From positions 5,394,001 through 5,458,000 of the forward strand of contig NZ_CP006704.1 of NCBI RefSeq assembly GCF_000739375.1: a DNA stretch of 64,000 nucleotides, given 5' to 3'. The notes below the pieces were generated by a model. The model saw only the letters and a list, made by a program, of their open reading frames with translations. It searched no databases and was not told the origin of the DNA. Positions 1 to 64,000 of the stretch are shown piece by piece. Made by a program: the position numbers and the translations under genes. This stretch comes from Comamonas testosteroni TK102 (GTDB lineage: Bacteria; Pseudomonadota; Gammaproteobacteria; Burkholderiales; Burkholderiaceae_C). Each line of letters opens with the position of its first letter. Positions within the stretch are counted from its first letter, which is position 1.

Positions 1-900
1 GGCCAGCAGGATCTGAAGGACCGCGTGCTGCGCCATGTGACCGATGCCTTTCGCGAAGACCCGGTGCGCATTCTGCGTCTGGCGCGCTTTGCGGCGCGCT
101 TCACCGACTTCCGCGTCGCGCCCGAAACCATGGAGCTCATGCGCGAGATGGTGGCGGCCGGCGAGGTCGATGCCCTGGTTCCCGAGCGCGTTTGGCAGGA
201 AATCAGCCGCGGCCTGATGGAGGAGCGGCCCTCGCGCATGTTCGACATCCTGCGCGAATGCGGAGCGCTGGTCCGGCTGCTGCCCGAACTCGACAGACTC
301 TGGGGCGTGCCTCAGCGCGCCGAATACCACCCAGAGATCGATTGCGGCGTGCATGCCATGATGGTGCTGGACATGTCGGCGCGCCTGCAGGCTCCGCTGT
401 CCGTGCGCTTTGCCTGCCTGTGCCATGACTTCGGCAAAGGCACCACGCCGGCCGATGTCCTGCCCCGCCATATCGGCCATGAACAGCGCAGCGCCCGTCT
501 GCTGCTGCAGGTCTGCGAGCGCTGGCGCGTGCCCAACGACTGCAAGGAGCTGGCCGAGGTCGTGGCACGCGAACATGGCAACCTCCACCGCAGCAACGAA
601 CTCAACGCCGCCGCCCTGCTGCGCCTGCTGGAGCGCTGCGATGCCATCCGCAAGCCCCAGCGCTTCGAGGAAGCCCTGCAGGCCTGCGAATGCGATGCAC
701 GCGGCCGGCTGGGTTTTGAAGAGACGGCCTACCCGCAGCACCAGCGCCTGGGCAATGCCCTGAAGGCGGCACTTGCCGTGGAAACCGCTCCCGTTGCCCA
801 GGCGGCAGCGCAGCGCGGCCTCAAGGGCAAGGCCATCGGCGATGCCGTAAGCAAGGCGCGCGAGCAGGCGATTGCCGCCTATCTGGAAGGCGGCGCCTAG
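1..900 (+). CDS. cca: CCA-adding multifunctional tRNA nucleotidyltransferase, 5'-truncated by window edge
   Basis: Adds or repairs the 3'-CCA end of tRNAs in the cytoplasm. The reading frame is open from base 1 with no start, so the N-terminal nucleotidyltransferase catalytic part (roughly 110 residues by family length) lies outside the window. The visible part opens with the family's conserved 'DPVRILRLARFAARF' neck segment. It then has an HD-type phosphohydrolase domain with 'CHDFGKG' near residue 140 and a downstream REHGNLHR segment, which marks the bifunctional gamma/betaproteobacterial Cca with phosphatase/phosphodiesterase activity. The frame stops at TAG 898-900. A GTG at 25 is an internal codon, not the start. 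The next gene is about 500 bp away, so no operon is apparent. Confidence 0.93.
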   Translation, partial: GQQDLKDRVLRHVTDAFREDPVRILRLARFAARFTDFRVAPETMELMREMVAAGEVDALVPERVWQEISRGLMEERPSRMFDILRECGALVRLLPELDRLWGVPQRAEYHPEIDCGVHAMMVLDMSARLQAPLSVRFACLCHDFGKGTTPADVLPRHIGHEQRSARLLLQVCERWRVPNDCKELAEVVAREHGNLHRSNELNAAALLRLLERCDAIRKPQRFEEALQACECDARGRLGFEETAYPQHQRLGNALKAALAVETAPVAQAAAQRGLKGKAIGDAVSKAREQAIAAYLEGGA

Positions 901-1068
901 CCGTCAGCGCACCGAGGCCCGAGAGGCAAGGATGGGCGCAGCTTGAGTTAAGTCAAAGAAGGTATGCTGCAGCCATTGCACAGTACGAGACGGCGGTGGC
1001 GATGCGCTCCGCCAAGGCCATGCAGCGGGTCACGAAACCCGCTGTAACAGCCATGCCTTAACGGCGTG

Positions 1069-1337
1069 GTTTTAGAACATGCTTACGATCTCCTCGGGCC
1101 GCGACAGAGGCTTTGCGGGATGGGATGCGAGGGGGCGCCCCCCGCGCGCGATACCGCAGACCGCCCCTGACCGGGCGTGCGCAAAGCCCCTGTCCCGTAG
1201 GGTTGGAGCGAAATCGGGCGATTTGCGGCGCGCTGACTCCTGCTTGCACCCCGGTGCAAGCGGCGAGCCATCGCTTCGAACTCATCCCGCTTGCGCTCCA
1301 ACGCGGCTACGTAGAAATCGTAAACACGTTCTTAAAC
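1069..1337. repeat. 269-bp long-inverted-repeat element (MITE-like), upstream of the alcohol dehydrogenase
   Basis: The outer 21 bases at 1069-1089 and 1317-1337 are inverted copies of each other (18 of 21 match). The homology continues inward as an imperfect inverted repeat for about 66 nt per arm at roughly 70% identity. Inside are two further perfect hairpins: 1211-1224 (AAATCG/CGATTT) and 1242-1261 (9-bp arms around CC). No protein reading frame in it looks real. It fills most of the 497-base gap between cca and the dehydrogenase. It could be a non-autonomous transposable element or a structured leader. No convincing target-site duplication is visible. Confidence 0.6.
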
Positions 1338-1396
1338 GGGCAAGTGTCCGGCCCACAGGCCACGGCCTTGCCCTCTTGCTTCAAGGAGGTGCTCTG

Positions 1397-2431
1397 ATGT
1401 CCTTACCCCAGACCATGAAAGCCGCCGTGGTGCGTTCCTTCGGGAAACCGCTCACGATCGAAGAGATGCCGGTGCCACGACCGACAGACGATCAGATCCT
1501 GGTCAAGATCGCTGCTTCCGGCGTCTGCCACACCGATCTGCATGCGGCCGAAGGCGACTGGCCTGTCAAGCCTCATCCACCCTTCATTCCCGGCCACGAG
1601 GGCGTGGGCTATGTGGCGGCAGTGGGCAAGAACGTCAGACATGTCAAGGAAGGCGATCGCGTGGGCGTGCCCTGGCTGCACAGCGCCTGCGGCTTCTGCC
1701 GCCACTGCATAGGCGGCTGGGAGACCCTGTGCGAATCTCAGACCAATACCGGCTATTCGGTCAACGGCGGCTTTGCCGATTACGCACTGGCCGATCCCAA
1801 CTATGTGGGTCATCTGCCGTCCAATGTGAGCTTTATCGATATCGCTCCCGTGCTATGCGCCGGGGTCACGGTGTACAAGGGCCTGAAAGTCACCGACGCC
1901 AAGCCCGGCGACTGGGTGGTGATTTCCGGCATCGGCGGCCTGGGCCATATGGCCGTGCAATATGCCAAGGCCATGGGCTTCAATGTCGCTGCCGTCGACA
2001 TCGATGACGGCAAGCTCGCGCTGGCGCGTCAGCTGGGCGCCACCGTCACTGTCAACGCAAAGACCACCGACCCGGCGGCCTATCTGCAAAGAGAGATTGA
2101 AGGTGCCCATGGCGTGCTGGTCACCGCCGTGTCGCCCAAGGCTTTCGAGCAGGCGCTGGGCATGGTGCGCCGCGGCGGCACGATTTCGCTCAACGGCCTG
2201 CCACCGGGCGACTTTCCGCTGCCGATTTTCTCCATGGTGCTCAAGGGCATCACGGTACGCGGCTCCATCGTCGGCACGCGCCTGGACCTGCAGGAGTCGC
2301 TGGACTTTGCTGCCCAGGGCAAGGTCAAGGCCACCGTGTCCACCGACAAGCTGGAAAACATCAACGACATCTTTGCCCGCATGCACGAGGGCAAGATCGA
2401 AGGCCGCGTGGTGCTGGACATCGCCGCCTGA
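1397..2431 (+). CDS. adhP: Zinc-dependent alcohol dehydrogenase, AdhP type
   Basis: NAD-dependent medium-chain alcohol dehydrogenase that oxidises primary alcohols such as ethanol to aldehydes, or the reverse; 344 aa. Catalytic-zinc ligands are visible as C44 in 'GVCHTDLH' and H67-E68. The structural-zinc cysteines are C98, C101, C104 and C112 (CGFCRHC...LC). A Rossmann motif GIGGLGH follows. The start is the ATG at 1397, preceded by a strong AAGGAGGTG site at 1383-1391. The same frame is open for another 106 codons upstream, but that stretch is the inverted-repeat element and lacks family similarity. The gene is convergent with trxC. The single-gene layout gives no pathway context. Confidence 0.93.
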   Translation: MSLPQTMKAAVVRSFGKPLTIEEMPVPRPTDDQILVKIAASGVCHTDLHAAEGDWPVKPHPPFIPGHEGVGYVAAVGKNVRHVKEGDRVGVPWLHSACGFCRHCIGGWETLCESQTNTGYSVNGGFADYALADPNYVGHLPSNVSFIDIAPVLCAGVTVYKGLKVTDAKPGDWVVISGIGGLGHMAVQYAKAMGFNVAAVDIDDGKLALARQLGATVTVNAKTTDPAAYLQREIEGAHGVLVTAVSPKAFEQALGMVRRGGTISLNGLPPGDFPLPIFSMVLKGITVRGSIVGTRLDLQESLDFAAQGKVKATVSTDKLENINDIFARMHEGKIEGRVVLDIAA

Positions 2432-2439
2432 GAGGCTGG

Positions 2440-2460
2440 CCGGCCCCGAGCCGGGGCCGG
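2440..2460. terminator. Strong GC hairpin between convergent adhP and trxC
   Basis: CCGGCCCCG (2440-2448) pairs perfectly with CGGGGCCGG (2452-2460) around a 3-nt loop, immediately after the adhP stop. There is no T-tract, so it is either an inefficient intrinsic terminator or a 3'-end stabilising hairpin for both genes. Confidence 0.45.
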
Positions 2461-2476
2461 GTGAGAGGGCCGCCGC

Positions 2477-2911
2477 TCAGATCACCGAGCGCACCCAGCG
2501 CACGATTTCCGAGGCCGGCAGGGCCCCGGAGATGCGGGCCAGTTCCCGGCCTTCCTTGAAGATCACCATGGTCGGAATGCTGCGGATGCCCAAGGGCGCC
2601 GCGGCCTGTGGATAGGCTTCGGTATCGAGCTTGGCCAGCTGTGCCTGCCCCGCCAGTTGCTGGGCCGCCTGGGCAAAGGCCGGCGCCATCATGCGGCAGG
2701 GGCCGCACCAGGGCGCCCAGAAATCCACGACCACGGGCAGCTGGCTGCGGCCGGTGTGCCGGGAAAAGCTGTCGTTGTCCAGGGCCACGGGCTCGCCCGT
2801 CACCAGCGGCTGGTGGCAGCTGCCGCAATCGGGCTGATTGCCCAGCTGGTCGCTGGCGATGCGATTGGTGGTGTGGCAATGAGGGCAGACGTAGTGCAGG
2901 GATTCGGACAC
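2477..2911 (-). CDS. trxC: Thioredoxin 2 (zinc-finger thioredoxin)
   Basis: Cytoplasmic protein-disulfide reductase of the TrxC type, 144 aa, the usual length. An N-terminal zinc-binding module carries two CxxC pairs (C9/C12 and C29/C32), which zinc-dependent redox switching requires. A thioredoxin fold with the active site W68-C-G-P-C72 follows. The start is taken as GTG 2911 because 'VSESLHYVCPHC' matches the normal TrxC N-terminus and an AAAGG site sits 9-13 bases upstream. The frame is open further upstream, but that extension runs through a 75-bp repeat (2929-3003). The repeat therefore lies in the promoter/5' untranslated region of this gene. Confidence 0.93.
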   Translation of the reverse strand: MSESLHYVCPHCHTTNRIASDQLGNQPDCGSCHQPLVTGEPVALDNDSFSRHTGRSQLPVVVDFWAPWCGPCRMMAPAFAQAAQQLAGQAQLAKLDTEAYPQAAAPLGIRSIPTMVIFKEGRELARISGALPASEIVRWVRSVI

Positions 2912-2928
2912 GGAGCAACCTTTCTGGG

Positions 2929-3003
2929 ATTGACGCAAACAGGAACGCGACAAGGAGCGGCCTCCCGAGGCAGTCGCCCGGCCTGAACCCGCTTTGCGCA
3001 AGT
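2929..3003 (-). repeat. 75-bp palindromic repeat, copy A (MITE/REP-like)
   Basis: This stretch matches the reverse complement of 34634-34708 at 64 of 75 positions with no gaps; the central 20 bases are identical. The ends are inverted (ACTTACGCAAA-type in the intact copy, degraded to 8 of 11 here), and the middle holds a CTGCCTC/GAGGCAG-type hairpin. It sits just upstream of the trxC start. Two copies 31 kb apart in opposite orientation indicate a dispersed family. Confidence 0.75.
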
Positions 3004-3110
3004 CGTACTTTCTTTGGCAATGCCTGGCTTGCACCGGCAGGCGCAGGTCGGGCTCAGGCCTGTATGTGCAGCCAAAGCCTGCAGATTCAAGCCGGAACCT
3101 GTCTACGTTC

Positions 3111-3311
3111 TCAGAGCTTCACAAAGCGGGCAATCAGCGCCGCCACCACGCTGAGCAGCACGGTGCTGGCCACCGGCAGGAAGAACTCCTTGCCGAACAG
3201 CCGAAAGCGGAAGTCGCCGGGCAGACGCCCCAGCCCTATGCGCTGCAGCCAGCCGTGCAACCCGTTGACGAGCAACAGGGCCAGAAAAATGACGATCAAC
3301 CAGCGAATCAT
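3111..3311 (-). CDS. DUF2905 family small membrane protein
   Basis: A 66-aa protein of unknown function. It has one N-terminal transmembrane segment (about residues 3-17, IRWLIVIFLALLLVNG), then a short polar stretch carrying the family's characteristic 'GRLPGDFRF' block, then a second hydrophobic segment (about residues 44-63). This two-helix, GDF-motif layout is that of DUF2905. The start is placed at the Met of MIRWL; an in-frame upstream Met would add 16 residues without family similarity. It has the same strand as trxC, but the 75-bp repeat and about 200 bp separate them, so co-transcription is uncertain. Confidence 0.8.
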   Translation of the reverse strand: MIRWLIVIFLALLLVNGLHGWLQRIGLGRLPGDFRFRLFGKEFFLPVASTVLLSVVAALIARFVKL

Positions 3312-3519
3312 GAGGCCGCAAGTATAGAGGCGCGCCGTCCTGGAGACCTGAGCGTCCATGCTGGCAGGCAGCCATTCCGTTTATGCATGACATGCTTCCC
3401 AAAGATTGATTGACCTCAATTCCCCCCTCTGCCCATGATGTCCAGGCCCTGCGCCATGCAGGGACCGGGCCCATGCGTCTGCCGTCACGGCCCGCCAACT
3501 ACAAACAAAGAGACATACC

Positions 3520-4506
3520 GTGCCCCAGACCTTTTCACGCAAACAGTTTCTTCTGACCGCAGCGCTGCTGGGCGCCAGCCTGGCCCTGCCGGCCGCGGCC
3601 GACAGCTTCCCCAATCGCCCGCTCAAGCTGGTCGTGCCTTTCTCGCCCGGTGGCAACACCGATGTCGTGGCGCGCCTGGTCGGCCAGGGTCTGGCCGAGG
3701 CCCTGGGCCAGCCGGTCGTGGTGGAGAACGTCCCCGGCGCCAACGGAGCCATCGGTGCCAGCCGCGTCGCGGCCGCCGCCAATGACGGCTACACCCTGCT
3801 GTTCGGCACGGCAGGCACGCAGGCCATCAATCCCAGCCTGTACCGCAATCTCAGCGAGAAAAACCTGGACGACTTCGAGTACATCGCGCTGGTGACCTCG
3901 ATTCCCAACGTGCTGGTGGTCAACGAGTCCAGAACACCGGTCAAATCGGTGGCCGAGCTGGTGAGCCATGCGCGCGAGCGCCGCACCGGCATGAGCTATG
4001 GCTCGCCGGGCATGGGCTCCACCGTGCATCTGTCGGGCGAGCTGCTCAAGAGTGCCGCCAGGCTGGACCTGATCCACGCCCCCTACAAGGGAAGCGCTCC
4101 GGCCCTGACCGATCTGATCGGCGGGCAGATCGATTTCATCTTCGAGAACATCACACCGGCGCTGCCCTTCATCCAGAGCGGAAAGCTCAAGGCGCTGGCC
4201 GTGACCTCGGCCGAGCGCCTGCCCATGCTGCCCCAGGTTCCGACCATGAAGGAAAGCGGCTTCCCGTCCTTTGTCACCGCCACCTGGAACGGCGTGCTGG
4301 CACCCAAGGGAACACCGCGCGCCGCGGTCCAGCGCCTGGAGGCAGCCACGCTCAAGGTGGCCAGCAGCCCCGAGTTCAAGGCCCGCGTCGCGGCCCTGGG
4401 CGGCGAGCCCCGCCTGCTCGGCTCGACCGCCTTCCGCGACTTCACACGCACCGAGTACAAGCACTGGGCCAGCATCATCCAGGCCGCCAAGCTCGAAAAG
4501 CAGTAG
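3520..4506 (+). CDS. Bug/TctC-family periplasmic solute receptor
   Basis: Periplasmic binding protein of the tripartite tricarboxylate transporter type; 328 aa. It has an N-terminal signal peptide (hydrophobic to about residue 27, cleavage near PAAA-DS), then the family's 'FPNRPLKLVVPFSPGGNTDVVAR' opening and the 'GYTLLFG' and 'PYKGSAPALTDLIGGQID' signatures. The ligand is probably a small carboxylate, but it cannot be read from sequence. The start is GTG 3520, preceded by AAAGAG at 3504-3509. No membrane TctA/TctB genes are nearby, so it is an orphan receptor, as is usual in Comamonadaceae and Bordetella relatives. It is convergent with the downstream methyltransferase (20-bp gap). Confidence 0.9.
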   Translation: MPQTFSRKQFLLTAALLGASLALPAAADSFPNRPLKLVVPFSPGGNTDVVARLVGQGLAEALGQPVVVENVPGANGAIGASRVAAAANDGYTLLFGTAGTQAINPSLYRNLSEKNLDDFEYIALVTSIPNVLVVNESRTPVKSVAELVSHARERRTGMSYGSPGMGSTVHLSGELLKSAARLDLIHAPYKGSAPALTDLIGGQIDFIFENITPALPFIQSGKLKALAVTSAERLPMLPQVPTMKESGFPSFVTATWNGVLAPKGTPRAAVQRLEAATLKVASSPEFKARVAALGGEPRLLGSTAFRDFTRTEYKHWASIIQAAKLEKQ

Positions 4507-4526
4507 GCGCGCCAGGCACGCAGACG

Positions 4527-5654
4527 CTATAGCCGATGCGTGCGGTCGCCCTGCACAAAGCCCAGCGGCGTCCAGGGCTCCACGCCCTTGGACAGGGCAA
4601 CGACCTTGAACAGCTCGCCCATCTCATGCTCCATGACCAGCTTGGAGGCCATGGAGCGGGCCTTGATGCCGGCCGCATCCAGCCGGGGCGCAAGCCCGCA
4701 GTTGATGAGAAAGTGCGCCTGATTGGTATAGCCCAGCACGTCGAAGCCCGCATCCTGGGCCGCCACGGCCGTGCCTGTGAAATTGACGTGGGCCGTGATG
4801 TCCTTGAGGCCGACCAGCACCAGCGGATCGTTGTCCACCTGATGCTGGTAGTGGCAGACCAGGGTCCCCATATGGCGCTGCTCGTGGTAGTACTCGCTCT
4901 CGCCAAAGCCGTAATCGATGAAGAAGGCGGCTCCCCGGGTCAGACGCTCGCCCAGGGTGTGGATAAACGCCTCGCCCTGGCGGTGGATTTCGGTCAGAAA
5001 ATCATGCGGCCCGCCGATATCCACAGGCGGACGCAATTCGGTGGCCCGGTCCTCCCAGGCAAAGGCCGCTTCATCGCCGCCTGCGCCGAGCACCACGCCG
5101 CGCTCATGCCATTGGCCTGCGGTGCGCTGCAACAGCTGCACCGGCATGGCATCCAGCACCTCGTTGCCGATGATCACGCCTTCCATGGCCTCGGGCAGCG
5201 CGTCCACCCAGCGCACCAGATGTTCGTACCGCGTCAGCGCCAGCTTCTGGCGCGCACGCAGCGTGCCCGAGAGATCGACGATGGTGTAGCGCTCTGGCAA
5301 CGCACCCTGAGCCGCCAGCTCGTCAAGGATCTGCAGCGCCAGCGCGCCCGTGCCAGCGCCGAACTCCCAGATCTCGCGGGTATTCGTTTTTTGTAGCGCT
5401 TCCCGTAACTGGGACGCCACTAGCTGGCCAAAAATAGGCGAGATTTCAGGCGCCGTCACAAAGTCGCTGCCCGACTCCGGCATGGTGCCGAACTTGGCCG
5501 TTTCATTGGCGTAATAGCCCAGTCCCGGCGCATAGAGCGCCAGCTCCATGAAACGGTCGAAAGGCAACCAGCCGCCCACGGCGGCAATCTCCTTGGCAAT
5601 GCGGGATTGCAAGGCGCTCGTTAAACTTGAGGGTTCTGTCGTCACAACCCGCAT
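4527..5654 (-). CDS. SAM-dependent methyltransferase, MidA/NDUFAF7 family (COG1565)
   Basis: Class I methyltransferase, 375 aa. It shows the family N-terminus 'FDRFMELALYAPGLGYY', the 'GSDFVTAPEISPIFGQ' block, and the SAM-binding glycine motif 'EFGAGTGALALQIL' near residue 100. Eukaryotic NDUFAF7 methylates an arginine of a complex I subunit; the bacterial role is not established. It is divergently transcribed from the short-chain dehydrogenase with only 9 bp between start codons, so promoter elements must overlap coding sequence. A lower-GC, T-rich patch at about 5384-5440 inside the gene looks like decayed repeat DNA. Confidence 0.85.
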   Translation of the reverse strand: MRVVTTEPSSLTSALQSRIAKEIAAVGGWLPFDRFMELALYAPGLGYYANETAKFGTMPESGSDFVTAPEISPIFGQLVASQLREALQKTNTREIWEFGAGTGALALQILDELAAQGALPERYTIVDLSGTLRARQKLALTRYEHLVRWVDALPEAMEGVIIGNEVLDAMPVQLLQRTAGQWHERGVVLGAGGDEAAFAWEDRATELRPPVDIGGPHDFLTEIHRQGEAFIHTLGERLTRGAAFFIDYGFGESEYYHEQRHMGTLVCHYQHQVDNDPLVLVGLKDITAHVNFTGTAVAAQDAGFDVLGYTNQAHFLINCGLAPRLDAAGIKARSMASKLVMEHEMGELFKVVALSKGVEPWTPLGFVQGDRTHRL

Positions 5655-5663
5655 TTTCCACGA

Positions 5664-6449
5664 ATGTCCTCACCCGCCCGACCACGCACAGTATTGGTGA
5701 CCGGTTCTGCCCGTCGCCTTGGACGTGACATGGCCCTGGCCCTGGCCCGCGCGGGCTGGCAAGTGGCTGTGCACTACCGCGACTCCCGCGATCAAGCTAT
5801 GCAAACCGTAGCTTCTTGCGCAGAGCTGTCTGGCGATAGCGCCGCGTTTGATGCTGACTTCTTTGACGAGGAATCGGTACGCTCGCTGGTGCCGCGTGTG
5901 GTGGAGCGCTTTGGCCGCATCGACGCCGTGGTCAATAACGCCTCGCTGTTCGAACATGACGATGCCCAGAGCTTCAGCTATGTGGCGCTGGAAGCGCATC
6001 TGCGCAGCAACACGGGCGCGCCCATCCTGCTGTCCCAGGCTCTGCACGCGCATGTGCAGGAGCGCGTGGCGGCGGGTGAAGCCTCGGCCCAGGGCGCCGT
6101 GGTCAATGTGCTGGACCAGAAGCTCTGGAACCAGAACCCCGATTTCCTGAGCTACACCCTCTCCAAGGCGGCTCTGGAAGCCGCCAACACCATGCTGGCA
6201 CTGGCTCTGGCCCCAAGCGTGCGCGTGGTGGGCGTGGCGCCGGGCCTGACGCTGACCAGCCATATGCTGAGCCAGGAAAAGTTCGAGGCCCTGCACGCCA
6301 TGAGCCCGCTGGGACGCTCCTCCTCGTCCGAGGACATTGCCGCCGCCGTGTGCTTTGCACTGGAAAACCGTTCCATGACGGGCACCACCATGCTGGTCGA
6401 TGGCGGCCAACATTTACAGCGCTTCGAGCGCGATTTTTCGATGATGTGA
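5664..6449 (+). CDS. Short-chain dehydrogenase, FolM-like pteridine/dihydromonapterin reductase
   Basis: NADPH-dependent SDR, 261 aa. The cofactor motif TGSARRLG (residues 13-20) has the Arg-rich form typical of pteridine reductases and FolM. NNAS, the YxxxK pair in 'SYTLSKAAL' and 'APGLTL' follow in SDR order. The FolM assignment is strengthened by the downstream gene, a FolB/FolX-like aldolase/epimerase, because FolM and FolX act together in tetrahydromonapterin synthesis (known for E. coli and Pseudomonas). Dihydrofolate or dihydrobiopterin reduction is the alternative. ATG 5664 lies in a compact divergent region. The start of the downstream gene is 25 bp away, so co-transcription is likely. 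Confidence 0.75.
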   Translation: MSSPARPRTVLVTGSARRLGRDMALALARAGWQVAVHYRDSRDQAMQTVASCAELSGDSAAFDADFFDEESVRSLVPRVVERFGRIDAVVNNASLFEHDDAQSFSYVALEAHLRSNTGAPILLSQALHAHVQERVAAGEASAQGAVVNVLDQKLWNQNPDFLSYTLSKAALEAANTMLALALAPSVRVVGVAPGLTLTSHMLSQEKFEALHAMSPLGRSSSSEDIAAAVCFALENRSMTGTTMLVDGGQHLQRFERDFSMM

Positions 6450-6474
6450 GCCCGCCGAGGCCGCACCCTTTTCC

Positions 6475-6846
6475 ATGACTTCCACTTCCGGACAACAGAT
6501 TCTCACGCTCACCGGCCTGCGCTTTGACGCCAGCCTCGGGATTCTTGCGCATGAGAAACAAGAGCCCCAGCCGATCCAGGTCGATGCCGAACTCAATCTC
6601 GGCCCCCAGCCCCTGGCTCCGCGCGATGACGACATCCTCCATGTGCTGGACTACCGCAAGGTGCGCCAGATCATCATCGACGAATGCACCTCCGAGCATG
6701 TGAACCTGCTCGAGAGCCTGATCGGCAAGCTGGCCCAGCGCCTGCTGCAGCTGCCCGGCGTGCGCGGCGTGCGTGTGAAAATTGCGAAGCTGGAAATTTT
6801 TGACGACTGCGAAGTAGCCATTCGCATCGAAACCGGACAATGGTGA
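6475..6846 (+). CDS. Dihydroneopterin aldolase / epimerase family protein (FolB/FolX-like)
   Basis: A 123-aa T-fold enzyme of pterin metabolism. The family landmarks are the opening '[17 protein letters not shown]', '[13 protein letters not shown]' and '[17 protein letters not shown]', whose Glu anchors the pterin in FolB/FolX. It would either cleave dihydroneopterin in the folate pathway (FolB) or epimerise dihydroneopterin triphosphate (FolX). Lying behind the FolM-like reductase favours the monapterin branch, but sequence alone does not decide. Its last 7 bases overlap the start of ttcA (ATGGTGA), so translation of the two is probably coupled. Confidence 0.8.
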
Positions 6847-7835
6847 ACCCCATGAATGCAGTAAACGACAACCCCTGGATTGCCGAAGAGGCAGAAGCCG
6901 CCGATGCTGCGGCCGCAGAGAACGCCAACGGCGAAGAAGCCGCCAAGCCCGGCAAGATCAAGATCGAGCGCGAACAGATCAAGCTCGAAAAGCGCCTGTG
7001 CCGCGAAGTGGGCAAGGCCATCCTCGACTACAACATGATCGAGGAAGGCGACAAGATCATGGTCTGCATGTCCGGCGGCAAGGACAGCTACACCCTGCTC
7101 GACATTCTGCGCAAGCTGCAAAAGCGTGCGCCCGTGAAGTTCGACATCGTGGCCGTGAACCTGGATCAGAAGCAGCCCGGCTTCCCCGAGCATGTGCTGC
7201 CCGAGTACTTCCAGAGCATCGGTGTGGACTACCACATCGAGAACCAGGACACCTACAGCGTCGTCAAGCGCGTCGTGCCCGAAGGCAAGACCACCTGCGG
7301 CCTGTGCTCGCGCCTGCGCCGCGCCATCCTGTACAAGGTGGCCGACCAGCTGGGCTGCACCAAGGTGGCCCTGGGCCATCACCGCGACGACATCGTGCAG
7401 ACCATGATGCTCAACATGTTCTACGGCGGCCGCATGAAGGGCATGCCGCCCAAGCTGGTCAGCGACGACGGCAAGCATGTGGTGATCCGTCCCCTGTGCT
7501 ATGTACCCGAGAAGGACACGACGCGCTGGGCCCAGTACCAGAACTTCCCCATCATTCCCTGCAACCTCTGCGGCAGCCAGGACGGCCTGCAGCGCGTGGC
7601 CGTGGGCAATATGCTGCGCGAGTGGGACAAGAAGTTCCCCGGCCGCATCGAGAGCATGTTCCGCGCCATGGGCAACATCGTCACCACGCACATGATGGAC
7701 CCCCAGCTGCACGACTTCAGGAACGCCAAGGCCACGGGCATTGCCGATCCCAACGGCGACATGGCCTTTGACCATGAAGAGCTGCCAACCATGGCCGCCC
7801 TGCCCGGCGGGGTACAAGTGGTACAACTGTCCTGA
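6840..7835 (+). CDS. ttcA: tRNA 2-thiocytidine biosynthesis protein TtcA
   Basis: ATP- and [4Fe-4S]-dependent enzyme that thiolates cytidine 32 of certain tRNAs; 331 aa. The PP-loop SGGKDS is at residues 78-83. Cluster-ligand cysteines are C153 and C156 in '[11 protein letters not shown]' with a second CxxC at C241/C244 (CNLCGSQ). The N-terminal 40 residues are acidic and alanine-rich, a variable extension. ATG 6840 overlaps the folB-like stop by 7 bp; a second Met at 6852 is possible. A perfect-stem terminator follows. Confidence 0.95.
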
Positions 7836-7874
7836 GCGGACTTTTGAACTAAAACCGGACCCCGCAGTCCAATC

Positions 7875-7904
7875 AAAGGCCCATCCCATGGGCCTTTGTC
7901 GTTT
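7875..7904 (+). terminator. Rho-independent terminator after ttcA
   Basis: AAAGGCCCAT (7875-7884) and ATGGGCCTTT (7888-7897) form a perfect 10-bp stem with a 3-nt loop, followed by a T-rich run (GTCGTTTT). It ends the folM-like/folB-like/ttcA transcript just before the lipoprotein gene. Confidence 0.85.
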
Positions 7905-7918
7905 TCAGAGAAATCATC

Positions 7919-8650
7919 ATGAACCTGCGCAAAACCTCCTTACGCTGGATCGGCCTTGTGGCCCTGACTGCGACGGCTCTGCTGGCCGGCTGCAGCACGG
8001 TGCGCGAGGTCAACAGCACGGTGCAGAGCTTTTCCGCACTGAACACCATCCCTGTGCCCGCCACCTACCGGCTGGAGACCCTGCCCTCGCAGCAAGGCCA
8101 GGTGAACTTCGCGGCCGTGGAAGCCCAGGCCCAGCATGCGCTGGCCCGCGTCGGCCTGACGCGCGATGACTCGCGCGCCAGCCTGGTGGTGCAGATCAGC
8201 GCCATGGCCCGCTATGCGCGCGACTGGGCCAGCTGGCCCTATTACGACCCCTACTGGGGTCCGCGCTGGGGCTGGGGCATGAGCTACGGGCGTGGCTTCG
8301 GCTGGGGCTTTGGCGGCGGCATGATGTTCAACGAGCCGCCGCTGGAGTATTACCGCGCCGTGAGCATCGTCATGCGCGACATCAAGACCCAGCAGATCGT
8401 CTACGAAACCTCGGCCCAGCGCCAGGATGTATGGACCGACGACCCGGCCATCTTCGGCATTTTGTTTGATGCTGCGCTGACGGGCTTCCCCAAGCCGCCG
8501 CAAGGCCAGCGCAATGTGCGCACCGTCATCCAGCCGCCGGGAGCCCAGCCTGCCAGCGGCACGCCGTCAGCTCCTGCACAGCCCGCCGCATCGGCTGCAC
8601 CAGCCGCCCCGGCCACCGCGGCACCGGCCACCGCGGCGCCGGTACGTTGA
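7919..8650 (+). CDS. DUF4136-family lipoprotein
   Basis: Predicted outer-membrane or periplasmic lipoprotein of 243 aa. The signal peptide ends in lipobox LLAGC with the lipidated cysteine at residue 25. The body has the DUF4136 pattern, including a W/Y/G-rich segment (about residues 103-142) and 'VMRDIKTQQIVYE'. The C-terminal 40 residues are a low-complexity Ala/Pro tail with a perfect short duplication (PATAAPATAAP). Function unknown. The ATG sits 15 bases after the ttcA terminator, so its promoter may overlap the terminator or ttcA's end. Confidence 0.82.
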   Translation: MNLRKTSLRWIGLVALTATALLAGCSTVREVNSTVQSFSALNTIPVPATYRLETLPSQQGQVNFAAVEAQAQHALARVGLTRDDSRASLVVQISAMARYARDWASWPYYDPYWGPRWGWGMSYGRGFGWGFGGGMMFNEPPLEYYRAVSIVMRDIKTQQIVYETSAQRQDVWTDDPAIFGILFDAALTGFPKPPQGQRNVRTVIQPPGAQPASGTPSAPAQPAASAAPAAPATAAPATAAPVR

Positions 8651-8752
8651 TTTGCAATCTTCAACAGTTTCCGGGCCTGGCGCATGCTAACGTCCAGCTC
8701 GGCTTGAACCGGGGCCTCCTGCCCGGGCCTTCGCCATGAAAAGGATGAAGTC

Positions 8753-9235
8753 ATGAAGAAATTTGCTCTCTCCACCCTGCTTTGCGCCACAGTGGCCGCG
8801 GGCTCCTTCAGCGCCCATGCCAGCGGTCTCGGCGACGCCTTGCGCGGCCAGCTGGGCGGCGGCGCGGCCGAGAGCAGCTCCAGCACCTCGGGCCTGGGCG
8901 GCATGCTCGGCGGCTCCGGAGGCTCTTCGGCACTGTCGGCCCTGGGCCTGGGCAACCTGAGCTCCGGCACGGCCAGCAATGCCGCCGGTGTCCTCACCTA
9001 CTGCATGAAGAACAACTACCTGAACGCCGACAAGGCCGCCCAGGTCAAGAATCAGCTGCTGGGCAAGCTGGGCCTGGGCCAGAAGGAAGAGCCCAAGGAT
9101 CAGGGCTACCAAAACGGTCTGATGGGCATGGTCACGGGCGCCGACGGCAAGAGCTTCAGCCTGGACAAGGTCAAGAGCAACCTCAAGGAAAAGGCCTGCG
9201 ACTTTGTGCTGGACAATGCCAAGTCACTGATCTGA
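8753..9235 (+). CDS. DUF2501-family periplasmic protein
   Basis: A 160-aa secreted protein of unknown function, related to E. coli YjjA. It has a Sec signal peptide with probable cleavage after 'SAHA' (residue 23), a Gly/Ser-rich region (about residues 32-70), then the conserved C-terminal domain with 'YCMKNNYLNADKA' and 'KEKACDFVLDNAKSLI'. The two cysteines of that domain (about residues 84 and 150) may form a disulfide. An AAAAGGATGAAG-type ribosome site precedes ATG 8753. A strong terminator follows, so the gene is probably monocistronic. Confidence 0.82.
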   Translation: MKKFALSTLLCATVAAGSFSAHASGLGDALRGQLGGGAAESSSSTSGLGGMLGGSGGSSALSALGLGNLSSGTASNAAGVLTYCMKNNYLNADKAAQVKNQLLGKLGLGQKEEPKDQGYQNGLMGMVTGADGKSFSLDKVKSNLKEKACDFVLDNAKSLI

Positions 9236-9285
9236 CACCGCAAGACATGGCAGCCGGCGCTTGAAGCGCAAGCGCTGCAATGGCC

Positions 9286-9320
9286 AAAAGGCCTGCAACC
9301 GTGGTTGCAGGCCTTTTTTC
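9286..9320 (+). terminator. Rho-independent terminator after the DUF2501 gene
   Basis: A perfect 15-bp stem, AAAAGGCCTGCAACC (9286-9300) with its complement at 9303-9317, has a 2-nt nominal loop and a T6 run. It is among the strongest intrinsic terminators in the window. Confidence 0.92.
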
Positions 9321-9447
9321 TTGCTGGCTGCGCCCTGGTGAAGGCCGGGCGTCAAAAAGTCTGTAACAACAGACCGGGGGACAGGCAGACTTTGTTTGCA
9401 AGACAATGACTGCTCAATAAAACAACCTACGCTGAACGAGCCAAGAC

Positions 9448-10089
9448 ATGCACGCCACGCGCATCATTGCCATCCGGCACGGAGAGACAACCTGGAACGT
9501 CGATGGACGCATCCAGGGGCATCTGGATATTCCCTTGAACGACACCGGCCTGTGGCAGGCCGAGCAGGCGGCCCAGGCGCTGGCCGACGAGAGCATTGCT
9601 GCCATCTACAGCAGCGACCTGCAGCGTGCCCATGTCACGGCGCAGGCGATTGCCCGCACATCCGGGGCACCGCTGCATGCCACCACCGGTCTGCGCGAGC
9701 GCTGCTTCGGCGATTTCCAGGGCCGCACCTTCAAGGATGTGGAAGCCACCCAGCCCGAGGACGCACAGCTCTGGCGCACGCGCAACCCGGTCTATGCCCC
9801 GCCCGGCGGCGGCGACTCGCTGCAGGCCTTGCGCGAACGCATCTCCACCACGGTGGACGGGATTGCACGCCTGCACGAGGGCGAGCAGATCGTGCTGGTC
9901 GCCCATGGCGGCGTGATGGACGTGCTCTACCGCCTGGCCACGCGCCAGGACTTCCAGACGGCCCGCACCTGGGAGCTGAGCAACTGCGCCATCAATCGCC
10001 TGCTCTGGACGCCTGACGGCCTGTCTTTGGTAGGCTGGGCAGATACCGCACACCTTCAGCAAGGCAGCCGAGATGAAGCACATTCCTGA
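9448..10089 (+). CDS. Histidine phosphatase family protein (phosphoglycerate-mutase-like)
   Basis: Cofactor-independent branch of the histidine phosphatase superfamily, 213 aa. The catalytic motif RHGE is at residues 10-13 in 'IRHGETTWN'. The conserved 'SSDLQRAHVTAQAI', 'LRERCFGDFQG' and second-histidine 'VAHGGVMD' blocks are present. The closest familiar type is GpmB/CobC-like; the substrate is not determinable, and a broad phosphatase is more likely than a glycolytic mutase. The stop overlaps the next gene's start by 17 bp, so the two are probably translated from one message. Confidence 0.85.
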   Translation: MHATRIIAIRHGETTWNVDGRIQGHLDIPLNDTGLWQAEQAAQALADESIAAIYSSDLQRAHVTAQAIARTSGAPLHATTGLRERCFGDFQGRTFKDVEATQPEDAQLWRTRNPVYAPPGGGDSLQALRERISTTVDGIARLHEGEQIVLVAHGGVMDVLYRLATRQDFQTARTWELSNCAINRLLWTPDGLSLVGWADTAHLQQGSRDEAHS

Positions 10090-11257
10090 GCATCTGCAGA
10101 CCCTGGTCGGCCAGGCCGTCAAACGCATAGACACGCCCGCCCTGGTCATAGACCTGGACGCCATGGACCGCAATATCGAGCGCATGGCCCGCTTTGCCCA
10201 GCAGCATGGTGTGCTCTGGCGCCCGCATGCCAAGCTGCACAAGAGCGCGCACATCGCCCATCTGCTCGAGCATGCCGGCGCCTGTGGCCACTGCGTGCAG
10301 AAAGTCAGCGAGGCCGAGGCGCTGGCCCAGGGCGGCATCACGAATATCTTCATCAGCAACGAAGTCATTGCCCAGACCAAGCTGGCACGCGTGGCGGCCC
10401 TGGCCAAGGCACTGAATGCCCAGGGCGGCCGGCTGGCCCTGGCCGTCGATTGCGAGGAAGGCGTCACGCGGCTGGCGCGGGCCCTGCAGGATGCGCAGGC
10501 CGGCGATGCTGCCATGGATGTGCTGGTGGAAATCAACGTCGGCCAGAACCGCTGCGGCGCAGAGCCCGGCGAAGCCGCCGTGGTCCTGGCACAGGCGATT
10601 GCGGCCCAGCCCGTGCTGCGCTTTGCGGGCCTGCAGGCTTATCACGGCGGCGCCCAGCATCTGCGCGGCGCCGAGGAGCGCAAGACCGCCATCGAGCAGG
10701 TGCTCAAGCTCGTCAACCGCACGCGCCACGAGTTCGACCGCGCCGGCCTGGCGATACCGCTGATCACGGGCGCCGGCACGGGCACCATGGTCAACGAGGC
10801 CGCCAGCGGCATCTATGGCGAAATCCAGCCCGGCTCCTTCCTCTTCATGGACGCCGACTACGCGGCCAACCAGCGCGACGCGGCCCAGCCCCTGTTCGAG
10901 CATGCGCTCTACGTCAAGACCCAGGTCATGTCGCTCAGCAGCGATCACGCCGTCTGCGATGCCGGCCACAAGGCCCATGCCATAGACTCCGGCCTGCCCC
11001 GGCTGCATGCGCTGGCGCCCGAAAACGCACTGCGCTTTGCCAACGGCGGTGACGAGCACGGCGTGCTGCACCCCGATGCCCAGGCCGGCAACCATAGCGG
11101 CTGGCTGCCCGCCCTGGGCGAGGCGCTGTGGCTGATTCCCGGCCACTGCGACCCCACCGTGAATCTGCACGACCATCTGATCGGCGTGCGCGGCGGCCGG
11201 CTCAAGGGTGTGGTCGAGCGCATCTTCACGGTCGACGGGCGCGGTGCGCTGACTTGA
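10073..11257 (+). CDS. DSD1-family PLP enzyme (D-threonine aldolase / 3-hydroxy-D-aspartate aldolase-like)
   Basis: Fold-type III PLP- and metal-dependent enzyme, 394 aa. The PLP lysine lies in 'RPHAKLHK' (K54, with K57 nearby). The C-terminal metal site shows as 'PGHCDPTVNLHD' (His and Cys-Asp ligands). The middle has 'EINVGQNRCG' and 'TGAGTGTM', as in D-threonine aldolase and D-serine dehydratase. It probably cleaves or deaminates a beta-hydroxy-D-amino acid. It overlaps the phosphatase gene by 17 bp and is convergent with the monooxygenase operon across a hairpin-rich gap. Confidence 0.85.
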   Translation: MKHIPEHLQTLVGQAVKRIDTPALVIDLDAMDRNIERMARFAQQHGVLWRPHAKLHKSAHIAHLLEHAGACGHCVQKVSEAEALAQGGITNIFISNEVIAQTKLARVAALAKALNAQGGRLALAVDCEEGVTRLARALQDAQAGDAAMDVLVEINVGQNRCGAEPGEAAVVLAQAIAAQPVLRFAGLQAYHGGAQHLRGAEERKTAIEQVLKLVNRTRHEFDRAGLAIPLITGAGTGTMVNEAASGIYGEIQPGSFLFMDADYAANQRDAAQPLFEHALYVKTQVMSLSSDHAVCDAGHKAHAIDSGLPRLHALAPENALRFANGGDEHGVLHPDAQAGNHSGWLPALGEALWLIPGHCDPTVNLHDHLIGVRGGRLKGVVERIFTVDGRGALT

Positions 11258-11267
11258 TAGAGGCTTC

Positions 11268-11385
11268 GGTCACTATCGAAAAAAGAGCTTTCATCGCTTT
11301 CCATGTATTGATTTCAAGGCATAAACAACCTGAAATTCATATATGGCAAGCGTAAGCAGCTCTCCTATTGATATAGCTTTGCAGA
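11268..11385. repeat. Hairpin-rich low-GC spacer between convergent genes
   Basis: The 139-bp gap between the aldolase and the monooxygenase is AT-rich. It contains an outer imperfect inverted repeat (about 11291-11314 against 11339-11362, GAGCTTT.../...AGCTC) and an inner hairpin with TTTCAAGG / CCTGAAA arms. The inner arms resemble those downstream of ybeY (36289-36373), which suggests a related element. It probably acts as a bidirectional terminator. Confidence 0.5.
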
Positions 11386-11396
11386 ATGGCGCGGCA

Positions 11397-12764
11397 TCAG
11401 GCCGCGATCTTGCGCGGCGCCTGCAGCCGGCGCAGGGCTTGCGGATGCTCCGGCCTTTGCAGGCCCAGGTGCTCGCGCAGGGTGCTGCCCTCGTACTCGG
11501 TGCGGAACAGACCGCGCCGGCGCAGCTCGGGCAGCACGAGTTCGATGAAATCGTCGAGCCCGCCCGGAAACCACGGCCCCATGATGTTGAAGCCATCGGC
11601 CGCTCCCTCCTCAAACCATTGCTGCAGCTGGTCGGCAATGGTTTGCGGCGTGCCCACAATCTGCTGGTGGCCGCGCGCGCCGGCGATCTTCAGATAGAGC
11701 TGGCGAATGCTCAGGCCGTCGCGCCGCGCCAGATCGACGAGCAGGCGCTGGCGGCTCTGCGGCCCCTCGGTAGGCGGCAGTTCCGGCAAAGGGCCATCCA
11801 GCGGATAGGCCGAGAGATCCAGCTCCCCGGCAATGCCCGCCAGCAGCGACAGCCCGACCACGGGGTCGATCAGCGACTGCAGCTGTTCGAACTTGGCTTC
11901 GGCCTCGGCCTGGGTACGGCCCACCACGGGGAAGATGCCGGGCATGATCTTCACATCGTCGGGGTGGCGGCCGTAGTGCTGCACGCGCGACTTGATGCTG
12001 CGGTAAAAGCGCTGACCTTCCTCCAGCGTCTGATGCGCCACAAAGATGACTTCGGCCGTGCGCGCGGCCAGCTCGCGCCCCTCGTCCGAGGCACCGGCCT
12101 GCACCACCACCGGCCGCCCCTGGGGCGAGCGCGCCACATTGAGCGGGCCGCGCACCTGGAAATGCGCGCCCTGGTGGTGCAGCGCATGGAGCTTGCCGGG
12201 ATCAAGGTAGATGCCGCTTTCCTTGTCGCGCACAAAGGCATCGTCCTCCCAGCTGTCCCACAGGCCCACGACCACGTCATGGAACTCGGCCGCACGGCGG
12301 TAGCGGTCGCCATGCGCATCCTGGGCGCTGCGGTTGAAGTTCAGGGCCTCGGCCGTGGTCGCCGAAGTCACCAGATTCCAGCCCGCGCGGCCGCCCGAGA
12401 TCTGGTCGAGCGAAGCGAACTTGCGCGCCAGGTTGTAGGGCTCGTGGTAGCTCGTGGAGGCCGTGGCGATCAGGCCAATGCGCTGCGTCACGGCGGCCAG
12501 TGCCGACAACAGGGTCAGCGGCTCGAACTGGTCGCTGCGGGCAATGCGGGCCAGTGCCTGATCGTTGTCGGAGCGCACCGCCACGCCATCGGCCAGGAAT
12601 ACCGCATCGAACTTGGCGGCCTCCGCCTTTTGCGCCAGCGCCGCATAGTGGCCGAAGTTCACGCCCGCATCGGCCTGCGCGCCGGGATGGCGCCAGCCTG
12701 CGATGTGGTGGCCGGTCTGCATGAGGAAGGCACCGAGCCTGATCTGCTTTTTCTGTGTGGTCAT
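11397..12764 (-). CDS. Flavin-dependent monooxygenase, NtaA/SnaA/DszA family (LLM class)
   Basis: FMNH2-dependent two-component monooxygenase subunit of the bacterial-luciferase-like class; 455 aa, the usual length. Typical blocks are 'GAFLMQTGHHIAGWRHPGA' at the N-terminus, 'TASTSYHEPYNLARKFASLDQISGGRAGWN' and 'QAGASDEGRELAARTAEVIFV'. Relatives oxidise nitrilotriacetate, pristinamycin, or sulfur compounds such as dibenzothiophene sulfone and dimethyl sulfone. It is the last gene of the minus-strand operon with a SsuABC-like transporter, so C-S or C-N bond cleavage of the imported compound is the likely job. No flavin reductase is adjacent and one must be supplied from elsewhere. Confidence 0.87.
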   Translation of the reverse strand: MTTQKKQIRLGAFLMQTGHHIAGWRHPGAQADAGVNFGHYAALAQKAEAAKFDAVFLADGVAVRSDNDQALARIARSDQFEPLTLLSALAAVTQRIGLIATASTSYHEPYNLARKFASLDQISGGRAGWNLVTSATTAEALNFNRSAQDAHGDRYRRAAEFHDVVVGLWDSWEDDAFVRDKESGIYLDPGKLHALHHQGAHFQVRGPLNVARSPQGRPVVVQAGASDEGRELAARTAEVIFVAHQTLEEGQRFYRSIKSRVQHYGRHPDDVKIMPGIFPVVGRTQAEAEAKFEQLQSLIDPVVGLSLLAGIAGELDLSAYPLDGPLPELPPTEGPQSRQRLLVDLARRDGLSIRQLYLKIAGARGHQQIVGTPQTIADQLQQWFEEGAADGFNIMGPWFPGGLDDFIELVLPELRRRGLFRTEYEGSTLREHLGLQRPEHPQALRRLQAPRKIAA

Positions 12765-12789
12765 GAGAGGCTTTCAATGAAGGGAAAAG

Positions 12790-13650
<861 letters not shown>

Positions 13651-13687
13651 AGAAGAGATGCTTTCCTGGAAAGAAGAGAGAAGACGC

Positions 13688-14464
13688 TCAGCGCCCGAGC
13701 CGCCGCGCCAGCGCGCGTTCGAGCGCGCGGGCACCGGCGTTCATGAGCCAGCCGACGAAACCGATGGCGACCATGCCGAACAGCACCAGATCCATGCGGA
13801 AATGCTCGCTGCCCTCGATGAGCAGATTGCCCACGCCGCGCCCGGCCACCAGCAGGTACTCGGCCCCTATCGTGGCCAGCCACGAATAGACCAGCGCCAG
13901 GTAGATGCCGGTGAAGATCGAGGGCGCCGCCGAAGGCAGCACCACATGCCAGGTGGTCTGCCAACGCGTGTAGCCATAGACGCGCGCCACCTCCAGCAGC
14001 GAGGCAGGCGTGCTGCGGATGCCGTCCACGGTGTTGACCACCACGGGCACCAGGGCCGCGAGCGAGAGAAAGACCACCTTGGCCACGTCGCCCAGCCCGA
14101 ACCACACCGAGATCAGCGGAATCCAGGCAAACAGCGAGATCTGCTTGAAGGTATTGAAACTGGGCCCCACGAGACGGCCGAAGCGCGGCCACAGCCCCAG
14201 CAGCCCGCCCAGTACCAGCCCGCACGTGCTGCCGATGACAAAGCCGGTCAGCTCGCGCAGCAGACTGGCCCGCAGATTCAGCCAGAGCTGACCGCTGGTG
14301 ACGAGATCCAGGCCCGTGGCCAGCACCTGCAGCGGCGACACCAGCAGCGCCGAGTTGACCCACTGGAAGTGCGACGCCAGCACCCACAGCAGCACAGCCG
14401 CCACTGGCAGCACGAGTCCGCGCCAGCGCGCGGGCACGGAAGACAGGATGTCCGGTGTGCTCAC
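13688..14464 (-). CDS. ABC transporter permease, SsuC/TauC-like (second permease)
   Basis: Inner-membrane permease, 258 aa with about six transmembrane segments. The EAA loop is 'VYGYTRWQTTWHVVLPSAAPSIFTG'. The start is GTG 14464, whose GTGA overlaps the upstream permease stop by 4 bp, a classic translational-coupling arrangement. The open frame upstream of this GTG is only a shadow of the other permease. Because two different permease genes lie in the operon, the channel is probably a heterodimer, unlike the SsuC homodimer. Confidence 0.9.
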   Translation of the reverse strand: MSTPDILSSVPARWRGLVLPVAAVLLWVLASHFQWVNSALLVSPLQVLATGLDLVTSGQLWLNLRASLLRELTGFVIGSTCGLVLGGLLGLWPRFGRLVGPSFNTFKQISLFAWIPLISVWFGLGDVAKVVFLSLAALVPVVVNTVDGIRSTPASLLEVARVYGYTRWQTTWHVVLPSAAPSIFTGIYLALVYSWLATIGAEYLLVAGRGVGNLLIEGSEHFRMDLVLFGMVAIGFVGWLMNAGARALERALARRLGR

Positions 14465-15309
14465 AGCAGTCCTCCCTCGACGACCGGGCGCACACCGTTG
14501 CGCGCCGCCAGCCGCGCCTCGGCCGCATCGAGCAGGCGGTCGATCAGATAGCCCAGAGCGCCCACGATGATCACGGCAGCCATGACCAGATCGAGCTGGA
14601 ACAGCTGGCGCCCATAGACGATGAGGTAGCCCAGGCCTTCGCTCGATGCCACCAGTTCCACCACCACCAGCGACAACCAGGCCTTGGTGAAGCCCAGGCG
14701 CAGCCCCGTGAACAGCGTGGGCAGTGCCGTGGGCAGCACGATCTCCAGCACCTGCTGACGACGCGTGTAGCCATAGACGCAGCCCACCTCCAGCAAGCTC
14801 TGCGGCGCCTGCCGAAAACCCTGCAGCGTGGCCAGCGTGACGGGCACCAGGGCGGCCTTGGCGATGAGGATGTACTTGAGCGGCTCGCCTATGCCCACCA
14901 GCAGCAGCACAAAAGGCATCCAGCCCAAAACGGGAATCTGCACCAGCGCATTGAAACTGGGCAGCAGATAGGCTTCCACGGACCGCGACAGCCCCATGAG
15001 CGTGCCCAGCAGCAGGCCCAGCAGACTGCCCGCCACAAAGCCCACCAGCACGCGCTGCAGGCTGGCTGCGGCATGGGTCCAGAGCTCGCCATTCGTGGCC
15101 AGCTCGGCCAGGGTTTCCCAGACGAACTGGGGCGATGGCAGCACCTGGGGCGAGATCCAGCCGCGCGCCGCGCCCAGGGCCCAGAGCAGCAGCAGACCCA
15201 GGGGCAGGAAGAAAGGCTCGGCACTGCGCAGCAGGCTCCGCCAGACCGGCGGTCCGACAGGACGCTGGCGCGCCGCAGCGGCATCCATCAGGATATCGGC
15301 CATGGGCAT
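14461..15309 (-). CDS. ABC transporter permease, SsuC/TauC-like (first permease)
   Basis: Inner-membrane permease of the same importer, 282 aa. A hydrophobic start after about 28 residues is followed by multiple transmembrane segments and the EAA loop 'VYGYTRRQQVLEIVLPTALPTLFTG'. Its ATG overlaps the TGA of the solute-binding protein by one base (TGATG), and its own stop overlaps the second permease by 4 bp. The transporter genes are therefore tightly coupled in the order binding protein, permease, permease, ATPase. Confidence 0.9.
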   Translation of the reverse strand: MPMADILMDAAAARQRPVGPPVWRSLLRSAEPFFLPLGLLLLWALGAARGWISPQVLPSPQFVWETLAELATNGELWTHAAASLQRVLVGFVAGSLLGLLLGTLMGLSRSVEAYLLPSFNALVQIPVLGWMPFVLLLVGIGEPLKYILIAKAALVPVTLATLQGFRQAPQSLLEVGCVYGYTRRQQVLEIVLPTALPTLFTGLRLGFTKAWLSLVVVELVASSEGLGYLIVYGRQLFQLDLVMAAVIIVGALGYLIDRLLDAAEARLAARNGVRPVVEGGLL

Positions 15310-16427
15310 CAGCGCAGTGCCACCGGGCTGGCATCGGGGTTCTGGCCCCGGACCTTGACCTGGCCCTTGGCGTCGAATACGGTCCAGCGCTTTTCCAGTC
15401 CCTGCTGCTTGAGTGCGGCCTGCAGATAGCGTGGCTCGAACCAGCCCTCCAGCGAGACCGGCCGGCGGATCAGCTTGAGCTTGGCCGCATCCTCGGCCAC
15501 CGAGCGGTAGCGCGCCACGATGAAGTCATCGAGCAGCGGCGAGTTGCGCACGGCCAGAGCCTGCTTGTCGAACTCCGCTTCCCAGGAGGCCGCAGGCGTA
15601 CCCGTTCTTGCCCAGAGCTGGAACAGCTCGCTGCGGTTCTTCTCGTCCGAAGCCCAGTTGGCTGCGCGCACGAACTGGTTCACCACCTTCTGCACCTGCT
15701 CGGGATGCTCCTTCTCGAACTCCTCGCGCACCAGCAGCGCCGCCTGGCGTGTCAGCGCCGGGTCCTTGCCCTGGGTGGAATACACCACCCTGGCCAGACC
15801 CTGGTCGCGGATCTTGAACCACTCGTAGCCACCGAACGAGGCATCCACACCGTTGGAGACCAGGGCCGCCTGGGCGCTTCCCGTGTCGAGGTTGATGGCC
15901 TTGAGATCACGCTCGGCCAGCCCCACGCTTTGCAGCGCGTTGATCGCCACCAGATGGCCGTTGGTACCACGGAAGATCGCCACCTTGCGGTCCTTCAGCT
16001 CCTCGATGCGCTGGATGCCCGACTGCGGCGGCACCACCACATAGAGATTGTTGCGTGCACCGCTGGTCACCAGCAGCCGCGTCCTGAGTCCGTTGGCGCG
16101 CCCCACGATGGAGGGCAGGTCGCCCTGATAGGCGAAGTCGATCTGCTTGTTCGACAGCGCCTCGTTCACGGCCGGTCCCGCGCCCTTGAAGAACAGCCAT
16201 TCCACCTTGATGCCGGAGTCCTTGAAAGCCTCCTCCAGCCACTGGTTGGCGCGGACCACACCACCGGGCGAGCCGCCCCAGTTGATGGGCTCGCCGCCGC
16301 CCGCCGTGGCCACGCCTATGCGTATGGCCTGGGGCGGCGCCGCCTGGGCCAGGGAGCCGAACAACAAGCCCAGGGCCGCCAGAGCGGCACGACGGCCCCA
16401 GGGCCGGGAAATCAGGGAATGGATCAT
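15309..16427 (-). CDS. Aliphatic-sulfonate-type ABC solute-binding protein (SsuA-like)
   Basis: Periplasmic receptor of the importer, 372 aa. The signal peptide is cleaved near 'LAQA-AP' (residue 29). The mature part begins 'IRIGVATAGGGEPINWGG', and the family pattern 'VEWLFFKGAGPAVNEALSNKQIDFAYQGDLPSIVGRA' follows. This is the NMT1/SsuA class that binds sulfonates, taurine, nitrate or pyrimidine precursors. The monooxygenase in the same operon favours an organosulfur or similar ligand. It is preceded by a 102-bp gap after the amidohydrolase gene and probably shares its transcript. Confidence 0.88.
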   Translation of the reverse strand: MIHSLISRPWGRRAALAALGLLFGSLAQAAPPQAIRIGVATAGGGEPINWGGSPGGVVRANQWLEEAFKDSGIKVEWLFFKGAGPAVNEALSNKQIDFAYQGDLPSIVGRANGLRTRLLVTSGARNNLYVVVPPQSGIQRIEELKDRKVAIFRGTNGHLVAINALQSVGLAERDLKAINLDTGSAQAALVSNGVDASFGGYEWFKIRDQGLARVVYSTQGKDPALTRQAALLVREEFEKEHPEQVQKVVNQFVRAANWASDEKNRSELFQLWARTGTPAASWEAEFDKQALAVRNSPLLDDFIVARYRSVAEDAAKLKLIRRPVSLEGWFEPRYLQAALKQQGLEKRWTVFDAKGQVKVRGQNPDASPVALR

Positions 16428-16529
16428 CTGCAGTCTTTCAAAGGCAAAGGCTTGCCCCGGCGCCGCGCTTGTGGCGCGCCGCCGTGCGGGGCCGGAACGG
16501 GAAAAATTCGGGAGAGAGATCGCGGCCGC

Positions 16530-18038
16530 TCAGCGCGCAGCCAGCTTGCTGGCGATGTCGGTGCCCGCGAAGAAGTCGGACCTGGCCTCGGTGTAGAAGC
16601 GGTAGGGGTTGTCGAACACCAGCGCGCGGAAGTCCTCGGCGCTGATGACGCCCTGCTCCACCAGATCCCAGCTCTCGGCCAGCGGCTCGGTCAGATCGGG
16701 AACGTCCCAGTGGCCGATATCCGAGGACCAGATGGCATTGATCCTGGCGCCCAGCGGATTCACCCGGGTGTTGAAGGCTGCGGCCACGGTGCGGTCGTCG
16801 GCCTCGGCACCGAAGAAAAAGGGTTTGACCCAGCGCTCGCGGATGTCCTCCACGCTCTCGATGCCGGCGGCCAGGAAATCGTCCAGCTCGTCGCCCTGCG
16901 GGTCGCGGCTGTGCGGCAGCGCGGAAATGCCCAGGCTGTCGCGCAGCAGCGTCTCCTTGTTCAGCGGCCTGCCCTTGGTGAGGTCGGCGCCGTATTGTTC
17001 GAACAGCGCGGCCAGCAACTCCACATCGGCATGCGCGGGGTTGTAGTTCTGCACGGCATGGCGGTTGCGCTTTTCAAAGCGATCCACCAGATGCGTGTAC
17101 ACATGCGATCCCCAGTCGGCCCCACCTTCGAGCAGGCCCACGCGCAACCTCGGAAAGCGGCGCGTCACGCCGCCGAAGAACAAGGCCTTGGCAAAGGCCT
17201 GCGAGCCATCGGCAAAGTGGCCGATGTGGTTGAACATGTAGTTGCTGATGGACTGGCGCCCGGTCCAGCCCTGGCTGCCGTAGTGCGTGGTGACGGGCAC
17301 GCCCAACTCCACCACCTTGGCCCAGAACGGGTCGTAGTCGTAGGGGCTGTCCAGGCCGTAGAAGTCGGTGTAGCTCGCGTGACGCGCCACCTCGGGGTGG
17401 TCGGCCTTGGGGTATTTGGCCGCAATCGCCGCAATCGGCCTGCGCACCCCGCCCGCGATATTGATGACCTTGAGCCCCAGTGTCTTCACGGCGAACTCCA
17501 GCTCCTCGATGCCTTCCTGCGGGGTATTGAGCGCAATGCCCGCCACGGGCGTCAGCCGGTGCGCATGCTTGCGATACAGGTCGGCATGAAAGTGATTGAT
17601 GGCGCGGTGCAGCGGCTGACGGAATTCGTCGCCCGCAGCAGCCGGTGCCAGCACATCGTTGGGAAACAGCACCGAATAGTCCGCCCCCTGCTCCTCAAGC
17701 CGCTCGGCGAGCAGATCGGGCAAGGTGTAGGTAGCCAGATCCAGCGTGTTGCGCGTCACCCGGGCCCACCAGGGCGAACGCAGCGTGCGGTGGTGCTGGC
17801 GCTCCTCGGGGCTCTGCTGGTACCAGTCCTTGCCCTGGGCAGAGCGCGTCGCGAAACGCCCGCCCAGCGCCTTGCGCAGCGCATCCACCAAGGCGCTGCC
17901 GCCGTAGTGCTGAACATAGTCCTCCAGTGCCGGCGTGTAGTCGTTGACATGCACATCGGTGTCGATCACGGGGTAGTCGAGCCGCGCTTTCACGGCCACC
18001 GAGCGCGAGGAGGTCTTGTTCGGAAGTCTGTTCGTCAT
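16530..18038 (-). CDS. Amidohydrolase_2-family metal-dependent hydrolase
   Basis: A 502-aa TIM-barrel hydrolase or decarboxylase of the ACMSD-like amidohydrolase family. The N-terminal metal motif appears as 'VIDTDVHVND' (D-x-H rather than H-x-H). Later metal-site candidates are 'VPVTTHYGS' and the C-terminal 'SSDIGHWD'. It is the promoter-proximal gene of the six-gene operon ending in the flavin monooxygenase, so it may process the imported substrate or its oxidation product. The exact reaction cannot be assigned. The 138 bp upstream (18039-18176) is AT-rich and should hold the operon promoter. Confidence 0.78.
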   Translation of the reverse strand: MTNRLPNKTSSRSVAVKARLDYPVIDTDVHVNDYTPALEDYVQHYGGSALVDALRKALGGRFATRSAQGKDWYQQSPEERQHHRTLRSPWWARVTRNTLDLATYTLPDLLAERLEEQGADYSVLFPNDVLAPAAAGDEFRQPLHRAINHFHADLYRKHAHRLTPVAGIALNTPQEGIEELEFAVKTLGLKVINIAGGVRRPIAAIAAKYPKADHPEVARHASYTDFYGLDSPYDYDPFWAKVVELGVPVTTHYGSQGWTGRQSISNYMFNHIGHFADGSQAFAKALFFGGVTRRFPRLRVGLLEGGADWGSHVYTHLVDRFEKRNRHAVQNYNPAHADVELLAALFEQYGADLTKGRPLNKETLLRDSLGISALPHSRDPQGDELDDFLAAGIESVEDIRERWVKPFFFGAEADDRTVAAAFNTRVNPLGARINAIWSSDIGHWDVPDLTEPLAESWDLVEQGVISAEDFRALVFDNPYRFYTEARSDFFAGTDIASKLAAR

Positions 18039-18176
18039 GACGTTTTCCTTCGTGGATGCGTAAGCGCAGAGTACGCAAGCCCGAGGGAAAACAGAACGAA
18101 TAAAAAATACGCTTCTTATGAACGATTTGACTTAGATATTTGCGTCATTTCGCCATGCGCGCAAGCAGCCCTCTTG

Positions 18177-18932
18177 CTATGGGCTTTCAGGCCACCAGCC
18201 GTCGGCCCGGCGCTCCATGCGCGGGCAGTCGTAGGCCGCGACCACGGGGATGGCGCTGCCATCGGCACGCACCAGCTTTTGCTGCCACTGCGTGCCCTGG
18301 CGCATGGCCACGGCAATGGCGGCCACTTCGGCGCCGCAACGCTCCAGCAGCTTGAGGCCGGACACCATGGTCGTGCCCGAACTCACGGCATCGTCCACCA
18401 CCAGCACGCGCCTGCCGGCAATCAGGCCCAGCTGATTCGGGTCGATATAGAGCAGCTTGCCCTTGCCCGGCGTGGTGATGGAGCTGACGGGCTCGGAGAG
18501 CTCGTCGCGATACCAGTATTTGCGCGAATAACCCAGGGGCACGTAGCGGCTGTGCCCCAGGTGGCGCGCCACCAGCGGCGCGAAGGCCAGGCCCAGCGTG
18601 GGCAGGCCTATGACCACGTCGAAATCATGCGCCCCGGTGCCTTGCGCCATGTGCAGCGCCAGCTGCTCCACCACCTCCATCGAGGCCTGATTGGCAATCA
18701 GGGAGGCCACGCAGCGGTCCGGTGCCGAGCCATCGGCTGTCGGCATGCCGCGCAGCGGCAGCAGCAGATAGCGGCCGTCGGGCAATCGGGCCGGATAGCT
18801 CTTCGCATAGGGCGGCAGCGGCGACTGGTTCAGCTCGGCCTCGGTGACGATGGCTTGCCAGTAGTCGGTCGTGGCGTCGAAGCCGGGCAGGTTCTGGCCG
18901 CAAAGATCGACCACGGATGCAATTTCACTCAT
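18177..18932 (-). CDS. Phosphoribosyltransferase family protein
   Basis: A 251-aa protein whose type I PRTase core carries the PRPP-binding motif 'VLVVDDAVSSGTT'. The region 'VVIGLPTLGLAFAPLVARHLG' precedes it, where the pyrophosphate loop sits in PRTases. The N-terminal 60 residues are an extension not seen in small PRTases. The nucleobase is unknown. It starts 7 bp after the stop of the M20 amidohydrolase, as the last gene of a Bug receptor / M20 / PRTase operon, which hints at salvage of an acylated or ring-opened nucleobase-like compound (inference). Confidence 0.8.
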   Translation of the reverse strand: MSEIASVVDLCGQNLPGFDATTDYWQAIVTEAELNQSPLPPYAKSYPARLPDGRYLLLPLRGMPTADGSAPDRCVASLIANQASMEVVEQLALHMAQGTGAHDFDVVIGLPTLGLAFAPLVARHLGHSRYVPLGYSRKYWYRDELSEPVSSITTPGKGKLLYIDPNQLGLIAGRRVLVVDDAVSSGTTMVSGLKLLERCGAEVAAIAVAMRQGTQWQQKLVRADGSAIPVVAAYDCPRMERRADGWWPESP

Positions 18933-18939
18933 ACAAAAC

Positions 18940-20169
18940 TCAGTCGCGGCGCAGATAGCTCTCGGCCAGCTTCACCCAATACGAGGCAGTCACGGGCAGC
19001 AGGTTGTCGTTGAAGTCATAGGCCGCGTTGTGCACCATGCAGCCGCCTTCGCCCATGCCGTTGCCGACGATGAAATAGTTGCCGGGGACCTGGTTGAGCA
19101 TGATGGCGAAGTCGTCGCTGGCCTGCAGCGGCTGCAGATCGGGAATCAGCCATTCCTCGCCCAGGAACTCGCGCGCCACCGCGACGGCAAACTCCGTCGC
19201 TGCCTTGTCGTTCATGACGGGCGGATAGCGCCATTTGTAGTCCACCTCGGCCGTGGCGCGGTGCACGGCGGCCTGGGCATGGGCCATGGCCGTGATGCGC
19301 TCGCGCAGCTGCTGGCGCACCTCGGGGCAGCGCGCGCGGATGGTCACGCGCAGCTCGCAGGTTTCCGGAATCACATTGGGCGCATCGCCCGCATGGATGG
19401 CACCGATGGTGACCACGGCCATGTCGTTGGGGTCGATCTCGCGCGAGCGTATGGTCTGCAAAGCCAGCACCAGATGCGAAGCCACGACGATGGGGTCCAC
19501 GGCCACATGGGGCATGGCACCATGGCCACCCTTGCCGCGAATGGTGATGATGGCCGTGTCCGAGCTGGAATACATCACGCCCGGGCGAAAGCCGAACTGC
19601 CCGGCCGGGTAGCCGGGTTCGTTGTGAAAGGCGTAGAGCGCATCGCAGGGAAACAGCTCGAACAGGCCCTGCTCCACCATCTTCTGCGCGCCGCCATGGC
19701 CTTCCTCGGCAGGCTGAAAGATCAGATTGAGCGTGCCCTGGAGCTGGTTCTTGCGTCCGGCCAGCACCCTGGCTGCGGCCAGCAGCGTGGCCGTGTGCCC
19801 GTCGTGGCCGCAGGCATGCATCTTGCCGTCGTGACGACTGGCATAGGACAGGCCCGTGGTTTCACGGATCGGCAGCGCATCCATATCGGCGCGCAGGCCA
19901 AGACGTTTGCCGATGTGCTTGCCGTTGGCATGCTCGCCACAGCGCAGCGTCCCCACCACGCCGGTGTCGCCCAGGCCGCGATGGACCTCGTAGCCCCATT
20001 CGGCCAGCCTGGCGGCCACGATATCACCGGTGCGATGCTCTTCGTAGGCCAGCTCGGGATGGGCATGCAGATCATGGCGCAGGGCCAGCATCTCGTCCGC
20101 GACGGCAGCCACTTCGGGCAGCACGGGCGGATGGATCTCGGCATGCACCGGGTTCAGAGGCGCGGCCAT
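18940..20169 (-). CDS. M20 family amidohydrolase (aminoacylase / hippurate hydrolase-like)
   Basis: Cytoplasmic metallo-amidohydrolase of the M20D type, 409 aa, hydrolysing N-acyl amino acids or similar amides. Metal-binding residues are visible in 'LRADMDALPI', 'HACGHDGHTA', 'FQPAEEGHGGA' and the C-terminal 'VHNAAYDFND'. There is no signal peptide. Its start lies 3 bp after the stop of the Bug receptor, so receptor and enzyme are co-translated. The receptor probably delivers a compound with an amide bond that this enzyme cleaves. Confidence 0.9.
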   Translation of the reverse strand: MAAPLNPVHAEIHPPVLPEVAAVADEMLALRHDLHAHPELAYEEHRTGDIVAARLAEWGYEVHRGLGDTGVVGTLRCGEHANGKHIGKRLGLRADMDALPIRETTGLSYASRHDGKMHACGHDGHTATLLAAARVLAGRKNQLQGTLNLIFQPAEEGHGGAQKMVEQGLFELFPCDALYAFHNEPGYPAGQFGFRPGVMYSSSDTAIITIRGKGGHGAMPHVAVDPIVVASHLVLALQTIRSREIDPNDMAVVTIGAIHAGDAPNVIPETCELRVTIRARCPEVRQQLRERITAMAHAQAAVHRATAEVDYKWRYPPVMNDKAATEFAVAVAREFLGEEWLIPDLQPLQASDDFAIMLNQVPGNYFIVGNGMGEGGCMVHNAAYDFNDNLLPVTASYWVKLAESYLRRD

Positions 20170-20172
20170 GGC

Positions 20173-21171
20173 TTACTCCGCCTGAATGTTCGCCGACTTC
20201 ACGATCTGGGCATAGCCGGCTTTTTCCTTCTTCAGGAACTGGACAAAGCTGGCCTGGGTGCCGGAGCCGGGCGTGGCGCCGCCATCTTCCAGGCGCTTGC
20301 GCACATCGGGCATCTTGAGGACGGCATCGAGCTCGGTAGCCAGGCGCGTGACCACGGCCTGAGGCGTCTTGGCGGGCACGAACAGCCCCGTCCAGGTGTT
20401 GAGGTCAAAGCCCTTGAGTTCGGCCGTCTCGCCAAAGGTGGGCACGGCGTGGATGGCATCGATGCGCTTGGCCGATGTCACGCCCAGACCTTCGAGCTTT
20501 TTCTGCTGGATCATGGGCACGGCGCTCACGGTGGTGAGCATGCCCACATCGACCTGACCGCCCATCACGTCGCTGGTGATCTGGGCACCGCCGCGGTAGG
20601 GCACATGCACCAGCTTGATCTTGGCGCGTTCCTGCAGCATTTCCATGGCCAGATGCAGCATGGTGCCCACGCCCGAAGTGGCGTAGGTCAGCGAGCCGGG
20701 CTTGGAACGCGCCAGTGCAATCAGCTCGTTCAGATTGTGCGCCGGCAGGCCGGGACGGGCCACGGCGACCACGGGTGCGATGGTGGTCAGCCCCACAGGG
20801 GTCAGATCCTTTTCGGCGTCGTACTTGACGGCGGAATTCACCAGCTGGGCAATGCTGATGGGGCCGTCAAAGCCCATGAGCAAGGTGTAGCCGTCGGCCG
20901 GGGCCTTGACGGCCTTGCTCACCCCGAGCACACCGCCCGCGCCGGGCACGTTGTCCACCACGATGGACTGGTGCAGGCGCTCGCCCAGCTTCTGGCCGAT
21001 CAGGCGCGCCGTGGTGTCCACATTGCCACCGGCACTGAACGGCACGATCAGCGTGATGGGCTTGGTGGCGGGCCAGGCATCGGCGGCGGCGAAAACGGCG
21101 GGCGCGGTAAGGCCTGAGGCCAGCAAGGCGGCGGCGGCAACAAAGGAGCGGCGGGATGTGGACATGGGCAT
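20173..21171 (-). CDS. Bug/TctC-family periplasmic solute receptor
   Basis: Orphan tripartite-tricarboxylate-type binding protein, about 332 aa. The leader has 'SRRSFVAAAALLASG', which resembles a twin-arginine (Tat) signal, with cleavage near 'VFAA-AD'. The mature signatures 'ITLIVPFSAGGNVDTTARLIGQ', 'GYTLLMG' and 'PYRGGAQITSDVMGGQVD' are typical. The start is uncertain: Met codons at 21171 and 21165 are both possible, neither has a good ribosome site, and a longer open frame to 21210 is unlikely. It is the first gene of the operon with the M20 amidohydrolase. Confidence 0.87.
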   Translation of the reverse strand: MPMSTSRRSFVAAAALLASGLTAPAVFAAADAWPATKPITLIVPFSAGGNVDTTARLIGQKLGERLHQSIVVDNVPGAGGVLGVSKAVKAPADGYTLLMGFDGPISIAQLVNSAVKYDAEKDLTPVGLTTIAPVVAVARPGLPAHNLNELIALARSKPGSLTYATSGVGTMLHLAMEMLQERAKIKLVHVPYRGGAQITSDVMGGQVDVGMLTTVSAVPMIQQKKLEGLGVTSAKRIDAIHAVPTFGETAELKGFDLNTWTGLFVPAKTPQAVVTRLATELDAVLKMPDVRKRLEDGGATPGSGTQASFVQFLKKEKAGYAQIVKSANIQAE

Positions 21172-21427
21172 GCAGCAAGAAAGCAGACAGGCTGACGGCT
21201 CCAGGCCCATCCCGGCGTCGCAGCGTCGCTGTACTGGCCGGTAAATTTGAGTGCGCCCTCCGGCGGACGGGCAAGCCGCCGATTATCCCAGAGCACCTTG
21301 TTGTCTGCCATAACTGGAAATACTTAGCAATCCTGATTCACCCTTGAAACCTGGTGAAGCCTGCAGCGCCGGGCGCTAGGGTTCATGCCAAGCCGCCGGA
21401 CACCGGGTCGCTCCAGAATCGGAACCC

Positions 21428-23230
21428 ATGCTCTCACCCAGCCAAGTCATCGTTCTGGCAACGCCGGTCTTTTTCGCACTGATTGCCGTGGAATGGATCA
21501 TCAGCCTCAGACGCGGGCGCAATGCCTATGCGCTGGCCGATGCCGTCAGCTCGCTGAACCTGGGCATCCTGAGCCAGACCAGCGCCGTCTTCACCAAGCT
21601 GCTGACGCTGGGCATCTACACCGTCGTGGCCAGCCATGTGGCGCTGATCGAGGCCGATGCCTTCTGGCTCAGCCTGCCAGGCTGGTTGCTGGCCCTGCTG
21701 TTCTACGATCTCTGCTACTACTGGCTGCACCGCATGGGCCACGAAGTGGGCGTGCTCTGGGCCGCCCATGCCGTGCACCACCAAAGCCAGGCCTACAACC
21801 TCTCCACCGCGCTGCGCCAGACCAGCTCCGGCGCACTGCTGGGCTGGATCTTCTATCTGCCCATGGCCCTGGCCGGCGTGCCGCCGCTGGTATTTGCCGT
21901 GGTAGGGCTGATCGATCTGCTCTACCAGTTCTGGGTACATACCGAGCAGGTCAAGAAACTGGGCTGGTTCGACCGCTGGTTCTGCGCGCCCAGCAATCAC
22001 CGCGTGCACCATGCCGTCAACGATCGCTATCTGGACCGCAACTACGGCGGCATTCTCATCGTCTGGGACCGGCTCTTCGGCACCTACAAAACCGAGGACG
22101 ACGAGGAGCCCTGCGTCTACGGCACGCGCGGCCTGCTCAAGAGCTGGGACCCGCTCTGGGCCAACTTCAGCGTCTACCGCCAACTGGCCCATGACAGCTG
22201 GCATGCACGCAGCTGGCTGGACAAGGCCCGCGTCTGGTTCAAGCCACCGGGCTGGCGGCCGGCCGATGTGGCGCAGCACTTTCCCAGGCCCGCCTTCGAT
22301 CTGGACGAGCACCGCATCATCTATGCCCCGCCCATGGGCCGGGCGCTGCGCTGGTTTGCCGGCCTGCAGTTCGCGGCGCTGATTGCGGGCACCTCGGTCT
22401 TTCTCTGGCATGCCGACCAGTCGCCGCTGGCCACCAACCTGATCTGGTTCGGCGTGCTGCTCACCGGGCAATGGGCCTTGGGCGCTGCCATGCAGGGCCG
22501 CATCAGCCTGTGGCTGGCACTGATGCTGCAAAGCGGCGCACTGGCCACGGCCACGGCGGCGCTGGGACTGCAGGCATGGCATTGGCTGTTCAAGCCTGCC
22601 ACCATGTTTTTTGCTCTCATATGCATAGCTTCTTGCGCAATGCAGGCATCGAAAACGATGCAAAACATATCCAAGAAGCATGTCCATCTGCTGATGGCAG
22701 CTATTGTTTTTTCCATGTCAGGCGATGTCTTCCTGATGCTGGACGGACAACTGCCAACCAGTCTGTTCATTCCCGGCCTGGTCAGCTTCTTGCTGGCCCA
22801 TGTCTGCTATGTTGCGCTGTTCAAGCTTGATGTGGCCTGGTTTGCCGATCGCAGCGCACTGCTGCTGGTGGCTGCGATCGGCGCCGCCATGTATGTCTTT
22901 CTCTGGACCCATGGCCTGCCTGCCGCCCTGCGCCTGCCCGTGGCCGCCTATGTCGGCGTGATCGCCCTGATGGCGGCCCAGGCCTGGGGACGCTATCGTC
23001 AACTGCACAGCCGCGCCGCACTGCTGAGCGCCCTGGGCGCCAGCTTTTTCATGCTCAGCGACTCCATCCTCGCCACCAACCGTTTTGTGCAGCCGCTGCC
23101 CTGGTCCGCAGTGAGCGTGCTCGGCAGCTATTACGCAGCGCAGGCCCTCATCATCTGGGGTTGCGTGCGGCAATGGGCCGAGCCCGCAATCCGCCAGGCC
23201 CCGGCGCAATTGCAACTGAAAGCCACCTAG
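21428..23230 (+). CDS. Fusion: sterol desaturase/AGMO-like hydroxylase + YhhN/TMEM86 lysoplasmalogenase-like domain
   Basis: A 600-aa polytopic membrane protein with two family domains. Residues about 1-280 form a fatty-acid-hydroxylase/sterol-desaturase domain with the three histidine boxes H101-x3-H105, H114-x2-H117-H118 and H191-x2-H194-H195. The order and the surrounding 'HHQSQAYNLSTALRQ' resemble alkylglycerol monooxygenase. Residues about 400-585 are a YhhN-like domain with the paired acidic motifs 'SMSGDVFLM' (D433) and 'FFMLSDSILA' (D545), as in TMEM86 lysoplasmalogenase. Known members of the two families cleave ether and vinyl-ether lipids respectively, so a bifunctional ether-lipid-degrading enzyme is inferred. 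The linker (about 22610-22715) is lower in GC and repeat-like. Confidence 0.85.
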   Translation: MLSPSQVIVLATPVFFALIAVEWIISLRRGRNAYALADAVSSLNLGILSQTSAVFTKLLTLGIYTVVASHVALIEADAFWLSLPGWLLALLFYDLCYYWLHRMGHEVGVLWAAHAVHHQSQAYNLSTALRQTSSGALLGWIFYLPMALAGVPPLVFAVVGLIDLLYQFWVHTEQVKKLGWFDRWFCAPSNHRVHHAVNDRYLDRNYGGILIVWDRLFGTYKTEDDEEPCVYGTRGLLKSWDPLWANFSVYRQLAHDSWHARSWLDKARVWFKPPGWRPADVAQHFPRPAFDLDEHRIIYAPPMGRALRWFAGLQFAALIAGTSVFLWHADQSPLATNLIWFGVLLTGQWALGAAMQGRISLWLALMLQSGALATATAALGLQAWHWLFKPATMFFALICIASCAMQASKTMQNISKKHVHLLMAAIVFSMSGDVFLMLDGQLPTSLFIPGLVSFLLAHVCYVALFKLDVAWFADRSALLLVAAIGAAMYVFLWTHGLPAALRLPVAAYVGVIALMAAQAWGRYRQLHSRAALLSALGASFFMLSDSILATNRFVQPLPWSAVSVLGSYYAAQALIIWGCVRQWAEPAIRQAPAQLQLKAT

Positions 23231-23232
23231 GG

Positions 23233-23262
23233 TTGACCCTTGCACCGGTCTCGGCCGATAAT
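23233..23262 (+). promoter_or_regulatory. Predicted sigma70 promoter of the mgtA leader
   Basis: TTGACC (23233-23238) and GATAAT (23257-23262) are separated by 18 bp and lie directly after the preceding stop codon. A start near 23269 would give a leader of more than 1.1 kb before mgtA, carrying several short ORFs. It was chosen by consensus match only. Confidence 0.6.
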
Positions 23263-23291
23263 CGGCAGATCGCAATTTCAGGAGTCCCCAC

Positions 23292-23357
23292 GTGGACAGT
23301 GCCAGTTCAACCAGTGATTTATCGCACGCCGCAATGGCTGCGAAGCTGGCCGACTGA
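23292..23357 (+). CDS. Putative 21-aa leader peptide (uORF1) of the mgtA locus
   Basis: GTG 23292 is preceded by GGAG at 23281-23284 (7-nt spacing). The frame encodes 21 codons, rich in Ser and Ala (begins MDSASSTSDL, ends AAKLAD), and stops at TGA 23355-23357. It lies about 25 nt behind the predicted transcription start, and its stop is followed after 2 nt by a perfect hairpin. That geometry fits a translation-sensing leader peptide. It has no recognised homolog, and whether it is translated is unproven. Confidence 0.45.
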   Translation: MDSASSTSDLSHAAMAAKLAD

Positions 23358-23359
23358 CA

Positions 23360-23454
23360 GACTCCCCCGGATCGGGAGTCGTCATCGACCGCCCCGCATC
23401 CCTTGCCCCGCGCCCCTCGCAACTTGCTGTTTGGCTTCCCGACGTTCGGGGCGG
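23360..23454 (+). promoter_or_regulatory. Structured mgtA leader RNA with alternative hairpins
   Basis: GACTCCC (23360-23366) pairs perfectly with GGGAGTC (23374-23380). Further on, the segment 23446-23454 can pair either locally (CCCGA 23438-23442 with TCGGG 23446-23450) or with the distant CCGCCCCG at 23389-23396. These pairings are mutually exclusive, as expected of an attenuator or other switching leader. It does not match the M-box or the enterobacterial mgtA sensor as far as can be judged by eye. The rest of the gap to 23620 has smaller hairpins such as CCGTG/CACGG. Confidence 0.45.
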
Positions 23455-23620
23455 CCTGCCGTGCGCAGCACGGATAGTGGCCTCAAGCTCGCAAGCTCTG
23501 CCCATCACTGAGTTCTCGCGTCGCCATCCCGCTCCGGCTGCCCGCCGGTTCGTGGCCGCGCCAGAACGCTTGTGCCGCACTGCCGCCTGGCCCGCTCCCT
23601 CAACCGATGAGGAGACCGCC

Positions 23621-23818
23621 ATGAGCATTCGCCTGACCCGCACTCTGCACCAGCTGCGCCCTCTGCTGCTGCGCGCCCGCGCCACGCCTTCCCAGGCAGC
23701 GCCCGCCGCACCGGCAGCCTTGCCGCAAGCGCTGGAACGGACGCTGGAGCTCGATGCCCTGACAAGCTGGCCCACGCACCGCATCCGCAGCTATCTGAGC
23801 AGCCGCAGCGTGCGCTGA
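23621..23818 (+). CDS. Small Arg-rich protein in the mgtA leader, unknown function
   Basis: A 65-aa ORF from ATG 23621 with a GAGGAG ribosome site at the right distance. The predicted protein is basic, with an N-terminal 'MSIRLTRTLHQLRPLLLRAR' amphipathic stretch, an Ala/Pro linker (about residues 22-35) and a C-terminal 'THRIRSYLSSRSVR'. There is no membrane segment and no family is recognised. It lies between the proposed promoter and the MgtL-like ORF, in the same direction as mgtA. The good ribosome site argues for a real gene. Low complexity and overlapping GC-rich frames argue for caution. Confidence 0.55.
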   Translation: MSIRLTRTLHQLRPLLLRARATPSQAAPAAPAALPQALERTLELDALTSWPTHRIRSYLSSRSVR

Positions 23819-23878
23819 GCAACCCGGTCGCGGACCGGCTCCGGACCGCTTTCACTCACTCTCAACCAAGGAACACGT

Positions 23879-24004
23879 ATGGATCCCGACCCTAGTCGAT
23901 CTTGCAGCGCGCCCCGTGCGGCGCGCTGTCAAGCCATTGGCCTGCGTGTGACCTTGAGGGCTGCACGCAGGAACCGGAACCCCGACCCGGGGCTGGACGC
24001 CTGA
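23879..24004 (+). CDS. MgtL-like Mg2+-sensing leader peptide candidate (41 codons, MDPDP start)
   Basis: ATG 23879 has an AAGGA site at 23868-23872 and opens a 41-codon frame beginning Met-Asp-Pro-Asp-Pro-Ser-Arg; a second NPDPG lies near its end. Enterobacterial MgtL, the leader peptide of mgtA, begins Met-Glu-Pro-Asp-Pro. Such alternating acidic-Pro codons destabilise translating ribosomes when Mg2+ is low, which switches mgtA on. Here the ORF is also upstream of mgtA. A perfect 9-bp hairpin (23905-23913 with 23920-23928) lies inside the ORF, and a ribosome that continued past the DPDP codons would melt it. Similarity of motif and position is seen directly. The mechanism is inferred. Confidence 0.6.
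   Translation: MDPDPSRSCSAPRAARCQAIGLRVTLRAARRNRNPDPGLDA
23905..23928 (+). promoter_or_regulatory. Hairpin inside the MgtL-like ORF
   Basis: CAGCGCGCC pairs perfectly with GGCGCGCTG across a 6-nt loop, covering codons 9-17 of the leader ORF. It is a candidate control hairpin whose folding would depend on ribosome progress through the DPDP codons. Confidence 0.55.
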
Positions 24005-24053
24005 TGCAGTAGCCGCGGCGGGCAGCTCCCGGGTCACCCCAAGGAGTATGCCC

Positions 24054-24377
24054 ATGCAACGCCTCGCCTGGCTGCGCGTGCTGCAACGCAGCCGCCCCAC
24101 CCCCCGCCTCGATGACACCACCCGCCACCATGGCCTGACCCATGCCGTGATCTCGGCACTGAGCGAGCGCCGCACCGATGTGCTGCGCCACCTGGTCGAC
24201 CGCCATGGCGCGCCCCTCATGGCCAGTGCCATGGCCAATCTGAGCATCCGCCAGCGCGCCGATGCGCTGTCGCTGCTGACCAGCGAGCAGCGCAGCCGCC
24301 TCGACGAGCAGCTGCGCTCGAGCCAGGCGCAGTTGCCATGGACGCAGCTCGCCAGCTCCGGCAAGACGCTGCACTGA
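24054..24377 (+). CDS. 107-aa protein preceding mgtA, unknown function
   Basis: A soluble, helix-rich, charged protein with no signal or membrane segment. Blocks such as 'VISALSERRTDVLRHLVDRHGAPLM' and 'LSIRQRADALSLLTSEQRSRL' suggest two helical hairpins. The start is ATG 24054, 7 nt after an AAGGAG site at 24041-24046; the ATG at 24048 is too close to it. The stop is 12 bp before mgtA, so it is almost certainly co-transcribed and may act in transport regulation. No family is recognised. Confidence 0.72.
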   Translation: MQRLAWLRVLQRSRPTPRLDDTTRHHGLTHAVISALSERRTDVLRHLVDRHGAPLMASAMANLSIRQRADALSLLTSEQRSRLDEQLRSSQAQLPWTQLASSGKTLH

Positions 24378-24389
24378 CGGGAGGCCGTG

Positions 24390-27137
<2,748 letters not shown>

Positions 27138-27242
27138 GCACCGGGCCGCTTCGCATCTGCCCTGCGGGGCAGACGCGCCAGTCCGGGCCGCATGTTTCAT
27201 GAACCCAGATACCTATCCATAAGCAATAACAATCGGAACTTC

Positions 27243-27962
27243 ATGCAATCCCTACAGAACTTCAATCTGCTCGCCACGCTGAACACAGTGCTGTGCCTTG
27301 TCGTGGCCTTTGTCTGCGGCAGCATCATCGGCCTTGAGCGCCAGATACGCCAGCGCACAGCAGGCCTGCGCACCAATACCCTGGTCGCCGTGGGCGCGGC
27401 CGTGTTCGTCGACCTGGCCATGCGCGTCTCGGGAGCTGACGGCGCCACGCGCGTCATCTCCTATGTGGTCTCGGGCGTGGGCTTTCTGGGCGCCGGCGCC
27501 ATCATGAAGGAAGGCGCCAACATCACGGGACTGAACACCGCCGCCACGCTGTGGGGTTCGGCCGCCGTGGGCGCCTGCGCGGGCGCGGGTCTGCTGCCGG
27601 AGGCCGGCATTGCCACCCTGTTCGTGCTGGCCAGCAACACCTTGCTGCGCCCTGTAGTCAACTACATCAACCGCCACCCTGTGGCCGAGCATGCCAGCGA
27701 GGCCACCTACTATGTCTACGTGATCTGCGGCCAGCAAGCCCAGGCCGATGTACGCGAGGGCATGCAGGAGCTGCTGGAGGCGGCCAACTACCCGGTGCGC
27801 GCAGTGGAAAAGCACGAAATCCCGCCGCACAACACCGAAATCGAGGCCGAGCTGTTCGCCACGGCCGTGCATGCCGAAGAGCTGGACCAGGTGGTCACGC
27901 AGATCGAAGCCTTGCCCGGCGTGCTGCAGGCCTTCTGGAACGCCGGACCGCAGAATAATTGA
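27243..27962 (+). CDS. mgtC: MgtC/SapB family protein
   Basis: Inner-membrane protein linked to growth and virulence at low Mg2+; 239 aa. The N-terminal part (about residues 1-140) has the MgtC/SapB signature 'CGSIIGLERQIRQRTAGLRTNTLVAVGAA', 'GVGFLGAGAIMKEG' and 'GLNTAATLWGSAAVGACAGAG', with several membrane helices. The C-terminal part is a cytoplasmic ACT-like domain of about 85 residues. In Salmonella MgtC inhibits F-type ATP synthase. Placement 105 bp after mgtA supports a shared low-Mg2+ regulon. The frame opens 17 codons earlier, but ATG 27243 gives the usual N-terminus. Confidence 0.93.
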   Translation: MQSLQNFNLLATLNTVLCLVVAFVCGSIIGLERQIRQRTAGLRTNTLVAVGAAVFVDLAMRVSGADGATRVISYVVSGVGFLGAGAIMKEGANITGLNTAATLWGSAAVGACAGAGLLPEAGIATLFVLASNTLLRPVVNYINRHPVAEHASEATYYVYVICGQQAQADVREGMQELLEAANYPVRAVEKHEIPPHNTEIEAELFATAVHAEELDQVVTQIEALPGVLQAFWNAGPQNN

Positions 27963-28211
27963 CCCCCTGGGCCGCTTTGCGGCTTCCCGTTGCACGTCGC
28001 CCCCGCTGCGAGGTGGCTCTTGCTCGGCGTCTCTGGCCTTGACCGTGCTTTGACGACTCAGTGCTGCCTGGACCTCCGAATCGTCGCCGGGAACCAGGCC
28101 CTGAGCTGCCATGCAGCTGCCTTCACTCCCTCGCCTGGGCAGCCCCGCTGCGAGGCGGGCCTTGCCGGCTGCCTCACTTGAGGCGTGCCGATGTTTGCGT
28201 CGTTGCCTTGC
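27963..28211. repeat. Comamonadaceae-type intergenic repeat between convergent mgtC and ruvB
   Basis: The 249-bp gap has no credible ORF. It begins with a CCCCCTGG-type block and a GCCGC-TTT-GCGGC hairpin (27971-27983). It also carries two exact 13-nt direct copies of CCCCGCTGCGAGG at 28001-28013 and 28143-28155, each followed by a related GGC-rich tract. The composition and the 'tggctcttgctcggcgtc' phrase resemble degenerate dispersed repeats seen between genes in Comamonadaceae (recalled, not searched). Confidence 0.5.
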
Positions 28212-29309
28212 TTATGCAGCCGTATCGTCTGCGGGGGCCTGCAGGCCCAGATGGCGGTAGGCGGCCTGCGTGGCCATGCGTCCGCGCGGCGTACGCTGCA
28301 AAAAGCCCTGCTGGATCAGATAGGGCTCGATCACATCCTCGATGGTGCCCGACTCCTCGCCGATACTCGCCGCGATGTTGTCGAGGCCGACCGGGCCGCC
28401 ATCGAAACGATGCACCACGGCCTCGAGCAGCTTGCGGTCCATGATGTCAAAACCCTGGGGGTCCACATCAAGCATGGCCAGCGCCTTGTCGGCAATCTCG
28501 CGCGTGATGCGGCCGTCGCCCTTGACATCGGCATAGTCGCGCACGCGGCGCAGCAGGCGGTTGGCGATACGCGGCGTGCCGCGCGAACGGCGTGCAATCT
28601 CGAAGCAGCCTTCCTCGTCAATCGGCGCATTGAGCAAGCCCGCGCTGCGCTTGACGATGCGCGAGAGTTCCTCGGAACTGTAGAACTCCAGCCGCGCCAC
28701 GATGCCGAAGCGATCGCGCAGCGGATTGGTGAGCATGCCGGCACGCGTGGTCGCCCCCACCAGCGTGAAGGGCTGGAGATCGAGCTTGATGGAGCGTGCG
28801 GCCGGGCCTTCGCCGATCATGATGTCGATCTGATAGTCCTCCAGCGCCGGATAGAGGATTTCCTCGACCACCGGGCTCAGGCGGTGAATCTCGTCGATGA
28901 ACAGCACATCGTTGGGTTCGAGATTGGTGAGCAGCGCCGCCAGGTCCTTGGGCTTTTCCAGCACCGGGCCGCTGGTCTGGCGCAGGTTCACGCCCAGCTC
29001 GGCCGCAATGATGTGGGACAACGTGGTCTTGCCCAGGCCCGGGGGGCCGAATAGCAGCACATGATCGAGCGCCTCGCTGCGCTTCTTGGCAGCGCTGATA
29101 AAGATCTCGAGCTGCTCGCGCGCTTTGGCCTGGCCCACATATTCATCGAGCTGCTTGGGGCGCAGAGCCCTCTCCAGCGCTTCCTCTCCCATGAAGGCGC
29201 TGCCTGCCGACACCACGCGCGGTGCCGGCTCGCGCACTGCTTCACGCGATGAATCACGCACTGGCTTGGGGGATGGCGTTGCCGCAAATTCGTCCACATG
29301 AATCGTCAT
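28212..29309 (-). CDS. ruvB: Holliday junction branch-migration DNA helicase RuvB
   Basis: AAA+ motor of the RuvABC resolvasome, 365 aa. Walker A '[10 protein letters not shown]', Walker B '[11 protein letters not shown]', sensor 1 '[19 protein letters not shown]' and a C-terminal winged-helix ('[21 protein letters not shown]') are present. ATG 29309 is chosen because a GAGGT site precedes it and MTIHVDEF begins the variable N-terminus; the frame extends only 11 codons further. Its usual partner ruvA is not adjacent but 4.7 kb upstream on the same strand. Confidence 0.95.
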
Positions 29310-29500
29310 AGACCTCAATTGTGCCGTGCATCGGCACCGCACTGTTGCGCACAGGCTGTTGGCGCCGCCTTCATGTCACAGCTTCGTCACAGATGTTTCA
29401 CAGAATGCAGCGCAAACGCCCCGCGCAGCGCAGTTCTGCACCGCAGATACATCGATGCGCTTGCACCAATATCCCCACCACCTCTTGCAGAAGCCCCTCC

Positions 29501-31726
29501 ATGCGCCTCAACCCTCCCACGCCAGCTGGCGCTGCCTTTCGCAGTCTCGCCCAAGTCTCCGTTCTTGCTGCGGCCTCGGCAGCCCTCGCGGCCTGCGGTG
29601 GTGGCGATGGATCTCCAGCCCCGGCCCCCGTGCCTGCGCCCGCACCCGCTCCAGCACTGGCTCCCCTTGCAGGCGGCAGCAGCTACCTGGGCACGCTGAG
29701 TTTTGGCGATACCGTGGCATTGAGCCTGGACAGCACCACCAAGCAGATCACACTGCGCTTTGTGGATTCGCGCTTTGGTCTGGCCGGAGCCATCACCAGC
29801 GTCTACAGCGTGGATGCCAACGGCCAGTTCATGGCCCAGACATTCCAGGCGGTGGCAGGCAGCAATCTCCCTGGCGCTCTGGTGAGTCGTCTGAGCGACG
29901 TCACACTGCGCTTTTCAGCGGAAACCGGACTGGTCACCGGCAACGTTGACGGGTTGCCCAATTTGCTGGATACCTCGGCCACATCGACGGCATCGCTGCA
30001 GGGCGTTCTCACCGCCTCCAACCAGGGGGCGGCACAGATCAGTGCACTGGCCGGCACCTACAACTATCTGCGCAATGAGGCTGTGTATTCCGCCTCTGGC
30101 AAGCCCGGCGCACCCAGCGCCAGCGCGGGCCAGTTGCGCATTGCCAATGACGGCGTTGTGCGCGTCTGCCCCGGCCAGGGCGCAAGCGACACCTGCACCA
30201 ACGGCATCACCGGTCGAGTGACGGTAGATCCCGACCAGAGCACCTATCCCGGCGCCCTGGTGCTGGAGCTGGGCGGCCAGCGCATCGGCCGCGCCGTGGT
30301 GGGCAAGCGCAGCGACGGCGCGGCCATATCCGTCGATGTCTACAGCGCCGCTGCGGGTGGCAGCTTCACCTCGGGCAACTGGACCTTGCAGTCTGCCGCC
30401 ATGGCCCCCGTGGCCGCCACGGCGCTGGATGGCGAATGGCTGTGCACCCATCCCGAGCAGGCAAGCACAGGCCGCAGCATGCGCCACTATGTCTCCATCG
30501 GCAACGGCCTGCTGCAGACCGACACCATCGACATCGATCTGAAGCTCCGCGCCAATGCCGCGTCCGGCACAGGCGTCGCGGCCCATGGCCTGTTCGGCGG
30601 CCAATGGGCCGGCGGCAAGGGTGCGGCGCGCACGCTGCTGCCGGTCTCGGCCAACAGCTTCTACTACGCAGGCAGCAGCGGCCCTGCAGATACCGACACC
30701 AGTGCACTGGGCGCGTGCCAGCGGCTGCCCGAGCAGGCAGAGCTGCCCAAGTACCTGGACAAGAGCGCCGCCAGCACCGACCCGGTCATGATCACGCTGG
30801 CAGATGCACTGCCCACGCAACCCGCCATCGGCTACGACCAGATCTACTACAAGCAGGGTCGCTATACCCACACGGCGACCGGCAACGTGGCCTCCTCGCA
30901 ATGGCAAAAAGCCTTTGATGACTTGTGCGAAGACAGCGGCCAGGACTCCACGGCCAAGAATGGCATCACGGCCAGCTCCAAGCTCAACGACCGCAGCAGC
31001 TTCACCTGCAAGGCCCAGGTCGCCAACTACCAGAGCCTGCTCAAGACAGCCGTGGTCGGACCCAAAGGCCAGCTCTTCCTGACCGACGGACATCACAGCT
31101 TCACCAGCCTTTGGGAAGCCCCCAACAGCAACGGCAATGTGGCCACTGGCCTGGCCGGTGGTCAGGTGCAGATGCCGGTGATGATCAAGGGCAATTACAA
31201 GGACGCCAACAACGCCAGCTTCTGGCGCACCATGCGTGCCAACAAGTTCGTCTGGCTCAAGCTGCCTGACGGCTCGTCCATCACCCCCGCCGATCTGCCA
31301 CGCCAGCTGGGCCTGTCCAATGGTCTCAAGGACGACCCCTTCCGCTCGCTGGTCTACTTCACCCGCGAAGTGGGCTACAACAAGCCGGTCAACCCTTCCG
31401 AGTTTCTGGAGTTCTACTGGAGCGAATGGCTGCAGGCCTCGCCGCGTAGCTTCAAACTCAGCCAGTACAAGCTGAGCCAGGCGGGCAACGGCTCCGACGG
31501 CGGCTATATGCAGGCCATCAAGGATGCGTCCAACCTGATGCTGGCAGCCAATCCCTCGGAGATGATCGGAGCTTCGGGCTACAACGCAGTGCAGATGGGA
31601 CAGATGACGGCCTTTGGCACGGCAACCTATGCCGACCTGTCCACGCCCAAGCCCGCGGATGGCAAAAAGGCCGGCAAGCTGGCCTATGCGCTGGAATACC
31701 GCGCATCGCTGGGCAGCGCAAAGTAG
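29501..31726 (+). CDS. Exported lipoprotein with a ParB-like/Srx-fold domain
   Basis: A 741-aa predicted lipoprotein: the signal peptide ends in lipobox ALAAC with Cys32, followed by a Gly/Asp then Pro/Ala-rich linker (about residues 33-55). Residues about 60-420 form an unassigned beta-rich region with several Cys. Residues about 425-740 match the putative ParB-like nuclease family, including the hallmark 'LFLTDGHHSFTSLWEA' segment (near residue 527). In this family DGHH is the conserved core. Substrate and function are unknown, and a ParB-like fold outside the cytoplasm is odd. The start is ATG 29501; the upstream open frame is not supported. It is divergent from ruvB (191-bp gap). Confidence 0.75.
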   Translation: MRLNPPTPAGAAFRSLAQVSVLAAASAALAACGGGDGSPAPAPVPAPAPAPALAPLAGGSSYLGTLSFGDTVALSLDSTTKQITLRFVDSRFGLAGAITSVYSVDANGQFMAQTFQAVAGSNLPGALVSRLSDVTLRFSAETGLVTGNVDGLPNLLDTSATSTASLQGVLTASNQGAAQISALAGTYNYLRNEAVYSASGKPGAPSASAGQLRIANDGVVRVCPGQGASDTCTNGITGRVTVDPDQSTYPGALVLELGGQRIGRAVVGKRSDGAAISVDVYSAAAGGSFTSGNWTLQSAAMAPVAATALDGEWLCTHPEQASTGRSMRHYVSIGNGLLQTDTIDIDLKLRANAASGTGVAAHGLFGGQWAGGKGAARTLLPVSANSFYYAGSSGPADTDTSALGACQRLPEQAELPKYLDKSAASTDPVMITLADALPTQPAIGYDQIYYKQGRYTHTATGNVASSQWQKAFDDLCEDSGQDSTAKNGITASSKLNDRSSFTCKAQVANYQSLLKTAVVGPKGQLFLTDGHHSFTSLWEAPNSNGNVATGLAGGQVQMPVMIKGNYKDANNASFWRTMRANKFVWLKLPDGSSITPADLPRQLGLSNGLKDDPFRSLVYFTREVGYNKPVNPSEFLEFYWSEWLQASPRSFKLSQYKLSQAGNGSDGGYMQAIKDASNLMLAANPSEMIGASGYNAVQMGQMTAFGTATYADLSTPKPADGKKAGKLAYALEYRASLGSAK

Positions 31727-31845
31727 GCACGCAAGCCAGGGGGCCGGCAAGAATGCAGTAGGCCGGACAAGAGCAGGGCGAATGAGGGATGGCGAACAAT
31801 CCATGGCATCGTAGAGACCACACACATGTTCTTAAAGGCTTTGCC

Positions 31846-32382
31846 ATGTTCAAGATCCATCAGCTCGCCCCTTGGCTGCTTGCCGCCCTGCTAGCCCCCG
31901 CTGCCCAGGCCGCACTCAAGGCCGGCGATGCAGCGCCCGGCTTCAGGACGCCCGCCGCCGTGGCCGGCAAGGCCTTTGACTTCGACATGGCCGAAGCGCT
32001 CAAGAAAGGGCCGGTGGTGCTGTATTTCTTCCCCAAGGCCTTCACCCAGGGCTGCACGCTGGAAGCCCATGCCTTTGCCGAGGCCACGCCCCAGTTCGCG
32101 GCCATGAAAGCCACGGTGGTAGGCATGTCGCATGACGATATCGACACCCTCAAGCGCTTTTCCACCGAAGCCTGCCGCGACCAGTTTGCCGTGGCCTCGG
32201 ACCCGAAGGCCGTCACCATCAAGGCCTATGACGCAGGGGCTGCCGCCAACCCGGCCCGGGCCGACCGCATCTCCTATGTGGTGGGCCAGGACGGCAAGGT
32301 GAAGTTCGCCCTTGTCAGCAGCGACCCGCTGGCCCATGTCGAGCAGACCAAGGCAGCCGTCAGGCAGCTGCAGGGGAAGTGA
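31846..32382 (+). CDS. Exported peroxiredoxin (BCP/AhpC-TSA type)
   Basis: A 178-aa thiol peroxidase with a Sec signal peptide (residues 1-22, cleavage near 'AAQA-AL'), so it should act in the periplasm. The peroxidatic motif P63-x3-T67-x2-C70 is intact in 'FFPKAFTQGC', and a second Cys lies in 'TEACRDQF'. The start is ATG 31846, behind AAAGG with good spacing. It follows the ParB-like lipoprotein by 119 bp in the same direction and is convergent with the serine protease gene (22-bp gap). Exported Prx proteins need a periplasmic thiol donor, and none is encoded nearby. Confidence 0.85.
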   Translation: MFKIHQLAPWLLAALLAPAAQAALKAGDAAPGFRTPAAVAGKAFDFDMAEALKKGPVVLYFFPKAFTQGCTLEAHAFAEATPQFAAMKATVVGMSHDDIDTLKRFSTEACRDQFAVASDPKAVTIKAYDAGAAANPARADRISYVVGQDGKVKFALVSSDPLAHVEQTKAAVRQLQGK

Positions 32383-32404
32383 CCCGGCTTGACCCGGCCC
32401 TCGG

Positions 32405-33964
32405 TCACTGCGCCAGCCAGTTCCCGATCTGAGTGCTGAAGGTCCGGTCGAAGCGGCTGTAGACGTCGGAGCCGCCGCTGACCGTGCACGAGCTGCTGCC
32501 GCCGGACAGCGTACCCACCACGCGTCCGCTCGCAAACATGGCCGAGCCGCTGCTGCCGCCTTCGGTCACGCCCTTGCTCCAGCCGACATTCACGAAATCG
32601 CTCTGGGCATTGCCTGGGTTGCAGGTGATGCTGCCGGCTCCCAGACTGCAGTTTCGGTAGCTCTGCACCTGGCCTTCGCTGTATTTGAGCAAATCGCCCT
32701 GTGGGTGATGCAGGCCGTAGATGGCCGTTCCCGTCACCGCAGTTCCTCTCGCATCCCAGCCAGCCATCGTCGCACCGGCGGGCGCTGCGTCATTGAGCCG
32801 CATCAGCGTGGCATCGTGCGCCGCAGTGGCATACAGCAAGGTGGCGCCGCGCTGCAGCGCCGTGGTCTGGGCACTGGGCTCGAAGCTGTTGCAGCTGGCC
32901 GAGCGGAAGAACCAGTCCGTGCGCAGCGAGGTGGCCGACGCCTGGGTCGAGATGCAGTGATTGGCCGACAGGAAATACGGCGTGAAATCGCGCCGCGTGT
33001 TGTTCAGCAGGGAGCCCGTGCAGTAGTAGTAGCGGTTGTCGGAGCCCACATAGGTCATGCGCGCCACGGCATTGCGCTCGGTGGCGTACTGATCGGCGCA
33101 GCTGGCATCGAGCTCGCACCCCGCGGCATCGCCCACATTCCTGGGCACGAGGCTATCGCGCAGTTCCAGCTCCGTGGGCAGGGCCAGGTTGACATAGGCA
33201 TGGGTGAGCGTGGGAATGGCAATGCGCAGCTGCGATGTCGACAGTCCCGCAGGCAGTGCGATCTCCAGCGTGACCTCATCGGCTCCCAGGTCGGGAGTCC
33301 ACCAGATGCCGGCCGCCCGGGTGTCGCCGTCGGCGCGGCGGTTGCGCGCAATGGCCTCGTTGATGGCCTGGCCCGTGGTCTCGAACCCGGTCTTGCTGCG
33401 ATCCTTGCGGTACAGCCTGAGCTCGGCGGCATCGGGCATGGCGTCGACCACCAGGCCCAGCCGCAGGCCATGGGCGCCGGCCGAGGTGATGCTGATCGCC
33501 GCCACCTGAGCGCCCTCCGGGGTCTCGGACCAGTGCAGCGTGCGCGCCATATCGCCTGCGGACTGCAGCGAGGACAGCTCGCGCGGCGCCCCGATCTGCA
33601 TGGGCAGGCCGGGCATGGGCATGACCGGCGAAGGCGCGTCGCTCCACTGCGGCAATGCCAGGCTGACGGCCCTGGGCCGCACCGCCACGGATGCCACCGC
33701 CACGCTTCTGGTCGCCGCCGCAGCCTGGGCAGCCGGCACGACCAGCGAATCCAGCACATTGGCCGTGGGCGGACCCGAAGGGGAACTGATCTCTGACGCG
33801 CCACCGATGATCGCGCCATTGCCGCCTGAGCCCCCGCCGCCGGGGCCAGGGTCCGGAACATTGCCTCCACCCCCGCCGCCGCCGCCGCCGCAAGCCGTCA
33901 GCACCACCAGCATCAGGCTTGCGCATCGGGAGGCAATGCGTCTGCCCTGTTTCCACCCATGCAT
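32405..33964 (-). CDS. Trypsin-like (S1) serine endopeptidase lipoprotein, lysyl-endopeptidase-like
   Basis: A 519-aa exported protease. The signal peptide ends in lipobox VLTAC (Cys25), followed by nine consecutive Gly. A pro-region or N-terminal domain spans about residues 50-290. The catalytic domain has His336 in 'FLSANHCIS', Asp384 in 'AAHDATLMRL' and Ser472 in 'GGSSGSAMF'. The layout and the Cys-rich 'DAAGCELDASCADQYATERNAVARM' lead-in resemble Achromobacter lysyl endopeptidase. Lipidation suggests it is surface-bound rather than secreted. It is placed between ruvA and ruvB on the same strand but is unrelated to them. Confidence 0.85.
   Translation of the reverse strand: MHGWKQGRRIASRCASLMLVVLTACGGGGGGGGGNVPDPGPGGGGSGGNGAIIGGASEISSPSGPPTANVLDSLVVPAAQAAAATRSVAVASVAVRPRAVSLALPQWSDAPSPVMPMPGLPMQIGAPRELSSLQSAGDMARTLHWSETPEGAQVAAISITSAGAHGLRLGLVVDAMPDAAELRLYRKDRSKTGFETTGQAINEAIARNRRADGDTRAAGIWWTPDLGADEVTLEIALPAGLSTSQLRIAIPTLTHAYVNLALPTELELRDSLVPRNVGDAAGCELDASCADQYATERNAVARMTYVGSDNRYYYCTGSLLNNTRRDFTPYFLSANHCISTQASATSLRTDWFFRSASCNSFEPSAQTTALQRGATLLYATAAHDATLMRLNDAAPAGATMAGWDARGTAVTGTAIYGLHHPQGDLLKYSEGQVQSYRNCSLGAGSITCNPGNAQSDFVNVGWSKGVTEGGSSGSAMFASGRVVGTLSGGSSSCTVSGGSDVYSRFDRTFSTQIGNWLAQ
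33874..33891. repeat. (GCC)n triplet run encoding the protease poly-Gly linker
   Basis: Six tandem GCC triplets (GGC on the coding strand) form part of the nine-Gly stretch directly after the lipidated cysteine. Slippage here would change linker length in-frame without breaking the gene. Confidence 0.7.
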
Positions 33965-34013
33965 ATCGTGCTCTCCTGCAGTTCACGATCGGACTGGCGC
34001 AGGGCCAGCGGAG

Positions 34014-34589
34014 CTATTTGGTCAAAGCCTTGAGCGCGAGCTTAATGCCCTCGCTCACCCCTACTTCGGGTGGGAGTTTCTTGAGGGCGGCCGAGGCTTC
34101 CTTGTCGGAATAGCCCAGCGCCATCAGCGCCTGCTGGATATCGTTTTGCTCGCTGTTGTTGGCAAACAGCGACTGCGCACCGGTATCCGCACCGATCTTG
34201 CCCTTGAGCTCCAGCAGCAGACGCTCGGCGGTCTTCTTGCCGATGCCCGGCACCTTGACCAATCGCCCTGCTTGCTGCTGCGATACCGCGTCCGCGAGAT
34301 CATCGATGCTCATGCCGCTGAGCACGGCCAATGCCATGCGCGGACCGATGCCGGTGATCTTGATGAGCTCACGGAAGGTCTGGCGCTCGCGGGCCGTTGC
34401 AAAGCCGAACAGCAGCTGGGCGTCTTCCCGCACCACAAAATGGGTCAGCAGGGCCACCTTGGCGCCATTGGCGGGCAGGTTGTAGAAGGTGCTCATGGGC
34501 ACCTGCACCTCGTAGCCCACGCCAGCGCAGTCCACCAGGACTTCGGGCGGGTTTTTTTCCAGCAGCGTTCCCGTCAATTTGCCTATCAT
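34014..34589 (-). CDS. ruvA: Holliday junction branch-migration protein RuvA
   Basis: A 191-aa tetrameric Holliday-junction-binding subunit. N-terminal OB domain '[28 protein letters not shown]', helix-hairpin-helix motifs '[15 protein letters not shown]' and '[19 protein letters not shown]', and the RuvB-binding C-terminal domain '[23 protein letters not shown]' are all present. ATG 34589 is preceded by AAAGGAT; the open frame extends only 6 codons further. It lies divergently from phoH across a 137-bp region holding the 75-bp repeat, and is separated from ruvB by three foreign genes. Confidence 0.95.
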
Positions 34590-34633
34590 TGAAATCCTTT
34601 GCCGCACCGTGCGGCGATTCTTTTAAGAACACA

Positions 34634-34708
34634 ACTTACGCAAAACGGGTTCAGGCCGGGCGACTGCCTCAGGAGGCAGGCCCTTGTTGCATTCCTATTT
34701 GCGTAAGT
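34634..34708 (+). repeat. 75-bp palindromic repeat, copy B (intact ends)
   Basis: Bounded by perfect 8-bp inverted ends ACTTACGC and GCGTAAGT, continuing as AAA/TTT-type flanks. The centre carries the hairpin CTGCCTC / GAGGCAG. It is the inverted counterpart of 2929-3003 (64 of 75 identical). It sits between the divergent ruvA and phoH starts and so may carry or disturb their promoters. It is read through in frame by an open extension of phoH, which shows how easily such insertions lengthen apparent ORFs. Confidence 0.8.
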
Positions 34709-34726
34709 CCTAAAGAAATTATCCGC

Positions 34727-35740
34727 GTGATACTGCGCCATACCTTCACTCCCCACAACAATACGCGCCTGACCCATCTCTGTGGTCCGGCGGATGCGCA
34801 TCTGCGCACCATCGAAGTCGCGCTGGGCGTCAAGATCGCTCACCGTCACGAGCAGTTCAAGATCGACGGCCCCAAGGCCAAGGCCAATGAGACGCTGGAG
34901 CTGCTGCAGGCGCTCTATGAAATCGCCGACTACGTGATCGCCGAACAGACGCTGCAGCTGATGCTGGCCGGCGATGTCGAGATGCTGGAGGCCGATCTGA
35001 CGGCACCGCAGCTGACCACGCGCCGTGCCGATCTGCGCGCCCGCACGCCCAACCAGGCCCTGTATCTGGAAAACATCGCCCATCACGACATCAGCTTCGG
35101 CATCGGTCCGGCCGGCACCGGCAAGACCTATCTGGCCGTGGCCTGTGCCGTGGACGCTCTGGAGCGCAGCGCCGTGCAGCGCATCGTGCTGACCCGGCCC
35201 GCCGTGGAGGCCGGCGAACGCCTGGGCTTTCTGCCCGGCGACCTGACCCAGAAGGTGGACCCCTATCTGCGCCCTCTGTACGACGCGCTCTACGATCTGA
35301 TGGGTTACGAGAAGGTGCAGAAGGCCTTCGAGCGCAATGCGCTGGAGATCGCGCCGCTGGCCTTCATGCGCGGTCGTACGCTGAACAATGCCTTCGTGAT
35401 CCTCGACGAGGCACAGAACACCACGCCCGAGCAGATGAAGATGTTTCTGACCCGGATCGGCTTTGGCGCCAAGGCCGTGGTCACGGGCGACGTGAGCCAG
35501 GTCGACCTGCCCAAGGGCGCGCCCAGCGGCCTGGTCGATGCCGAGCGCGTGCTCAGGCGTGTCAAGGGCATCTCCATCAACCACTTCACCAGCGCCGACG
35601 TGGTGCGCCACCCGCTGGTGGCCCGCATCGTGGACGCGTACGACGCACGCGGGCGCGTGTCCGAAGGCACTTCGGCGCCCAAGCACCGCAGCAGCAGCCC
35701 GCGTACGGCCCGCTCCCTGCCCACGGCCGACGAGCTTTAA
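34727..35740 (+). CDS. phoH: PhoH-family ATPase (PhoH-like protein)
   Basis: Cytoplasmic ATPase/putative RNA helicase of the PhoH/YbeZ type, 337 aa. Walker A 'GIGPAGTGKTYLA' is near residue 125 and Walker B 'FVILDEAQNTTPEQMK' near residue 224. 'GDVSQVDLP' and the C-terminal 'FTSADVVRHPLVARIV' are typical. The start is set at GTG 34727 because the usual betaproteobacterial N-terminus '(M)ILRHTFTPHNNTRL' begins there; the 110-codon open extension upstream runs through the 75-bp repeat and antisense to ruvA. It lies 49 bp from ybeY, its standard partner in ribosome and rRNA maturation. Confidence 0.93.
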   Translation: MILRHTFTPHNNTRLTHLCGPADAHLRTIEVALGVKIAHRHEQFKIDGPKAKANETLELLQALYEIADYVIAEQTLQLMLAGDVEMLEADLTAPQLTTRRADLRARTPNQALYLENIAHHDISFGIGPAGTGKTYLAVACAVDALERSAVQRIVLTRPAVEAGERLGFLPGDLTQKVDPYLRPLYDALYDLMGYEKVQKAFERNALEIAPLAFMRGRTLNNAFVILDEAQNTTPEQMKMFLTRIGFGAKAVVTGDVSQVDLPKGAPSGLVDAERVLRRVKGISINHFTSADVVRHPLVARIVDAYDARGRVSEGTSAPKHRSSSPRTARSLPTADEL

Positions 35741-35789
35741 TCAAAATCCATAGCTACTAGCACTTACCAAATAAGGGCTAAAAGCCAAA

Positions 35790-36248
35790 ATGACCTTGAA
35801 TCAACTGCAACTATCGCTGCAATTCGGCCCCAGCGCCGAGGCGGCCGCCCACCGCGAACTGCTGAGCCGCAGCCGCGTCACGCGCTGGATACGCCATGCG
35901 CTGGCCGTGGATGCCGAGATCACGGTGCGCATCGTCGATGCCGAGGAAGGCCGCAAGCTCAACCGCGAGTACCGCCAGAAGGACTACGCGACCAATGTGC
36001 TGACCTTCGACTATCAGCAGGAGCCGACCGTGATGGCCGACCTGGTGCTCTGCGCCCCCGTGGTGGAGCGCGAGGCCCAGGAGCAGAACAAGACGCTGGA
36101 AGAGCATTACGCCCATCTGCTGGTGCATGGCACGCTGCATGCCCAGGGCTGGGACCACGAGACCAGCGAGGAAGACGCCGAAGAGATGGAGGCCTACGAG
36201 ACCGACATCATGAAGGAAATGGGCTACGAAGACCCCTACGCCAAATAG
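35790..36248 (+). CDS. ybeY: Endoribonuclease YbeY (rRNA maturation factor)
   Basis: Metal-dependent endoribonuclease needed for 16S rRNA 3'-end processing and 70S quality control; 152 aa. The zinc motif HxxxHxxxxxH is present as '[11 protein letters not shown]' (about residues 115-125), and '[11 protein letters not shown]' is the family's conserved block. It follows phoH by 49 bp, a spacer that carries the AT-rich 'atagctactag' type repeat. A long composite hairpin follows. Confidence 0.95.
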
Positions 36249-36288
36249 CGGACAGGCATCGGCCCACGTGCCGTAGACTCCTGAAAAC

Positions 36289-36373
36289 AGAGCTGCCTGC
36301 GCAGGTCAATCATGTGTTTCAAAGGTATTTAGCCTTGAAAATCAAGAATGACCAGCGCAGGCAGCTCTTTTTA
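36289..36373 (+). terminator. Long composite hairpin/terminator after ybeY
   Basis: AGAGCTGCCTGCGC (36289-36302) pairs perfectly with 36355-36368 and is followed by T5. The 52-nt interior folds further through GGTCA/TGACC (36304-36308, 36349-36353) and TTTCAAAGG/CCTTGAAA. This makes one rod of about 80 nt, far longer than a normal intrinsic terminator. It also faces the convergent Bug gene. Confidence 0.8.
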
Positions 36374-36393
36374 TGAGAGTACCCCGGCCGGGT

Positions 36394-37377
36394 TTACTCC
36401 ACGCTCAGGCCGATGCTGCGCACCAGCTGGGCCACGCGCACATCTTCGGTCTTGATCTGTCTGGCAAACACCTGCTGGCCCTCGCCCACGGGAGTGATGC
36501 CCTGCTGCAGCAGGCTCTTGCGCAGCTCGGGGTCCTTCAGCGCCTTGTCGGTATCCTGGGCAATGGCCTGGACCACAGCAGCCGGCGTGCCCTTGGGTGC
36601 GAACAGGCCGAACCAGGCACCGGCCTCAAAGCCCTTGTAGCTCTCGGCCAGGGTCTGCACCTGGGGCAGCAGCGCATGACGCTGCAGGCCGGACACGGCC
36701 AGCGCCGTGAGCTTGCCGCTCTGGATCTGGGTGAGCGCCGGAGCGATCGCAATCAGCATCACATCGACCTGGCCGGCCAACACATCCTGCAGGCCCTGAG
36801 GGCCGCCGCGATAGGGAATGTGCGTGGCGAAAAAGCCTGCGCGCTGCTTGAACTGCTCCATGGCCAGATGCTGGGCACCGCCCGTGCCCGAGGAGGCGTA
36901 GTTGATCTTGCCCGGGTGGGATTTGGCGTAGGCCACAAAGTCCTGCAAGGTCTTGAAGCCCTTCCGGGGATTGGCCACCAGCACGAAGTCGGACTGGCCC
37001 AGCTTGGTCACCGGCACCAGATCGTTCTTGACGTCATAGGGAAGATTGCGCTGCACATTGGGCATGATGGTGATGGCGCTGTCGCCGCCCACCAGCAAGG
37101 TGTAGCCGTCGGGCTGGGCCTTGACCACAGCATCCACGGCCGCGACGCCGCCGGCCGCGCCCTTGTTTTCCACCACGATGGCCTGCTTCCAGTCCCTGCC
37201 CACCAGATTGCCCACCTGACGGGCCAGCAGATCCGGAGCGCTGCCGGGGCCATTGGCCACCACCAGCTTGACGGAATGCGCCGGAAACTCCGGCTGCTGC
37301 GCCATGGCTGCGCCCGGCACCCAGGTTGCGGCCAGCATGGCCCATGCGGTGCGGGAGAGGAAACGGGGCAGATTCAC
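36394..37377 (-). CDS. Bug/TctC-family periplasmic solute receptor
   Basis: Third orphan receptor of the window, 327 aa. The signal peptide is cleaved near 'GAAMA-QQ' (residue 26), followed by 'HSVKLVVANGPGSAPDLLARQVG', 'GYTLLVGG' and 'PYRGGPQGLQDVLAGQVDVM'. 'GPGSAPDLLAR' replaces the commoner 'PFxPGGxxDxxAR', so the ligand may differ from those of the other two receptors. The start is GTG 37377, seven bases after AAGGAG. That ribosome site is part of a perfect inverted repeat (37384-37401), which suggests translational or repressor control. Confidence 0.88.
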   Translation of the reverse strand: MNLPRFLSRTAWAMLAATWVPGAAMAQQPEFPAHSVKLVVANGPGSAPDLLARQVGNLVGRDWKQAIVVENKGAAGGVAAVDAVVKAQPDGYTLLVGGDSAITIMPNVQRNLPYDVKNDLVPVTKLGQSDFVLVANPRKGFKTLQDFVAYAKSHPGKINYASSGTGGAQHLAMEQFKQRAGFFATHIPYRGGPQGLQDVLAGQVDVMLIAIAPALTQIQSGKLTALAVSGLQRHALLPQVQTLAESYKGFEAGAWFGLFAPKGTPAAVVQAIAQDTDKALKDPELRKSLLQQGITPVGEGQQVFARQIKTEDVRVAQLVRSIGLSVE

Positions 37378-37383
37378 GGCAAA

Positions 37384-37419
37384 ACTCCTTAACTAAGGAG
37401 TTGATTGTCAAAACAATCA
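37384..37419. promoter_or_regulatory. Two adjacent inverted repeats over the Bug ribosome site
   Basis: ACTCCTTA-AC-TAAGGAGT (37384-37401) contains the AAGGAG site on the minus strand. Directly beside it TGATTGT-CAAA-ACAATCA (37402-37419) is a second perfect dyad with the look of a GntR-type operator. Both lie in the AT-rich promoter space shared with the divergent TauE/SafE gene. Confidence 0.5.
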
Positions 37420-37567
37420 CTTATTCCTCAAAATACTGTTTTCAAATTCTTTTATTTCCAAAAATAATTAACCACACAAGAAAAGAACAGCGGCGACGCA
37501 GGCCTGCGCCTAAGATCGCCCCCATCACAAGGCGCAAAGCCGACAGAGAAAATCAGGAGACAAGAAC

Positions 37568-38332
37568 ATGGAGAACCTGGGCCACCTTGCCCTTTTGCTG
37601 GCCGCAGCTTTCACGGCCGGTACGCTCAACGCCGTCGCCGGTGGCGGCAGCTTTCTGACCCTTCCCGCCCTGGTCTTCACGGGCGTACCGCCAGTGATTG
37701 CCAATGCCACGGGCACCGTGGCCCTGCTGCCGGGCTATATCGCGGGTGCCTGGGGCTTCAAGGACGATATGCAGTCCCCGCCAGGCCTGTCCATGAAGCA
37801 GGTGGTGGCTCTGTCCCTGATCGGCGGCTCCGCCGGCGCGGCGCTGCTGCTGTTCACGCCCGACGCCACCTTCCGCAAGGTCGTGCCCTGGCTGCTGCTG
37901 GCCGCCACCGCCATGTTCGCCTTCGGCCCGCAGCTGCGCGTCTGGGCCTCGGGCAAGAATGCCGACCACGCCGCCACATCTGCGGCCAAGGCCACTGCAG
38001 GCATGCTGATCGTGGCCATCTACGGCGGCTACTTCAACGGCGGCCTGGGCATTTTGCTGCTGGCCTTGTTCGGCCTGCTGGGCCAGACCTCGCTCAACGC
38101 CATGAACGGCATGAAGAACCTGGTCTCGGCCCTGCTGACGGCAATTGCCGTGGTGATCTACGCCGTGGGCGGCATTGTGGAATGGAAGCTGGCCTTCGTC
38201 ATGATGGTGGCCGCCACCCTGGGCGGCTATCTGGGAGCCCGTGCGGCGCGCAGGATTGCACCTCATGTCCTGCGCTGGGGCATTGTGGCCACGGGGCTGG
38301 TGATGGCCGGGCTGTTCTTCGCCAGAGGCTGA
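37568..38332 (+). CDS. TauE/SafE-family membrane transporter
   Basis: A 254-aa inner-membrane protein with about eight transmembrane segments. The family opening 'AAAFTAGTLNAVAGGGSFLTLPAL' and the repeated 'GGYFNGGLGILLLALFGLLG' half are typical of TauE/SafE (DUF81) proteins, which move sulfonates, sulfite or small organic anions. The substrate is unknown here. It is divergent from the Bug receptor, with shared operator-like repeats between them, so the two could be co-regulated. A GGAG site precedes ATG 37568, and a bidirectional terminator follows. Confidence 0.85.
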   Translation: MENLGHLALLLAAAFTAGTLNAVAGGGSFLTLPALVFTGVPPVIANATGTVALLPGYIAGAWGFKDDMQSPPGLSMKQVVALSLIGGSAGAALLLFTPDATFRKVVPWLLLAATAMFAFGPQLRVWASGKNADHAATSAAKATAGMLIVAIYGGYFNGGLGILLLALFGLLGQTSLNAMNGMKNLVSALLTAIAVVIYAVGGIVEWKLAFVMMVAATLGGYLGARAARRIAPHVLRWGIVATGLVMAGLFFARG

Positions 38333-38347
38333 AGTGCCGTCCAAAGC

Positions 38348-38381
38348 AAAAAAGCCTTCTCAGCCACGAGAAGGCTTTTTT
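38348..38381. terminator. Bidirectional rho-independent terminator
   Basis: AAAAAAGCCTTCTC (38348-38361) and GAGAAGGCTTTTTT (38368-38381) form a perfect 14-bp stem with a 6-nt loop. It carries A- and T-tracts suitable for both the TauE/SafE gene and the convergent dbpA. Confidence 0.93.
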
Positions 38382-38433
38382 GTGAGCACGCAGTGCTTGC
38401 CACACAAGCGCTGGAAGCCAATTGGGCTGATTT

Positions 38434-39843
38434 TTACAGCAACCTGGCTTTCACGGTCTTGCCCTTGACCTTGCCCGCATTGAGCCTGGCGCAGGCAGCC
38501 GAGGCAATCTTGCGGTCCACGGCCACATAGGTGGAAAAGTCGTTGACGCTGATCTTGCCGATCTGGTCGCGGCTGTAGCCGAAGTCGGCGCACATGGCAC
38601 CCATCACGTCGCCGGCGCGGATCTTTTCCTTGCGCCCGCCGATGATCTGGATGGTCATCATGGGTGGCAGCAGTCCGCCGCCAGCGGCGGGCGTGAGCTC
38701 GTCCACGGGGAAGAACTGCGAAGCACGGCCTTGCAGCTGCTCGATCTTGCCCACGCTGCCCATCTCGTCCATGGACACCAGATTCAGCGCCAGCCCTTCA
38801 GCATCGCCACGGCCGGTGCGGCCGATACGGTGGATGTGGACCTCGGGGTCGGGCGTGACATCCACATTGATGACGGCAGACAGGTCGGCGATGTCCAGGC
38901 CGCGCGCCGCCACATCGGTGGCGACCAGCACGCTGCAGCTCTTGTTGGCAAACTGCACCAGCACCTCGTCGCGCTCGCGCTGCTCCAGCTCGCCGAACAG
39001 GGCCAGAGCGCTGAAGCCCTGGGCCTGCAGCTCGCTCACCACGTCACGGCATTGCTGCTTGGTATTGCAAAAGGCAATGCTCGATTCGGGACGGAAGTGC
39101 GCCAGCAGCCTGGCCACCGTTGCCACTTTTTCGCGGGCACCGACTTCGTACCAGCGCTGCTCTATCTTGCCCGCGCTGTGCTGGGTCGCGACCTTGACGG
39201 TCTGCGGGTCGCGCATGAAGCGGCTGGCCAGCGAGGCAATGCCTTCGGGGTAGGTGGCCGAGAACAGCAGGGTCTGGCGATCCACCGGGCATTGGCGCAC
39301 CACGGTTTCGATGTCGCCGAGAAAGCCCATGTCCAGCATGCGATCGGCCTCGTCCAGCACCAGGGTCTTGAGGTTGCCGATATCGAGCTTGCCGCGCTCC
39401 ATCAGATCCATCACGCGCCCGGGTGTGCCGACGACGATATGGGCGCCGTTTTCCAGCGAGGCGATCTGGTTGCGCGAGGGCACGCCGCCATAGACGGTGA
39501 CGACCTTGATATTGTCCTGCGCGCGCGCCAGGCGGCGGATTTCGGTGGCGACCTGGTCGGCCAGTTCGCGCGTGGGGCACAGCACCAGGGCCTGGACGGC
39601 AAACCAGCGCGGGTTCAGGCGATCGACCATGGGCAGGCCGAAGGCAGCCGTCTTGCCGCTGCCGGTGCTGGCCTGGGCGATCAGGTCCTTGCCCTGCAGG
39701 GTCAGCGGCAGGCTGGCGGCCTGGATGGGCGTCATCTGCGCATAGCCGAGCTGCTGGAGATTGGCCAGCATTTCGGGAGACAGGGGCAGCGCCGAGAAAG
39801 CGGTGGAATCAGAGGCCTGGGCGGCGCTGGTGGAGGTGTTCAT
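38434..39843 (-). CDS. dbpA: ATP-dependent RNA helicase DbpA
   Basis: DEAD-box helicase, 469 aa, acting in 50S subunit assembly. The Q-motif region 'MTPIQAASLPLTLQGKDLIAQASTGSGKT', 'VLDEADRMLDMGF', 'FSATYP' and 'HRIGRTGR' are in order. A C-terminal DbpA RNA-binding domain ('TIQIIGGRKEKIRAGDVMGAM' to the end) targets hairpin 92 of 23S rRNA and separates DbpA from other DEAD-box proteins. It is monocistronic, convergent with TauE/SafE and divergent from the exported M20 gene. Confidence 0.94.
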   Translation of the reverse strand: MNTSTSAAQASDSTAFSALPLSPEMLANLQQLGYAQMTPIQAASLPLTLQGKDLIAQASTGSGKTAAFGLPMVDRLNPRWFAVQALVLCPTRELADQVATEIRRLARAQDNIKVVTVYGGVPSRNQIASLENGAHIVVGTPGRVMDLMERGKLDIGNLKTLVLDEADRMLDMGFLGDIETVVRQCPVDRQTLLFSATYPEGIASLASRFMRDPQTVKVATQHSAGKIEQRWYEVGAREKVATVARLLAHFRPESSIAFCNTKQQCRDVVSELQAQGFSALALFGELEQRERDEVLVQFANKSCSVLVATDVAARGLDIADLSAVINVDVTPDPEVHIHRIGRTGRGDAEGLALNLVSMDEMGSVGKIEQLQGRASQFFPVDELTPAAGGGLLPPMMTIQIIGGRKEKIRAGDVMGAMCADFGYSRDQIGKISVNDFSTYVAVDRKIASAACARLNAGKVKGKTVKARLL

Positions 39844-40006
39844 GGGAGCGGATTATCCCGGGCCTGCGCAGGAAAAGCCTTGTGCCATCGTTATTCACGG
39901 TGCCATTTGCGAGTTGCCCCTCTTCAATCCGGACCGGCCATGCTCCTAGTCTGAAAGCGCGGTCTTCAATGGCCGCCTCTGTTTGAAGCCAACCACAGCC
40001 CCTCAC

Positions 40007-41332
40007 ATGCACCCTAGCCTTACCCGCAAGTTCTGCGCCGTCGCCGCGCTGGCCGTCACTCTGGGCTCGGCCCAGGCAGCAGAGCTGGACCCCCAGCCGC
40101 TCAAGCCCCAGCTGCAGCAGCTGATCGCCCAGATGTATCCGCAAATGCGCGGCATCTACGAAGACCTGCATGCCAACCCCGAGCTGGGCTTCCAGGAAAC
40201 GCGCACCGCCGCCAAGCTGGCGGCCGAGATGCGCAAGCTGGGCTTTGAAGTCACCGAGGGCATCGGCAAGACCGGCCTGGTCGCCATCTATCGCAATGGC
40301 GCGGGCCCCACCGTCATGGTGCGCACCGAGCTGGACGCCCTGCCCATGGAGGAAAAAACCGGCCTGCCCTATGCAAGCAGGGCCAAGGCCCAGTACAACG
40401 GCAAGGAGAGCTTTGTCGCCCATAGCTGCGGCCACGACATGCATATGACCAGCTGGCTGGGCACGGCGCAGGCGCTGCTGGGCCTGAAGAGACAATGGAA
40501 GGGCACGCTGATGTTCGTGGCCCAGCCGTCCGAGGAAACCGTGACCGGAGCCAAGGCCATGCTGGCCGACGGCCTGTTCAAGAAGTTCGGCAAGCCCGAC
40601 TACGCCTTTGCGCTGCACACCGGCTCCATGCCTTATGGCACGGTGGGCTATGTGGCCGGGGCGGCGACCTCCAACTCGGACTCGCTGGACATCACGTTTC
40701 ACGGTCGCGGCAGCCATGGCTCCATGCCCGACAAAGGCATAGACCCCGTGCTCATGGCCTCGCGCTTTGTGGTCGATGTACAAGGCGTGGTCAGCCGCGA
40801 GAAAGACCCCATGGAATTCGGCGTGGTCACCGTGGGTGCCTTCAATGCAGGCAGCGCGGGCAACATCATTCCCGATCAGGCGCGGCTGCTGGGTACGATA
40901 CGCAGCTACAAGAGCGAGGTGCGCAGCAAGCTGCATGACGGCATAGAGCGCAGCGCCAAGGCGCAGGCCGCCATGTCCGGTGCGCCGGCCCCCGAGATCA
41001 AGCTGACCAAGGGTTCGGACGCCGTGGTCAATGACGCGGCGCTGGTCAATCGCACGGTCAGGCTGTTCAAGGCTGCGCTGGGCGACAAGAACGTGCTGCC
41101 CATCCCCCCGGCCACGGCCAGCGAGGACTTCTCGGACTTCATCAACCAGGGCGTGCCGTCCATGTTCTACATCCTGGGTGTGTCCGATCCCCAGAAAGTG
41201 GCACAGGCCAGCCAGCCCGGCGGCAAGCCGCTGCCCTTCAATCACTCGCCCTTCTTCGCTCCCGAGCCCGAACCCACGTTCAAGACCGGCGTGGAAACCA
41301 TGACGCTGGCCGTCATGAACGTGATGCAGTAA
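40007..41332 (+). CDS. Exported M20-family amidohydrolase/peptidase
   Basis: A 441-aa metallo-amidohydrolase with a signal peptide (cleavage near 'AQAA-EL'), hence periplasmic. M20D motifs are seen: 'VRTELDALPM' (Glu instead of the usual Asp beside the metal site), 'HSCGHDMHM', 'AQPSEETVTGAK' and the C-terminal 'FNHSPFF'. It has similarity to indole-3-acetyl-amino-acid and aminobenzoyl-glutamate type hydrolases, and the substrate is unknown. The start is ATG 40007, preferred over TTG 39983; no clear ribosome site. It is convergent (31-bp gap) with another exported M20 enzyme of a different subfamily. Confidence 0.87.
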   Translation: MHPSLTRKFCAVAALAVTLGSAQAAELDPQPLKPQLQQLIAQMYPQMRGIYEDLHANPELGFQETRTAAKLAAEMRKLGFEVTEGIGKTGLVAIYRNGAGPTVMVRTELDALPMEEKTGLPYASRAKAQYNGKESFVAHSCGHDMHMTSWLGTAQALLGLKRQWKGTLMFVAQPSEETVTGAKAMLADGLFKKFGKPDYAFALHTGSMPYGTVGYVAGAATSNSDSLDITFHGRGSHGSMPDKGIDPVLMASRFVVDVQGVVSREKDPMEFGVVTVGAFNAGSAGNIIPDQARLLGTIRSYKSEVRSKLHDGIERSAKAQAAMSGAPAPEIKLTKGSDAVVNDAALVNRTVRLFKAALGDKNVLPIPPATASEDFSDFINQGVPSMFYILGVSDPQKVAQASQPGGKPLPFNHSPFFAPEPEPTFKTGVETMTLAVMNVMQ

Positions 41333-41363
41333 CTGCAAGCCAGCCCCGCCATCGGGGCTGCCG

Positions 41364-43145
41364 TCACTGCATCTGCTGCAGATTGCCGATGCGCACCAGC
41401 ATCTCGGTGAACATCTGCATGTCCGTGCGCAGGTCCGGCAGCTCCTGGTACTCCAGCGCATTGTGGGCCGTGTACTTCTTGCCGGGCATGGCCGGACCGA
41501 AGTTGATGGCGTTGGGCATGAGCTTGGCCGTCGTGCTGCCTGCGGTAGGCACGGGCCTGGCGTCCAGCCCCGTGGTGTCGCCAAAGATATTGAGCAGGGT
41601 GCCCAGCCACGCGCCCTTGGGGTCGCGGGCCATCCAGTTGCCCTGTGTGTACTGCACGGTCACCGCAACCTTGGCCGCATCGCTCCAGCGGGCAATGCCC
41701 TGTTCCACCTCGGCGCGCAGCTGCTCGGGCGTCTTGCCCCGCGGCATGCGCGCATTGGCCGTCACCTCCAGCTTGCCGTCAGCAGACTTGATGAGGTTGG
41801 GCGACAGCGTCAGCGGCCCCATGAAATCATCGGCATAGGCAATGCCCAGCTGCCGGCCCAGATAGTCCAGGCCGAACACGCCATTGATATAGCGTACGGC
41901 CTGACTGTACTGATTGGGCTGCAGCAGCGCCGCGCCCTGCTCCGGCATCAGGCTCTGCTGCAGGAACAGCGCCAGGCGCGGCACGGGATTGACCCCTTCT
42001 TCAGGACGAGAGCCGTGAGCGGATGCGCCGCTGACCTTGACCGTGACCTGGCCCTCGGCGCGCTGCACGTCGATGGAGAACTTCCCCTGCGCCTCGTGCC
42101 GGCGCACAAAGTCGTCCTTGTCCTTGGACAGCCGCTGCGCGATCTGATCCAGCGCAGCAGCATCGGTGGCGGAGACGGTGGCGGAGGCCGTCTGCGCAAT
42201 GGAGTTGGCCGAGGCGGCGCCGGCCATGGCGGTGATGGCGGGTCTGGCGGCATCCACTGCGACATCCGCAAACAAGGCCTTGAGCGCGCCCGTGCCCTTT
42301 TCAGCGACCACGGCCGGATACTTGCTGTCCAGCACGATGTTGTACTGCGGCAGCGCGGTCTTGCTCTGGTAGTACTTCATGGCATCGCCGCCGGTTTCCT
42401 CGGTGGTCTCTATCATCAGGCGAATGCTGCGCGACAGCGGCAGACCGCTGTCCTTGACCGCCTTCATCGCATACAGCACGGTGGCGATGGAGCCCTTGTC
42501 GTCAATCGTGCCGCGCCCATAAAGCCGGTCGCCCACACGGGTGACCTGGAAAGGATTGATCTGCTTGCCGTCCAGTACCCACTCGGCAGCCACCACCGGC
42601 ACCACATCGGCATGGGTCAGGATGCCGAACTCGGTGGCCTCGCTGGCACGGCTCGTCGCATTGGCAGGCAGCGTCACTTCAAAGATGCGGTTGTCCACAT
42701 TGCGAAAGCGCAGCCCGAATTCAGCAGCCATGGATGCAACGAGCTTGCCGAAGTCCAGGATGGCCGGACTCTCATGCGCAGGCACCTTGGAATCACGCAC
42801 CGTGGGCAGCGCCACCATGCGCTGCAGGCTTTCCAGCACCGCTGCCTCCTGGGTCAAACGGTTGTATACCCCCAGCAACCGGGCGATATCCGCGAGTTCG
42901 CCGTCCGACAGCGTCTGGCCGCGCGTATAGCGCTGCACGGCTGCCGCCACGCCAGGCTCGGCCCTGGCTGCCTGCTGCGCAAAGGCCTTGAAGGATTCTG
43001 GGGGGGTCGCAGCGGATGATGCGATCAGTGCGTCCAGCGCGGGTTTCTTCAAGGTCTGCGCCTGGATGGGCAGGCTGGCGCCGGCCAGACCGAGAATCAG
43101 GCCGGCGGCGATGAGGGATAAAGAGGGCTTGCAGGATGGCTTCAT
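41364..43145 (-). CDS. Exported M20-family dipeptidase
   Basis: A 593-aa zinc dipeptidase, larger than typical M20A members, with a signal peptide (cleavage near 'IQAQ-TL', residue 30). Metal-site blocks are 'FGILTHADVVPV', 'YGRGTIDDKGSIA' and 'MIETTEETGGDAMKYY'. A 'SGASAHGSRPEEGVNPVPRL' segment belongs to the dimerisation lid. An Ala/Thr-rich stretch (about residues 305-335) interrupts the lid domain. It probably degrades dipeptides or peptide fragments in the periplasm. It shares no promoter with dtd downstream. Confidence 0.87.
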   Translation of the reverse strand: MKPSCKPSLSLIAAGLILGLAGASLPIQAQTLKKPALDALIASSAATPPESFKAFAQQAARAEPGVAAAVQRYTRGQTLSDGELADIARLLGVYNRLTQEAAVLESLQRMVALPTVRDSKVPAHESPAILDFGKLVASMAAEFGLRFRNVDNRIFEVTLPANATSRASEATEFGILTHADVVPVVAAEWVLDGKQINPFQVTRVGDRLYGRGTIDDKGSIATVLYAMKAVKDSGLPLSRSIRLMIETTEETGGDAMKYYQSKTALPQYNIVLDSKYPAVVAEKGTGALKALFADVAVDAARPAITAMAGAASANSIAQTASATVSATDAAALDQIAQRLSKDKDDFVRRHEAQGKFSIDVQRAEGQVTVKVSGASAHGSRPEEGVNPVPRLALFLQQSLMPEQGAALLQPNQYSQAVRYINGVFGLDYLGRQLGIAYADDFMGPLTLSPNLIKSADGKLEVTANARMPRGKTPEQLRAEVEQGIARWSDAAKVAVTVQYTQGNWMARDPKGAWLGTLLNIFGDTTGLDARPVPTAGSTTAKLMPNAINFGPAMPGKKYTAHNALEYQELPDLRTDMQMFTEMLVRIGNLQQMQ

Positions 43146-43199
43146 GGACAGCTCTTGTTGAAATCGTGGTGACGGATGGGCGCGCAGGCCTGGCCTTGC

Positions 43200-43649
43200 C
43201 TAGGCCTGCGGCTCCATGCGCATGGGAATGGTGACGGGCCCGTCATTGACCAGATGCACCTGCATGTCGGCGGCAAATTCACCGGTCTGCACCTGAGCGT
43301 GGGCCAGCCTGGCCTGGTCCACAAAATAGTCGTAGAGTCGCCGGCCTTCGTCGGGCGCGGCGGCGGCCGTAAAGCTGGGGCGGTTGCCGCCCCTGGTGTC
43401 GGCCGCCAGCGTGAACTGGCTGACCACCAGCAGCCCCCCGCCAACGTCCTGCAGGCTTTTGTTCATCTTGCCGGCCTCGTCGCTGAAGATGCGCAGCTTG
43501 AGCATCTTGGCCAGCAGCTTGTCGGCCTCGGCCTCGGTATCGCCGCGCTCGGCACAGACCAGCGCCAGCAGACCCTGGCCGATCTGACCGGTAATGCGGC
43601 CGTCGACCTCCACGCGCGCCTGCTTGACGCGCTGAATCACACTCATCAT
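43200..43649 (-). CDS. dtd: D-aminoacyl-tRNA deacylase
   Basis: A 149-aa chiral proofreading enzyme that removes D-amino acids (and glycine) mischarged on tRNA. The two signature motifs are 'SQFTLAAD' and 'NDGPVTI'; the latter carries the Gly-cisPro loop. ATG 43649 overlaps the stop of the upstream cation transporter gene by 4 bp (ATGA), so the two are translationally coupled. A second Met directly follows. Confidence 0.94.
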
Positions 43650-44620
43650 GTACTGAAACCTTCCCTGGCCGCGCCCTGTGCTTCGCCGCCCTGCTCTCCA
43701 TCGGCCACTTCACTGACCGTGTTCATGCCCATGGGCAGCAGCTCGATGCGGGCATACAGGCCTGGAATGGCCTGCAGCAGCGCGGCTTCAATCTCCGAGC
43801 GCAATTGTGCCGCCCGCTGGACGCTCCACTGGCCGGGAACATGCATGTGAAAGTCCACAAAGCTGCGCTCCCCCGCCTGGCGGCTGGAGATATTGTCAAA
43901 GCTCACGCCTTCGCTGCGCCTGGCGAAGCTGTCCAGCAAAGTGTCTATCCTGAGGCGCTGCGGCGCATCCAGCGCCTGATCCATCAGGCCTTGCGAGGAC
44001 TGCCAGACCAGTTGCACACCCTGCACGCAGATATGCACGGCCACGGCCAGAGCCACCGCGGCATCCACCCACAGCCAGCCCGTCAGGGCCGCAGCCAGCA
44101 GGCCGACCACCACGCCCACCGAAGTCCAGACATCGGTGAGCAGATGCCGTGCATCGCCCTCCAGCGCCATCGAACGGTATTTGCGCGAGGAGCGCAGCAT
44201 GACCCATGCCAGCAGCCCGTTGAAGACCGTGCTGAGCAGCGACAGCATCAGGCCCCAACTCAGTTGCTCCAGGGGCTGCGGGTTCCACAGCCGCGACAGC
44301 GCTGCCCAGGCAATCGCCAGGCTGGCGCCTATGACCAGCACGCCTTCGAAACCGGCCGAGAAGTACTCCGCCTTGTAATGTCCATAGGGGTGTTCGGTAT
44401 CCGCCGGTCGCTTGGCCACGGTCACCATGGTCAGTGCAAACATGGCACCGGCCAGATTCACGAAAGATTCCAGCGCATCGGACAGCAGGCCCACCGAGCC
44501 GGTCAGCCACCAGGCCAGGGTCTTGAGAACGATGGTGAGCAGCGCCACCACCACGGACAGGCGCAGCAAATTGTGCGGCTGCAGCCATTTTGAAGAGCTT
44601 GAGAGGTCGGAATTGAGCAT
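43646..44620 (-). CDS. Cation diffusion facilitator (CDF) metal efflux transporter
   Basis: A 324-aa inner-membrane divalent-metal/proton antiporter. There are six transmembrane segments, with metal-site residues in helix 2 '[15 protein letters not shown]' and helix 5 '[14 protein letters not shown]' plus the conserved '[14 protein letters not shown]' loop. The DxxxE/HxxxD arrangement fits Zn or Fe/Mn/Co transporters; the metal is not certain. The C-terminal cytoplasmic domain holds '[10 protein letters not shown]'. It is coupled to dtd by a 4-bp overlap. Confidence 0.9.
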
Positions 44621-44780
44621 ATTCGGGTTCCTGGGCCTCTATATCACCAAGTGTTCTGATACATCAATAGTCTTTGCAAGTTGTCTGAAAAGCAATTCAC
44701 AATCCCTTATCGTGATGGACATGTCATGGTCGAGGCTGGCCTGATTCCTATATAAATACTCCCAGAAAAAAGGGAGGCGC

Positions 44781-46859
44781 ATGCCTGATACGTCGACAGC
44801 ACAGCAAGCGAGGGATGAGGACGCCATTCTTCGACTGGTGGCCGATACAGCACCCGCAATGCTGGCTTATTTTGATGCCGAAACCCGTGCCTGCCGCTTT
44901 GCCAACGCGCGCTATGCAGAGCACTTCGGTCACACCATGCAAAGCATCGTGGGCATGGATGTGCGCGACGTCGTGGGCGAGCCGATCTGGACACAGATCG
45001 AACCTTATCTGAACTCCGTGGCAGTGGACAGCACCCAGACCCTGCGCTATACGCGCCAGGTCGAAAACGAGATCGGCCGACTGCAGCACATCGAGGCGGT
45101 GCTGCGCCCGCATGAGGAAAAAGGCGTGCTCAAGGGGGTCGTGGCGCTGATGACCGACGTCAGCCACCATCATCTGGCGACACAGCAGATACGCGACAGC
45201 GAAGAGCGCATGCGCAAGTTCGCTGCCATCACCACCGAAGCCATCGTGCTGCACCGCGATGGCGTCATCATGGACGGCAATGATGCGCTTTCCCGGCTGG
45301 TTGGCTATTCGCTCGACGAGCTGCGCGGAACGCCGGTGCTCGATTACGTGGCGCCCGAGGCGCGTCTGCGGGCGCTGCAGAACATGCGCAGCGAGCGTGA
45401 AGATCGTCTTGAGTCCGTGGTCGTGCACAAGAACGGCCAGCTCGTCCCGGTGGAGATAGAAGCCAGCACCATGCCCGGGGAAAAAGACCGGCACCGCATC
45501 GTCCTGCTGCGCGACCTGACCGCAAACCTCCAGACCCGGCAGCGCATGGACTATCTGACCCAGCATGACCTGCTGACGCATCTGCCCAACCGGGCCCGCC
45601 TCAACCATTTGCTGGCCGACGCCATCGCCAGGGCAGCCGGCGAGCAGTCGCGCCTGGCGGTGCTGTCGCTGGACCTGGACCAGTTCAAGTCGGTGAACGA
45701 TTCGCTCAGCCATCAGGCTGGAGATCTGCTGCTGTGCGAGCTGGCGCAGCGGCTCAGAAGCACCGTCGGCACTCAGGATATCGTGGCCCGCACCGGCAGT
45801 GACGACTTTGTCATCGTGCTCCCCGACAACCCAAGCCTGCTGGAGACCGAGGCCCTGCTCGCGCGACTGCGCGCCACGGCAGAGGCGCCCTATCTGATAG
45901 AGGGCACCCAGCTGGTGATTTCCGTCAGTGTCGGCGTCGCCATGTATCCCAAGGACGGGAAATGCCCAGCATCCCTGCTGAGCAATGCCGAGGCCGCCAT
46001 GCAGATGGCCAAGAGCCGCGGCCGCAGTTTCTCCCAGTTCTACACGCCAGCGCTTGAGAGCCGCGCAACACGCATGCTGATGCAGGAGCAGATGCTGCGC
46101 AACGCCGTGGAACGCGGCGAGTTCGAGCTGCATTACCAGCCCCAGACCCTGATGCAGACAGGCGAGCTTGCAGGCTTCGAAGCCCTGGTGCGCTGGAGGC
46201 ACCCGCACCGAGGCCTGGTCTCGCCCGACGAATTCATCGGCTTTGCCGAGAACCGGGGGCTGATCGCGGCCGTGGATCGCTGGGTGCTCAATCAGGCCTG
46301 CCGTCAGGCCCATGCCTGGCAGCAACAGGGTTTTCCCGCCATCCCCGTGGCCGTCAACCTGTCGGCACAGGAGTTCCGCCAGCGCGATGTCGTCAAGGAA
46401 GTGGCCCAGGCTCTGGCCGACACGGGGCTGGAAGCCTGCTATCTGCATATCGAAGTGACAGAAACCACGCTGATGCTTTCGGGCAACCAGATGCAGCAGA
46501 CCCTGCATGCCCTCAAGGCGCTGGGGGTGGGCCTGGCCATCGACGACTTCGGCACCGGCTACTCGTCTCTCGCCTATCTGCGCAAGCACCCCATAGACAG
46601 GCTCAAGATCGACCGCTCATTCGTGACCGATCTCCCACACAACCCGGATGCCGCCGCCATCGTCAATGCCATCGTGCAGATGGGCCAGAGTCTGCATCTG
46701 GAGATTCTGGCCGAGGGTGTGGAAAGCACTGAACAGCTGGACATGCTCAGAGAGATGGGCTGTGCCATGATGCAAGGGTTTCTCGTGTCAGCGCCATTAC
46801 CTGCCGAGCAGGCTTCGGCATGGATGTCGCAACACTGTCAACTGCTACAAAGACAATAG
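44781..46859 (+). CDS. PAS-PAS-GGDEF-EAL protein, probable c-di-GMP phosphodiesterase
   Basis: A 692-aa cytoplasmic signalling protein. Two PAS-like sensors (about residues 15-130 and 145-255) are followed by a GGDEF domain (about 262-425) and an EAL domain (about 435-680). The cyclase signature reads 'GSDDF', so diguanylate cyclase activity is doubtful. The EAL domain keeps 'FEALVRW', 'VNLSAQEF', 'EVTET', 'DDFGTGYSSL', 'KIDRSF' and 'ILAEGVES', the full metal- and base-residue set, so c-di-GMP hydrolysis is expected. AAGGGAGG precedes ATG 44781, and TATAAAT just upstream is a likely -10 box. The AMP nucleosidase gene starts 3 bp after its stop. Confidence 0.9.
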   Translation: MPDTSTAQQARDEDAILRLVADTAPAMLAYFDAETRACRFANARYAEHFGHTMQSIVGMDVRDVVGEPIWTQIEPYLNSVAVDSTQTLRYTRQVENEIGRLQHIEAVLRPHEEKGVLKGVVALMTDVSHHHLATQQIRDSEERMRKFAAITTEAIVLHRDGVIMDGNDALSRLVGYSLDELRGTPVLDYVAPEARLRALQNMRSEREDRLESVVVHKNGQLVPVEIEASTMPGEKDRHRIVLLRDLTANLQTRQRMDYLTQHDLLTHLPNRARLNHLLADAIARAAGEQSRLAVLSLDLDQFKSVNDSLSHQAGDLLLCELAQRLRSTVGTQDIVARTGSDDFVIVLPDNPSLLETEALLARLRATAEAPYLIEGTQLVISVSVGVAMYPKDGKCPASLLSNAEAAMQMAKSRGRSFSQFYTPALESRATRMLMQEQMLRNAVERGEFELHYQPQTLMQTGELAGFEALVRWRHPHRGLVSPDEFIGFAENRGLIAAVDRWVLNQACRQAHAWQQQGFPAIPVAVNLSAQEFRQRDVVKEVAQALADTGLEACYLHIEVTETTLMLSGNQMQQTLHALKALGVGLAIDDFGTGYSSLAYLRKHPIDRLKIDRSFVTDLPHNPDAAAIVNAIVQMGQSLHLEILAEGVESTEQLDMLREMGCAMMQGFLVSAPLPAEQASAWMSQHCQLLQRQ

Positions 46860-46862
46860 TGC

Positions 46863-48356
46863 ATGGCCTCGAATACACCGACACCCTCTCATAAGAACAG
46901 CAGCATGTTCCATACGGACGCCCTCCAGGCGCTAGCCCATGTTCAGCAGTTGTACCGCGAGCAGATCGATCATCTGCGAGCTGCCATGCAGCGCTTCGTG
47001 GCGGGAGAAACCCCGGCAGCGCCGATTCACGCCTACTACCCGTTTGTGCGTATCAAGACCACCACGGTGGCGCAGGCCGATACCAAGCTGACCTACGGCT
47101 TTGTGGAGGGCCCCGGCACCTATGAGGCCACGCTGACCCGGCCCGACCTGTTTGCCAGCTATTTCGGCGAGCAGTTGCGCCTGCTGATCCTGCACCACCA
47201 GGTGCCCATCGAAGTGGGTCTCAGCGACAAGCCCATCCCTATCCATTTCTCGTTCGCCGACAACGACCATATCGAAGGCTCGCTCTCGCCGGAGCGCCGC
47301 ATGCTGATGCGCGATGTGTTCGATCTGCCGGATCTTGAATCCATGGACGACGGCATCGCCAACGGCACCTGGCGCGCGGCGGCCGGCGAGGCCCTGCCTC
47401 TGTCGCTGTTTACCGCGCCGCGCGTGGATTACTCGCTGCACCGCCTGCGCCACTACACAGGCACGGCCCCGGATTGGTTCCAGAACTTCGTGCTGTTCAC
47501 CAACTACCAGTTCTATATCGACGAATTCATCCGTCTGGGCCATGCCGAGATGGCCAAGGAGGACAGCGAATACATCGCCTTTGTCGAGCCCGGCAATGTG
47601 GTGACCCGCCGCGCCGGCCTGCCCGCCGAAGCCGTCGACGAGCTCGGGAATGCGCCGCCGCGCCTGCCGCAGATGCCGGGCTACCACCTGGTGCGCGCGG
47701 ACAACAGCGGCATCACCATGGTCAATATCGGTGTCGGCCCGGCCAATGCCAAGACCATCACCGACCATATCGCCGTGCTGCGCCCCCATGCCTGGATGAT
47801 GCTGGGCCATTGCGCGGGTCTGCGCAACAGCCAGCAACTGGGCGACTATGTGCTCGCCCATGCCTATGTGCGCGAGGACCATGTGCTGGACGAAGAGCTG
47901 CCGCTGTGGGTGCCGATTCCGGCGCTGGCCGAAATCCAGGTCGCGCTTCAGCAGGCCGTGGCCGACGTGACGCAGATGGAGCGTGCCGACCTCAAGCGCA
48001 TCATGCGCACCGGCACCGTGGCCAGCACCGACAACCGCAACTGGGAGCTGCTGCCCGACAACCTGCCCCAGCGCCGCTTCAGCCAGAGCCGCGCCGTGGC
48101 GCTGGACATGGAATCTGCCACCATTGCCGCCAACGGCTTCCGCTTCCGCGTGCCCTATGGCACCTTGCTGTGCGTCAGCGACAAGCCGCTGCACGGCGAG
48201 ATCAAGCTGCCCGGCATGGCCAACCATTTCTATCGCGAGCGCGTGGACCAGCATCTGCGCATCGGCATGCGTGCCGTGGACATACTGCGTGAAGGCGGCT
48301 CCGACCGCCTGCACAGTCGCAAGCTGCGCAGCTTTGACGAGGTGGCCTTCCAGTAA
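46863..48356 (+). CDS. amn: AMP nucleosidase
   Basis: Cleaves AMP to adenine and ribose-5-phosphate; 497 aa, the normal length. The N-terminal AMP-nucleosidase domain includes 'YPFVRIKTTTVAQADTKLTYGFV'. The C-terminal nucleoside-phosphorylase-like domain shows 'NIGVGPANAKTITDHIAVLRPHAWMMLGHCAGLR' and 'ALDMESATIAANGFRFRVPYGTLLCVSDKPLHGEIK'. The start is ATG 46863, though Met at 46905 (MFHTDALQ) would also fit. It is sandwiched with gaps of 3 and 9 bp between two GGDEF-domain genes, so purine nucleotide turnover is co-expressed with c-di-GMP signalling proteins. Confidence 0.93.
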   Translation: MASNTPTPSHKNSSMFHTDALQALAHVQQLYREQIDHLRAAMQRFVAGETPAAPIHAYYPFVRIKTTTVAQADTKLTYGFVEGPGTYEATLTRPDLFASYFGEQLRLLILHHQVPIEVGLSDKPIPIHFSFADNDHIEGSLSPERRMLMRDVFDLPDLESMDDGIANGTWRAAAGEALPLSLFTAPRVDYSLHRLRHYTGTAPDWFQNFVLFTNYQFYIDEFIRLGHAEMAKEDSEYIAFVEPGNVVTRRAGLPAEAVDELGNAPPRLPQMPGYHLVRADNSGITMVNIGVGPANAKTITDHIAVLRPHAWMMLGHCAGLRNSQQLGDYVLAHAYVREDHVLDEELPLWVPIPALAEIQVALQQAVADVTQMERADLKRIMRTGTVASTDNRNWELLPDNLPQRRFSQSRAVALDMESATIAANGFRFRVPYGTLLCVSDKPLHGEIKLPGMANHFYRERVDQHLRIGMRAVDILREGGSDRLHSRKLRSFDEVAFQ

Positions 48357-48365
48357 GGCCCTGCC

Positions 48366-49580
48366 ATGCTCGAGGTCGACCAGTTCTCCATGACATTGAT
48401 GGTCGCCGTCAATTTGATGCTGGTCGCCTTCTCCCTGCCATGGTTCATGGGCCCCCAGCTGAGCCGGGCCGCCCGCAATGCGCAGCAATTCCTGTTGCTG
48501 CAAGGCCTGGCCTGGCTGCTGGTGCTCAGCGCCACGCGCTCCACCTCGCTGACCTGGAACACGCTGCTGTCGGTGGCGGCGACCGCCGCCTCGACAAGCG
48601 CTCTGTGGCAGCTGCAAAAGGCGCTCAAGGGCTGGCTGGGCCCCAGAAGACAGTCGCTGGTGCGCGCGCTCGCCGTGCTCTGCCTGCTTGCCCTGGCCGG
48701 CGAGCTGATACTGATTCAAAGCCAGCCTTACCGGCTTTTCTGGTTCAACATCTGCTATGGCCTGGCGATTGCCTCGCTGGCCAGCCTGGCCTTGTTTCCG
48801 CGTACCCCGGCAGCCAGGACCTGGCGCTATCTGTTCTTCGGCACCGGTCTGTGCACAGCCCTGGCCCTGCTCGCTCGCAGCTATCTGGCTCTGCATGCGC
48901 ATCGGGTCTACAGCTTTGAACAAGAGCTCGATCCCGGCCTGTCGCCGTCCTGGCTGGTGCCCCTGTTCACCGCCATCCTGTTTGTGGCGATCCTGATGGC
49001 CTGGCGTGACGAGGAACACCGCCGGCAGCAGGCGGACAAGCCCGAAGACAGCCTGACCGGCCTGCCGCTGCGCCAGGCCATCCGCAACCAGGCCCGCCAC
49101 ATGCTCAACCGGGCACAACGCGAAGACCTGCCGCTGGCCTTGATCCTGATCGACATGGATCATTTCTCGCACATCAATCGCCGCCATGGCTATCAGACCG
49201 GAGACGAGGCCTTGCAGCTGATGTCACGCACGCTGAGAAAGCAGATGCGCGGCGACGAGGTCGTGGCCCGCTGGCAGGGAGAGTCCTTTTGCCTGCTGAT
49301 TCACGCAGACCAGCAGGGCGTCAGATCGCTGCTGACGCGCATCAAATCCACACTGCAGATTGGCGCGCAATACGAGCTGCAGGTGGAGCTGGACTTCAGC
49401 GCGGGTTGCGCACTGGTCCCTGCGGCCTGGAAGGGCCTGAGCCTCAACGAGCTGTCCAGCCACGCCAATGCTGCCTTGCAACAAGCCAAGAAGCAGGGCC
49501 GGGGACGGGTGGAGTACAGCACCCTGACTCCTCCGCCCGACGAGAACCCTGTCGAATCCGACCTGGCTCCGCTGGCCTGA
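48366..49580 (+). CDS. Membrane protein with degenerate GGDEF domain
   Basis: A 404-aa protein. There are about six transmembrane helices in residues 1-215, then a GGDEF-fold domain (about 230-390). The metal-binding 'LILIDMDHFSHINRRHGYQTGDEAL' is kept, but the catalytic signature reads 'QGESF' rather than GGDEF/GGEEF. It is therefore probably inactive as a cyclase and may act as a nucleotide-binding sensor. No I-site RxxD is visible. It is the third gene of the EAL/amn/GGDEF run, starting 9 bp after amn. Confidence 0.85.
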   Translation: MLEVDQFSMTLMVAVNLMLVAFSLPWFMGPQLSRAARNAQQFLLLQGLAWLLVLSATRSTSLTWNTLLSVAATAASTSALWQLQKALKGWLGPRRQSLVRALAVLCLLALAGELILIQSQPYRLFWFNICYGLAIASLASLALFPRTPAARTWRYLFFGTGLCTALALLARSYLALHAHRVYSFEQELDPGLSPSWLVPLFTAILFVAILMAWRDEEHRRQQADKPEDSLTGLPLRQAIRNQARHMLNRAQREDLPLALILIDMDHFSHINRRHGYQTGDEALQLMSRTLRKQMRGDEVVARWQGESFCLLIHADQQGVRSLLTRIKSTLQIGAQYELQVELDFSAGCALVPAAWKGLSLNELSSHANAALQQAKKQGRGRVEYSTLTPPPDENPVESDLAPLA

Positions 49581-49581
49581 G

Positions 49582-51174
49582 TCAGCAGGCAGCCTTGATC
49601 AGATCGGCCGCCTTCTCGGCAATCATGATGGTCGGCGCATTCGTGTTGCCGCTCACGATGCGCGGCATGACCGAGGCATCGACCACTCGCAGCCCCTGCA
49701 CCCCATGCACCAGCAAGCGGGCATCGACCACATCCAGAGGGCCCGGGCCCATGCGGCAGCTGCCCACGGGGTGATAGATGGTGTCGGCGTAACGGCGGAT
49801 GAACTGCTCAATCTCCTCATCGCTGCGCGCCTGCGCAGAATGCTTCAGCTCCCGCCCCTCGAAACGGGCCAGCGCGGGCTGATCGAGAATGTCGCGCATG
49901 CGGTGCACGCCGCGCACCATGCGCTGCATATCGTCGGCCTCGGCAAAAAAGGCCGGGTCTATGAGCGGCATGGTGCCCGCGTCGGCAGAGGCCAGCCTGA
50001 CGCGCCCCCGGCTCTTGGGCTGCAGCAGGCAGACATGGCAGGAGTAGCCATGGCCCAGCAAGGTCTTGCGGCCATGGTCGACCAGCTTGCCCACCACAAA
50101 ATGCAGCTGCAGATCGGGCACCGGCTCCTGGGGCTGGCTACGGATAAAGCCGCCGGCTTCGGCGAAATTGCTGGTCAGCATGCCCCGGCGCTCATGGCGC
50201 CAGCGGCCCATGCCCTGCCAGACATTCCTGAGACCGGCAAGCGAGATGCCGAAGCTGTCCTTGAGCTGCGGGCCATCCACCACCTGGACCACATCGGGAT
50301 GGTCGTGCAGATGCTCGCCCACGCCTGGCAGGTGGTGGACGACATCGATGCCCAGCTGCTGCAGATGCTCACCCGGCCCTATGCCCGAGAGCATCAGCAG
50401 TTGCGGCGACTGCAGTGCGCCGGCACAGAGCAGAACCTCGCGTCGGCAGAGCAGTTGCCTGACATGCCCTGCCTGCACATATTCCACGCCGACGGCCTTG
50501 CGTGCGTCCATCAGAACCCGCCGCACCTGGGCAGCGGTGATGATTTCCAGATTGGACCGGCTGCCGCGCACCGGCGTCAGATAAGCCTTGGCCGCACTGC
50601 AGCGCTCGCCCTTCTGGTGCGTGACCTGATACAGACCCACACCGTCCTGAGCAGTGCCGTTGAAGTCGAGGTTGTGCGCATGACCGGCCTGCACGCCTGC
50701 GCGCAAAAAGGCCTGGGCCAGCGGATTCGGGTCGCAGAGATCGGAGACATGCAAGGGACCGCTGGCACCATGCAGTGCGTCCGCGCCGCGCGTATTGCAT
50801 TCGGCCTTCAGAAAATAGGGAAGAACATCGCTCCAGCCCCAGCCTGGATTGCCCTGAGCGCTCCAATATTCATAGTCCCCAGGTTGGCCACGCAGATAGA
50901 TCATGGCATTGATGGAACTGGAGCCACCCATCACCTTGCCGCGCGGCTGGTAGCCCCGCCGACCACCGAGCCCGGGCTGCGGCACCGTGCTCATGGCCCA
51001 GTTGTAGTTTTTCTGCTTGGCCATCAGCGCCAGCCCTGCGGGGCAGTGGATGAGCACGCTGGTGTCCTCGCCCCCCGCCTCCAGCAAGGTCACGCTGACC
51101 TGTGGGTTCTCGCTGAGCCTGGCTGCCAGAACCGCACCAGCGGAGCCGCCTCCCACCACCAGATAGTCACGCAT
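49582..51174 (-). CDS. GMC-family FAD oxidoreductase (choline/alcohol dehydrogenase-like)
   Basis: A 530-aa flavoprotein oxidising an alcohol. The N-terminal FAD motif 'YLVVGGGSAGAVLAARLSE', the GMC signatures 'GRRGYQPRGKVMGGSSSINAMIYLRG' and 'LCAGALQSPQLLMLSGIGP', and the C-terminal active-site region 'YHPVGSCRMG' with 'VSGNTNAPTIMIAEKAADLI' are present. The start is ATG 51174, placed 7 nt after GGAG; the 44-codon open extension upstream is not supported. It is convergent with the GGDEF gene (1-bp gap). The substrate is unknown, and no betaine aldehyde dehydrogenase or transporter is adjacent. Confidence 0.9.
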   Translation of the reverse strand: MRDYLVVGGGSAGAVLAARLSENPQVSVTLLEAGGEDTSVLIHCPAGLALMAKQKNYNWAMSTVPQPGLGGRRGYQPRGKVMGGSSSINAMIYLRGQPGDYEYWSAQGNPGWGWSDVLPYFLKAECNTRGADALHGASGPLHVSDLCDPNPLAQAFLRAGVQAGHAHNLDFNGTAQDGVGLYQVTHQKGERCSAAKAYLTPVRGSRSNLEIITAAQVRRVLMDARKAVGVEYVQAGHVRQLLCRREVLLCAGALQSPQLLMLSGIGPGEHLQQLGIDVVHHLPGVGEHLHDHPDVVQVVDGPQLKDSFGISLAGLRNVWQGMGRWRHERRGMLTSNFAEAGGFIRSQPQEPVPDLQLHFVVGKLVDHGRKTLLGHGYSCHVCLLQPKSRGRVRLASADAGTMPLIDPAFFAEADDMQRMVRGVHRMRDILDQPALARFEGRELKHSAQARSDEEIEQFIRRYADTIYHPVGSCRMGPGPLDVVDARLLVHGVQGLRVVDASVMPRIVSGNTNAPTIMIAEKAADLIKAAC

Positions 51175-51371
51175 GTCCACACTCCTTTTGCTGCAAATTC
51201 TGACCAGAGGTCTGCAGCGGCGAAACGCGGAAAAACACGGTCGTGCAGAAAAAACACTGTCATCGTGATGACTCCTAACACGCCAACCATGCCCGACTAG
51301 GGTCAAACCCGGTCAGAACCGGGATAACATTTTCCCGTTCAAACGCACTTATCTGAATGGAGACAAAAAAG

Positions 51372-52220
51372 ATGGCAATCCAAACCGTAGGCATCATCGG
51401 CGCCGGCACCATGGGCAACGGCATCGCGCAGGCTTGCGCCGTATCGGGCATCGACGTGGTGATGGTGGACATCTCCGAGGCCGCCGTGCAAAAAGGCCTG
51501 GCCACCGTGGCCGGCAGCCTGGACCGCCTGATCAAGAAGGAAAAGATCAGCGAAGCCGACAAGAGCGCAGCGCTGGCACGCATCAAGACCTCGACCAGCT
51601 ACGACGATCTGAAGTCGGCACAGCTGGTGATCGAAGCCGCCACAGAGAATTACGAGCTCAAGGTCAAGATCCTCAAGCAGCTCGATACCCTGCTGGCACA
51701 GGATGTGATCGTTGCCACCAACACCTCGTCCATTTCCATCACCCAGCTGGCGGCCGCCACCCAGCGTGCCGACAAGTTCATCGGCATGCATTTCTTCAAC
51801 CCCGTGCCCATGATGGCCCTGGTGGAGATCATCCGCGGCCTGCAGACCAGCGACGCCACCCACGATGCGGTCAAGGCCCTGTCGGAAAAACTGGGCAAGT
51901 CGCCCATCACCGTCAAGAACGCTCCCGGCTTTGTGGTCAACCGCATTCTGGTGCCCATGATCAACGAGGCCTTCCAGGTGCTCAGCGAAGGCACGGCCTC
52001 GGCCGAGGACATCGACGCCGGCATGAAGCTGGGCTGCAATCAGCCGATTGGCCCGCTGGCCCTGGCCGACATGATCGGTCTGGACGTCTGCCTGGCCGTG
52101 ATGGAGGTCTACCTCAAGGAATTCGGCGACAGCAAGTACCGCCCCTGCTTCCTGCTGCGCGAAATGGTGGCTGCCGGCCGTCTGGGCCGCAAGACCGGCC
52201 AGGGTGTTTACACCTACTAA
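51372..52220 (+). CDS. 3-hydroxybutyryl-CoA dehydrogenase
   Basis: NAD(P)-dependent 3-hydroxyacyl-CoA dehydrogenase, 282 aa, short single-domain type (Hbd/PaaH-like). The Rossmann motif 'VGIIGAGTMGNGIAQACA', catalytic 'GMHFFNPVPMMALVEII' and 'APGFVVNRILVPMINEA' are present. ATG 51372 is 9 nt after GGAG; an upstream in-frame ATG at 51357 has no site. It is divergent from the GMC gene. The crotonase gene follows 75 bp later, so they probably act on consecutive steps of a beta-oxidation-type pathway or butanoate/PHB metabolism. Confidence 0.92.
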   Translation: MAIQTVGIIGAGTMGNGIAQACAVSGIDVVMVDISEAAVQKGLATVAGSLDRLIKKEKISEADKSAALARIKTSTSYDDLKSAQLVIEAATENYELKVKILKQLDTLLAQDVIVATNTSSISITQLAAATQRADKFIGMHFFNPVPMMALVEIIRGLQTSDATHDAVKALSEKLGKSPITVKNAPGFVVNRILVPMINEAFQVLSEGTASAEDIDAGMKLGCNQPIGPLALADMIGLDVCLAVMEVYLKEFGDSKYRPCFLLREMVAAGRLGRKTGQGVYTY

Positions 52221-52295
52221 ATCGCCGGCCTTCAGGTCTTGTGCGCGACTGCGGCGGCTGCGGCAGCCGTCTAAGGTTGCAGCAGGAGACCTGCC

Positions 52296-53111
52296 ATGCA
52301 AATCGACCATCCCAGCCCTCCGCCCGAGGGCTGCATTTCTTGTGAAGTCCGCGGCCATGTGCTGCTGATCGGCATCAACCGCCCGGCCAAGCGCAATGGC
52401 TGGACGCCGGCCATGTTCCAGCAACTGGCAGAGGCCTATACCCGGCTCGACGACGAGCCTGGGTTGCGCGTGGGCCTGCTCCATGCTTTCGGCGATCATT
52501 TCACGGCGGGGCTGGATCTGCCCGTCATTGCCGAATTCATGAGGACTGGCCAGAAAGCCATCCCTGCCGGCCTCGTGGAGCCGCACGACTATGGCCTGCC
52601 CGGCTACCGCCGCCGAACCAAGCCCATGGTTGCCGCCGTCAAAGGCATCTGCTTTACCGTCGGCATAGAACTGATGCTGGGCGCCGATATCGTCGTCGCT
52701 GCCGACAGCAGCCGCTTTGCACAGATGGAGGTGCAGCGCTGCATCATGCCCACGGGCGGCGCCACACTGCGCATGCCCGAGCGCGCCGGCGTGGGCAATG
52801 CCATGCTGCATTTGCTGACCGGGGACGCCTTCGACGCAGCCGAGGCCCTGCGCTGCCACTTTGTACAAAAAGTCGTACCCGCAGGCCAGGAACTGGACGA
52901 GGCTTTTCGCATTGCCGAGCGCATTGCCGCCCAGGCACCGCAGGCCGTGGTGGCCACCCGCCTGAATGTCCTCAAGGCCATAGAGCTGGGCCAGGCCGCC
53001 GCCGTGGCCGACTTCATTCCCGTGCAGCAGCGCCTGGCCAACAGTGAGGACGCCGCCGAAGGCGTGCGCTCCTTCATCGAGAAACGCCCAGCCCGTTTTA
53101 CCGGTCATTAA
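52296..53111 (+). CDS. Enoyl-CoA hydratase/isomerase family protein (crotonase)
   Basis: A 271-aa crotonase-fold enzyme. Oxyanion-hole segments 'FGDHFTAGLDLPVI' and 'VKGICFTVGIELMLGADIVVA' are present. The two catalytic glutamates of true hydratases are both present (E125 in 'GIELML', E145 in 'AQMEVQRC'), which supports hydratase activity. CoA-ester specificity is unknown. It follows the 3-hydroxybutyryl-CoA dehydrogenase. AGGAGA precedes the ATG. Confidence 0.87.
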   Translation: MQIDHPSPPPEGCISCEVRGHVLLIGINRPAKRNGWTPAMFQQLAEAYTRLDDEPGLRVGLLHAFGDHFTAGLDLPVIAEFMRTGQKAIPAGLVEPHDYGLPGYRRRTKPMVAAVKGICFTVGIELMLGADIVVAADSSRFAQMEVQRCIMPTGGATLRMPERAGVGNAMLHLLTGDAFDAAEALRCHFVQKVVPAGQELDEAFRIAERIAAQAPQAVVATRLNVLKAIELGQAAAVADFIPVQQRLANSEDAAEGVRSFIEKRPARFTGH

Positions 53112-53132
53112 TCCCAAGTCCAAGAGGTAATG

Positions 53133-54458
53133 ATGAGCTTGAAGTCTTTTACGCGCAGAACGCTTGTGCCACTTGCGCTGACAGCTATGGTTTCTGCAGT
53201 CCATGCACAGGCTGCCGCACCCGCGTTGCCCGACCCGATCAGCACCAGCGTGCAGGCCATGGGCTGGATGCAGGGCTTTCCGCCCGCTGCCGACAAGCTA
53301 ATCACCTTCGACAACCCCTTAGGCAACACCTTTCCCCGCATACGCTGGACCTTCTCGCATATCCGAGAAATCACGCCCACGGCCAATGTCTGGCGCGGCC
53401 CGGGTGCTCCCAGCGCCCTGCGCTCGGCTCCGGTCGACATCGAGCAAGTGCGCTTCAAGGTCATGGGCACGGGCGAAGAGCTGACCTTTGCCCAGGCACT
53501 GGATCGCAACTACACCGACGGCATTCTGGTCATGCACAAGGGCCGCGTGATCTATGAGAAGTATCTGGGTGCGCTGGAGCCGCAGCGCCCGCACCTGGCC
53601 ATGTCGGTCACCAAGTCCTTTGTCGGCACCCTGGCCGCCCTGCTGGCCCACGAGGGGCTCATCAAGCCCGAGGCACCGGTGACCGACTATCTGCCCGAGA
53701 TGAAGAACACCGCCTATGGCGACGCCACGGTGCGCCAGGTGATGGACATGACGATCGGCGTGAAGTACTCCGAGAACTACGCCGACCCCAAGGCCGAAGT
53801 CTGGGACTACGCCCGTTCCGGCGGCATGATGGCGCAGGGCAAGGACTATGCCGGCCCCAGGAGCTTCTACGAATTTCTGCAGACCCTGCAGAAAGAGGGC
53901 GAGCATGACCAGGGCTTTGCCTACAAGACGGCCAACGCCGAGGTTCTGGCCTGGATCGTGCGCCGCGCCAGCGGCAAGCCTCTGGCCCAGCTGCTGTCCG
54001 AACGCATCTGGAGCCGCATCGGAGCCGAGCAGGACGCCTACTTCATGGTGGATCGCATCGGTACGGAATCGGGCGGCGGCGGCCTCAACACCACGTTGCG
54101 CGACCTGGCCCGCTTCGGCGAGCTGATGCGCAACGAAGGCCGCGCCGCCAGCGGCCAGCAGGTGCTGCCCAGGGCCGTGGTCCAGGACATCCGCCGCGGC
54201 GCCGACCCGGCCAAGTTTGTGAAGGCCGGCTATGCCACGCTGCCCGGCTGGTCGTATCGCAATATGTGGTGGGTCTCGCACAACCCCAACGGAGCCTATA
54301 TGGCGCGCGGCATTCACGGTCAGGCCATCTACATCGACCCCAAGGCCCAGATGGTGGTGGTGCGCTATGCCTCCCACCCGATTGCGGGCAATGCAGGCAT
54401 AGACCCGACCAGCCTGCCCATGTACCAGGCCCTGGCCGATGCGCTGACCGCCCGTTAG
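53133..54458 (+). CDS. Exported serine hydrolase, beta-lactamase class C / NylB-like family
   Basis: A 441-aa periplasmic hydrolase with a signal peptide (cleavage near 'VHAQ-AA'). The nucleophile motif SxxK is S158-V-T-K161 in 'AMSVTKSFVG'. The Tyr-x-x-type second motif is likely in 'VKYSENYADP', and 'GIHGQAIYIDP' corresponds to the KTG-like third motif. The length and blocks such as 'NYTDGILVMHKGRVIYEKY' resemble 6-aminohexanoate-dimer hydrolases and related esterases. ATG 53133 is preferred over 53130 for its spacing to GAGG. It starts 21 bp after the crotonase gene; a palindromic terminator follows. Confidence 0.87.
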   Translation: MSLKSFTRRTLVPLALTAMVSAVHAQAAAPALPDPISTSVQAMGWMQGFPPAADKLITFDNPLGNTFPRIRWTFSHIREITPTANVWRGPGAPSALRSAPVDIEQVRFKVMGTGEELTFAQALDRNYTDGILVMHKGRVIYEKYLGALEPQRPHLAMSVTKSFVGTLAALLAHEGLIKPEAPVTDYLPEMKNTAYGDATVRQVMDMTIGVKYSENYADPKAEVWDYARSGGMMAQGKDYAGPRSFYEFLQTLQKEGEHDQGFAYKTANAEVLAWIVRRASGKPLAQLLSERIWSRIGAEQDAYFMVDRIGTESGGGGLNTTLRDLARFGELMRNEGRAASGQQVLPRAVVQDIRRGADPAKFVKAGYATLPGWSYRNMWWVSHNPNGAYMARGIHGQAIYIDPKAQMVVVRYASHPIAGNAGIDPTSLPMYQALADALTAR

Positions 54459-54480
54459 GCACGGGACAGCTTCAGCCGCG

Positions 54481-54506
54481 ACAGGCTCCGTGCACGGAGC
54501 CTGTTT
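54481..54506 (+). terminator. Rho-independent-like terminator after the serine hydrolase
   Basis: ACAGGCTCCG-TGCA-CGGAGCCTGT (54481-54504) is a perfect 10-bp stem followed by a short TT run. It separates this operon from the ohrR promoter. Confidence 0.7.
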
Positions 54507-54554
54507 GCATTGCTCCGGACCTCTGCACTGCCTCCTTGGGCCCGGCGATCTGCA

Positions 54555-54595
54555 AATTAAATTGCGCGCAATTTAATTGTCTGCAATAATTTAAC
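54555..54595. promoter_or_regulatory. OhrR operator in the ohrR promoter
   Basis: A perfect 24-bp palindrome at 54555-54578 (half-site AATTAAATTGCG) is followed by a related half-site TGCAATAATTTAA at 54582-54594. AT-rich palindromes of this TTAAATTG type are the known binding sites of OhrR repressors. It ends 19 bp before the ohrR ATG, so autorepression, and control of ohr through the same transcript, is expected. Confidence 0.8.
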
Positions 54596-54597
54596 CC

Positions 54598-55071
54598 ATG
54601 CGATCCGATGACAACCTTCTCCCCGACAGCTCCGAGCTGCTGCGCCTGGACAATCAGGTCTGCTTTGCGCTGTACTCGGCATCGCTGGCCATGACCAAGC
54701 TCTACAAACCCTTGCTGGATGCCATAGGCCTGACTTACCCTCAGTACCTGGTCATGCTGGTGCTCTGGGAAGGCGACCAACTCACGGTCTCGGAACTGGG
54801 CGAACGTCTTTACCTGGATTCAGGCACGCTGACGCCCTTGCTCAAGCGACTGGAGAGTGCAGGCCTGCTGGCACGCAAGCGCGATGCACAGGACGAGCGC
54901 CGCGTGCGCATCGCCCTCACGGATACCGGCCGGGCACTGCGCGCCGAGGCCGAAAAAATACCTGCCTGCGTGCTTCAGAGCACGCAGTGCACCCTGCCCG
55001 AACTGCAGGCCCTCACGGGCCAGCTCGGCACACTGCGCGCACGGCTGGCGCCGCGCCGCAGCCACTCCTGA
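54598..55071 (+). CDS. ohrR: Organic-hydroperoxide-sensing MarR-family repressor OhrR
   Basis: A 157-aa winged-helix repressor. The peroxide-sensing cysteine is C22 in '[13 protein letters not shown]', the same position as in Xanthomonas OhrR. Candidate resolving cysteines C124 and C131 lie near the C-terminus, so a two-Cys mechanism is likely. The wHTH includes '[29 protein letters not shown]' and '[11 protein letters not shown]'. It is followed by ohr 52 bp downstream and preceded by a perfect operator. Confidence 0.94.
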
Positions 55072-55123
55072 CGATTTCCTCCACCCGCCCGCATTGCCGG
55101 GCAATCTCGCAAAGGAAGACACC

Positions 55124-55540
55124 ATGGCCCAACTCGACAAGGTTCTGTACACCGCCCACGCCCACACCACCGGCGGACGCGAAGGCAATTCGCGCACCGA
55201 TGATGGCCGCCTGGACATCCAGCTGAGCTCGCCCGGCGGCGCCGGCAAGGGCACCAATCCCGAGCAGCTGTTTGCCGCCGGCTACTCCGCCTGCTTTATC
55301 GGCGCCATGAAGGCCGTGGCCGCTCGCCAGAAGATCACCCTGCCCGCCGACCTGTCGGTGGATGCCGAAGTCGATCTGGGCCCCGTGGGCGAAGTGTTCG
55401 GCATCGCCGTGCGCATGAAGATCAGCCTGCCCGGCATGGACAAGGCTGCGGCCCAGCAACTGGTGGACACCGCTCACCAGGTCTGCCCCTACTCCAACGC
55501 CACACGCGGCAATATCGGCGTGACGCTGACCATCGCTTAA
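55124..55540 (+). CDS. ohr: Organic hydroperoxide resistance protein
   Basis: A 138-aa thiol peroxidase reducing fatty-acid and other organic hydroperoxides, usually with lipoylated partners. The two active cysteines are C57 in 'AAGYSACFIGAM' and C121 in 'HQVCPYSNATRGN', and Arg19 is the likely catalytic arginine in 'GGREGNS'. ATG 55124 follows AAAGGAAG. The open frame upstream is a shadow of ohrR. It overlaps the convergent 2H-phosphoesterase gene by 4 bp. Confidence 0.95.
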   Translation: MAQLDKVLYTAHAHTTGGREGNSRTDDGRLDIQLSSPGGAGKGTNPEQLFAAGYSACFIGAMKAVAARQKITLPADLSVDAEVDLGPVGEVFGIAVRMKISLPGMDKAAAQQLVDTAHQVCPYSNATRGNIGVTLTIA

Positions 55541-56202
55541 AGCGGCTCAGACCATAGGGCACCGGGCGCAGCCACATAGCGCCCGGTGTCCAGTTCGAAG
55601 ACACCTTCCAGCGTCAGCGGCCCCGCAATATCGGCCGCCGCATAGCGGACCAGTGCCAGCTGCCTTACCTCGAAGACCGGCAAGTCCCGGATCAGTGCCA
55701 GCAACTTGTCCACAGCCTCTCGCAGCGGCAGCCGCCTCGCATAGTGGCCCAGGGTCACATGGGGCACATAGCGCCAGCCCGGCGCGGGCTCTGCAGGCAC
55801 CAGTGCTGCATGCAGCTGCTGCAGGCATTCCTGCCCCTGGCCTATGCCCAGATAGGGCACGGTGGTAAAGCTGCCGGCCCCCGCCACTTGAACGGCAAAA
55901 GGGCGCAGCCGCAGGCTCTGCAGCATGGCAACATCGGCGCGCAGCGCCAGCCGGTCATATTCCCGCGCCGCATGCTCGTCCCCTCCCCGGCACAGCCCTC
56001 TATAGGCCAGCGTGATATGCGGCTGGCGCGTATGGCGCGGCAGCAAGGCATCACCAAGCCTGGATCTGGCCTGCTGCAGCACGGACCCCAGACCATGGCC
56101 TTGCAGCATCACCACCCAGACCGCACACCAGGGGCAACCTTGATGCCACTCGGCAAAATCCCGGTCCTCGCAGGGCTGTGAAAGTGCTTCGCTCTCTTGC
56201 AT
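55537..56202 (-). CDS. 2'-5' RNA ligase family protein (2H phosphoesterase)
   Basis: A 221-aa protein with the two HxT motifs of the 2H superfamily: H62-I-T64 in 'QPHITLAYRG' and H148-V-T150 in 'VPHVTLGHYA'. These enzymes open 2',3'-cyclic phosphates or join or cleave 2'-5' RNA bonds; the actual substrate is unknown. An N-terminal 'CPWCAVWVV' stretch and a long insert between the motifs are variable. It is convergent with ohr (4-bp overlap). Confidence 0.82.
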   Translation of the reverse strand: MQESEALSQPCEDRDFAEWHQGCPWCAVWVVMLQGHGLGSVLQQARSRLGDALLPRHTRQPHITLAYRGLCRGGDEHAAREYDRLALRADVAMLQSLRLRPFAVQVAGAGSFTTVPYLGIGQGQECLQQLHAALVPAEPAPGWRYVPHVTLGHYARRLPLREAVDKLLALIRDLPVFEVRQLALVRYAAADIAGPLTLEGVFELDTGRYVAAPGALWSEPL

Positions 56203-56380
56203 GCGGGCAGTGTGCCAGCTCGGACGACATGCAAGGCATTCCGGTCAGTTTTCCCGGGATTTTCGGCCACCAACATCCGCCAGAGAAGCGGCAGCAGCTA
56301 TCAAATCAAAAGCAACTTTGCCCACGCATGTGCCATGCCATCCAGTTCGCAAGAGCCTGTTTGAGCCTGACAATGCGAGG

Positions 56381-57415
56381 ATGAGCGATACCCAAGACCC
56401 CTCTCACCCCTATGCGGACCTCACGCCCGATTGCGTGATCGATGCGCTGTGCAGCACGGGCCTTGTGCCGGACGGACGGCTGACGGCGCTGAGCTCCTAT
56501 GAAAACCGCGTCTATCTGGCCCACCAGGACGAGGGCGACAAGGTCGTCGCCAAGTTCTACCGTCCAGGCCGATGGAGCCGCGCCCAGATCGAGGAAGAAC
56601 ATGCCTTCTCCCAGGAGCTGGCGGCTGGCGAAGTTCCCGTGGTGGCACCGCTGGCGCTGCAAGGGCAGACCGTGCATGAGCATGCGGGCTTTCTGTTCAA
56701 CATCAGCCCCTGGCGCGGCGGGCGCCGCCCCGAGCTCGACGACTGGGAGGTGCTGGAATGGATAGGCCGTTTTCTGGCCCGCATCCACACCGTGGGGGCC
56801 GCCCAGCCCTTCACCCATCGCCCGGCGCTGAACCTGAAAAGCTTTGGCTACGAATCCATGCACTATCTTCTCGAACATGAGGTCGTCGCGCTCGAAGTAC
56901 GCAGCCGCTGGCAGCAGGCTTGCGACAAAGCTCTTTCATTGATAGCGCCATCCGCTGATGGATTAAGCGCTGCAGGCCATTTTTGCTTGCATTCTGCGAC
57001 GCAGATTCGCCTGCATGGCGACTGCCACCCGGGAAACATTCTCTGGACGCCTCTGGATGACGAAGGCCATGGCGGCCCGCATTTTGTCGATCTGGACGAT
57101 GCACGCAGCGGCCCCGCCGTGCAGGATCTGTGGATGCTGCTCTCGGGCGACCGAGGCCAGCAGACCCAGCAGCTGTCGGCCCTGCTCGAGGGTTATGAGC
57201 AGTTCCGCAGCTTCGACCGGCGCGAGCTGGCGTTGATCGAGCCTCTGCGCACCCTGCGCCTGCTGCATTACAGCGCCTGGCTGGCGCGCCGCTGGCAGGA
57301 CCCGATCTTTGCCATCAACTTCCCCTGGTTCGGCAGCACCGACTACTGGCAGGGCCAGGTGGACATGCTGAACGAACAGATCGAAGCCATGCAGCTGGAG
57401 CCGCTCTACGCCTAG
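56381..57415 (+). CDS. srkA: Stress-response serine/threonine protein kinase SrkA (YihE/RdoA)
   Basis: A 344-aa aminoglycoside-phosphotransferase-fold kinase known to counter stress-induced death. Blocks 'SSYENRVYLAHQDEGDKVVAKFYRPGRWS' (Lys of the ATP site), catalytic 'LHGDCHPGNILW' (D214) and metal-binding 'FVDLDDARSGPAVQDLWMLLSG' are intact. ATG 56381 lies directly after GAGG, which is tight spacing; no better start is seen. Residues about 187-207, just before the catalytic loop, are encoded by a lower-GC segment with a nested hairpin (56944-56971) that looks like inserted repeat DNA kept in frame. Confidence 0.9.
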   Translation: MSDTQDPSHPYADLTPDCVIDALCSTGLVPDGRLTALSSYENRVYLAHQDEGDKVVAKFYRPGRWSRAQIEEEHAFSQELAAGEVPVVAPLALQGQTVHEHAGFLFNISPWRGGRRPELDDWEVLEWIGRFLARIHTVGAAQPFTHRPALNLKSFGYESMHYLLEHEVVALEVRSRWQQACDKALSLIAPSADGLSAAGHFCLHSATQIRLHGDCHPGNILWTPLDDEGHGGPHFVDLDDARSGPAVQDLWMLLSGDRGQQTQQLSALLEGYEQFRSFDRRELALIEPLRTLRLLHYSAWLARRWQDPIFAINFPWFGSTDYWQGQVDMLNEQIEAMQLEPLYA

Positions 57416-57437
57416 GGCGGTCCATGCCTGCAAAGAG

Positions 57438-57899
57438 CTAGCAGCGCCCCTGCAAACGGCATTCCGGCACGAGCTGTCCGCGTGCATCGCGCCATTGCAC
57501 GGCATCGCTGCTCTGCGCGGGGGCAGCGGGCGGCACGGGCTGCACCTCTGGCGCCTGCGGGCGATTGGGGTCATGCAGCACGGTGGAGGATCCCACCCCG
57601 ACACCCACGCTGGCACCACCCACGCCGGTGGACGCGCCGACGCCAGCACTGCCCAGCACCTGCCCGCGCTGGTTGACGCCTACGCCCACACCGACAGGCC
57701 CGACACCCGTGCCGACGCCTGCGCTGAGACCGCCGCTGCCCAGACCCACGCCCACGGAAAACGGGCCCACCGGAATCCCGACGCCCACTCCGGCCCCGAC
57801 GGATCCGCAGGCGGGCAAGGCCAGCACCAGAGCGGCGGCGCAGACCGTGCTCAGGATTCTGTGATGACCGGGCTTGATGGTGACTGGCATGGAATTCAT
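57438..57899 (-). CDS. Gly/Val-rich repeat lipoprotein, unknown function
   Basis: A 153-aa predicted lipoprotein: the leader ends in LALPAC (Cys31), followed by a long imperfect Gly-Val repeat (about residues 34-105, units such as GVGVG, GVGTG, GVGAS). A Pro-rich linker and a C-terminal segment with two Cys ('PECRLQGRC') follow. The repeats suggest an extended or beta-rich surface structure. The start is ATG 57899, one base after the TetR stop; Met 57890 is an alternative. The close spacing suggests the same transcript as the regulator, which is unusual. It is convergent with srkA. Confidence 0.7.
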   Translation of the reverse strand: MNSMPVTIKPGHHRILSTVCAAALVLALPACGSVGAGVGVGIPVGPFSVGVGLGSGGLSAGVGTGVGPVGVGVGVNQRGQVLGSAGVGASTGVGGASVGVGVGSSTVLHDPNRPQAPEVQPVPPAAPAQSSDAVQWRDARGQLVPECRLQGRC

Positions 57900-57900
57900 C

Positions 57901-58608
57901 TCACTGACGTTGAACAGCCACATTGTCACCGGCCGTGCCCGCAAAAAGGTTATCAATCAGTAGCTCGACCAGCGGCTTGAGGGCCAGCTTCTGCGAGCCC
58001 TCAGAGGCCAGCAGGTTGTTGTGCACCAGCGCCATCCAGAACGGGCTGGCCAGCAACTGGGCACTGCGGCTGACCGAGCGGGTCCTGAGCTCCCCCTCTT
58101 TCACGGCCAGTGCCAGCAGATCCTGCACATAGTTCTGCCAGGCATCAAAAGCCAGCTCTTTGTACAGTCTGGCAAGCTCGGGCGCATGCCGTGCCTCGCT
58201 GAGAACCAGACGCGCCAGCATGCCGCGCTCGCTGCTGTCCACGGCCTCCAGCGTCGGCAGCAGACTGCGGCGCAGAAAGGCGCGCACCGTTTCGCCCTTG
58301 CGGCGCCGGAGCGGCTGATAGACGGCCGAATGCCGCAGCGCGTGCTCCACCACGCCTCGCAGCAGCTCGTCCTTGGACGGGTAGTAGAGATACAGCGTGC
58401 CCTTGGCCACCTGCGCGCGACAGGCAATGCGCTCCATGGTGCTGCGGGCCACGCCGCACTCCACGAACTCGGCCAGTGCGGCCTCGGCAATCTGCTGACG
58501 CGTCTGCGCCGTCTTGTCCAGACTCGGGCCGCGCGTGCGCCGCTGACGCTTTGCCTGCGGGCCGATATCCGGGTCTGCGCAAGGGGCAGCCGCTGCGCCA
58601 TCCGCCAT
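57901..58608 (-). CDS. TetR/AcrR-family transcriptional regulator
   Basis: A 235-aa repressor. An N-terminal basic stretch 'QAKRQRRTRGPSLDK' precedes the TetR helix-turn-helix 'IAEAALAEFVECGVARSTMERIACRAQVAKGTLYLYYPSKDELL'. The ligand-binding half is variable. The start is set at ATG 58608, with AAAGGA 9 nt upstream; earlier in-frame Met/TTG codons (58635, 58647) fall in the operator region. It is divergent from an MFS gene that it probably controls. Confidence 0.87.
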   Translation of the reverse strand: MADGAAAAPCADPDIGPQAKRQRRTRGPSLDKTAQTRQQIAEAALAEFVECGVARSTMERIACRAQVAKGTLYLYYPSKDELLRGVVEHALRHSAVYQPLRRRKGETVRAFLRRSLLPTLEAVDSSERGMLARLVLSEARHAPELARLYKELAFDAWQNYVQDLLALAVKEGELRTRSVSRSAQLLASPFWMALVHNNLLASEGSQKLALKPLVELLIDNLFAGTAGDNVAVQRQ

Positions 58609-58640
58609 GCGCTGAAATCCTTTTCTAGAATTCATAAAAT

Positions 58641-58654
58641 TGACCAATTAGTCA
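58641..58654. promoter_or_regulatory. Putative TetR operator
   Basis: TGACCAATTAGTCA is a near-perfect 14-bp dyad (12 of 14 symmetric) in the AT-rich gap between the divergent tetR and MFS genes. A further TTGACC/GGTCAA pair surrounds it. Placement over the tetR start region suggests repression of both genes. Confidence 0.55.
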
Positions 58655-58728
58655 TTTTTAATAATTCTAGGTCAAGCCGACTTGCCCACACCGGACATGC
58701 GGATGACTGCTCCACCCATGCTTTCCCA

Positions 58729-59937
58729 ATGCAATCCCGTCTGAGTCCCTATGCCTGGGTGTGCTTTTCCATGTGCGTCGGCGTCATGGGAACAGCGCTT
58801 GCCAGCCCGCTCTACCCGCTCTACCAGCAGGCCTGGGATCTGCAGCCCAGCCATATCACGCAGATTTTCGTGACCTATATGCTGGGCGCCTTGATCAGCC
58901 TGCTGTTTCTGGGCCGTCTGACCAACCTCTTCGGTTTTCTCAAAGTGCTGCGCCTGGGACTGATGGTGATGACCGTGGGCGTCATCGGCTCTGCCCTGTC
59001 CTGGAATACCTGGAGCCTGGGTGCCTCCCGCTTCATCATCGGCCTGGCCTCGGGGTTGATCACCACCTCGGCCTCCATAGGCATGACACAGCTCAATAAC
59101 AAGGGGGACCTGCAGCGTGCGGCTGCAACCACCAGCCTGACGATTGCCTTCGGCTTCGGCCTGGGGCCCGTGGTGGGCGGCCTGATGGCGCAATGGGTGC
59201 CATTCCCCCTGGTCAGCAGCTATCTGCCGCCCATCGCACTGAGCTTTCTGGGCATCCATGCGCTGTTCAGGATCCAGCTACCGGCGACCACTGCGCCCGT
59301 CCACAGCGCGCCCGGCCTGACGCTGAAAGATGTTCTTCCCAGCATCTCCCAGCCGCGCAAGCCCTTTATCTACCACTATGCGCTGGGCTGCATGGCGGCG
59401 TTTTCCGCCTTCGGCATGTTCAGCCTGTTTGCCGCCATGGCCCCCAGCTTCATGGCCCAGATGCTGCCCTGGCATGGACCTGCGGTCTCGGGCCTGTCCA
59501 TCGGCGTCATCCTGTTTCTGTCGGCCGGCATCCAGCTCATCGCCCGGCCCTACCCCACCAAGCGGCTGATCATCATCGGCTTCTTCGCCCTGGCGGCGAC
59601 CAATGCCCTGCTGGTTCTCAATCTGTTTGCCGGCTCGCCATGGCTGTTCGCACTGAGTGTGCTGAGCATGTCCTGCGGTCATGCACTGTGCAATCTGTCG
59701 GGCATGGCCGTGGTCAACAAGGTCTCCAAGCCCGTCAACCGCACGGGCCTGCTGTCCACCTATCTGGTCGTGGGCTATGTAGGCACCATCGTCCCCATCC
59801 TGGGCATGGGCTGGCTGTCCGACCATATCGGTCTGACGGGCGCACTGATAGCCTTTTGTGCCTGCCTGGGCCTGCTGTCGGCACTGCTGGGCGTCATCAG
59901 CGCACGGGCACGCGTGCTGCCCGTTCCGCGCCAGTGA
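58729..59937 (+). CDS. MFS transporter (putative efflux)
   Basis: A 402-aa major facilitator with 12 predicted helices. Motif A-like 'FLGRLTNLFGFLKVLRLG' follows helix 2, and 'RFIIGLASGLITTSASIGMTQL' fits helix 4. It has no N-terminal signal beyond helix 1. The start is ATG 58729 (MQSRLSPYAW); the very long upstream open frame is only an antisense shadow of the regulator gene. It is divergent from TetR and convergent with soxR (6-bp gap). Drug or metabolite export is likely; the substrate is unknown. Confidence 0.87.
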   Translation: MQSRLSPYAWVCFSMCVGVMGTALASPLYPLYQQAWDLQPSHITQIFVTYMLGALISLLFLGRLTNLFGFLKVLRLGLMVMTVGVIGSALSWNTWSLGASRFIIGLASGLITTSASIGMTQLNNKGDLQRAAATTSLTIAFGFGLGPVVGGLMAQWVPFPLVSSYLPPIALSFLGIHALFRIQLPATTAPVHSAPGLTLKDVLPSISQPRKPFIYHYALGCMAAFSAFGMFSLFAAMAPSFMAQMLPWHGPAVSGLSIGVILFLSAGIQLIARPYPTKRLIIIGFFALAATNALLVLNLFAGSPWLFALSVLSMSCGHALCNLSGMAVVNKVSKPVNRTGLLSTYLVVGYVGTIVPILGMGWLSDHIGLTGALIAFCACLGLLSALLGVISARARVLPVPRQ

Positions 59938-59943
59938 ACGCGG

Positions 59944-60501
59944 CTATCTAAAATGCGGGCCGGCCCCTTGCGCCGCCAGACAATCATGGTCGTTGCGCAG
60001 CGGGCAGGCCTGCAGAGACAGGCAGCCGCAGCCTATGCAGGAGTCGAGCTGATCCCTGAGCAGGGTCAGCATGGCAATGCGTGCATCGAGCTGTGCCTGC
60101 CAGTGCAAGGACAGGCGACTCCAGTCGGCCTTGCCGGGTACGCGGTTGGCCGGCAGATGGGCCAGTGCCTGCGCGATCTCGGCCAGGGGCACGCCCATGC
60201 GCTGAGCCACCTTGATCACGGCCACCCGTCTCAGCACCGCTCGCGCATAGCGGCGCTGGTTGCCCGCAGTGCGCGCACTCTCGATCAAGCCCTGCTTCTC
60301 ATAGAAATGCAGGGCCGATACCGCCACCCCGCTGCGGCTGGCGACCTCTCCCACACTGAGATCCGGCATTCCCTCAACCTCGGCCACCAGGCCGTTTCCG
60401 CATCCATTCATATCGCCGGTCTCTTCACACTTCACCGTCATCTCCCGCTGCTTTCCCGTTGTCCCTGTCTGGCCGCCATGACCGCAATCCTGTGTGGTCA
60501 T
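59944..60501 (-). CDS. soxR: Redox-sensitive MerR-family regulator SoxR
   Basis: A 185-aa regulator with an N-terminal MerR HTH 'LSVGEVASRSGVAVSALHFYEKQGLI' and a [2Fe-2S] site CX2CXCX5C formed by C155, C158, C160 and C166 ('CIGCGCLSLQAC'). It senses redox-active compounds and activates promoters with an elongated spacer. ATG 60501 is chosen because AAGAGG lies just upstream; this gives a 30-45 residue extension over E. coli SoxR, so an internal Met (for example MPDLSVGE) could be the true start. It is divergent from the RidA/MFS pair through a soxbox. Confidence 0.92.
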   Translation of the reverse strand: MTTQDCGHGGQTGTTGKQREMTVKCEETGDMNGCGNGLVAEVEGMPDLSVGEVASRSGVAVSALHFYEKQGLIESARTAGNQRRYARAVLRRVAVIKVAQRMGVPLAEIAQALAHLPANRVPGKADWSRLSLHWQAQLDARIAMLTLLRDQLDSCIGCGCLSLQACPLRNDHDCLAAQGAGPHFR

Positions 60502-60510
60502 ACAAACCTC

Positions 60511-60541
60511 TTGACCTCAAGCTTAGTTGAGGTTGAACAAT
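60511..60541 (+). promoter_or_regulatory. SoxR box and 19-bp-spacer promoter for ridA-like/MFS
   Basis: CCTCAAGCTTAGTTGAGG (60515-60532) is an 18-bp dyad closely matching the E. coli soxS operator. It sits between -35 TTGACC (60511-60516) and a -10-like AACAAT (60536-60541) with a 19-bp spacer, the over-long spacing that MerR-family activators correct. It should drive the rightward pair and overlap soxR's own promoter. Confidence 0.82.
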
Positions 60542-60612
60542 TCCAGCGGCTTCCGGAACAAAGGCCTGCTGCTGGCGGGCCCTGCCGGACAAGCCTTGCC
60601 TGAAAGACTTTC

Positions 60613-61107
60613 ATGGACGCCAAGCCCAGTTTCATTGCCCAAGCCCCTTCACCGCAACCGCGCTATCTGCAGCCCGCCGGTCTCTACGACAGCCTGCCCA
60701 ATGGCTACACCCATGTGGTCTCCGTTCAGGAGCCGCTGCGCTGGCTCTTCGTCTCGGGCCAGGGCGGAGAAAACGCCCTGGCCGAGCTGCCAGACAGCTT
60801 TGCCCTGCAGGCTGCGCAGGCTCTTGCCAACATCAGGACCGCCCTGGCCGCCGGTGGCGCGGACATGGGCCATGTGCTCAAGCTCACCGTGCTTATCGTC
60901 GATCATTCGCTGGAGCGCTTCGAGCACTGGCAAAGCGCCGTGAGAGAGCATTGGGGCAGCGGCGAGCCCGGCGACAGGCGGCCGCGCTTTCCGGCCTGCA
61001 CGCTGATTCCCGTGCCCAAGCTGGCCCTGCCCGGCATGCTGATCGAGGTGGAGGCCACGGCGGCCCTGTCCATGGCGATGGACGCCCAAGCCGCCATTGC
61101 CGCCTGA
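60613..61107 (+). CDS. RidA/YjgF-family protein
   Basis: A 164-aa Rid-superfamily protein. Conserved stretches are 'WLFVSGQGGEN', 'QAAQALANIRTALAAGGADMGHVLKLTVLIVD' and the C-terminal 'PACTLIPVPKLALPGMLIEVEATAAL'. The Arg that in RidA binds 2-iminobutanoate/pyruvate (in 'RxxxT') is not clearly kept here ('FPACTLIPV'), so imine deaminase activity is doubtful. It lies under the soxbox and is followed 19 bp later by an MFS exporter, suggesting a role in handling a redox-active metabolite. Confidence 0.82.
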   Translation: MDAKPSFIAQAPSPQPRYLQPAGLYDSLPNGYTHVVSVQEPLRWLFVSGQGGENALAELPDSFALQAAQALANIRTALAAGGADMGHVLKLTVLIVDHSLERFEHWQSAVREHWGSGEPGDRRPRFPACTLIPVPKLALPGMLIEVEATAALSMAMDAQAAIAA

Positions 61108-61126
61108 CCCTGCACCTGAGCGCCTC

Positions 61127-62335
61127 ATGAAAACCACAACACCAGCGGCCACCCCAGTCCTCTCCAGAACCACCCTGCTGCTCATGGCTACGGCCTGCGG
61201 CCTGTGCGCCGGAGCCAATTATTTCAATCAGCCCTTGCTCAACTCCATGGTCCAGCATCTGCAAATCAGCGATGCCCAGGCCTCCAGCACCGTGACCATG
61301 GCCCAGGTCTCCTATGGCCTGGGACTGCTGTTTCTGGTGCCGCTGGGCGATATGCTGGAGCGCCGCCGCCTGGTTCTGATCCTGATGCTGCTGGCCGCCT
61401 GCGGCATGCTGCTGTCGGGCATCAGCGGTCTGGCGGGCAGCTTCGCGCTGCTCGCCGCCGGCACCCTGATGGCCGGCGTGTTCTCGGTGGCTGCCCAGGT
61501 GCTGGTGCCCATGGCCGCCACCTTTGCCGCCCCTGGCGCCAGCGGGCGTGCCGTCGGCCTGGTCATGAGCGGCCTGCTGATCGGCATTCTGGCCTCGCGC
61601 AGCGTGGCGGGGATTCTGTCCGATCCGGGCGGCTGGAGCACCGTCTACTGGGTGGGGGCCAGCAGCACCGCCTTCATGGCCGTGCTGCTGGCACGGGCCC
61701 TGCCCAAGGCGGCTCCCGCCGCTCCCGTCAGCTATGGCGAAGTCATGAAGTCTCTGGGAGACTTGCTGCGCCGGCATCCGCGCCTGCGCAGCCGTGCGCT
61801 GATTGGCGGCACCGGCTTTGCCACCGTGAGCGTGCTGTTCTCCACCATGGCGCTGCTGCTGGCCGGGCCGGGCTTTGAACTATCGGACCTGATGATCGGC
61901 CTGATCGGCATCGTGGGCATTGCCGGCGCACTGATGGCCAATGTGGCCGGACGCATGGCCGACAAGGGACTGGAGCAGTCCGCCACACTGGCCGGCGCCA
62001 TTCTGATGCTGCTGGGCTGGCTGTGCCTGTGGCTGGGCGGCAGCAGCATCTGGTGGTTTCTGCTCGGTCTGCTGGTGGTCGACGGCGCCCTGCAGGCCCT
62101 GCACATCAGCAACCAGAACGTGGTCTATGCATTGGCGCCCGAGGCCAGATCGCGCATCAATGCCGTCTATATGACCACGTACTTTCTCGGAGCCTCCCTC
62201 GGCTCGGCACTGGGCTCGTGGGCCTGGCTGGCACATGGCTGGACCGGCACCAGTCTCATGGGCGGCCTGCTGGGCCTGCTCACCCTGGCTATGGTGCTCT
62301 GGGATCGCAGCCTGCTGGCACGTTCACGCAACTAA
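61127..62335 (+). CDS. MFS transporter (DHA1/YnfM-like, putative efflux), SoxR-linked
   Basis: A 402-aa transporter with 12 predicted helices. It opens 'LLMATACGLCAGANYFNQPLLNSM', typical of a group of betaproteobacterial MFS exporters, with motif A 'VPLGDMLERRRLVLIL' near residue 78. It probably exports a drug or redox-cycling compound under SoxR control. The start is ATG 61127; 10 further upstream codons overlap the RidA-like gene end and are less likely. A strong terminator follows. Confidence 0.87.
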   Translation: MKTTTPAATPVLSRTTLLLMATACGLCAGANYFNQPLLNSMVQHLQISDAQASSTVTMAQVSYGLGLLFLVPLGDMLERRRLVLILMLLAACGMLLSGISGLAGSFALLAAGTLMAGVFSVAAQVLVPMAATFAAPGASGRAVGLVMSGLLIGILASRSVAGILSDPGGWSTVYWVGASSTAFMAVLLARALPKAAPAAPVSYGEVMKSLGDLLRRHPRLRSRALIGGTGFATVSVLFSTMALLLAGPGFELSDLMIGLIGIVGIAGALMANVAGRMADKGLEQSATLAGAILMLLGWLCLWLGGSSIWWFLLGLLVVDGALQALHISNQNVVYALAPEARSRINAVYMTTYFLGASLGSALGSWAWLAHGWTGTSLMGGLLGLLTLAMVLWDRSLLARSRN

Positions 62336-62392
62336 TCAATTTTTATAGCTGGTAGCGACCTACCCATAAGCGATACAGCGAGGAATCATAAA

Positions 62393-62430
62393 AAAAATCC
62401 CCGCAGGGCCACCACTCTGCGGGGATTTTT
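62393..62430. terminator. Bidirectional rho-independent terminator between MFS and htpG
   Basis: AAAAATCCCCGCAG (62393-62406) and CTGCGGGGATTTTT (62417-62430) make a perfect 14-bp stem with a 10-nt loop and A/T-tracts on both sides. It serves the convergent MFS and htpG genes. Confidence 0.93.
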
Positions 62431-62449
62431 ATCGGGGAGAACGAACCGC

Positions 62450-64000
62450 TCAGGCCAGCAGCGCGTTCACACGCTTGACGTAAGCAGCCGGATCCTCGGG
62501 CATCCCGCCTTCAGCCAGCACGGCCTGGTCGAACAAAATCTGGGCCAGATCGTTGAAGTGGACGGAGCCGTCCAGCTTCTTGACCAGGGCGTGATCGGGG
62601 TTCACTTCCAGCACCGGCTTGGACTCGGGCGCGGCCTGGCCGGCCTGCTTGAGCAGGCGGGCCAGTTGCAGGCTCATGCCGCCGTCGCTGACCACCAGAC
62701 AGGCGGGCGAGTCGACTAGGCGGCTGGTGGCGCGCACGTCTTCAGCACGGTCCTTGAGTGCTTCCTTGAGCTTGGCCAGCACGGGCTTGAAGGCTTCGGC
62801 GGCTTCCTCGGCGGCCTTCTTCTCTTCCTCGTTCTGCAGCTTGCCCAGATCCACGGCACCCTTGGCCACGGACTGCAGCGGCGTGCCGTCAAAGTCGTGC
62901 AGATAGTTGAGCGCCCACTCATCCACGCGATCGGTCATCAGCAGGACTTCGATGCCCTTCTTCTTGAACACTTCGAGCTGCGGGCTGTTCTTGGCCGCAG
63001 CCAGGGTGTCGGCCGTGATGTAGTAGATCGCGTCCTGACCCTCCTTCATGCGAGCCTTGTAGTCGGCAAACGAGGTGTTCAGACCTTCATGCGTGGTGGT
63101 GGCGAAACGCAGCAGCTTGGCAATGCGCTCCTTGTTGCCGAAGTCCTCGCCCAGGCCTTCCTTGAGCACGGCGCCGAACTCGTTGTAGAACTGCGTGAAC
63201 TTGCCTTCCTTGGCCTTGTCCTCTTCGCTGACGACATCCTGCACGCCATCGGCAGCCTCAGCTGCGGCTTCATGCCTGTCATGCCGTGCCAGGTCTTCCA
63301 GCATCGAAAGCACGCGCTTGGCCGAGCCGTCGCGGATCAGGCGCACATCGCGGCTTTCCTGCAGCAGCTCGCGGCTCACGTTCAGCGGCAGATCGGCGGA
63401 GTCGATCACGCCCTTCACAAAGCGCAAGTACTGGGGCATCAGCGCCTCGGCATCGTCCATGATGAAGACGCGCTTCACATAGAGCTTGATGCCGGCGTGC
63501 TTGTCACGCTGGTACAGGTCGAACGGGGCCTTGGCGGGGATATAGAGCAGCTGCGTGTACTCGGTATTGCCTTCGACGCGGTTGTGGCTCCAGGTCAGCG
63601 GGTCCTCGAAGTCATGGCTGATGGCCTTGTAGAACTCCTTGTACTGCTCTTCCGTGATGTCCTTCTTGGCGCGGGTCCACAGGGCGCTGGCCTTGTTCAC
63701 GGTTTCCCATTCGCCGGTCTTGACCATCTCGCCGGGCTGATCGTTCTCGCCTTCCTTCCATTCTTCCTTTTCCATCAGGATGGGCAGGCTGATGTGGTCG
63801 GAGTATTTGGAGATGACCTGCTTGAGCTTGTAACCGTTGAGAAACTCCTCGGCGTCGTCACGCAGGTGCAGGATGATGCTGGTGCCGCGCTGGGCGCGTT
63901 CGATCTGCTCGATCTCGAAGTCGCCGGTGCCGCCGCTGATCCAGCGCACGCCGGCCGATGCCGGCGCACCGGCACGGCGGGTTTCCACGGTGATCTTGTC
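62450..64000 (-). CDS. htpG: Chaperone HtpG (Hsp90), N-terminal part cut by window edge
   Basis: ATP-dependent molecular chaperone; 516 codons plus stop are visible and the frame runs open off the right edge. Present are the end of the N-terminal ATPase domain ('[32 protein letters not shown]'), the middle domain ('[56 protein letters not shown]' region, including the catalytic Arg) and the C-terminal dimerisation domain ending '[12 protein letters not shown]'. The ATP-binding site itself lies beyond base 64000. It is convergent with the SoxR-linked MFS gene. Confidence 0.96.

Follow-up and report, generated by a model that had tools for sequence, protein, structure and literature searches.

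Organization of the leader and its operon

The window, by which we mean the whole 64,000-nucleotide stretch of DNA analysed, contains a short open reading frame (ORF) with its own Shine-Dalgarno (SD) sequence, followed on the same strand by a small MgtE_N-like gene, mgtA and mgtC. Judged by its named relatives Delftia tsuruhatensis and Comamonas thiooxydans, the 6.06-Mb chromosome that holds the window belongs to the Comamonas/Delftia group. The features of the leader and the genes behind it are the following.

23868..23872, + strand: SD of the leader, AAGGA (from the sequence; AAGGA or AAAGGAG at the same place in relatives)
23879..24004, + strand: leader ORF, 41 codons, Met-Asp-Pro-Asp-Pro start (from the sequence and conservation in relatives)
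23882..23893, + strand: Asp-Pro-Asp-Pro, codons 2-5, presumed ribosome-destabilising (invariant in 15/15 orthologues, with synonymous changes at codons 2, 4 and 5)
23901..23933, + strand: stem-loop directly 3' of DPDP (-22.9 kcal/mol; comparable hairpins in many, not all, relatives)
24054..24377, + strand: first gene, 107-aa MgtE_N-like small protein (Pfam MgtE_N E 0.043, below the cut-off; iterated profile)
24390..27137, + strand: mgtA, P-type Mg2+ ATPase (Pfam E1-E2_ATPase, 1e-40; Cation_ATPase_N and _C)
27243..27962, + strand: mgtC (Pfam MgtC, 1.4e-35)

The leader peptide is MDPDPSRSCSAPRAARCQAIGLRVTLRAARRNRNPDPGLDA (41 aa, N-terminus MDPDPSRSC), and six nt separate AAGGA from the leader ATG. 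The first-pass annotation had described a 41-codon ORF with a good ribosome site and an MDPDP start, situated upstream of mgtA with a 107-aa gene in between, and all of these elements were present; the leader ended 385 nt before the mgtA ATG at 24390 (386 bp in that annotation). The likely ATG of the 107-aa gene (24054) lay 49 nt past the leader stop, and an alternative in-frame ATG at 24048 was closer to the SD. An iterated profile seeded with the 107-aa protein picked up the N domains of full-length MgtE. Its AlphaFold model (mean pLDDT 71.8; about 84-89 for residues 31-90) had no significant structural match in the PDB (best E 0.21), with FliG and MgtE domains among the weak ones.

The perfect 9-bp hairpin previously noted within the leader was present as part of the 33-nt stem-loop at 23901-23933, but it was not universal: of 63 distinct leaders, 30 had a z below -1 for folding of the region after DPDP (mean -1.03), and no hairpin followed DPDP in the Delftia-type leaders L008-L013 (z -0.2 to +1.7). 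A hairpin after DPDP was on these grounds rejected as part of the conserved core and is regarded as a feature of some groups. Nor did a second NPDPG near the leader end, also pointed out earlier, hold up as a peptide motif, since near relatives have NPVPG or NPAPG at this position; the stretch corresponds to the RNA segment P2 described below. Rfam gave no match at the gathering score, M-box included, in the window or in 18 leader loci.

Two further observations concern the leader and its surroundings. Where codon 6 encodes Ser it was AGT in 24 of 34 leaders, as against 1 of 98 Ser codons in three window genes, and codon 7 was CGA in all 15 orthologous leaders; a slow-codon or RNA constraint is possible at these positions. 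A 65-aa ORF with a good SD (23621-23818) lies just 5' of the leader, and its C-terminal end, SWPTHRIRSYLSS, is alike in L007.

Conservation of the leader at mgtA loci

MgtA was used as bait in 53 genomes of the genus, including for one of them (G027) a second contig (L089). The resulting orthologue set comprised 15 loci (L001-L014 and L089), each having an MgtE_N-like gene together with an mgtA that was 74-100% identical to that of the window. Codons 1-5 encoded MDPDP at all 15 loci despite synonymous changes at codon 2 (GAT/GAC), codon 4 (GAC/GAT) and codon 5 (CCT/CCG/CCC), and the C-terminal part of the leader varied freely. A whole-genome motif scan found ATG-GAY-CCN-GAY-CC only once in the 6.06-Mb genome, at the leader start, which together with the 15/15 conservation of MDPDP indicates that the leader is more than a chance ORF. 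More distant copies within the genus, found at the same place, began with MDPAP (L017, L018), MDLEPDP (L020) or MDPSS (L030). No M[DE]P[DE]P was present within 1.5 kb at 12 other genus loci (L015, L016, L019, L021-L029), of which L019 came without upstream sequence; at L015 and L016 a long ORF lay immediately 5' of mgtA, as in the RND-mgtA type, and the check extended as far as this ORF.

A protein profile detected an MgtE_N-like ORF upstream of mgtA at 31 of 169 mgtA loci (30 distinct, L009 being identical to L090), a count that is not fully independent because the profile was trained on leader-linked loci. The leader starts at these 31 loci comprised 27 MDPDP (among them the L118 copy, without a recognisable SD), two MDPAP, one MDLEPDP and one MDPSS. 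Among the best 80 named mgtA loci of the matches listed, four of which had under 1.5 kb of upstream sequence, M[DE]PDP occurred within 1.5 kb of mgtA at 11: one each in Delftia, Acidovorax, Cupriavidus, Pseudoxanthomonas and Sapientia and six in Stenotrophomonas (one of these without a recognisable SD). The Pseudomonas mgtA loci in this same set of 80 had no M[DE]PDP leader within 1.5 kb, and many mgtA genes do without the leader. Over 63 leaders the length ranged from 16 to 57 residues, with only the first five codons common across clades.

A second leader in the same genome

The genome carries a second leader, MEPDPHRCLCTALFPTHAWQKHCHVPPVRLPLENL (MEPDPHRCL..., 35 aa), with the SD GGAG on the minus strand (L264, G000:C1:1023392-1023285). 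The operon behind it consists of an MgtE_N-like gene, an RND adaptor, an RND pump, mgtA2 and mgtC2, with room for an outer-membrane factor in between. mgtA2 is 68% identical to the window mgtA. The leader stop is followed after 50 nt by the start of this second MgtE_N-like gene (profile E 3e-23), which has no clear SD.

Passages of a study of Comamonas testosteroni I2 under simulated microgravity (PMC10781756) report decreases for a run of genes encoding an MgtE-domain protein, mgtA and mgtC (JMRS01_600152-154; -7.16, -14.00 and -7.14 fold, respectively) and for mgtA with adjoining efflux genes (JMRS01_1050028-31; -5.35 to -40.50). Judged by gene order, these look like the same two operons as in the window's genome. 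Because the same passages also give decreases for corA (-2.71) and for two other RND sets (-11 to -23), the data speak for co-regulation and not for a specific or Mg2+ response.

Occurrence of the leader in context-free genome scans

A scan of the 53 genus genomes made without regard to context returned 48 MDPDP-coding sites, 34 with an SD and 14 without. The 34 SD-led sites preceded mgtA (16), mgtC (7), corA (5), mgtE (2) or an RND adaptor gene (4), as identified by Pfam for one CorA-like (CorA, 7e-41) and one MgtE-like protein (MgtE, 1e-31) and by tblastn to reference proteins for the rest. In the seven mgtC cases an MgtE_N-like gene was followed by mgtC with no mgtA between them. Downstream of the 14 SD-less sites there was no Mg2+-transport or RND gene in the stretches read, which extended up to about 4 kb.

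In 349 genomes of the family, SD-led [DE]P[DE]P was found at 30 sites in 28 genomes, counts that are lower bounds since the AGGA pattern misses SDs such as GGAG. MDPDP was encoded at 24 of these sites, and 23 of the 24 had MgtA, MgtC, MgtE or NRAMP (the last identified by Pfam Nramp, 2e-76) downstream on the same strand, including one (G183) with mgtA 6.3 kb downstream behind an RND operon; the remaining site (G052) had an RND operon only. Five of the six non-MDPDP sites lay in unrelated contexts (G104, G082, G121, G286 and G101; MEPEP, MDPEP or MEPDP with AGGA in front) and were taken as chance, four of the five falling in ORFs of at least 92 aa. The sixth (L240 in G172) combined an MDPEP leader with an MgtE_N-like gene followed by trxA-rho, and no Mg2+ transporter was found nearby.

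The order scan (300 genomes) yielded five sites: three already known, one in another family (L192) with the leader before a porin-porin-NRAMP operon, and one inside a 113-codon ORF that was taken as chance. Among 11 sites in the class scan (369 genomes), Mg2+ genes lay downstream at only two, both of the Comamonas type, and the 1.5-kb flanks of the other nine had no recognisable Mg2+ gene; two of these nine (L261, L262) lay inside long ORFs that by eye resemble the CBS part of MgtE. A reversed-pattern control also matched many genomes, so the signal resides in the SD, the ORF length and the place and not in the raw count. The comparison among relatives that the first-pass annotation had proposed as a check thus went in its favour, in that relatives have kept the MDPDP start and that it accompanies Mg2+ transporters from several families unrelated to one another. 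Its framing of the ORF as an mgtA leader of a betaproteobacterium proved too narrow on both counts, because the leader is specific neither to mgtA nor to betaproteobacteria.

Predicted alternative pairing of RNA segments between the leader and the first gene

Three RNA segments were delimited around the leader stop codon of the window:

23985..24001, + strand: P2, leader ORF end, able to pair with P3 in a hairpin spanning the leader stop codon (duplex -31.0 kcal/mol; cognate-pairing test)
24017..24034, + strand: P3, switch segment with P2 or P4 as possible alternative partners (cognate-pairing tests)
24036..24053, + strand: P4, segment holding the first-gene SD (AAGGAG at 24041-24046), able to pair with P3 (duplex -22.9 kcal/mol; cognate-pairing tests)

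Before the leaders were folded, four of 67 short ORFs (L257, L258, L260, L211/L237) were dropped, leaving 63. The distance from the leader stop to the next SD-equipped start was 37-60 nt in 53 of the 63 (median 44, IQR 43-46; 41 of the 53 within 41-50), a range that is partly by construction because its limits were set by filters (36-70 nt at first, later chosen from the list of loci). The start used here was the first SD-preceded ATG; for the window this criterion selects the ATG at 24048, 43 nt past the leader stop, instead of the one at 24054, which lies at 49 nt. This spacing held whether the first gene encoded an MgtE_N-like protein, MgtE, an RND adaptor or another protein or was a 44-45-codon ORF; leaders located 119-140 nt before mgtA in Acidovorax and Cupriavidus are examples outside the layout. 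The pairing tests did not include ten leaders (L035, L092, L093, L096, L177, L192, L199, L214, L248, L254), which had no first gene 37-60 nt away or no assignable SD start.

The 48 nt ending at the first-gene ATG had a mean z of -2.18 relative to dinucleotide shuffles in 43 loci with an MgtE_N-like first gene, many of them close relatives and five having the N domain of a full MgtE as the first gene. At least two of the four SD bases were paired in 40 of the 43, with stems that differed between clades. In the window's own group the SD-hiding fold was no better than shuffles (z -0.03 for L001; -0.70 to +0.70 for L002-L005).

Pairing between segments was assessed in fixed windows defined without folding, which replaced an earlier, partly circular test in which P3 had been chosen by folding. 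P1 ran from the leader after codon 6 to P2, P2 comprised the last 14 sense codons, P3 extended from the stop to 20 nt before the ATG, P4 covered the SD and ATG, and P5 was the gene start. The cognate duplex energy of each locus was compared with those of mismatched loci in 20,000 permutations. Of 40 loci, 18 were non-redundant; in these, both P2xP3 (z -5.8) and P3xP4 (z -6.5) were significant (p<5e-5), with no permutation as good, and the seven control pairs (P2xP4, P1xP3, P3xP5, P2xP5, P4xP5, P1xP4, P1xP2) were not significant in these 18 loci. A second set of 13 other loci, in 12 of which no MgtE_N-like gene was detected and in one of which MgtE lay at a greater distance downstream, gave in its 9 non-redundant members z -3.9 for P2xP3 (p<5e-5) and z -5.2 for P3xP4 (p=5e-5). 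For all 26 non-redundant loci combined, the values were -7.6 and -9.2, respectively. Some control pairs were marginal, namely P2xP4 (p=0.04) and P1xP4 (p=0.013) in the second set and P1xP3 (p=0.027) in the combined set. At least 4 P3 bases were common to the P2 and P4 pairings in 40 of 40 loci (mean 11.3), and the use of the same P3 bases makes P2:P3 and P3:P4 mutually exclusive. In the genome's second leader (MEPDP), P2:P3 (-15.8) was slightly weaker than P3:P4 (-17.4).

Proposed mechanism and alternative explanations

Four things read from sequence, namely the ORF, how well it is conserved, its association with Mg2+ genes and cognate P2:P3 and P3:P4 pairing across diverged loci, point to a cis-acting leader ORF subject to translation abort, coupled to a three-segment RNA switch on the ribosome-binding site (RBS) of the first gene of a Mg2+-transport operon; we put the probability of this reading at roughly two in three. 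Within this reading we infer that ribosomes drop off at DPDP in a Mg2+-dependent way, as well as which way the switch works and what part, if any, Rho plays. Under ample Mg2+ a ribosome would pass Asp-Pro-Asp-Pro, reach the leader stop and mask P2 (the last ~14 codons); completed translation would thereby break P2:P3, leaving P3 free to pair with P4 and hide the first-gene SD, and the unread message downstream would perhaps be exposed to Rho. At low Mg2+, ribosomes would drop off at codons 2-5, P2:P3 would stay paired across the stop codon and the SD would be open, so that the small MgtE_N-like protein, MgtA and MgtC would be produced. The guide for this direction is MgtL, whose ribosomes dissociate at EPDP at low Mg2+; by analogy with it the DPDP leader would sense Mg2+ and switch the genes on when Mg2+ is low.

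Thermodynamics was rejected as a source for the sign of the switch. By ensemble folding of 41 loci, mean SD exposure was 0.33 with an aborted and 0.27 with a fully translated leader (p=0.13), the SD being more open on abort in 12 loci and less open in 7, and for the window's own leader exposure was 0.14 when aborted and 0.50 when covered, which goes against the model. A separate folding of 15 loci gave no clear sign either. A Rho site was set aside as the main output. In 49 of 63 leaders (0.78) the highest C-minus-G 60-nt window lay above the 95th percentile of the background, a figure that scores C-richness and not Rho and is suggestive only; averaged over the 63 leaders, C-rich, G-poor stretches fell between +10 and +90 and between +170 and +290 relative to the leader start. 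Given such stretches near the leader, Rho may act on untranslated message as a second layer.

A different input is conceivable: stalling at the Pro codons would drive the same RNA switch, and the leader would report on charged tRNA-Pro, on EF-P or on some other aspect of proline translation instead of on Mg2+. Pro3 and Pro5 are indeed as well conserved as the acids, and passages of PMC8092293 report that Salmonella mgtP responds to charged tRNA-Pro. Acidic residues 2 and 4, however, are just as invariant across the 15 orthologues; MDPAP and MDPSS, as variants, retain Asp2-Pro3 while losing Asp4 or Asp4 and Pro5; where leaders ahead of RND and MgtE genes have DP/EP expansions, these bring in acidic residues as well as prolines; and the linked operons nearly all carry Mg2+ transport genes. 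We therefore regard a proline sensor as unlikely.

The sign of the switch could also be reversed: on completing the leader, the ribosome would open P3:P4 and couple translation to the first gene, so that drop-off would turn the operon down. The position of P3, 0-17 nt past the leader stop and thus within reach of a terminating ribosome, would suit this arrangement, as would the more open SD of the window's leader when covered (0.50 vs 0.14). Yet it leaves the co-variation of the leader end with P3 unexplained and would lower Mg2+ uptake at low Mg2+, and we judge it quite improbable. A function of the 41-aa product in trans as a small protein could be argued from the conserved ORF and its good SD, but we give it very little credence because only the first five codons are common across clades and the remainder, in leaders of 16 to 57 residues, is clade-specific. 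A chance short ORF, as might be suggested by the 14 of 48 genus MDPDP sites that lack an SD and lie in unrelated surroundings, is refuted by the comparative counts, SD-led MDPDP short ORFs preceding Mg2+-transport or RND genes at 34 of 34 genus and 24 of 24 family sites.

Comparison with known Mg2+-responsive leaders

Our preferred reading, translation abort in cis with an RNA switch on the first-gene RBS, belongs to a kind already known and defined, in the passages of PMC11282234 and PMC8092293, by MgtL and mgtQ: an acidic/proline leader that aborts translation before a Mg2+ transporter gene. In MgtL of Escherichia coli and Salmonella, as described in passages of PMC11282234, a short ORF 5' of mgtA encodes acids at positions 2 and 4 and prolines at positions 3 and 5 and comes with alternative RNA structures; ribosomes dissociate at EPDP at low Mg2+, and changing Glu2 and Asp4 abolishes mgtA expression. 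The window likewise has an SD-equipped short ORF in the same direction upstream of mgtA, with the acidic and proline residues present at the same positions (DPDP in 15/15 orthologues). Residues 2-5 are EPDP in MgtL, DPDP in the window leader and EPDP in the genome's second leader. The analogy with MgtL drawn in the first-pass annotation thus fits in its residues and parts company in its output: the same passages describe MgtL translation as controlling a Rho-dependent terminator, whereas here the co-varying arms point to the first-gene SD, about 44 nt past the leader stop, and not, or not only, to a Rho terminator. Unlike at MgtL, an MgtE_N-like gene intervenes, and the leader type also serves mgtC, mgtE, corA, NRAMP and RND operons.

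Salmonella mgtQ resembles the present leader in that acidic codons impede translation and that access to the RBS of the following gene depends on which of the alternative stem-loops forms (passages of PMC8092293). Here, too, an acid-coded short ORF with alternative structures able to hide the next RBS was found across loci, the window's locus taken alone being no better than shuffles. According to these passages, however, mgtQ encodes 8 aa with Asp2 and Glu5, has no DPDP, lies between mgtC and mgtB inside the operon and overlaps region 1 of its RNA, whereas the window leader has 41 aa and precedes the first gene. Leader ORFs with alternative stem-loops before a Mg2+ operon are also described for mgtM/mgtP of Salmonella mgtCBR (passages of PMC3641672), but those exert transcription control and respond to ATP and charged tRNA-Pro (passages of PMC8092293).

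As one cis element ahead of CorA, MgtA, MgtE and NRAMP-related Mg2+ genes, the M-box (ykoK; passages of PMC4072509) has a comparable range; it is a metal-binding RNA, whereas here the presumed sensor is a peptide-coding ORF, and the DPDP leader accordingly looks like a peptide-coded counterpart. The M-box of Mycobacterium tuberculosis controls a small upstream ORF through a translational platform and Rho (passages of PMC12810186), the nearest published parallel we found, as far as those passages go, to an SD-then-Rho layout. For Thioalkalivibrio a different mgtE motif is named in PMC11109978, and the passages of that paper matched by term contain no mgtA uORF. The literature matches listed included no description of such leaders in Comamonas, Delftia, Variovorax, Cupriavidus or Stenotrophomonas, in a search with most subscription papers and preprints outside its scope and hence no proof of absence.

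The present leader differs from MgtL and mgtQ in its SD output tied to the leader end, in being followed by an MgtE_N-like gene, in the variety of transporter families it serves and in how widely it is spread among taxa. The DPDP leader with P2, P3 and P4 is probably a transferable ribosome-based Mg2+ sensor of Burkholderiales and some Xanthomonadaceae, with an M-box-like role before five non-homologous Mg2+ transport families and first-gene translation as its output, and would mark an NRAMP branch and an RND family as belonging to Mg2+ homeostasis. If so, Mg2+ sensing by nascent-chain destabilisation of the ribosome would be a regulon-wide device before unrelated transporters rather than an enterobacterial speciality, its expression platform, an SD switch co-varying with the leader end, would differ from the Rho platform of MgtL, and the leader would serve as a simple genomic marker predicting NRAMP, RND and small MgtE_N-like genes of Mg2+ homeostasis.

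Additional features of leader-linked operons

NRAMP genes with a leader occurred at L192, L239 and L242-L244, together with porin-like genes at L192 and L242-L244 and with mgtC at L242-L244; these NRAMP genes are candidates for NRAMP-related Mg2+ transporters. The operons at L178, L182, L238 and L241 encode exported-looking proteins of about 230-255 aa which by eye have a common DDA...PG.C.LE.W stretch, the one at L241 having no Pfam match. Expanded leaders were observed at L196, L197, L209 and L251: MDPDPDPDPDPDPARR and similar sequences stand in front of RND operons in Delftia-type genomes, and MDPDPEPEPEPEPAC stands ahead of mgtE-mgtC.
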